The notes under the pieces: generated by a model
Seen by the model: the letters and a program-made list of their open reading frames with translations, nothing else
Told to the model about the DNA's origin: nothing
The model's database searches: none
Program-made: the position numbers and the translations under genes
Shown here: one piece after another, positions 1 to 21,153 of the stretch
Layout of the letters: the number at the start of each line of letters is the position of its first letter
Numbering within the stretch: the first letter of the stretch is position 1
From: a virus
Length of the DNA stretch: 21,153 nucleotides
Direction: 5' to 3' (one strand)
Virus record (IMG/VR): IMGVR_UViG_3300035698_010917
Location: 1 to 21,153 of that record

Positions 1-160
1 ACGTTGCGCCCTGGCGGGAGATGCGACCCACCAGCCAGGCGTGCGCAGCGGCCTGCGTGGGCGAGAGGTTCCACCCCTGCGGCACCTTGTTCTGCCCGAG
101 CAACACCACGTCCTGCTCGCCTGCGATCCCGACATCCCGCGTTTCGTATCGTGTGCTCAT
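1..160 (-). CDS. Partial unknown small protein, N-terminal part only
   Basis: An open frame starts at ATG 160 and runs off the left edge, so only about 53 residues are visible, beginning MSTRYETRDVGIAGEQDVVL. A ribosome binding site (AAAGGT) lies a few bases before the ATG, which fixes the start. I recognise no family. The visible part has no membrane segment and no cysteine. It is the third gene of the leftward cluster and is separated from the gene before it by a 56-base gap that contains a GC hairpin. Its place downstream of a strong leftward promoter suggests an early or accessory phage gene, which is inference only. Confidence 0.6.
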   Translation of the reverse strand, partial: MSTRYETRDVGIAGEQDVVLLGQNKVPQGWNLSPTQAAAHAWLVGRISRQGAT

Positions 161-188
161 AGATGTTTACCTTTAGGCTCTGTGCTGC

Positions 189-209
189 GGGCCGGCGCGG
201 TGCCGGCCC
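189..209 (-). other. GC-rich hairpin between two leftward genes
   Basis: A perfect 8-bp inverted repeat (GGGCCGGC / GCCGGCCC, loop GCGGT) starts eight bases after the stop codon of the 181-residue gene. No T-run follows on the minus strand, so it is not a classical intrinsic terminator. It may act as an RNA processing or stabilising structure or a weak attenuator before the next gene. Confidence 0.5.
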
Positions 210-216
210 TGTGTTC

Positions 217-762
217 CTACGCCCACGCAATGAACACCGACCCTAGCCCCGCAAGCGCCCGCAAGCCGTCCCGCTTGCGTACGGGCGTGCCTTCCACGAG
301 GTAGTGCTTGTGGGCGTCCCAGGCATCGGGCGCGTCATCTCGCTGGCTCTTCGTGGTGTCGAGGCCGAACACATACAAGTGTCCGGGGATGAGTACATCA
401 GGATCGCCCGGCCCTTCGGCGCGCATTGGGCCGCGCCAGATATAGCCCAGCAGATCGGCGACGTGCTGCGCTTCGCTCGGCTGCACGGTATAAATGGCGA
501 TCTCGTATGGTTCAATCCCCCACGCATTCGGATCGCTGTCGGCGTACCACATGCCCCACATGCCGGTCAGTTCACCGAGCCGGTTCGCCAGATCGCCGTC
601 GCCGTCCACGTTGGGCAGTAGGGTGCGTACGACATCAAGCACGGCGCTCAGTTGCATCTGCGCCTCTTGCAGTGCGCTGGCTGCGGCGTCGTAGGCGGCG
701 CGGGCTGCCTCAACGGCAAGCCACGCCTCGCGCTCCTGGTCGGTCATATCGAGAATGCTCAT
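217..762 (-). CDS. Unknown 181-residue protein with N-terminal helical segment
   Basis: The ATG at 762 gives MSILDMTDQEREAWLAVEAA and is preceded by AGGAG about ten bases upstream. Its ATG overlaps the TGA of the previous gene as ATGA, which supports this start over a longer open frame to 849. Residues 8-50 look like a charged, alanine-rich helix or coiled coil. The rest is acidic and mixed, with several tryptophans (GMWGMWYADSDPNAWG) and segments that look like beta strands. No signal peptide or membrane span is seen. I do not recognise a family. It is translationally coupled to the 75-residue gene upstream. An early phage protein is the most likely reading. Confidence 0.65.
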   Translation of the reverse strand: MSILDMTDQEREAWLAVEAARAAYDAAASALQEAQMQLSAVLDVVRTLLPNVDGDGDLANRLGELTGMWGMWYADSDPNAWGIEPYEIAIYTVQPSEAQHVADLLGYIWRGPMRAEGPGDPDVLIPGHLYVFGLDTTKSQRDDAPDAWDAHKHYLVEGTPVRKRDGLRALAGLGSVFIAWA

Positions 763-986
763 GATGATGTTGCTCCTGCGTGCTGCTTCCGGCGCCAGTC
801 GGCGATCATGCGCTGGCCCTCCTCGACATCCATCACATCGTTGAGGCACAAGCTACCGACCCAGGCCAAATACCCGTCCTCGCGGTGGAATGTCACACGC
901 CCGCCGTGGTCGTCTTCCCAGCTTGCGAATGTTCGCGCTTCGACCGTGCGGCGCGTGGCTGACTTGCGGCGGGCGGGCTTCTTCAT
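759..986 (-). CDS. Small basic-N-terminus protein of unknown function
   Basis: This is the first gene of the leftward cluster, 75 residues. The start at ATG 986 is chosen because AGGAG lies nine bases upstream; an upstream in-frame start at 1046 has no such site and would fall on the promoter's likely +1. The first 16 residues are very basic (MKKPARRKSATRRTVEARTF), followed by a compact acidic/aromatic part (WEDDHGGRVTFHREDGYLAW). A small nucleic-acid-binding or regulatory protein would fit the charge pattern, but no motif proves it. The stop overlaps the next gene's ATG. The leader upstream carries a hairpin and is driven by the promoter at 1055-1083. Confidence 0.65.
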   Translation of the reverse strand: MKKPARRKSATRRTVEARTFASWEDDHGGRVTFHREDGYLAWVGSLCLNDVMDVEEGQRMIADWRRKQHAGATSS

Positions 987-1007
987 TGCGGCGCTCCTTT
1001 CGTGAGC

Positions 1008-1026
1008 GGGGCGGCACTTCCGCCCC
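1008..1026 (-). promoter_or_regulatory. Hairpin in the leader of the leftward transcript
   Basis: A perfect 7-bp stem (GGGGCGG / CCGCCCC, loop CACTT on the plus strand) lies in the roughly 60-base leader between the likely +1 of the leftward promoter and ATG 986, just upstream of the ribosome binding site. It could stabilise the leader or tune translation. No T-run follows, so it is not a clear terminator. Confidence 0.45.
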
Positions 1027-1044
1027 TCGTTTATTGCTTGCCTC

Positions 1045-1057
1045 ACTGACTGTCAGT
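1045..1057. promoter_or_regulatory. Candidate operator palindrome overlapping leftward -10/+1
   Basis: ACTGACTGTCAGT is a perfect 13-base palindrome (6-base arms around one T). It overlaps the inner edge of the leftward -10 box and the expected transcription start, where a dimeric repressor would block initiation. No repressor gene is visible in the window, so the regulator is unknown. Confidence 0.5.
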
Positions 1058-1083
1058 ATAGCAGATTGTCTATGTTTTGTCAA
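1055..1083 (-). promoter_or_regulatory. Near-consensus sigma70-type promoter for leftward genes
   Basis: On the minus strand TTGACA (1083-1078) is followed by a 17-base spacer and TATACT (1060-1055). The bases TGC directly before TATACT form an extended -10. This is the best promoter in the window. It lies about 60 bases before the ATG at 986 and should drive the three leftward genes without needing a phage activator. Confidence 0.8.
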
Positions 1084-1085
1084 GC

Positions 1086-1100
1086 GATATGATGCATATC
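1086..1100. promoter_or_regulatory. Perfect inverted repeat in the divergent control region
   Basis: GATATG-ATG-CATATC has 6-base arms and a 3-base centre. It sits just upstream of the leftward -35 box and upstream of the rightward promoter, a typical place for a shared operator or activator site. No protein partner can be named. Confidence 0.4.
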
Positions 1101-1112
1101 AGCATACTCATA

Positions 1113-1141
1113 TTTACGAGGGCGCAGAGCCGTGCTATGAT
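1113..1141 (+). promoter_or_regulatory. Rightward extended -10 promoter for the lysis module
   Basis: TTTACG (1113-1118), a 17-base spacer and TATGAT (1136-1141) preceded by TGC make an extended -10 promoter. The core CGTGCTAT.AT matches the -10 cores of the elements at 4214 and 9683 (CGTGCTATACT). The expected start near 1148 leaves a leader of about 52 bases before the endolysin ATG. Confidence 0.55.
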
Positions 1142-1199
1142 AGGGGTGGGCCGCTGCGCCTATGCATCGCACTCCCGCACTACATCACGCTAGGATGCT

Positions 1200-2777
1200 A
1201 TGTCCAGTACATCATTACACCACGACGAACTAGCCCTGATGGACGTTGACGACGGCGGCCCATACGTTGCACCGGATACGTCTCAGCTACTTGGATCTAC
1301 TCCGACGTTCGGCACAACCGGCACGCCGCCCATGATTGGCCGTCGCCTCACTATCCCCGAATGGCTGGACTACGTTGCCAGCTGCCCCTGGTCAAGAATT
1401 CGCCCCGATCGGCTCGTCCTCCATCACACCTACAAGCCTGACGAGCAATCATGGGCCGGCCTTGCGTCTATGCGCGGCATGCAGACGTTCTACGCCGGTA
1501 AGCGCTGGCCGTCGGCGCCGCATATCTACTGCGCACCGGACGGGATCTGGCTGTTTACCCCGATGGATCGCCCCGGCATCCATGCGAATGCCGGCAACTG
1601 CAATATCGAGTACCAACAGCCGGCCTGGGGGCGCGGGCCGCTGCGCTGGTATTCGATTGGCGTGGAAATGGTTGGCTACTTCGACCACAAGCAGCCATCG
1701 GGCGCGGTCTGGCTGTACACGCTGGCCGTCCTGGGCGGCATCAGTCAAGCACTCGGCATTCCCGTGGACAAGATCTTTTTTCACCGAGACTACTCGCCGA
1801 AGTCCTGCCCCGGCGCGGCAGTCACAAAGCCGTGGGTACGGGACGAGGTGACACGCTGGATGGCCGCGAACCAGCCGGAACGCCCGTACCGGACGCGCCA
1901 CTACACGCCGGTCTTTGAAACGCCGGGTGACAATGGCGTGCAGGTTGCGTGGGGCGGGCGCGCGGTCATTCCACCGGATCAGGTGATCAATCTGACAAGA
2001 ACGGAGCATACCGGCTGGCTGCACTGGAGCGGCGCCGGATTTATCGAGTCGGCCCTCGTGTCGCCTGTGTCGGAAGCGTCGCCAGTTCCCCCGCCGGCGT
2101 TACCCGCCCCGTCTGAACCGACAGAGCATAGCCCGTTGCTCGGTGTGCGCAGCGCCGACGAATGCGCCGTCATCAAAACCAACTTTGTGGCCCGTTGCCG
2201 CGCTGCCGGATCGCCCTACCCCGACGCTGAGCTGCGCCACATTGCCAACCTGTATGAAACAGACGTCCTGGCCGGCGGCGCCGACCTGGCCGGCCTGCTG
2301 GCGCAAGTGGGCCACGAGACGGGATGGATTACGTCGTCACTCTCGCTCAAGCAGGACAAGGACGGGCGCAACCTGCACAACTTCGCAGGGATTGGCGTGT
2401 TCGAGGGGCGCGACAAAGCTACGAAGCACTACCGACCCGGCACCGTCTACGACGCCGACGTAGACGTGCAGGGCTATCGGCCTGCGGTGCAGGCGGCAAC
2501 GATGGAACAGGGCGTACGTAACCACGTCGGGCGCTACATCGCCTATGCAACACGCCCCGACGCACGCACAGCGAAACAACGGTCACTCGTGGCTGATGCG
2601 CTGAAAGCACGGGCGCTTGACGACCTCTGTCACGGCTCTGCGCCAATGATTCGGCAACTCGGCAAGGCGCACAATCCACAAGGCACAAGCCGCGCCGGTT
2701 GCGGCTGGGCATCGCCGGGATCGGACTACGGCGTGAAACTTGCCCGCGCTATGCAGTCCTTGCTGGCGCGTGGCTGA
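1200..2777 (+). CDS. Two-domain endolysin: amidase_2/PGRP plus glucosaminidase-like domain
   Basis: This 525-residue protein would degrade host peptidoglycan at two bond types. Residues ~48-225 form an amidase_2/PGRP-type N-acetylmuramoyl-L-alanine amidase: zinc ligands are visible as the histidine in LVLHH (75/76), H195 in FFHRD and C203 in KSCPG, with E156 in IGVEMVGY. A beta-rich spacer (231-290) and a proline-rich linker (294-308) follow. Residues ~318-525 resemble the endo-beta-N-acetylglucosaminidase (FlgJ/LytG-like) fold, with likely catalytic E373 in QVGHETGW and the NLHNFAGIGV segment. There is no signal peptide, so it needs a holin or similar route. The start at 1200 has only a weak AGGA; Met 14 or Met 45 are alternatives, since the domain begins after residue 45. 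It is the first gene after the rightward promoter. Confidence 0.9.
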   Translation: MSSTSLHHDELALMDVDDGGPYVAPDTSQLLGSTPTFGTTGTPPMIGRRLTIPEWLDYVASCPWSRIRPDRLVLHHTYKPDEQSWAGLASMRGMQTFYAGKRWPSAPHIYCAPDGIWLFTPMDRPGIHANAGNCNIEYQQPAWGRGPLRWYSIGVEMVGYFDHKQPSGAVWLYTLAVLGGISQALGIPVDKIFFHRDYSPKSCPGAAVTKPWVRDEVTRWMAANQPERPYRTRHYTPVFETPGDNGVQVAWGGRAVIPPDQVINLTRTEHTGWLHWSGAGFIESALVSPVSEASPVPPPALPAPSEPTEHSPLLGVRSADECAVIKTNFVARCRAAGSPYPDAELRHIANLYETDVLAGGADLAGLLAQVGHETGWITSSLSLKQDKDGRNLHNFAGIGVFEGRDKATKHYRPGTVYDADVDVQGYRPAVQAATMEQGVRNHVGRYIAYATRPDARTAKQRSLVADALKARALDDLCHGSAPMIRQLGKAHNPQGTSRAGCGWASPGSDYGVKLARAMQSLLARG

Positions 2778-3114
2778 CTACGACGCACTGGCGCGGCAAC
2801 TCCGAGCCCTTGCAGTACGGATCACCTTAGCAACGGCGGGCGATGCGAGCGCGGGCGATCTCGCCATTCTGAAGATCAGCCGTGAACGCTTACGGCGTCA
2901 AGTCGCTGCCCGCCTCGTAAGTGACCCGCGCACGGAAGCCCTGGCGCGTACGGTTGCTGAAGCCGTGATTGGCGCTATCAGTCACGAGGAAGCGGCGGCA
3001 ATCATCCAGACCGAACACGCCGCCACACTGGTACACATCGCTGGTCAAGTCGGCGACGTAACCATCGGAGACGTGGCCGGCGGGAACATCATCAACGTCT
3101 ATGTTAACCAATGA
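2770..3114 (+). CDS. Small lysis-cluster protein ending in a glycine/valine beta motif
   Basis: The GTG at 2770 overlaps the endolysin stop (GTGGCTGA) and gives a 114-residue protein beginning MADYDALARQLRAL; an upstream in-frame TTG at 2740 is possible. No clear ribosome binding site is seen, so translation is probably coupled. Residues 1-90 look helical and charged. The C-terminus has the repeat-like strand motif GDVTIGDVAGGNIINVYVNQ. I have an impression of similar GD-x-x-IGD-x-x-GG strings in proteins of Chloroflexota, but no family can be named with confidence. It has no membrane span and overlaps the next gene by 14 bases. Its role in lysis is inferred from context only. Confidence 0.6.
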   Translation: MADYDALARQLRALAVRITLATAGDASAGDLAILKISRERLRRQVAARLVSDPRTEALARTVAEAVIGAISHEEAAAIIQTEHAATLVHIAGQVGDVTIGDVAGGNIINVYVNQ

Positions 3115-3385
3115 CGATACGCAATTCGAGTCGATCCTAACCTTGCTCGGTGAGAACCGCGCAAAGGTCGGCAGTATCGAACAGCAACTTGCCGAGATAC
3201 GCGGCTCATTCAGCGCCGCCATCCTTCTGAACGACGAGCGGTTGCGCAACCTGGAAAAATCAACGACTGAACGCATTACGGTCATTGAGCGGCGGCAACA
3301 GTCCCGCCAGGATTGGCTACTCTTTGCCGGGATCGTCTTCCTGGCAATGATTGCCGTGGCACTTTGGATTGGAGTCCTTGCATGA
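3101..3385 (+). CDS. Coiled-coil, C-terminal membrane-anchored protein (XhlA-like)
   Basis: This 94-residue protein has a charged, heptad-like region at ~17-66 (ENRAKVGSIEQQLAEIRGSF onward) and one C-terminal hydrophobic span at ~72-93 (WLLFAGIVFLAMIAVALWIG). The layout matches the XhlA/haemolysin-like proteins that accompany phage endolysins and help holins or membrane disruption. That is family-level resemblance in architecture, not a motif match. The start at ATG 3101 overlaps the previous stop, and the stop overlaps the next ATG (ATGA), so the genes are translationally coupled. Confidence 0.75.
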   Translation: MLTNDDTQFESILTLLGENRAKVGSIEQQLAEIRGSFSAAILLNDERLRNLEKSTTERITVIERRQQSRQDWLLFAGIVFLAMIAVALWIGVLA

Positions 3386-3900
3386 CCCAAGAGTTCACCG
3401 ACGAGGATCGCGCGGCAATGCAGTATTGGATTAACCAGATCCCGTCTGATAGCGTCCACGAGGCTATTTTTAATAGCCTTGCCTACAAAATCAAGCATGA
3501 CCTGACCGGGCCATCAATCGCATGGCGCGGCATGGTCGATCTGTACGACCGGCAACAGGCGCAAATCGAGGCGCTGGTGCACCACGCAAAAGCGCAGTCC
3601 GATTCGCTGACTCGCGTCGAACTCACGTTCACGCGCATCGTGCAACGGCTTGACGAGGGCTTGTCGATTGTTGAGGCACTTGAGCAGTACGACGTTGCGC
3701 AGCTTGAGGCGACAATCGGCAAGCGCGATGCAGACGACAGCCGCACGATCATTGATCGCCTGAATGATCAGGACGTAGACCGTGAAGGGTTGCGCTGGGC
3801 GCTTAATCGCCTCTCCATCGGTGTCGCATTGTTCGCCGCGCTCGTCCTCGTCTGGTTCCTTATGGGCGGCGCAGCGCCGCCCGTGTTCGGGGGGATCTGA
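3382..3900 (+). CDS. Helical protein with C-terminal membrane anchor, lysis cluster
   Basis: The ATG at 3382 is chosen because GGAG lies seven bases upstream and the ATG overlaps the previous TGA. The product has 172 residues: an acidic N-terminus (MTQEFTDEDRAAMQYWINQI), long helical stretches at ~50-135 with coiled-coil character, and a single hydrophobic span at ~143-163 (LSIGVALFAALVLVWFLMGG) near the C-terminus. A holin-like or holin-accessory membrane protein in the lysis cassette is the likely role. No named family is recognised. The arrangement repeats that of the 94-residue neighbour (coil then C-terminal anchor), so the two may act together. The next gene starts at its stop codon (TGATG). 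Confidence 0.7.
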   Translation: MTQEFTDEDRAAMQYWINQIPSDSVHEAIFNSLAYKIKHDLTGPSIAWRGMVDLYDRQQAQIEALVHHAKAQSDSLTRVELTFTRIVQRLDEGLSIVEALEQYDVAQLEATIGKRDADDSRTIIDRLNDQDVDREGLRWALNRLSIGVALFAALVLVWFLMGGAAPPVFGGI

Positions 3901-4094
3901 TGCCGGCTGACGATTTCCACCTGGCGCGCAAGGTTGCCGACCTAGAACGGCGCATTGCGCGCCTTGAGGAAGAGTCGCAAGGCCACAACGCACTACGCAA
4001 GCGCCTGATGGCGTTCCTGGCAGCGGTACGCGCCTTGCTCGACTCGTGGCTGTACGAAATTGTTACCCATGACAAGCGCCGCGATCAATCCTGA
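3900..4094 (+). CDS. Small coiled-coil protein closing the lysis cluster
   Basis: This 64-residue protein starts at ATG 3900, overlapping the previous stop as TGATG. Residues 8-30 form a clear heptad coil (ARKVADLERRIARLEEES). A following amphipathic/hydrophobic helix (LMAFLAAVRALLDSWLYEIV) could sit on a membrane but is too mixed for a sure span. The last codons and the stop are part of the perfect hairpin at 4074-4105, so the coding end and the transcript end coincide. The function is unknown; an accessory of the two membrane-anchored neighbours is inferred. Confidence 0.65.
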   Translation: MPADDFHLARKVADLERRIARLEEESQGHNALRKRLMAFLAAVRALLDSWLYEIVTHDKRRDQS

Positions 4095-4105
4095 TCGCGG
4101 CGCTT
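4074..4105. terminator. Perfect 14-bp hairpin, probable (bidirectional) terminator
   Basis: AAGCGCCGCGATCA pairs perfectly with TGATCGCGGCGCTT around a 4-base loop (ATCC). It contains the stop codon of the last lysis gene (4092-4094). The base after the stem is CTTCTCC-like rather than a U-run, so termination may be partial or factor-assisted. Because it is symmetric and lies 12 bases beyond a minus-strand stop codon at 4118-4120, it may also serve, or once have served, a converging minus-strand gene. Confidence 0.7.
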
Positions 4106-4117
4106 CTCCGTGAATGG

Positions 4118-4225
4118 CTACAGCAACCCATCGCCGAGAGACGAGCCGCCGACGGTGACGACCTTCGTCCCGCCGAATGCCAGGTGGTAATGGCCGCGTG
4201 TACGTAGTAGTGATTGATCGACGTG
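4118..4225 (-). pseudogene. Possible C-terminal remnant of a converging gene
   Basis: On the minus strand a 35-codon open stretch without a start ends at TAG 4120-4118 and reads ...RGHYHLAFGGTKVVTVGGSSLG DGLL*. The glycine/valine-rich, ordered-looking peptide and the perfect hairpin 12 bases past its stop suggest the 3' end of a lost gene, such as a phage structural protein. It is cut by a stop at 4226-4228, inside the promoter element. The alternative is chance: 35 codons without a stop is not rare at this GC content. Confidence 0.3.
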
Positions 4226-4261
4226 CTATACTACATGCGCGAACGCAACACACCAGCGCAT
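4214..4261 (+). promoter_or_regulatory. Promoter/operator element A upstream of terminase
   Basis: TGC-TATACT (4227-4232) is an extended -10 box without a good -35 at normal distance; a TTGA block begins at 4214. Directly after it, ATGCGC (4235-4240) and GCGCAT (4256-4261) form an inverted repeat with a 15-base centre, straddling the expected +1. The element matches the one at 9683-9730 in core, half-sites and spacing. It would drive the terminase-portal genes with a leader of about 45 bases. Confidence 0.6.
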
Positions 4262-4283
4262 CAGCATAGCACCCTATGACCGT

Positions 4284-5882
4284 ATGACCGTCGCCCGCCG
4301 AACATTCAAGCCACCTGTTAACCCGCATGTGCTCTTACGCGCAATCGAGGTTGAATTAGTGTTGCGCCAGAAGCGGGCCGCGAATGCCGACGGCAACCGC
4401 CCGGCCCACTGGCGCGAACGCATCAGCCAGGTTGCGCCGCGCCATACGGCGGCCGGCTTTGCGCCCTGGCATGAGCAGGCTTGGGAGTGGGCATGGGCCA
4501 TACAGCGCGGCGTACGCCCGCTCCCGGCGGTGTTCATCTGTCCACGCGGCGGCGGCAAAAGCACCACGGCAGAACTGATTACGGCGGAAATCGGTACAGG
4601 CTGGGGAACCGGGCAACCAATCCGCAACTACGGCTGGTACATCTCGGAAACGCAGGATCAGGCCGACGATCATGTGCAGAACGTGGCCGCGCTGTTGGAA
4701 GAGCAAGGTATCGATCGCGCCGTCGGCAAGTTCGGCAACCCCAAAGGCTGGCGACGCAACCGACTGCGCACGAGCTCAGGCTTTTCGCTTGACGCACTCG
4801 GCCTAGACGTTGCCCGCCGTGGCGCGAAACTTGAGGCGGATCGCCCGTCGCTGATGATCCTTGACGACCTCGATGGTGAACTTGACACAGCGGAAACGAC
4901 GGCGAAAAAGATCGCCGTGCTGAGTAAGAAACTGCTTCCAGCCGGCTCGCCTGATCTGGTGGTACTGGCTATCCAAAACCTCGTTACCCCGCACGGTATT
5001 TTTGCCCAGCTCGTCAGCCGCGAAACCGACATCCTCGCAGACCGCATACTAAGCGGGCCACACCCGGCCATTCGCGGCTTGACCTATGAGCAGCAGGAGC
5101 AGTGCGACGGGTCACTGAAGTTCGCGATCACGAGCGGCACACCGATTTGGAACGGGCAAGATCTTGCGGCGTGTCAGGCCTTTGTCGATACGTGGGGTCT
5201 GACCGCATTCCTCAGTGAGTGTCAGCACGAGGTAGACGACCCCGCCGGCGGTATGTTTGATCATCTGGAATACCGCCATTGTCGGCATGACGACGTGCCG
5301 CAATTGGATCGCGTCGTTGTGTGGTGCGACCCCGCCGTAACGGATAGCGCCAAAAGCGACTGTAACGGCATCCAGTGCGACGGACGCGCAAGCGATGGCA
5401 CGATTTACCGCCTGTACAGTTGGGAGCAACGCGCATCGCCGCTGGAAACCCTCAAGCAGGCCATCCGTGTTGCCCTTGAGCACAACGCCGAGTGCGTCGG
5501 CGTTGAAACCGATCAGGGTGGGCAGACGTGGGAGAGCGTCTACCGTGAATCGTGGCGCAGTCTGATCGACGAAGGCACCGTTGACGCAACGACGCGCCGC
5601 CCGATCTTCCGCTGGGCGCGCGCGGGCGACGGCCACGGGCCAAAGACCCACCGCGCCGGTCAAATGCTGGCTGCGTACGAGCAGGGCAGGGTGGTGCATG
5701 TCTACGGCACACACACGATGCTGGAAAAGGCGTTGCGCCGCTTCCCGCGTGCCAAACCGTATGACCTCGTAGACGCCGCGTACTGGTCATGGAACGATCT
5801 GGCGCGCAACCCCTCACACGATATTGCCGAGCATTACAAGCGTCGCGCCGCCGAACTTGCGGCCGCGACTGCGCAGACATAG
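4284..5882 (+). CDS. terL: Phage terminase large subunit
   Basis: This 532-residue ATPase-nuclease cuts concatemeric phage DNA and pumps it through the portal. The ATPase half shows Walker A CPRGGGKST (86-94) and Walker B LMILDDLD (190-197), preceded by GLDVARRGAKLEADRP, typical of large terminases. The nuclease half shows acidic residues in VVWCDP (D349), VGVETD (E408/D410) and KPYDLVDAAYW (D494, D497), the RNase H-like pattern. The length is normal for the family. The start at ATG 4284 lacks a strong ribosome binding site; a three-codon ATG ACC GTA TGA precedes and overlaps it and may couple initiation. No small terminase subunit is recognisable nearby. The portal gene follows after 12 bases. 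Confidence 0.95.
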   Translation: MTVARRTFKPPVNPHVLLRAIEVELVLRQKRAANADGNRPAHWRERISQVAPRHTAAGFAPWHEQAWEWAWAIQRGVRPLPAVFICPRGGGKSTTAELITAEIGTGWGTGQPIRNYGWYISETQDQADDHVQNVAALLEEQGIDRAVGKFGNPKGWRRNRLRTSSGFSLDALGLDVARRGAKLEADRPSLMILDDLDGELDTAETTAKKIAVLSKKLLPAGSPDLVVLAIQNLVTPHGIFAQLVSRETDILADRILSGPHPAIRGLTYEQQEQCDGSLKFAITSGTPIWNGQDLAACQAFVDTWGLTAFLSECQHEVDDPAGGMFDHLEYRHCRHDDVPQLDRVVVWCDPAVTDSAKSDCNGIQCDGRASDGTIYRLYSWEQRASPLETLKQAIRVALEHNAECVGVETDQGGQTWESVYRESWRSLIDEGTVDATTRRPIFRWARAGDGHGPKTHRAGQMLAAYEQGRVVHVYGTHTMLEKALRRFPRAKPYDLVDAAYWSWNDLARNPSHDIAEHYKRRAAELAAATAQT

Positions 5883-5894
5883 GAGTACGACGCC

Positions 5895-8684
5895 GTGACT
5901 GATCGCTCATCCCGCCCCGCGTCAACCCGCGATCTGGTTCCGCTGGCAGAGCGGATCGCCAATGCATGGAGCGTCCTACGGGGCGGGCCATTCAGCCCCG
6001 GCGTGCCGGTTCCGCCAACCACGTCTGAAGCCACCCAAGAGGCCGGGCCGCGTCGTTTTGCGTTTCCCGTCGGCGTTAACACCGTGTATGCGCCACGGCA
6101 AGAGTACCGGACGCAGACGCCGTTCCATCAACTGCGCAACCTAACGGCCCTGTACGACGTTGCGGCGATGTGTATCGCCGTGCGCGTCGAAGAGGTACAA
6201 GGGTTAGAGTGGTCAATCGTCGCCCATAACAAAAAGCGCCAGAGGGAGCTCCAGAACCTCTGCGACGACGTGCAGCACATCCTTATGCAGCCGGATCGCC
6301 GGGAAGAGTTCGACGCCTGGATCAGTATGGTGCTGTACGACGTGTTCAGCATTGACGCCTTGACCATCTTTCCCCGCCTTGACCTTGGCGGGCGCGTGCA
6401 TGCATGGGAAGTGATCGACGGATCGACCATTAAACCAATCCTCGACAGCCAAGGCCGCGTTGACGGCTATCAGCAGGTGTTGTACGGACTGCCGTTCGGC
6501 CAATACGGTGCGCCGACTCGCACGGGACGCACGGGACGCACGAAAGACGAAACTCACGAACTGGCCGTTGATTACGGACGCTATGAACTGATCTACCGCC
6601 CGCGCTGGCGTCGTACCTATACCCCGTACGGGTTTCCACCGGCGGAGTGGATCATCATGCGGGTCAATCAAGCGCTGCGTAAGCAGGCGATGGATCTGAG
6701 CTACTTCACCGACGGCAACATTCCAGCAATGCTCGTCAGTCCGCCCGACGGCATGATGGATACTGAGCAGATCCTTGCATTTGAGCAGGCATTTAACGCG
6801 GTGCTTGAGGGCGATCTTGCTCGTGGGCATCGGATTAAGTTTTTGCCGTGGAAGGGAGACGCGAAAGAACTGCGTCCCTTCAGTTACGAGACGAAGCTTG
6901 ACGATTGGATGATGCGGATTACGTGCGCCGCGTTCGGTGTTCCACCCAACGAACTGGGCTTTACCGACACGGTGAATAAAGCGTCGGCACAAGTACAGGA
7001 GGCGGTGAACGAGCGGCGCGGCCTGAAGCCAATCACGGGCTGGTTGGCCGATCTGATAAACTACTGGATGATCCGCTGGATTGAACGCCCGTACACGCCG
7101 GATCAGCCGGTCACACGGGCAATTTCCCTGCCTGGTCAACCCGCCCGTGTTGATGTGCCACTGGATCAACTGATCGGCTTTGCGTGGCGCTTTGGCGACA
7201 ACGAAGACAGAGCGCTGATGGCGTCGGTTGACGAAAAATACATCAATCTGGGCGTCATTGGCGCGGACGAGGTGCGCGTGATGCGCTACGGCGACGAGTT
7301 GGAAGGCCCGGCGCCCGGCGCACCCAAACCCGCTGCACCGCCCGTTACACCCGGCACACAGCCGCCCGCTTCGCCCGCTCCTGCACCGCAACTGCCAGCG
7401 CCGCCGGCTGCGCCAGTGTCCGACGCACCGCCAAAAATGGCCGATACATCGCCGGCGCTTGCGGCAATGGCAAAGGGCGCGTCGTATGCATCAGTGATTG
7501 TGGCGCTATGCCCGCCGCCGGCACTCGCACAGAGCATTGCCCAACGCGCCGCCCGTACGTACAGCCATTATGCCGAACCCGCCGGCGCCTTACACGTCAC
7601 CCTGGGCCGCTTTGGCGATGCGGCGACGCTTGCCCCGCAGTATGGCGATCTGTTAGGCGCACTCAATGCATTCCGATGGCCGCGCCCGCTTGCACTGCGC
7701 CTGAACGGACTGGGCGTGTTCGCACCAGGTGAAGATGGCGATACGCCCGTGTATGCGCCGGTCGATAGCGTTGACCTTGCGGCATTCCGTACGGCCTTTG
7801 TGACCCATATGGCGGATCGCGGCTTTCTGCTTGAAAGCGAACGCGGCTTTCTGCCGCATATGACCCTGGCATACGTGCCTGACAGTGCGCCGGTTGCGCT
7901 TACGGCGTCGCCGGATCTACGTTGGGATCACGACACCCTGACGCTGATGTTCGGCGGCGAACAATCAACCTGTTCGTTTCTGAACGGCGCAATGCTTCAG
8001 AAGCGCGACGAGGGCGACGATCCGCCCGATGTGACCGAGCGGCGCACGTTCGAATTGCAACTTGCCGCCGTCTTGACCCGCGCATTCGCGGCGCAGTCGA
8101 AACTGATTGAACGTGCGCTGGCGCCCGCCGATCCGCGTGAAAGCCTCAAGCAGCCCTCGCTCTGGACGCAGGCGCGTACGACGCTCTATCAGATGGTATT
8201 GCCGCTCTATGAGCAGATGGTCAAGGCCGGCGCACTGACAGCGGTCACGCTCATGCCGATCAATGTCGAATGGGGGCTGATCAACGGCGCTGCACTCGAA
8301 CGCGCGCGGGCAATGGCGATGGAACTAGCAACCACGTCAACCGAGACGAGCCGGGCACAAGTGGCGTCCCTCGTGGCCGATTGGATTGCCAACCCCACGA
8401 GCCGTCGCGATCTATTGCGGCAAGCGCGCGTCGTTTGGGATGACAACCGTTCCGAGATGACCGCTGTTACCGAAGTCACCCGGGCCTACGCCGAAGGCAA
8501 CCGCGCCGCATGGAGGCGGAGCAGCGTCATTCGGGGCATGCGTATCCGTACGGCCAGTGACGAGCGTGTATGCCCCGTATGCGGGCCGAAAGAGGGGCAA
8601 GTTGTCAGCCTGGAGAGCAACGAGATCCCGCCGTTCCATCCGCGTTGTCGCTGCTGGGTAACGCCAATCGTGAATGAGGAGTGA
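5895..8684 (+). CDS. Portal + 2H phosphodiesterase + MuF-type head morphogenesis fusion
   Basis: This 929-residue protein starts at GTG 5895, nine bases after AGGAG. Residues ~60-440 are a portal protein (the DNA channel at one head vertex), recognisable from LTALYDVAAMCIAVRVEEV, the EVIDGSTIKPILD strand, FGVPPNELGF and the QEAVNERRG helix. A proline/alanine linker spans ~470-515. Residues ~530-695 match the 2H phosphodiesterase (LigT-like) fold, with both catalytic motifs HVTL (567-570) and HMTL (655-658) 88 residues apart. Residues ~715-929 are a MuF/SPP1 gp7-like minor head domain ending in the CPVC...HPRCRC signature (C893, C896, H915, C918, C920). Portal-MuF proximity is common; a 2H enzyme between them is unusual. 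Its substrate is unknown: RNA 2',3' ends, cyclic oligonucleotides and NAD-derived cyclic phosphates are known for the superfamily. Confidence 0.9.
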   Translation: MTDRSSRPASTRDLVPLAERIANAWSVLRGGPFSPGVPVPPTTSEATQEAGPRRFAFPVGVNTVYAPRQEYRTQTPFHQLRNLTALYDVAAMCIAVRVEEVQGLEWSIVAHNKKRQRELQNLCDDVQHILMQPDRREEFDAWISMVLYDVFSIDALTIFPRLDLGGRVHAWEVIDGSTIKPILDSQGRVDGYQQVLYGLPFGQYGAPTRTGRTGRTKDETHELAVDYGRYELIYRPRWRRTYTPYGFPPAEWIIMRVNQALRKQAMDLSYFTDGNIPAMLVSPPDGMMDTEQILAFEQAFNAVLEGDLARGHRIKFLPWKGDAKELRPFSYETKLDDWMMRITCAAFGVPPNELGFTDTVNKASAQVQEAVNERRGLKPITGWLADLINYWMIRWIERPYTPDQPVTRAISLPGQPARVDVPLDQLIGFAWRFGDNEDRALMASVDEKYINLGVIGADEVRVMRYGDELEGPAPGAPKPAAPPVTPGTQPPASPAPAPQLPAPPAAPVSDAPPKMADTSPALAAMAKGASYASVIVALCPPPALAQSIAQRAARTYSHYAEPAGALHVTLGRFGDAATLAPQYGDLLGALNAFRWPRPLALRLNGLGVFAPGEDGDTPVYAPVDSVDLAAFRTAFVTHMADRGFLLESERGFLPHMTLAYVPDSAPVALTASPDLRWDHDTLTLMFGGEQSTCSFLNGAMLQKRDEGDDPPDVTERRTFELQLAAVLTRAFAAQSKLIERALAPADPRESLKQPSLWTQARTTLYQMVLPLYEQMVKAGALTAVTLMPINVEWGLINGAALERARAMAMELATTSTETSRAQVASLVADWIANPTSRRDLLRQARVVWDDNRSEMTAVTEVTRAYAEGNRAAWRRSSVIRGMRIRTASDERVCPVCGPKEGQVVSLESNEIPPFHPRCRCWVTPIVNEE
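6519..6542 (+). repeat. Short tandem 9-base repeat within portal gene
   Basis: CGCACGGGA occurs twice in tandem plus a partial third copy, encoding RTGRTGRT in a surface-loop-like stretch of the portal domain. It is the kind of repeat that can change copy number by slippage without breaking the frame. Confidence 0.5.
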
Positions 8685-8691
8685 GGGAAAT

Positions 8692-8784
8692 ATGCCGCCT
8701 GATGAAATTCGCGTCGTATCACTGAACGGCGCAGACGCAGCGATGAAACTGCACAAGGTGAGTATGCGGAAGGGGCGGGCGTGA
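8692..8784 (+). CDS. Tiny coupled open frame, 30 residues
   Basis: ATG 8692 follows a good ribosome binding site (GAGGGAAAT) and gives MPPDEIRVVSLNGADAAMKL plus ten basic residues, ending at TGA 8782-8784. The stop overlaps the GTG start of the next gene (GTGA). Its main effect may be to couple translation of the neck protein to the portal gene, or it may be a small head protein. It has no recognised family. Confidence 0.45.
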   Translation: MPPDEIRVVSLNGADAAMKLHKVSMRKGRA

Positions 8785-9206
8785 GCGATCCGATCTCGAT
8801 TGAACTCAAGGGCGCCGACGAACTCATTCGTGCGCTGAACGAGTATCCGAGCATTGCCGAACCAGACCTGCGCACGGCCACAGAGCAGGCGTACGCAGGT
8901 CTGGTTGACCCGCTGGCAACGTACCCGTCGCAAGCGCCGACGAACTACGTACGTTCAGGTAATTTAGGCCGCGCATGGTCAAGTGCTATACCCGAACTCG
9001 TGTTTCAGCGTTCGACGTTCAGCGGACGACTGGGCAACGCCATGCCGTACGGGCCGTACGTACAGGGCGACGAACAGGCCTACATGCACGTTGGGCGCTG
9101 GCAGACGGTGCGTGAGATCGTGCGCGTGCGAGAGCCGAACATTCAGCGCGCCTATGAAGCCGCCGGCGAACGGATCGCCGCTGCGATCAGTCGCCGTGCC
9201 GGGTAG
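8781..9206 (+). CDS. HK97 gp10-like head-tail joining (neck) protein
   Basis: This 141-residue protein starts at GTG 8781, with GGAAGGGG upstream and overlap with the tiny open frame before it. It opens with ISIELKGADELIRALNEYPS and carries the family-like central pattern YPSQAPTNYVRSGNLGRAW, then YGPYVQGDEQAYMHVGRW, and ends in a basic helix. This layout (small N-terminal helix, R-S/T-G-x-L motif, Y-x-x-Y-V-x-G) is that of HK97 gp10-type or related minor neck proteins, which sit between connector and tail tube. Its position after the portal/MuF gene agrees. Family assignment is from pattern memory and not from a search. Confidence 0.7.
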   Translation: MSDPISIELKGADELIRALNEYPSIAEPDLRTATEQAYAGLVDPLATYPSQAPTNYVRSGNLGRAWSSAIPELVFQRSTFSGRLGNAMPYGPYVQGDEQAYMHVGRWQTVREIVRVREPNIQRAYEAAGERIAAAISRRAG

Positions 9207-9246
9207 AGCCAGTCGGCCAAACCCAACCGTCACGCGATACATCGTC

Positions 9247-9408
9247 ATGTGCGCGGTATGCGGCGCGTACTGGAATACGCTGGTCATTCGGAGTGCGCTG
9301 GATGAGTGGTTGGTTGTTTGCCCCTGTTGCGGCATTCACCCCTGGAAACCGGAAGCATATCATCGTGATGCACGAACCGGCCAACATGGACGAGGCGACG
9401 CCTATTAG
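9247..9408 (+). CDS. Small two-knuckle zinc-ribbon protein
   Basis: The ATG at 9247 yields 53 residues with two CxxC pairs, C2/C5 (MCAVCG) and C25/C28 (VVCPCCG), about 20 residues apart, the signature of a small zinc ribbon. Neither this ATG nor an in-frame GTG at 9196 has a clear ribosome binding site. The GTG would add the strand TVTRYIV before the first knuckle and overlap the neck gene, so it is a real alternative. The role is unknown; small zinc ribbons in phages often bind nucleic acid or adapt host enzymes. Confidence 0.6.
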   Translation: MCAVCGAYWNTLVIRSALDEWLVVCPCCGIHPWKPEAYHRDARTGQHGRGDAY

Positions 9409-9610
9409 ACAGCCCGCCGACGCAAGCGATCCGACGCCGGATGAACTGCGCCGCATTGCCCGTATCCTCAAGCGCGCCGCTGGGCAACTGGAACGCCGCG
9501 CCGACGAACGGGCGATGCACCACGCCCGTTCGCATCTGGCGCGCATGCTGGCGCCCGCCGTTGCCTGGTGCAGTGAAGTGTGCGATCGTCATCATGCTAC
9601 GAAACAATGA
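9368..9610 (+). CDS. Small helical protein of unknown function
   Basis: ATG 9368 gives 80 residues (MHEPANMDEATPIRQPADAS onward), with Met 7 at 9386 as an alternative start. Residues ~27-75 form a strongly charged alanine/arginine helix region (DELRRIARILKRAAGQLERR). There is one late cysteine pair (WCSEVC) and the tail is histidine-rich. It overlaps the zinc-ribbon gene by 41 bases in another frame and ends in an ATGA overlap with the next tiny gene. No family is recognised. Confidence 0.5.
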   Translation: MHEPANMDEATPIRQPADASDPTPDELRRIARILKRAAGQLERRADERAMHHARSHLARMLAPAVAWCSEVCDRHHATKQ

Positions 9611-9723
9611 AACCAAGAAAACGCGGCCTGTTCTGCGCCTGTTGCACATCAAAGGCGAACGTGCGCTTGGTACGCCATTCCGTTGACGGGCGTGCTATAC
9701 TATGCGCAGACGCGATGCGGTAG
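9607..9723 (+). CDS. Tiny cysteine-cluster protein, 38 residues
   Basis: ATG 9607 overlaps the previous TGA (ATGA). The product begins MKPRKRGLFCACCTSKANVR and ends LVRHSVDGRAILCADAMR, with C10, C12, C13 and C33 and a central histidine, reminiscent of a half zinc ribbon. No ribosome binding site is needed if translation is coupled. Its last 13 codons lie over promoter element B, so the DNA may be under two constraints, or the open frame may be accidental. Confidence 0.4.
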   Translation: MKPRKRGLFCACCTSKANVRLVRHSVDGRAILCADAMR

Positions 9724-9730
9724 CGCATAG
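9683..9730 (+). promoter_or_regulatory. Promoter/operator element B, sister of the element at 4214
   Basis: An extended -10 (TGC-TATACT, 9693-9701) has no proper -35 but shares with element A a TTGA block seven bases before the -10-proximal half and the core CGTGCTATACTA. The inverted repeat is CTATGCGC (9700-9707) and GCGCATAG (9723-9730), with the same 15-base centre as element A. Half-site centres are about 21 bp apart, two helical turns, as expected for a dimeric regulator. It faces the adsorption module. Confidence 0.6.
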
Positions 9731-9814
9731 CAAGAATCGATCCGCCCTAGCGCACACTGCGCTCCGGCCTCGTTCCTGACGCAGCTTCAGCCCCGTCAGA
9801 CGGCGGGGCTTTTT
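9708..9814 (+). ncRNA. Candidate ~107-nt leader or small RNA between promoter B and terminator
   Basis: If transcription starts six to eight bases after the -10 at 9701, it meets a strong intrinsic terminator ending at 9814, giving a transcript of about 107 nt. It contains a small perfect hairpin AGCGCA-CAC-TGCGCT (9749-9763) before the terminator stem. It could be an attenuated leader for the adsorption module, an antitermination target or a stand-alone small RNA. This is inferred from the arrangement only. Confidence 0.3.
9789..9814 (+). terminator. Intrinsic terminator
   Basis: AGCCCCG (9789-9795) pairs with CGGGGCT (9804-9810) around an 8-base loop and is followed by five T residues (9810-9814). 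This is the only classical stem-plus-T-run terminator I found in the window. It ends the packaging/neck transcript and also lies between promoter B and the next gene. Confidence 0.85.
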
Positions 9815-9830
9815 GCATGCCAGGAACGCC

Positions 9831-10082
9831 ATGAGCTACAGCGCCCGCAACAAACCTCGCGTTGCCCTTCGTGCCGTTATTCGCCGCGCCGATGGCAGTA
9901 CGCAAAACTTGGGCGTGATCAGTGATAGCCACCGCCCGTGGCGCGCCATTCCCGGCTATCTGCGCATCTGGCGCGCAAATCACCAAACGAACTCCATAGG
10001 CGGCAATCACACTGCCGTCATCATCGGCCTTGCGCTCTGCGTCGTGGCCGCGCTCTTTGCCCGCCTTCGTCATCGATCGTAA
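9831..10082 (+). CDS. Small protein with one C-terminal membrane span
   Basis: ATG 9831 follows AGGAA by seven bases, placing it just after the terminator. The 83-residue product is basic at first (MSYSARNKPRVALRAVIRRA), then polar, and ends with a hydrophobic span at ~60-78 (TAVIIGLALCVVAALFARL) and a basic tail (RHRS), a single-pass layout. No family is recognised. It is the first gene of the adsorption module. A holin-like or host-envelope role is possible, but nothing in the sequence decides it. Confidence 0.6.
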   Translation: MSYSARNKPRVALRAVIRRADGSTQNLGVISDSHRPWRAIPGYLRIWRANHQTNSIGGNHTAVIIGLALCVVAALFARLRHRS

Positions 10083-10109
10083 CGTCACACACCACGGAGG
10101 AACCGCCAC

Positions 10110-10490
10110 ATGGCAACCCGCGTCTTAGCCACCGGACGAGGTATCGTCACCAACCTGATCACTGGCGCCGGCACAACCCCTGACTATATTGGTTGGGGAA
10201 CCGGTACAACCGAAGTCGCCGACGGTGACACCGCACTGCAAACCGCATCTGCCGAGTCGCGGGTGCAAGGCACGGCCACCCGCCAAACCACGACCACCAC
10301 GAATGACACGTTCCGCGTTGTCGGCACCCTGACGGCCAGCGCAACCCGCGCCATCACCGAGGCGGGCCTGTTCGACGCCATCACCAGCGGCGGGCTGTTC
10401 CTGCGCAGTGTGTTCCCGATGATCAACCTCAGTTCCGGCGACGCCATTCAGTTCACGTTTGATACCGAGTTCACGAGTACCACTACCTAA
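10110..10490 (+). CDS. Small beta-rich phage structural protein
   Basis: ATG 10110 lies nine bases after GGAGG. The 126-residue product is rich in threonine, glycine and alanine and nearly free of charged helices, as in virion proteins. Characteristic pieces are DYIGWGTGTTEVADGDTAL, ESRVQGTATRQTTTTTNDTF and RAITEAGLFDAITSGGLFLR followed by GDAIQFTFDTEF. I recall this pattern from conserved small phage tail-associated proteins, usually next to tail fibre genes, but cannot name the family. The next gene starts at the base after its stop, so the two are almost certainly co-translated and probably partners. Confidence 0.7.
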   Translation: MATRVLATGRGIVTNLITGAGTTPDYIGWGTGTTEVADGDTALQTASAESRVQGTATRQTTTTTNDTFRVVGTLTASATRAITEAGLFDAITSGGLFLRSVFPMINLSSGDAIQFTFDTEFTSTTT

Positions 10491-13400
10491 ATGGCGTTAC
10501 TCGCGTACACATCCGGCACCCCGAGCGCGGCAACGAGTATTGTCGTTCCGACGCCGCCTGAAGCAGCACCGGGCATGATCCTGGTGCTGCATCTTGCGGT
10601 GCGCGGCAATGCGACAATTACCGCGCCGGCTGGATGGTCAACAGCGAGTAGTGTCAGTCATTTCAGCACATCTGGCACCGGGCAACTTCGCAGTATCATC
10701 TACACGCGAATCCTTGCCGTCAACGAACCGGCCTCACATACCGTTTCGTTTAGCGCATCCACCGCTGCGACCTGGAACCAGTTAGTATGCGACGCCATTG
10801 ATACCGGCATTGTGACTGATTCGGTTATCAGCGTGTCTAGCAGCGGGACAAGCCTCACCGCCCCGAGTATCACCAGTAGCGTCGCGCAGCAGATCGTGTT
10901 GACGTTTGTCGCCGGCGACACGAGCAGCGCGCTCACTCTGCCGCAAGACGTTGGGCAGGTTGCCGCGCAGCAGCGCAGCGGACTCCCCAATGGAAACAGC
11001 ATGACAACGGCGGTTGGGCATCAAATTGTCACGAGCGGCGCCGCAGGCGGCAATGTCACCGTCGGAACGTCAACCTTGGGCATTGTGCAGCGCGTCGTGT
11101 TGCGGCGCGCCCCGATGCGCGCAACCGTAACAGGAACCATCGGATGTCCGTACGCCTGTTCGTCGGCAAACCAGATCCTTGAGACGGCAACCAACGAGAT
11201 CCGACTCTTCGGCACATTCCGTGCCAGCGACTCCGGTCGGCTGAGTAGTGCCGTTGCCGATATGAGCGGCGGCAGCTCATCACAGCAAGTGCGCCTGGTG
11301 ATTGCCAAAACGGAAGTCATCAGCGGCGAAGATCGCCCAACACGCATTCTCGGCGCCGGGTCGGTTGTCACGATCACTGCGAACCAGAGCCGCAGTGATG
11401 TGTCATTGCCCGTGCCTGATGTTGCGCTGATCCGAGGGAAGCGCTACGTGCTAGGCGTCTGGTACGCCGGAACGGGGAACGCCCGCATTCATAGCGAGTG
11501 GCGCATGGCAACGCGCTATTCCATGAACGCCTCGTTTTCCTCAACCAATGCGCCGCCCGCAACATTCACGCAAAACAGTTTTCTGACGAACCTGCCGAAG
11601 CTCGTGGCAACCTACGCGGTTGACGCTGCCGATCCGGCTGTCAGTGGCTACGGCTCACTGACACCAGGCCAACCGGCCGCAAGCGACTTCGTGACAAACC
11701 CTGATGCCACGGCGCATCAGTGGCGCAGCGATACGCCGATCTTACCGTCGTTCGTGAATCGCGTGCTGCGCTATCAGCGCTACGACTGGAACCAGATCGA
11801 AAGCAGCCAGGGCAGCTACAGCTTCGGAACCATTCGATCCAACATTCTGAGCGCACGCAGCGCGGGACAGAAATTCGGGTTGCGTGTCCGTGCCCGTATC
11901 ACCGGCTGGGTGCTGCCGTCCTATCTCTCAGGTCAGAGCTGGAATGACAGCTTCTTTCGGGCGCGCCATGTTGCGCTGCACACCGCACTGCGCAACTACG
12001 TGCTTGCGGAAGGGCTGATCAACGATCTCATCCTGGTCGATATTGACGGGATCGGCAACTACGGCGAATGGGCCGGCGGCGATAGCGGCAACTACAGCGC
12101 GGCGATCGAAGAAGAAATCATTCAGAGCGTCCTTGACGTGTGGCAGGGCTACATCCCTGAGATCAGCCTGCCCATGTTCGTGGTACGGCGCTTCCGCTGG
12201 GATTTTATCCGCGCATTGCCCGAGCCAGTGGGCTTTCGCTGCGATATTTGGGGCGCTGAAGGCTGTGGCTGGCTCACATCGGGCCAACACGGCCTTGCGT
12301 ACCGCGCCGACCTCACGCGCGCGCCGGAAGAGGGCAAATGGATCGGCGGCGAAATTGACTGGGGGCTGAATGGCACCGTCAGTGCCGATACGCTGCGTAT
12401 CAACAACTGGTTCTTTCGGCCACATACGGTCAGTGACGGCAACTGGAAGGGGCAGACCTTCAACGGCTTCAGTGGCGCGGATCAGGTCAAAATCCTTGAT
12501 GCGTTCCGTATGCTCGGCTATCGCTTTGCCGTGACACGGGTTGACCGGCCTACAACCGTCGAAATCGGACAGGCGCAGCGGTGGACGTTCCATTGGAGTA
12601 ACGTCAATCGCGGCCTGCCGGTCTGGCGCGATGATTGGGCCGTGCAACTCCGATTGCGTAACAGCGGCGGAACCGTCGTCTGGACAGACACACTCGACAC
12701 TGATATTCGGTCACTCTGGACAACGGGAGCGCGGGCGCATGTGCGCTCCGAAACGATCACCCTCAGTGGCATTCCGGCCGGAACATATACGGCGGAACTG
12801 CGGATCGTGGCCGGCAGTGAAGCGCCGAAAACGATGGCAAACAGCAGCCGCAATAGCGACGGCGCGTACCCGCTCGGCAGTGTGACCGTTACCGAGTCGG
12901 GCGGTACAACCACACCGCTTACCCTGGCAACGCACGTCACATCAGCGCCGGAACGGGCGCGCAGCATCTCGTTCCGGCGCCGCGTGGCCGGACTACTGCG
13001 TGGCCTACGCTTAACCGGCGGCGACTCGATTGTAGGAACCAACAGCCTTCAGACGATACACGGCACCTTCAGTACGCCTGTTGTCACCGGCAATCAGACG
13101 GTAGCAGGCCTGCCGTTTGCGCCCAAACTCGTGTTCTTTTCGTGGAATGCGCTGCCCAACCCGTCGAACAGTACCAGTTCGCAAGGCGGGCAAGGGTGGA
13201 TGCACGTCGGCGGGGAAGCGACCATCTATGCAGCGCATGCCGCCAACGGCACGGAAACCGCACAGCGCGTCCTCTCTACGGCCTGCCTCGTTACCGTGTT
13301 ACCTGATCAGACCATTACCTCGCAGGCCTCCTATGTATCGCTGAACGCCGACGGCTTCACGATCAACTGGACGACGGCGCCCGCGTCGGCTTATGCCGTC

Positions 13401-15563
13401 GCGTATCTTGCGCTGGGCGGCGACGATCTGACCAACATCACCAGCGGCACGTTCAGTTCGACCTCAACACCGCAATCCGGCAGTACGTCATTTGAACCGG
13501 ATGCCATTCTGCTGCTTGGCTCGGATAACAACATCAACGGAACGACGCCGAACGGTCAAATCATTCGCGGCACAATCCTGGGCACGAGCAACCGGCACAC
13601 CACGAGTGCGCGCAAGGTGCGCCCGGCAGACGGCTCTGCCGCCGCGTCCGGCCTGATTAGCACAGCGGCGTACGTCGGCGCGCGCGGTACGTCGTCAGAT
13701 ACGGTCTGGGATGTAACAGCCATCAGCGGATCGGGTTTCACCCTGACCCGCACGAGCGGATCGCGCGGTATTCATGCGGCGTGGCTGGCATTCGACGGCG
13801 TACGGGTTGCACGCGGAACGATTGTGCAGCCGACAAGTACGGGCAACCAGGTTATCACCGGGCTAGGCTTCCGCCCGCTGGCAATGATTATTGACAGTGG
13901 CGACAAGGCAACAACGAACGCCTATACCGCTGATGCCTACTATATGCACGGCATGACCGACTTCTTTGGGCAATCGGCGCACTGGTTCGCCGTCATCACC
14001 GGCAGTGTGAGCGTTATCGGCAACCGTACCCAGACCTTTAACCACGTCATTCAGTCGCATGGCCCAACCGCCAGCGGCAATCCACCGCGCTACGCCCAGG
14101 CGACCGTTGCCGGTACATCAGACGACGGTTTTACGCTCAACTGGAGCGAGGTCAATAGCACGCAGCGGCGGCATGGCTTCCTGGCATTCGGCCCAACCGA
14201 AGAGGGGACGACCACATGGCTGCGTACCTTGCGCGCTGCGATGAACACGCTGCACGCGGCGGCTCGCACGACGTGGCTTGACCGGCTGATTGCCATGACC
14301 GCCGAAACCGATCCTGCGATTGAACCAGGGCGCTATGTGCGGTCGCAATCTGATGCGCGGGCGTTCCCGAATGGCACGCTCGTTGATCGCCTGCGTAGCA
14401 CAACGATTACCGCGTCCGCTGCCTTCACGCAGACATTCCTTCGTACCCTCGTTGCTATTTTGGGCGTAATCGGGCGCGTACCCAGGCAGGTACAGGCGGT
14501 ACGGGACACGACAACGAACGCAACCGCGCGCAACCGCTACGCCTTCCCGCGCTTCATCGTCGCCAGTATGACCGCAACCGCCAGTGCCGTCGATTGGGTA
14601 GCATCGCTCGGGCGACGGGTGTTCATGCACGCGAACGGCAGAACGCGACTACTGATCAGCCGCCTCCAGGCCACACGATCGATACTCATTGCGTTGCGCC
14701 GCCCAACGACGGGCCAATTCTCGCGCGCGGTGCTTGATAGCGCATCGTCGCTGATTGACCGACTGCCGCTCATTCGGCCACGCGCCGTTCTTGCGGCGGC
14801 GGTCAGCCGACAACGCACGGTACAGCAGGCCGTTCGGCGCGTACTCATCCTAGCAAGCGCCCGTTTCCGACGCGGGCAAGATCTCCTCTTTGCCATCAGC
14901 GCCAGTGTTACGGCGAATGGACGCCGGTTCGTCACGGCGGCGCGCACATCGGCCACAAGCAGCGATGCCAGCGGCGTACGCGGTACATTCACCGCAAACG
15001 CACGCCGAATGGCGGCGCTTGCGGCATCTGCCGTACGCGCCGCCGTAACTGTGGGCGCGCGGCGATCGAGCAGCGTGTTCACCTCGACCCTCGTGCGCTT
15101 TGGGCAAACGATTGAACGCACCATTCGCGCCGCTGTTACAGCAGTTGCCGTGCGCAACGCACGCACCGACCGAACCCGCACGACGCCAGTAGACGCATCA
15201 GGCACGGCGCAGCGCACGGCACAGCCGATGATTGCGACAGCCCTGAACGCAGCGGCAACACTGGCCGGGCGCATCATCACGCAAACCCGTGCGACTGTAA
15301 CCGTCCTCGCAGGACAGGCACGGCGCACAACGCTTGCGCGGCGGCTTGCTACGGCGCTTACGGGCGCATCGTGGCGCGTCCTGGTTGCCTATCAGGATGC
15401 AACGTCCATGACCGCAGGCGGGCGCGTACAGCGCACAAGTGCGCTACGGCGCCGGGTAACACTGACGCTTGCGCCGACGATTGCCGCCGTGCTTGATGCG
15501 CTGTCGCGGCTCATTCGCGGCAATATTGACGGGCCGGGCGACGGCACGATCTGGGGAGGCTGA
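10491..15563 (+). CDS. Giant receptor-binding/tailspike-like protein with glycosidase-like core
   Basis: This 1690-residue protein starts directly after the previous TAA. Residues 1-210 are a threonine/serine-rich beta domain. Residues ~385-780 resemble the DUF4874/DUF4832 glycoside-hydrolase-like pair: LRYQRYDWNQIESSQGSYSF (~424), LILVDIDGIGNYGEW (~513), then an Ig-like part around WTFHWSNVNRGLPVWRDDW and IPAGTYTAELRIV. Residues ~856-1236 contain three tandem beta-domain copies. Residues ~1240-1690 are arginine/alanine/threonine-rich with no lysine or cysteine. It most likely forms a fibre or spike that binds, and may cut, a surface polysaccharide; the catalytic residues are not certain. No intramolecular chaperone domain of known type is visible at the C-terminus. 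Confidence 0.8.
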   Translation: MALLAYTSGTPSAATSIVVPTPPEAAPGMILVLHLAVRGNATITAPAGWSTASSVSHFSTSGTGQLRSIIYTRILAVNEPASHTVSFSASTAATWNQLVCDAIDTGIVTDSVISVSSSGTSLTAPSITSSVAQQIVLTFVAGDTSSALTLPQDVGQVAAQQRSGLPNGNSMTTAVGHQIVTSGAAGGNVTVGTSTLGIVQRVVLRRAPMRATVTGTIGCPYACSSANQILETATNEIRLFGTFRASDSGRLSSAVADMSGGSSSQQVRLVIAKTEVISGEDRPTRILGAGSVVTITANQSRSDVSLPVPDVALIRGKRYVLGVWYAGTGNARIHSEWRMATRYSMNASFSSTNAPPATFTQNSFLTNLPKLVATYAVDAADPAVSGYGSLTPGQPAASDFVTNPDATAHQWRSDTPILPSFVNRVLRYQRYDWNQIESSQGSYSFGTIRSNILSARSAGQKFGLRVRARITGWVLPSYLSGQSWNDSFFRARHVALHTALRNYVLAEGLINDLILVDIDGIGNYGEWAGGDSGNYSAAIEEEIIQSVLDVWQGYIPEISLPMFVVRRFRWDFIRALPEPVGFRCDIWGAEGCGWLTSGQHGLAYRADLTRAPEEGKWIGGEIDWGLNGTVSADTLRINNWFFRPHTVSDGNWKGQTFNGFSGADQVKILDAFRMLGYRFAVTRVDRPTTVEIGQAQRWTFHWSNVNRGLPVWRDDWAVQLRLRNSGGTVVWTDTLDTDIRSLWTTGARAHVRSETITLSGIPAGTYTAELRIVAGSEAPKTMANSSRNSDGAYPLGSVTVTESGGTTTPLTLATHVTSAPERARSISFRRRVAGLLRGLRLTGGDSIVGTNSLQTIHGTFSTPVVTGNQTVAGLPFAPKLVFFSWNALPNPSNSTSSQGGQGWMHVGGEATIYAAHAANGTETAQRVLSTACLVTVLPDQTITSQASYVSLNADGFTINWTTAPASAYAVAYLALGGDDLTNITSGTFSSTSTPQSGSTSFEPDAILLLGSDNNINGTTPNGQIIRGTILGTSNRHTTSARKVRPADGSAAASGLISTAAYVGARGTSSDTVWDVTAISGSGFTLTRTSGSRGIHAAWLAFDGVRVARGTIVQPTSTGNQVITGLGFRPLAMIIDSGDKATTNAYTADAYYMHGMTDFFGQSAHWFAVITGSVSVIGNRTQTFNHVIQSHGPTASGNPPRYAQATVAGTSDDGFTLNWSEVNSTQRRHGFLAFGPTEEGTTTWLRTLRAAMNTLHAAARTTWLDRLIAMTAETDPAIEPGRYVRSQSDARAFPNGTLVDRLRSTTITASAAFTQTFLRTLVAILGVIGRVPRQVQAVRDTTTNATARNRYAFPRFIVASMTATASAVDWVASLGRRVFMHANGRTRLLISRLQATRSILIALRRPTTGQFSRAVLDSASSLIDRLPLIRPRAVLAAAVSRQRTVQQAVRRVLILASARFRRGQDLLFAISASVTANGRRFVTAARTSATSSDASGVRGTFTANARRMAALAASAVRAAVTVGARRSSSVFTSTLVRFGQTIERTIRAAVTAVAVRNARTDRTRTTPVDASGTAQRTAQPMIATALNAAATLAGRIITQTRATVTVLAGQARRTTLARRLATALTGASWRVLVAYQDATSMTAGGRVQRTSALRRRVTLTLAPTIAAVLDALSRLIRGNIDGPGDGTIWGG
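13058..14198 (+). repeat. Three tandem copies of a ~120-130-residue beta domain
   Basis: At protein level, copies run ~856-977, ~983-1103 and ~1107-1236. Each opens with G-T/S-F/I...TGNQ-like and a G-L/S-x-F-x-P strand (VAGLPFAPKLVFF, SFEPDAILLLG, ITGLGFRPLAMII). Each closes with DGFT/SGFT plus L/INW or LTR and a final strand AYLALGG, AWLAFDG or GFLAFGP. The DNA is diverged, so this is an old duplication. Copy 2 has lost part of the opening TGNQ motif. Confidence 0.75.
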
Positions 15564-15564
15564 C

Positions 15565-15900
15565 ATGGCACTGAGCGACGCCGTACAAAACGCCAGGCTC
15601 CCGGTGCAACGCATCACCTGGCGACGCCGGGGCGGAAGTGGCAACCCGCAAAACCTCAGTGGCACCACCCTGAGCGGCATCATCATTGAGCCGAATACCG
15701 AGACGATCCGCCCGATCACCGGCACACTTGCGATTGTCGGCGCTGGCACGTCAGGCGAGTTTGATTGGAGCTACAGCGCGGCAGATGTCGCACTGGCGGG
15801 ATCGTTCCGCGTGCAGTTCACGGCAACCTACCCCGATCTGCGTCGGGCGAACACGTTTGTCACGGTCTGGACAGTCTACCGGGACGAGGGGGTGCAATAA
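15565..15900 (+). CDS. Small structural protein, BppU-like partner of the spike
   Basis: The ATG at 15565 follows GGGGAGG by five bases and lies just past the spike gene's stop; longer in-frame starts inside the spike gene are discarded. The 111-residue product has the pattern PVQRITWRRRGG...LSGTTLSGIIIEP...ETIRPITGTLAIV...GEFDWSYSAADVALAGSFRVQF TATYPD, a beta-sandwich layout I associate with BppU-like baseplate or fibre-attachment proteins. It may cap the spike or attach it to the tail. Confidence in a structural role is fair; the family name is tentative. Confidence 0.65.
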   Translation: MALSDAVQNARLPVQRITWRRRGGSGNPQNLSGTTLSGIIIEPNTETIRPITGTLAIVGAGTSGEFDWSYSAADVALAGSFRVQFTATYPDLRRANTFVTVWTVYRDEGVQ

Positions 15901-15951
15901 GCATGCCGGTTTCCGCCAAAATCCTGAGCTTTACATTATCGGAGTAACCCC

Positions 15952-18159
15952 ATGACGATTACGAAGAGTGACAAAGAAGAGATTGAGGGGAACCTCTGCC
16001 GACTACCAAGCGGCCTGTTTGGGCCATGCGACGCGGCGGGGGAGGAAGAGCCGAAAGAAGACGAGGCGCTGTCACCTGAGGCGCTGATGGACGCTATCAA
16101 GGATATCCCGGGCGACGAGCGCGATGCGAACCTGGAGTCCGTTGCGGCAGAACTCGGCGTCAACAACAACCTGCTGTACGCACTGGATGAGCTGAAAGAC
16201 CCCGAAGAGCCAATCACGCCGTCGCCGGAAAACGCCGCTGCGCTGACCGAGGCAGGCCTTGCGACGATGAACGAGGACGGCAGCGCATCACTCACCGACG
16301 CAGGGCGGGCGCTCGTCCTTGCCGCCGCGACGGGCGACACTGCCGCCGCAGACGCCGTGCTGAACGGGAAGAGTGAAAGCGCTAGCGACGCCCCGGCCAC
16401 AGAGGGCGGCGAGGCGGCAAGGACGAGCGCCGAACCTGCCGGCAGTCTTACGCCCGCAGGTGCAACGGCGGAAGCAGAAGTCGCCGCCGAAGAGGAAGAG
16501 CCAAAAGGCGGCGGAGGCGGAGGCGGAGGCGGCGGAGGTGACGAGCCGCCCAGTCAGGAAGTGGAAACCACGAACCGCAATACCGTAGCCGATGCGCTGG
16601 AAATCGACCGCAACGCAATCGGCGCACTGCAAACGGCGTTCACGGGCGGCGCTGTGGGCGGGCCGGAAGCCGACGTAGCACGGCAGCTCGGCTTGCTTGA
16701 CGATGCGGGGCAACCGACGCCGGCGGGCGTGCGCTTTATCGCGGCGGCAACCGTCGGCAACCTCTCGGATGCCCGTTCCGCCTTGACTGCGGCGCAAGGG
16801 CAGGCACCGGGGCCGGGGGATACCGACAAACTCATGATGGGCATGGCGATCACGAGGACGGACGATGATCAGCGCATCGTCTACGGCTATGCCAGCTCGG
16901 AAGACCTCGACAGTCAGCCCGGCGTCTGGCACGGCAAGGCGTACGTCGGTGATGTGGTTGACGCTAATGCCATTAACGCGGCGCTGCCGGAGTACCTAGA
17001 ATTTGCGAACGTCCGCGAAATGCACGGCAATAGCGCCGTCGGCGTAGCGGTACACGCCGAACTCATTCCCGGCGATGTGATTGTAACCATCAACGGCAAA
17101 GAGCGCACGCTGCGCAACCCGCTCTACATCGGCGTCAAGGTGGTAGACGATAGCGCCTGGAAAAAGGTCAAGGAAGGCGTTTACAAAGGATTCTCCATTG
17201 GCGGCAAGGTCATCCGAGCCGCCGTTGAAAAAATACAGGGCAGCGGCGCCTATCTGCGCCGTGTGACCAAACTGGCGCTACACGAGATCAGTCTCGTGGA
17301 TCGCCCGGCCAATCCCAACGCCCGGTTTGTGCTGATTAAGGCCGCCGGATTAGACGACACAGGAGACGACCTCATGACCGTTCTCGCCAATCTCCCGACG
17401 GAGGCAATCGACGCACTGGCAACGTCGCTTGTCGGAAAACTGCACGGCGATCTCAACAAAGCCGCCGATCCGCAGCGCATCATCAGTATGATCCAGGCGA
17501 TGCGCAATGAGAGTGAACTCAATGGCGACCTGGAAGGCGCGCAGATGCTCACGCAGGCCATTACGATGGTCATGCAAGCTGCCGAAGGCACCGACGAAGC
17601 GGACACGATGACGGAAACGGCGGATACTGAAACGGTGGAAATGGCGCAGCGCACGGGCGATCTCGGCAAGGCCGGGCGCGTCCTGAGCAAGAAGCGGATG
17701 CAGAACATGCAGGCCGTCTTGAAGTCGTTGCTGCAGTTGATGGCTGATGCCGGCGACGAACCGGCGCAGCGGGCCATGAAAGCGTATGGCATGCGCAAAG
17801 ACGATGCGGCGGAAAGTACCGACGCACTCGGCAAGGCGATCGGCACGGTACTAGAGCCCGCCTTTAGCGGCCTTTCGGACGTGCTGAACAAAATCCAATC
17901 GACGCAGGACGCCCATGCCTCGCAGATTGATGCGCTAAGTCGCCTGCCACGCGACGGCGGGCCGGCGGCGCGCAACGTGATTACCAAGTCCCTGGGCGCG
18001 GGCATCTTGGAAGAGCGCGTGCAGTCGCCCATCAGTGACGACGTCGAGAAAATGCGCGCCGAACTGGAGCGCGAAACCAACCCCCTTCGACGGGCGGAAT
18101 TACAACGGCGGCTTGCGAAGGCGTATCACCCGGCCATGAACGGATCGGGTTTGCAATAA
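15952..18159 (+). CDS. Prohead protease with N-terminal extension and C-terminal scaffold
   Basis: This 735-residue protein starts at ATG 15952 after CGGAG. Residues ~300-462 are an XkdF/HK97-like prohead serine protease: probable catalytic H358 in REMHGNSAVG and S415 in KGFSIGG, with the family-typical LALHEISLVDRPANPNA strand. Residues ~475-735 are acidic, helical and scaffold-like. Residues 1-295 are an unusual extension with C16 and C26 (LCRLPSGLFGPC), two winged-helix-like repeats (~40-139 and ~205-281) and an eleven-glycine linker (186-196). The protease trims scaffold and capsid protein inside the prohead. It lies directly before the major capsid gene, as in HK97-type phages. An internal start at 17374 probably makes the scaffold alone. 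Confidence 0.88.
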   Translation: MTITKSDKEEIEGNLCRLPSGLFGPCDAAGEEEPKEDEALSPEALMDAIKDIPGDERDANLESVAAELGVNNNLLYALDELKDPEEPITPSPENAAALTEAGLATMNEDGSASLTDAGRALVLAAATGDTAAADAVLNGKSESASDAPATEGGEAARTSAEPAGSLTPAGATAEAEVAAEEEEPKGGGGGGGGGGGDEPPSQEVETTNRNTVADALEIDRNAIGALQTAFTGGAVGGPEADVARQLGLLDDAGQPTPAGVRFIAAATVGNLSDARSALTAAQGQAPGPGDTDKLMMGMAITRTDDDQRIVYGYASSEDLDSQPGVWHGKAYVGDVVDANAINAALPEYLEFANVREMHGNSAVGVAVHAELIPGDVIVTINGKERTLRNPLYIGVKVVDDSAWKKVKEGVYKGFSIGGKVIRAAVEKIQGSGAYLRRVTKLALHEISLVDRPANPNARFVLIKAAGLDDTGDDLMTVLANLPTEAIDALATSLVGKLHGDLNKAADPQRIISMIQAMRNESELNGDLEGAQMLTQAITMVMQAAEGTDEADTMTETADTETVEMAQRTGDLGKAGRVLSKKRMQNMQAVLKSLLQLMADAGDEPAQRAMKAYGMRKDDAAESTDALGKAIGTVLEPAFSGLSDVLNKIQSTQDAHASQIDALSRLPRDGGPAARNVITKSLGAGILEERVQSPISDDVEKMRAELERETNPLRRAELQRRLAKAYHPAMNGSGLQ
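16507..16539 (+). repeat. GGC/GGA repeat encoding eleven glycines
   Basis: Eleven glycine codons in a row (a GGCGGA-type repeat) encode a flexible linker between the first winged-helix-like repeat region and the second. The tract is a likely slippage site, but every change by three bases stays in frame. Confidence 0.8.
17374..18159 (+). CDS. Internally initiated scaffold protein (in frame with protease)
   Basis: AGGAG (17361-17365) sits eight bases before ATG 17374, in frame with the protease gene and just after the protease domain ends (FVLIKAAGLDDTGDDL). Starting there gives a 261-residue acidic, helix-rich protein (MTVLANLPTEAIDALATSLV onward) with a basic tail ending YHPAMNGSGLQ. Phage lambda makes its scaffold Nu3 the same way, from an internal start in the protease gene C. 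The site quality and its exact position at the domain boundary are the evidence; expression is inferred. Confidence 0.65.
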   Translation: MTVLANLPTEAIDALATSLVGKLHGDLNKAADPQRIISMIQAMRNESELNGDLEGAQMLTQAITMVMQAAEGTDEADTMTETADTETVEMAQRTGDLGKAGRVLSKKRMQNMQAVLKSLLQLMADAGDEPAQRAMKAYGMRKDDAAESTDALGKAIGTVLEPAFSGLSDVLNKIQSTQDAHASQIDALSRLPRDGGPAARNVITKSLGAGILEERVQSPISDDVEKMRAELERETNPLRRAELQRRLAKAYHPAMNGSGLQ

Positions 18160-18219
18160 ATCGCGGTGACAGTCAATAAGTCAACGCACCATTTCAGCAG
18201 TACATAGGAGCAATCGACC

Positions 18220-19764
18220 ATGAAGCGTTGGATTAATTCGGACGGCCAGGATGTGACTCAGCAGACCCTTGCCGAATGGCGCAAGGTAATGGGCGAAGAT
18301 GACGGCTACGATCTGCGCAAGGCGGCAACCGTCACCACCAGTAACGGCTTGGTCGCTTACGACCTCGAAGCGCCGGCCAAAAACCTGTACCCGGTACTCA
18401 CGCCGCTGCGCAATCGCATTCCGCGCGAGACGAGGGCCAGCGGCGCCGGTACGGCGGCAAATTGGAAAGTGGTGACGGCGATCAGCGGCGGTGGTGTGAG
18501 CAGCATGGGCTGGGTGCCGGAAGGCCAGCGCGCCCCGCGCATGACCATCAGCACCGAAGACAAGAGTGCTAGTTACGTTACCGTCGGCGAAGAGAGCGAC
18601 GTGACGTTTGAGGCCGAGTCGGCGGGGGCCGGGTTCGAGGACGTGCTTGCCACCAGCGGCATGCGGGCCTTGCAGTCCGTAATGATCAAAGAAGAGTACG
18701 CCATTCTGGGCGGCAACCGTAGCGTTGCACTCGGCAAGCCGGTCACGCCGACCGCAGCGGCAGCCGGTACGGGCGCGACGCTTCCCGCCGCAACCTACCT
18801 CGTGACCGTGTTTCCGTTGTCGCTTGAGGGCTATCTTGCGGCAACCGTAGTCGGCGGGATCAAGCGCGCTGAAACGATCACCGGGCAAGACGGCAAGACG
18901 TTCACCCTGAACGGCGGTTCCGGCATCGCCTCTGATGCCGCAAGCCAGGCCGCGACGCTCGGTCAGACCCTCAGTGTGTCGGTTCCGGTGGTACGCGGCG
19001 CCGTGGCCTACGCCTGGTTCATCGGCGCCAGTGGTGTGCAGACCTTGCAGGCCATCACCACGATCAACAGCGCGGCGTTCAGCGGGGCCATTATTGGCAG
19101 CACGCAGACCCTTGCCGCCATCACCGATCCGACGATTGACCGTTCGCGCAATGCCACGATGGCCTATGACGGCCTGCTGTACAGCGCGTTTGATGGTACA
19201 TCGCTGGCGTACTATCGTGCGCTGGGTACCGGCACGGCAGGCACCGGCACGGCGCTAACGGCCAGCAATCGCGGCTCGGTGGTAGAGATCGATGAAATGC
19301 TCAAGTCATTTTGGGATAGCTACCGGATCAGCCCCGAAGAGATCTACGTCTCGGCGCAAGAACTCCTGAGCATCACGAAGCTGGTACTGACGCAGAACAG
19401 CGCCAGCAGCCTGATCCGCTTTAATCTCGACGTGTCGAGCCAGGCACCGAGTGTGATGGGCGGGCAGATCGTGGGGACGTATTTCAACCCGTTCACCGTG
19501 AACGGCGGGCAAGTCATTCCAATCCGCCTGCACCCCAACCTGCCGGCCGGAACGCTGTTCTGCTGGGCAGAGAACCTACCGGCCTACTACGAGTCGAACA
19601 ATGTCCCGCAAACGGCGCTCGTGCAGAACCGGCGTGATTACTACCAGATCAACTGGCAGCCCATCACCCGCGCCAATGAAACCGGCGTGTACTGCGAAAC
19701 GGTGTTGAAGATTTACGCCACGTTCGCGCTTGGCATCATTCACAACATCGCGCCGACCGCCTAG
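18220..19764 (+). CDS. HK97-type major capsid protein
   Basis: This 514-residue protein starts at ATG 18220, nine bases after AGGAG, 60 bases past the protease gene. After a helical N-terminal arm, LYPVLTPLRNRIPRET and the WVPEGQRAPRMTIS strand match HK97-like capsid proteins. The C-terminal part carries EEIYVSAQELLSITKLVL, GGQIVGTYFNPFTVNGGQVI and a strand-rich end. Residues ~180-300 form an extra Ig-like or fibronectin-like domain (LPAATYLVTVFPLSLEGY...VRGAVAYAWFIGASG), probably displayed on the capsid surface. It is longer than the minimal HK97 fold because of this insertion. It builds the icosahedral shell on the scaffold encoded upstream. Confidence 0.88.
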   Translation: MKRWINSDGQDVTQQTLAEWRKVMGEDDGYDLRKAATVTTSNGLVAYDLEAPAKNLYPVLTPLRNRIPRETRASGAGTAANWKVVTAISGGGVSSMGWVPEGQRAPRMTISTEDKSASYVTVGEESDVTFEAESAGAGFEDVLATSGMRALQSVMIKEEYAILGGNRSVALGKPVTPTAAAAGTGATLPAATYLVTVFPLSLEGYLAATVVGGIKRAETITGQDGKTFTLNGGSGIASDAASQAATLGQTLSVSVPVVRGAVAYAWFIGASGVQTLQAITTINSAAFSGAIIGSTQTLAAITDPTIDRSRNATMAYDGLLYSAFDGTSLAYYRALGTGTAGTGTALTASNRGSVVEIDEMLKSFWDSYRISPEEIYVSAQELLSITKLVLTQNSASSLIRFNLDVSSQAPSVMGGQIVGTYFNPFTVNGGQVIPIRLHPNLPAGTLFCWAENLPAYYESNNVPQTALVQNRRDYYQINWQPITRANETGVYCETVLKIYATFALGIIHNIAPTA

Positions 19765-19776
19765 GACGGCTAACGC

Positions 19777-19808
19777 TTGCGGCGTAGGGGTTCATTCCTA
19801 CGCCGCAA
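19777..19808 (+). other. Perfect 12-bp hairpin downstream of the capsid gene
   Basis: TTGCGGCGTAGG pairs perfectly with CCTACGCCGCAA around an 8-base loop (GGTTCATT), 12 bases after the capsid stop codon. No T-run follows, so it may be a leaky terminator or a 3' stabiliser that raises capsid mRNA relative to downstream genes. Confidence 0.65.
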
Positions 19809-19845
19809 CCTGACTAGGTACGTGATGATCATGGGGAGGTGTTTT

Positions 19846-20091
19846 ATGTCCCTTGCTGATATACGCCATGCGGCGATTGCGGATAGCTCCGAGTGGCAAG
19901 CGCTGATGACGCGCCTTGCCGCGCTGGAAGGGCGCCTTGCTGCGCTGGAAGTGGCACAGAGCGCAAGCCCCGTACCACTTACGCCCGTAACGTTCCGTTC
20001 GTCGGCAACCACGATCGTTGCCGATGACACAGACGATCCCGACGCCATAACCGAAACGCCGCGCACCCGCCGACAGAGGAACGAGCCATGA
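19846..20091 (+). CDS. Small protein with short coiled coil
   Basis: ATG 19846 follows GGGGAGGT closely, a strong ribosome binding site. The 81-residue product has a leucine/alanine coil at ~17-36 (EWQALMTRLAALEGRLAALE) and then a polar, acidic, probably disordered tail (VADDTDDPDAITETPRTRRQ). It lies between the capsid and connector genes, where small head accessory or decoration proteins often sit. No family is recognised. Its TGA overlaps the next ATG. Confidence 0.65.
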   Translation: MSLADIRHAAIADSSEWQALMTRLAALEGRLAALEVAQSASPVPLTPVTFRSSATTIVADDTDDPDAITETPRTRRQRNEP

Positions 20092-20255
20092 TCGCCGCTT
20101 TACTACGCCGATTGGCGCTGCTGATTGCGGCGCCGCTTGTCCGCGAAGTCGCCTACACCCATACCGCTGTAGGGTACCAATCGTGGCTGGAATTGCCACG
20201 CATTGGCGTTATAGCCTTTCGTAAGCATGACGGTACGCTGATTACCCGGTGGTAA
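20088..20255 (+). CDS. Small 55-residue protein with hydrophobic N-terminus
   Basis: ATG 20088 overlaps the previous stop (ATGA) and has GAGGA upstream. The product begins MIAALLRRLALLIAAPLVRE, a short amphipathic or membrane-seeking helix. It continues through GYQSWLELPRIGVIAFRKHD and ends GTLITRW, which looks like a small beta hairpin. The tight coupling on both sides argues that it is a real gene. The function is unknown. Confidence 0.6.
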   Translation: MIAALLRRLALLIAAPLVREVAYTHTAVGYQSWLELPRIGVIAFRKHDGTLITRW

Positions 20256-20257
20256 CG

Positions 20258-20848
20258 ATGCGCTACACAACCATAACCGCCGTCAAGCAATGGTCAGACA
20301 TCTTCAGCGCCGCTGATGACGAGATGATCGGCGGAGTCATTGACGGCTACAGCCGCCTGATGGACGAGTATTGCCGACAGGTCTTAGGGCGGCGCGTCGT
20401 CACCGATCTGTATGAAGGCGTGTATGGCGTCGTAGAAGCATCGGGACGGCTGATTATCAGTGTGCCGGCGCCAGACGTTGCGGCCCTGACTGCCGTGACG
20501 ATTGAAGCACCAGGACGGACGCCAGTCACCCTAACGGCAAGTGATCTGCGTATTCGCAAGGCCAAAAGCGGGACGCGGCTTGTCAGCACGGGAACCCACT
20601 ACGGCCACGTACGCGGGCGAACCGCCTTGCACCTGGATGTACTGATCAGCGGAACGCTGGGCTATGAGGTAATCCCCGACGATCTGGAACTCATGGCGCG
20701 CCAGCTCGTGCATTGGGGCTACAGTCGGCGACAAACGCCCGCCGAAAAGACGGCCATTCCCGAAATGGGGATTGTCGTCATTCCGACGAATTGGCCTCCA
20801 CACGTCAAGGCGGGCTTGTCTGCCTACGTGCGTCATACGGCGGCTTAG
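20258..20848 (+). CDS. Head-tail connector protein (gp6-like)
   Basis: ATG 20258 is chosen over an in-frame GTG at 20249 because the latter lies inside the previous gene; GGTGGT precedes the ATG. The 196-residue product starts MRYTTITAVKQWSDIFSAAD with an N-terminal helical bundle typical of HK97 gp6-type connectors (DDEMIGGVIDGYSRLMDEYC). It then has a larger beta-rich domain (APDVAALTAVTIEAPGR and LISGTLGYEVIPDDLELMA) reminiscent of longer gp6/gp15-like adaptors. Such proteins form a ring under the portal to complete the head. The position after the capsid gene agrees. Confidence 0.72.
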   Translation: MRYTTITAVKQWSDIFSAADDEMIGGVIDGYSRLMDEYCRQVLGRRVVTDLYEGVYGVVEASGRLIISVPAPDVAALTAVTIEAPGRTPVTLTASDLRIRKAKSGTRLVSTGTHYGHVRGRTALHLDVLISGTLGYEVIPDDLELMARQLVHWGYSRRQTPAEKTAIPEMGIVVIPTNWPPHVKAGLSAYVRHTAA

Positions 20849-20857
20849 GACGGCACG

Positions 20858-21153
20858 ATGAGTGTTGATGCGACCCTATCCATTTTGGCGGAACACCTGG
20901 ACGGCCTCGTGTGCGAAGCACGGGCGCAGGATAGCCCTGACGAGCCGGTACGGGTGCTGCGGCGGATCTACCGCGATCCCGCCGAGTCGCTGAACCTTGC
21001 CGACTTTCCCGCGCTCGTCCTGGCGCAGTCGGTTGGCCGCGATCACGTCTGGCGCGAAGAGGCGCTTGGCCTTGCGCGCCATGACTACTACGTCACCGGG
21101 TATCTGGCGGTCGGCGCGCGCGATCTGACGCCGCTCCCGCTGCTGCATAGTCG
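20858..21153 (+). CDS. Partial neck or tail-completion gene
   Basis: ATG 20858 follows AGGA, nine bases past the connector stop. The frame stays open to the right edge, giving about 98 visible residues beginning MSVDATLSILAEHLDGLVCE. The visible part has a helix, then strands in LADFPALVLAQS and YYVTGYLAVGARDL, a layout seen in small tail-terminator or head-closure proteins that follow connectors. The 3' end is missing, and the assignment rests mainly on position. Confidence 0.6.
   Translation, partial: MSVDATLSILAEHLDGLVCEARAQDSPDEPVRVLRRIYRDPAESLNLADFPALVLAQSVGRDHVWREEALGLARHDYYVTGYLAVGARDLTPLPLLHS

Follow-up and report, generated by a model that had tools for sequence, protein, structure and literature searches.

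What would a 2H phosphoesterase domain do between the portal and MuF domains of a single phage head protein, and does the arrangement point to an enzyme that travels in the virion? The question arises from a fragment of a viral genome (IMG/VR record IMGVR_UViG_3300035698_010917) of 21,153 bases, all of which we analysed and refer to as the window. Enzymes of the 2H type open 2',3'-cyclic phosphates without a metal and cleave 2'-5' linkages, and the 2H protein Acb1 attacks 3'-5' bonds of cyclic nucleotides (PMC9117128; PMC11410667). The initial annotation regarded virion-borne anti-defence by a portal fusion as new, a view overtaken by two earlier studies: one reports fusions of 2H to MuF or to portal, in which 2H may act as an RNase or degrade the nucleotides of counter-invader systems (Iyer et al., 2017; PMC5512222), and the other takes such fusions to suggest packaging in the head and injection against (oligo)nucleotide-based immune signalling (Iyer et al., 2022; PMC9503650). 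These "polyvalent proteins" resemble the window's protein in the 2H-portal/MuF fusion itself and in the predicted role of packaging, injection and interference with nucleotide signalling. Both the arrangement and its anti-immunity interpretation are already published as prediction, and the window is a further example.

Architecture of the fusion gene and its neighbourhood

The fusion gene lies among the following genes of the window.

4284-5882, plus strand: terminase large subunit (phrog_38, E 5.6e-39), upstream neighbour of the fusion gene
5895-8684, plus strand: portal-2H-MuF fusion gene, 929 aa, GTG start, single open frame
8781-9206: neck protein, neighbour of the fusion gene
15952-18159, plus strand: XkdF/S78-type prohead serine protease, 735 aa (PF14550, E 2.3e-6; PF04586, E 3.6e-5)
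20249-20848: head-tail adaptor

With terminase, neck, prohead protease and head-tail adaptor as neighbours, the window is therefore a tailed-phage head module. Its prohead protease, which PHROGs calls a head maturation protease, is itself without a 2H domain. Scans for promoters and terminators in the window gave nothing above chance level. An endolysin-like protein (1200-2777) that matches amidase and, weakly, glucosaminidase families is encoded upstream of the terminase. The 1690-aa product of 10491-15563, whose gene stands between those of the neck protein and the protease, matches DUF4832 and could belong to the tail or to receptor binding, though the position is odd for such a protein; 3' of the protease, a 514-aa protein (18220-19764) matches phrog_13692, of unknown function, at E 5.6e-108 and no Pfam family, and judged by position is likely the major capsid protein.

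Within the fusion gene the parts are as follows.

6153-7295, plus strand: portal domain, residues about 87-467 (PF04860 match 90-463, E 7.3e-12; phrog_2662 portal, E 1.5e-55)
7305-7484, plus strand: Pro/Ala-rich linker by sequence composition, residues 471-530 (32% P, 28% A)
7500-7964, plus strand: 2H phosphoesterase domain, residues about 536-690 (PF13563, AlphaFold2, Foldseek)
7593-7604, plus strand: first HxT motif, HVTL (H567, T569)
7857-7868, plus strand: second HxT motif, HMTL (H655, T657)
7992-8039, plus strand: second linker, residues about 700-715, at which the alignment with the portal-MuF relatives L013, L203, L207 and L214 resumes
8040-8681, plus strand: MuF part, a helical N-terminal region and a core at residues about 822-925

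Pfam places Phage_portal, 2_5_RNA_ligase2/LigT_PEase and Phage_Mu_F in that order on the protein, all above curated cut-offs, and the MuF core is matched by PF04233 (residues 833-922, E 3.1e-7) and TIGR01641 phageSPP1_gp7 (E 1.1e-10). Together with the uninterrupted 929-aa frame, these matches confirm the initial annotation's reading of a 2H domain between portal and MuF; the limits it gave, 7484-7990, fit closely those of the profile, 7485-7961 (residues 531-689). An enzyme domain shares one polypeptide with portal and MuF, as in head-delivered portal/MuF enzyme fusions. The proposed search for the same fusion in other phages found the identical domain order on five independent contigs (L092, L107, L145, L149 and L161), and because these share it, chimeric assembly is an unlikely source of the fusion. 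A query with the whole fusion recovered no relative among viral contigs, whereas a query with the portal alignment did; plasmid records matched portal, 2H or MuF in part and the fusion not at all. Portal-MuF fusions of Microbacterium phages are on record, as are MuF-VIP2 fusions (PMC7302621).

Identity of the 2H domain

In the full protein, PF13563 (2_5_RNA_ligase2) covers residues 540-684 at E 1.1e-9. On the excised residues 525-705 it reaches 41.9 bits against a cut-off of 27, with an E-value (1.4e-10) that makes a chance match unlikely, and LigT_PEase (PF02834) reaches 32.8 bits against 23.3 (E 7.8e-8); the PHROGs match of the domain, phrog_14859, is of the phage RNA ligase type. The two HxTL motifs on which the initial annotation rested, at H567 and H655, are present as HVTL and HMTL, 88 residues apart, and an HxT[LIV] pair spaced by 70-110 residues arose in 0.02% of 5000 shuffles of the fusion protein. 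A third HxTL-like string, HDTL at residue 679, lies outside the aligned motif columns. AlphaFold2 run on the sequence without relatives gave an unusable model (pLDDT 40.8), and the run with 68 aligned 2H rows was used instead; it predicts the bilobal fold that the initial annotation had expected (pLDDT 91.8, pTM 0.86). Foldseek matched this model with a probability of 1.00 to LigT/CPDase proteins, with the Deinococcus radiodurans RNA 2',3'-cyclic phosphodiesterase drCPDase at the top of the PDB matches (5h7e, E 7.9e-9), followed by a Thermus homologue and E. coli LigT; RNase L antagonists are also among the matches. A profile scoring above cut-off, two HxT/S motifs and a bilobal, internally duplicated fold together place the domain in the 2H superfamily.

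Within that superfamily the domain is nearest to the ThpR/LigT group (5h7e, 5ldm, 1vdx), with which it has in common the bilobal fold and two HxT motifs and which supplies its best fold and profile matches, including the first hits in a profile search of PDB sequences. It differs from this group in its fusion to head proteins and in identity of 20% or less, and it scores 30.6 bits against the 65.7 required by the TIGR02258 equivalog for the ThpR RNA 2',3'-cyclic phosphodiesterase. In a phmmer search of PDB sequences the domain alone returned chance matches only. The initial annotation's comparison with Acb1, the anti-CBASS nuclease, holds for the fold and the catalytic motifs, since the domain has the HxT/HxT tetrad in a 2H fold as in 7t26 and 7t27, but fails at the level of family: the Acb1 structures 7t27 and 7t26 rank 44 and 47 in Foldseek (TM 0.43-0.45 by query), Acb1 is absent at E 0.01 from the profile search of PDB sequences, and neither the window protein nor the excised domain is listed by the Pfam Acb1 model PF23474 at E<=1. 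We therefore rejected membership of the Acb1 family; in the relative L196 that model reaches 20.9 bits against a cut-off of 27. Acb1 as described is, moreover, a separate protein with no head fusion. By sequence and predicted fold, the domain leans towards the RNA 2',3'-cyclic phosphodiesterases rather than Acb1. A published phage phosphoesterase (PMC12287305, EMBO Rep) is unrelated, being a metallophosphoesterase.

When compared with predicted viral structures, the domain has some of its best matches in Gordonia phage GMA6 and Brevibacterium phage Cantare, two phages in which the 2H gene adjoins or lies near the portal gene. In the GMA6 locus (L008:5645-6760) portal, 2H and ADP-ribosyltransferase genes each follow directly on the one before.

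Loss of the motif histidines in relatives would have spoken against an enzyme, and in 90 aligned 2H domains, which include some duplicates of one phage, the first motif keeps H and T in 90/90 and the second PH in 90/90 and T in 88/90. As loci were fetched with patterns containing one motif or the other, conservation was judged on the unselected motif: the second is kept in 62/62 loci found by the first-motif pattern alone, the first in 9/9 found by the second-motif pattern alone, and both in the loci found via the portal alone (L196, L229, L231, L235, L016, L012 and L089). The catalytic motifs of the window domain are apparently intact, and a LigT-type enzyme domain is predicted.

Placement of the domain on head proteins

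Portal relatives from IMG/VR are 41-54% identical to the window portal. Compared with portal-MuF relatives that have no 2H domain (L013, L014, L203, L207 and L214), the window protein has one extra block, from residue ~480 to ~705, past which its MuF part is back in step with them, collinear in alignment with L013, L014 and L203; these relatives have a short linker exactly where the window carries 2H. Judged by these alignments, the 2H domain is a clean insertion into a pre-existing portal-MuF interdomain linker. In the portal tree the window groups with L012, its closest portal relative, and with L195 and L196 (support 91/92), and every member of this group has a different architecture.

Window: portal-2H-MuF, single protein
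L196: portal-2H, followed by MuF in an overlapping frame
L012: portal and separate MuF, with 2H at the N terminus of an S78/XkdF prohead protease (L172:1405-3039, on the L012 contig)
L195: portal protein without 2H and without MuF
L016, slightly further out in the tree: portal-2H

A 2H match occurs in 3/40 whole records of portal relatives (those of L012, L016 and L089). From this variable presence and the three positions taken among portal relatives it follows that the 2H domain is optional and that its carrier differs. The window differs from the polyvalent proteins in placing 2H between portal and MuF, and its nearest relatives have the domain also on the prohead protease and its wider ones on capsid fusions; we did not find these protease and capsid placements stated in the available portions of the two studies (Iyer et al., 2017; Iyer et al., 2022). 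The switch of carrier between portal and protease inside one close clade, which rests on few contigs, is an addition to the published picture. In the tree of 2H domains themselves the window domain sits on a long branch, its placement not firm, and portal fusions are spread over several groups.

A search with four 2H domains returned 80 loci, a sample biased towards head-gene fusions because such fusions served as its seeds; a 2H alignment of eight rows proved too heterogeneous for scanning. Pfam on 65 distinct 2H proteins found the S78 protease in 15, Phage_portal in 12, XkdF in 7, Phage_capsid_4 in 6 and MuF in 5, counts that may overlap. Portal, MuF, S78/XkdF protease and capsid proteins, the fusion partners of these wider relatives, are all procapsid parts. 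Some of the 2H proteins are large and also contain ADP-ribosyltransferase, GNAT, zeta-toxin or topoisomerase domains. In two loci (L104:5764-8565 and L114:5782-8766) 2H stands at the N terminus and the major capsid domain (Phage_capsid_4) at the end of the protein. Cultured Arthrobacter and Microbacterium phages, with L005:4764-5936 and L006:4767-5879 among the loci, have fusions of 2H to the XkdF protease, and their annotations range from RNA ligase and aldolase class I to capsid maturation protease.

Among more distant relatives, other enzymes occupy similar places. Arthrobacter phages Mufasa8 and Sonali encode portal-NUDIX-MuF proteins in which a homologous portal carries its enzyme in the equivalent interdomain position, with NUDIX instead of the window's 2H. 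The loci with such portal-NUDIX-MuF fusions are L002:2134-5136, L010:2144-5131, L025, L026 and L032; GenBank labels the Mufasa8 protein a MutT/NUDIX hydrolase in one record and a portal protein in another. NUDIX domains on MuF, portal and processing peptidase have been described (Iyer et al., 2022; PMC9503650). The two domains coincide in L089 (portal-MuF-2H-NUDIX) and L164 (2H together with NUDIX). Further fusions are portal-2H-MuF-ADP-ribosyltransferase (L229:420-4520) and portal-MuF-ADP-ribosyltransferase (L230:2327-5800). MuF polymorphic toxins also carry an enzyme on a MuF head protein, but there the toxin is C-terminal and has an immunity protein, whereas the window's enzyme is N-terminal to MuF (PMC5576092; PMC12226406). 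In L235:4862-9181 the portal domain falls into two segments (94-260 and 651-836) in one frame; an intein or other insertion would account for the ~390 aa between them.

Candidate roles of the fused enzyme

In tailed phages the procapsid encloses MuF and the prohead protease as well as the C-terminal regions of the portal and the N-terminal part of the capsid precursors, and the portal ring has twelve subunits. An enzyme attached to such procapsid-interior proteins would for that reason be enclosed at assembly, and since any of these carriers would achieve this, a virion-borne enzyme is favoured over a structural portal element. We propose that the window encodes a metal-independent 2H phosphodiesterase of the LigT/ThpR type, carried by the portal protein as cargo, of which up to twelve copies could be brought into the head via the portal ring. 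An intact 2H domain tied to portal and MuF, and found on other head proteins in relatives, fits such an enzyme, and the varied carriers and the NUDIX and ADP-ribosyltransferase partners are more in keeping with cargo packaged in the head than with a structural piece of the portal. On these sequence comparisons we consider it probable that the domain is packaged in the virion. Injection needs release of the domain from the portal ring, which the window's prohead protease might bring about by cutting putative sites in the linkers. The enzyme would then enter the cell together with the phage DNA, open 2',3'-cyclic or 2'-5'/3'-5' phosphodiesters in small defence nucleotides, putatively cyclic oligonucleotides or 2'-5' oligoadenylate-like signals, and blunt an early alarm. 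If the domain is packaged, a nucleotide signal is somewhat favoured as its target; for the whole proposal, from packaging through injection to removal of host nucleotide signals, we put the chances at about even.

One clade with three procapsid carriers (portal-MuF linker, portal tail and prohead protease) might further reflect selection for an active 2H enzyme in the head by any carrier, as an injected early anti-signalling enzyme whose substrate range is distinct from that of Acb1, a reading we advance tentatively and consider rather doubtful. Were the enzyme packaged and active, the protein that disarms a nucleotide alarm would stem from the previous cell and act before any phage gene is expressed, and the prediction of 2017 would become a testable mechanism; the many head-protein fusions would then amount to a large group of enzymes that travel in virions and at present bear the annotations RNA ligase, aldolase or capsid protease.

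Processing of RNA ends, which the initial annotation had also suggested, would have the enzyme act early in infection on the 2',3'-cyclic phosphate ends that host anticodon nucleases produce, opening them as a first step of tRNA repair completed by host or later phage ligases. The closest solved structures, RNA 2',3'-cyclic phosphodiesterases and E. coli LigT, and the weak TIGR02258 match agree with this role, but the co-occurrence test lent it no support: KptA, RtcB, DRB0094-type and T4-type RNA ligases were each found in 0/50 records with such 2H domains, records that are often fragments and whose hosts could supply a substitute enzyme. The T4-type search detected T4 itself, the positive control, and had no match in control genomes. 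The 2017 study likewise reports that these versions of 2H were never seen with RNA ligases (Iyer et al., 2017; PMC5512222). We regard the role as unlikely; with no repair partners in the 50 records, early removal of nucleotide signals is the reading we hold most likely, with moderate confidence.

An injected RNase, Usb1-like, or another enzyme attacking host RNA or CRISPR RNA comes next and is also unlikely. It was put forward for this group in the 2017 study (Iyer et al., 2017; PMC5512222), other portal/MuF fusions bear toxin-like domains such as ADP-ribosyltransferase, and human Usb1 is among the Foldseek matches, but its match is weaker than those of LigT/ThpR proteins. Action on ADP-ribose derivatives, for example a 1'',2''-cyclic phosphate, in an NAD/ADP-ribose pathway shared with NUDIX and ADP-ribosyltransferase cargo, is improbable: such a pathway is set out in PMC9503650, and 2H joins NUDIX in L089 and L164 and ADP-ribosyltransferase in L229, while NUDIX alone occurs in related portal fusions, yet Pfam finds neither partner in the window fusion, which has 2H alone, and KptA, which usually supplies the cyclic product, is missing from the 50 records. 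Least probable is a structural or assembly role in which the domain, physically joined to portal and MuF, would serve at the portal vertex to bind RNA, DNA or nucleotide and catalysis would be irrelevant, given that many close portal relatives do without 2H, that in L012 it sits on the protease and that all the relatives examined retain the two catalytic motifs.

What the first reader, a model, noticed from the sequence alone, without database searches (positions are those of the whole stretch)
14213..15560. Lysine-free, arginine-rich ~450-residue C-terminus of the spike protein
Seen: from about residue 1240 to the end the protein is built from alanine, threonine, arginine, serine and valine, with about 15 % arginine by my count, few acidic residues, no cysteine, and no lysine at all (none in the last ~550 residues). 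Short patterns such as RAAVTAVAVR and ARRLATAL recur roughly every 20 residues. A similar short patch occurs before the triplicate domain (ERARSISFRRRVAGLLRGLR). This is unlike usual fibre tips. Possible roles: a helical stalk, a capsid/DNA contact, or binding to acidic host glycans. Strict choice of Arg over Lys may avoid a lysine-directed modification or proteolysis.
Basis: partly seen in the sequence, partly recalled or inferred. Interest (0 to 1): 0.6.

Follow-up and report, generated by a model that had tools for sequence, protein, structure and literature searches.

The report
Arginine-studded repeat tail of phage spike
The last 450 residues of this phage surface protein are a worn tandem repeat with an arginine about every nine residues and no lysine; a matching block in phages of soil actinobacteria keeps its arginines fixed while nearly everything around them changes, which suggests an arginine-lined shaft carrying the sugar-cutting part of the spike.

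Summary
The reading frame is open and intact; residues 1241-1690 of the 1690-aa ORF (10491-15563) hold 66 Arg, 0 Lys and 0 Cys, net charge about +48. The Arg are spaced at 9.35 residues (0 of 5000 shuffles reach this power), half of an 18.7-residue unit. No relative of this protein was found, but prophages and phages of Streptomyces and other high-GC viral contigs carry ~580-620-residue arrays of an 18-residue, almost Lys-free unit (R period 18.35-18.7) in a matching slot. In viral contig L091 the neighbours match: the upstream gene is homologous (E 2e-12), the N-terminal domain weakly so (E 0.003), then the array, then a ~110-aa gene. In that family Arg at unit position 1 is invariant in 23 of 25 columns while the filler drifts (dN/dS about 0.7-0.9), with almost no length change. 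Best reading: a repeat shaft with Arg ladders joining the virion to an N-terminal adhesin and glycoside-hydrolase-like head (DUF4832). A profile of the actinophage unit does not recognise the window array significantly, so common descent of the arrays is inferred from position and period. I found no published description of the array.

The parts
10110..10490 (+). 126-aa Thr-rich protein (phrog_5417-like), first gene of the spike cassette
   Evidence: phrog_5417 E 1.3e-12; 42 % identical over 88 aa, E 2e-12, to the gene at the matching place in array phage contig L091
10491..15563 (+). 1690-aa spike protein carrying the finding
10491..11120 (+). residues 1-210: N-terminal adhesin-like domain
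   Evidence: aligned to L091 2383-3084 (BLAST E 0.003; 0 of 300 shuffles reach the score, z 4.9); weaker to the L097-type N-terminus (z 2.3)
11691..12824 (+). residues ~401-778: TIM-barrel-like region (GNYGEW motif at residues 522-527, candidate catalytic Glu 526) followed by DUF4832 (residues 651-778)
   Evidence: PF16116 32.8 bits against cut-off 29.2, E 7.6e-8; DUF4832 follows a TIM barrel in the active Pel hydrolase SIR_1591 (PMC12345266); barrel and catalytic residue inferred from the sequence only
12951..13010 (+). isolated Arg-rich patch, residues 821-840, resembling one repeat unit
   Evidence: read directly
13059..14210 (+). three ~125-residue beta-domain-like repeats (residues ~857-1240)
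   Evidence: 25-26 % identity to the first copy; 35 % identical match in an Anaerolineae genome protein
14211..15560 (+). Lys-free array: about 24 degenerate ~18.7-residue units with Arg every ~9.35 residues
15565..15900 (+). 111-aa protein directly after the array, at the place of the ~107-111-aa gene that follows the actinophage arrays
   Evidence: position and length only; sequence similarity not significant (hhalign E 0.076; z up to 1.7)

Best explanation
The segment is the C-terminal shaft of a virion-bound adhesin/depolymerase spike. About 24 copies of an ~18.7-residue unit stack into an extended repeat structure in which Arg falls at fixed places, forming one or two regular Arg ladders along the shaft. 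The filler (Ala, Thr, Val, Ser, Gly) only has to be small and can drift freely, while the Arg register and the length are kept. The shaft joins the virion (probably at its C-terminal side) to the N-terminal adhesin, the DUF4832 glycoside-hydrolase-like part and the triple repeat domain. Shown: composition, period, open frame, positional match to the actinophage arrays, invariance of Arg at unit position 1 in those arrays. Inferred: that the window array is the same kind of object, that it is a shaft, which end is anchored, and that the ladder is structural rather than only a charge.
For: Arg period 9.35, 0/5000 shuffles, half of the 18.35-18.7 period of the actinophage arrays. Same slot: the order phrog_5417-like gene, N-terminal domain, array, ~110-aa gene is shared with L091. 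Array proteins occur with unrelated N-terminal heads or as a stand-alone gene (L091, L096), while their C-terminal RW tail is conserved: a movable shaft with variable heads. In five colinear arrays 5 of 580 alignment columns hold a gap; Arg at unit position 1 is invariant in 23/25 columns, other unit positions 19-52 % invariant; array dN/dS 0.67-0.87 against 0.20-0.59 for the head. Hiyaa gp13, an annotated minor tail protein with a head homologous to that of one array protein, also carries a C-terminal basic repeat array (~20.3-residue Arg period) and lies among the head genes.
Against: A cyclic profile of the actinophage unit scores the window array at only z 0.8-2.5, and the unrelated residues 1-400 reach z 1.9-2.3 with the same models. 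The window Arg are evenly spaced (9.35) whereas the actinophage ones sit at positions 1 and 5 or 7 of 18. The conserved RW tail is missing. No structure model could be made, so 'shaft' rests on repeat logic. No relative of the window array was found in the collections searched, so selection on it could not be measured. The window sequence comes from one virus contig.
Confidence: 0.55

Rival explanations
1. Electrostatic adsorber: the array is a flexible or loosely ordered cationic brush (about +48) that binds anionic envelope polymers of the host (teichoic-acid-like or acidic polysaccharide), holding the phage near the surface while the hydrolase cuts.
For: Net charge +48 over 435 residues and almost no acidic residues; all arrays are strongly cationic (50-77 basic against 1-13 acidic residues); several array carriers are prophages of Streptomyces, a Gram-positive host; it sits next to adhesin- and hydrolase-like domains.
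Against: A charge-only role does not need an exact 18-residue register or Arg at one unit position invariant in 23/25 columns with hardly any Lys exchange; nearly gapless length conservation is unusual for a brush.
Confidence: 0.25
2. Capsid- or DNA-facing anchor: the array is a capsid-bound (head-fibre) element or contacts packaged DNA, since its gene lies among the head genes.
For: The window gene lies between the portal and the protease and capsid-region genes; Hiyaa gp13 lies between major capsid protein and head-to-tail adaptor; Arg-rich composition.
Against: The N-terminal part has hydrolase- and adhesin-like domains that make sense outside the particle; other carriers place the array before terminase or portal, so position is not tied to capsid genes; part of the Hiyaa-type head occurs in annotated minor tail proteins of other phages.
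Confidence: 0.12
3. Convergence: the window array is a low-complexity Arg/Ala/Thr stretch of this GC-rich phage, unrelated to the actinophage arrays and without a defined structure.
For: The profile test is not significant; no homologue found.
Against: Arg periodicity beyond 5000 shuffles and beyond nearly all of 1164 comparable stretches; Lys-free beyond the composition of its neighbours; shared slot with the arrays.
Confidence: 0.08

Closest known systems
Actinophage Arg arrays found here (L074/L076, L077/L079, L078, L091, L096-L105); phrog_14065 (unknown function) matches the head of one and head plus part of the array of another
   Same: C-terminal, about 570-625 residues, ~18-residue units, Arg-rich, 0-1 Lys, few acidic residues, adhesin-like head before it (mostly), ~110-aa gene after it where examined, near the head genes
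   Different: Those have Arg at unit positions 1 and 5 or 7 and a conserved RW...GSRW tail; the window has evenly spaced Arg, a less regular unit and no such tail; unit profile not significant
Streptomyces phage Hiyaa gp13 / Galactica gp11, annotated minor tail proteins
   Same: Head homologous to that of the L074 array protein (55-57 %), C-terminal basic repeat array, gene among the head genes
   Different: Repeat period ~20.3, Lys and Arg both used, more acidic residues
Glycoside hydrolases with a C-terminal DUF4832 (e.g. SIR_1591, Pel hydrolase, PMC12345266)
   Same: TIM-barrel-like region followed by DUF4832 in residues ~401-778
   Different: Here inside a phage spike with an added Arg array; substrate unknown

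Membership tests
Actinophage 18-residue Arg-array proteins | Arg periodicity of ~18.4-18.7 residues or a harmonic | tested here: met
   9.35 = half of 18.7
Actinophage 18-residue Arg-array proteins | Lys (almost) absent, few acidic residues | tested here: met
   0 of 66 Arg+Lys residues is Lys
Actinophage 18-residue Arg-array proteins | Unit profile R1...L5.R/L7.A9... or R1...R5.L7...L17 | tested here: not met
   z 0.8-2.5 against shuffles, not better than control segment 1-400
Actinophage 18-residue Arg-array proteins | Conserved C-terminal RW...RW...GSRW tail | tested here: not met
   Window ends ...RLIRGNIDGPGDGTIWGG; tail conserved in the others
Actinophage 18-residue Arg-array proteins | Gene order: phrog_5417-like gene, adhesin head, array, ~110-aa gene | tested here: met
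   5417-like gene E 2e-12, head E 0.003, z 4.9; last gene by position and length only; compared with L091, the one array locus in which the whole order was examined
Left-handed beta-helix (hexapeptide repeats, 18 residues per coil) | [LIV]-[GAED]-x2-[STAV]-x hexads | tested here: inconclusive
   6-residue period of Ala and/or Val/Ile/Leu in three of four actinophage arrays, not in the window; no Pfam match for the arrays
Alpha-helical coiled-coil stalk | 3.5/3.6-residue hydrophobic period with heptads or hendecads | tested here: inconclusive
   Weak 100-degree moment (z 2.4) in the window, none at 170 degrees, but Arg at i+4 absent and no heptad peak
DUF4832 (PF16116) | Score above Pfam's gathering cut-off | tested here: met
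   32.8 against 29.2 bits, residues 651-778
DUF4832 glycoside hydrolase | Hydrolytic activity | not testable with these tools
   candidate Glu 526 by motif only
DNA-binding basic protein (protamine-like) | Binds DNA in the virion | not testable with these tools
   none

The most novel reading that the evidence does not exclude
An undescribed class of phage fibre shaft: a Lys-free tandem repeat of ~18 residues whose only strictly kept feature is an Arg ladder, shared by phages of Actinomycetota and by this phage (possibly of Chloroflexota), moving between unrelated adhesin heads while its filler sequence evolves under weak constraint.
Probability: 0.4. Interest if true: 0.65.

Novelty: new variant of a known kind. 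Interest (0 to 1): 0.5.

Why it matters
Phage fibres need long shafts, and the known shaft solutions (coiled coils, triple beta-helices, collagen-like repeats) are few. A shaft defined by an Arg ladder with free-running filler would explain why such parts escape homology searches, gives a simple composition-and-period rule for finding them in unannotated phage proteins, and offers a repeat for protein design. It would also mark the N-terminal parts of these proteins as the exchangeable host-recognition heads, the reverse of the usual order in tail fibres.

Tried and rejected
Frame-error artefact: rejected. Direct homologues by tblastn in phages, by peptide patterns in viral contigs and in neighbouring-phage records and genomes: none; some of these searches mask low-complexity sequence or cannot show a true negative. 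Two larger genome searches failed on the server. A synthetic consensus probe gave nothing. EM on the window alone gave no clear unit, so the unit was learnt from actinophage arrays. Alignment of overlapping array segments collapsed and was redone with non-overlapping ones. Pfam, PHROGs and PDB searches of the window array: no usable match; of the actinophage arrays: no Pfam or PDB match. N-terminal head against the L097-type profile: hhalign not significant. Literature searches found nothing on this repeat.

Full report
Observation. The window is a 21,153-base IMG/VR virus record with amidase, terminase, portal, prohead protease, capsid-region and head-tail adaptor genes. ORF 10491-15563 encodes 1690 aa. 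Its residues 1241-1690 have 14.7 % Arg, 18 % Ala, 13.6 % Thr, no Lys and no Cys; the last Lys is residue 1139. The frame is genuine: no stop in frame against 17 and 11 in the other frames, codon preferences like those of the neighbours, and the next gene starts at 15565, right after the stop.

Not chance. The Arg positions have a spectral peak at 9.3 residues with power 17.5; none of 5000 shuffles reaches it. As an empirical control, 1164 Arg-rich 250-residue stretches from all loci held were scored: only the actinophage arrays described below, ORFs antisense to them, and this segment exceed 13. The absence of Lys has P 4e-11 under the K:R ratio of neighbouring genes and 1.5e-4 under that of the rest of the same protein.

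The rest of the protein. Residues 651-778 match DUF4832 above cut-off. In a published case this domain follows a TIM barrel in an active Pel hydrolase (PMC12345266), and residues ~401-650 look like such a barrel, with GNYGEW at 522-527 (inference). Residues ~857-1240 are three ~125-residue repeats, a domain also found in a protein of an Anaerolineae genome. So the protein looks like a spike with an enzyme-like head; this part is inference from domain content.

Relatives by position. No relative of the array was found directly. Following the gene at 18220-19764 (phrog_13692, taken here as the major capsid protein from its place after the protease) led to genomes; three Streptomyces records hold, upstream of terminase, proteins whose C-terminal ~600-650 residues are 18-residue units with Arg period 18.35-18.65, one Lys each and 4-8 acidic residues. 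A model of the unit trained on these three and on L091 scores 898 against 177-194 on shuffled training sets. Portal and tail-motif searches added L091 and L096-L105, whose arrays are of the same kind except L104, of which only the tail is held; several of these are near-copies of one another or of L077. Heads differ (phrog_14065 type, a second type in L077 and L097-L105, a further one in L078) or are separate genes (L091, L096), while the C-terminal RW tail is conserved.

The link to the window. In L091 the order is: a gene 42 % identical to window 10110-10490 (E 2e-12), a gene weakly similar to window residues 1-140 (BLAST E 0.003; 0 of 300 shuffles), a further small gene, the array, and a ~110-aa gene. 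The window has the same order with the middle parts fused into one polypeptide. The window period of 9.35 is half of 18.7. But cyclic profiles of the actinophage unit give the window array only z 0.8-2.5, no better than a control segment, and the RW tail is absent. I therefore call the window array a positional counterpart that probably works like the actinophage arrays, not a proven member.

What is selected. Among five colinear arrays, 5 of 580 alignment columns hold a gap; Arg at unit position 1 is invariant in 23 of 25 columns, while other unit positions are invariant in 19-52 % of columns. By residue, 43 of 59 Arg columns are invariant (73 %) against 34 % for Ala, 33 % for Thr and 20 % for Val; Leu is kept in 56 %; dN/dS in the array is 0.67-0.87 against 0.20-0.59 in the head. 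This fits a scaffold whose Arg register matters and whose filler is nearly free, and it would explain why sequence similarity is lost between distant arrays. When an Arg is replaced, Lys is rarely used (2 of 27 replacements); since the window Arg codons are nearly all CGN, this may partly be codon reach. These measurements are on the actinophage arrays, not on the window.

Mechanism. I favour a repeat shaft with Arg ladders that connects the virion to an N-terminal head. Rivals are a cationic brush that binds anionic envelope polymers, a capsid or DNA contact (the gene lies among head genes, as does Hiyaa gp13), and convergence without structure.

Comparison with the known. Streptomyces phages Hiyaa and Galactica carry an annotated minor tail protein with a head homologous to that of one array protein and a C-terminal basic repeat array of ~20.3 residues that uses both Lys and Arg. 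phrog_14065 covers part of this family with unknown function. No paper describing the array was found in the held library, which is not proof that none exists.

Noticed in passing
5895-8684: Portal protein fused to a 2'-5' RNA ligase (LigT)-like domain (residues 540-684) and a C-terminal MuF domain in one 929-aa ORF.
   Followed up: no
15952-18159: 735-aa protein with a prohead-protease domain only in the middle (residues ~290-600) and a long further N-terminal part; protease possibly fused to a scaffold or another domain.
   Followed up: no
1200-2777: Amidase_2 endolysin with a second, weaker glucosaminidase-like region at residues 366-452, below Pfam's cut-off.
   Followed up: no
L076, L077, L078, L091, L096-L105: A family of actinophage proteins made largely of 18-residue Arg-ladder units, with no convincing Pfam match and only phrog_14065 of unknown function among PHROGs for two of those tested.
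   Followed up: yes
L091 3566-5539; L096 9004-11289: Stand-alone array genes whose products start like MSRFGRGRPHAPITIPP, with the adhesin heads as separate upstream genes.
   Followed up: partly
L107 8516-11848: Hiyaa gp13: C-terminal ~20.3-residue repeats with Lys and Arg, Arg period power 20; gene between major capsid protein and head-to-tail adaptor.
   Followed up: partly
L110 7202-9517: Anaerolineae genome protein with repeats similar to the spike's triplicate domain, no Arg array.
   Followed up: partly
L110 9520-13158: A minus-strand open frame of 1213 codons in the same Anaerolineae contig shows an Arg peak at period 9.2, power 12.1 over the whole frame; not read further.
   Followed up: no
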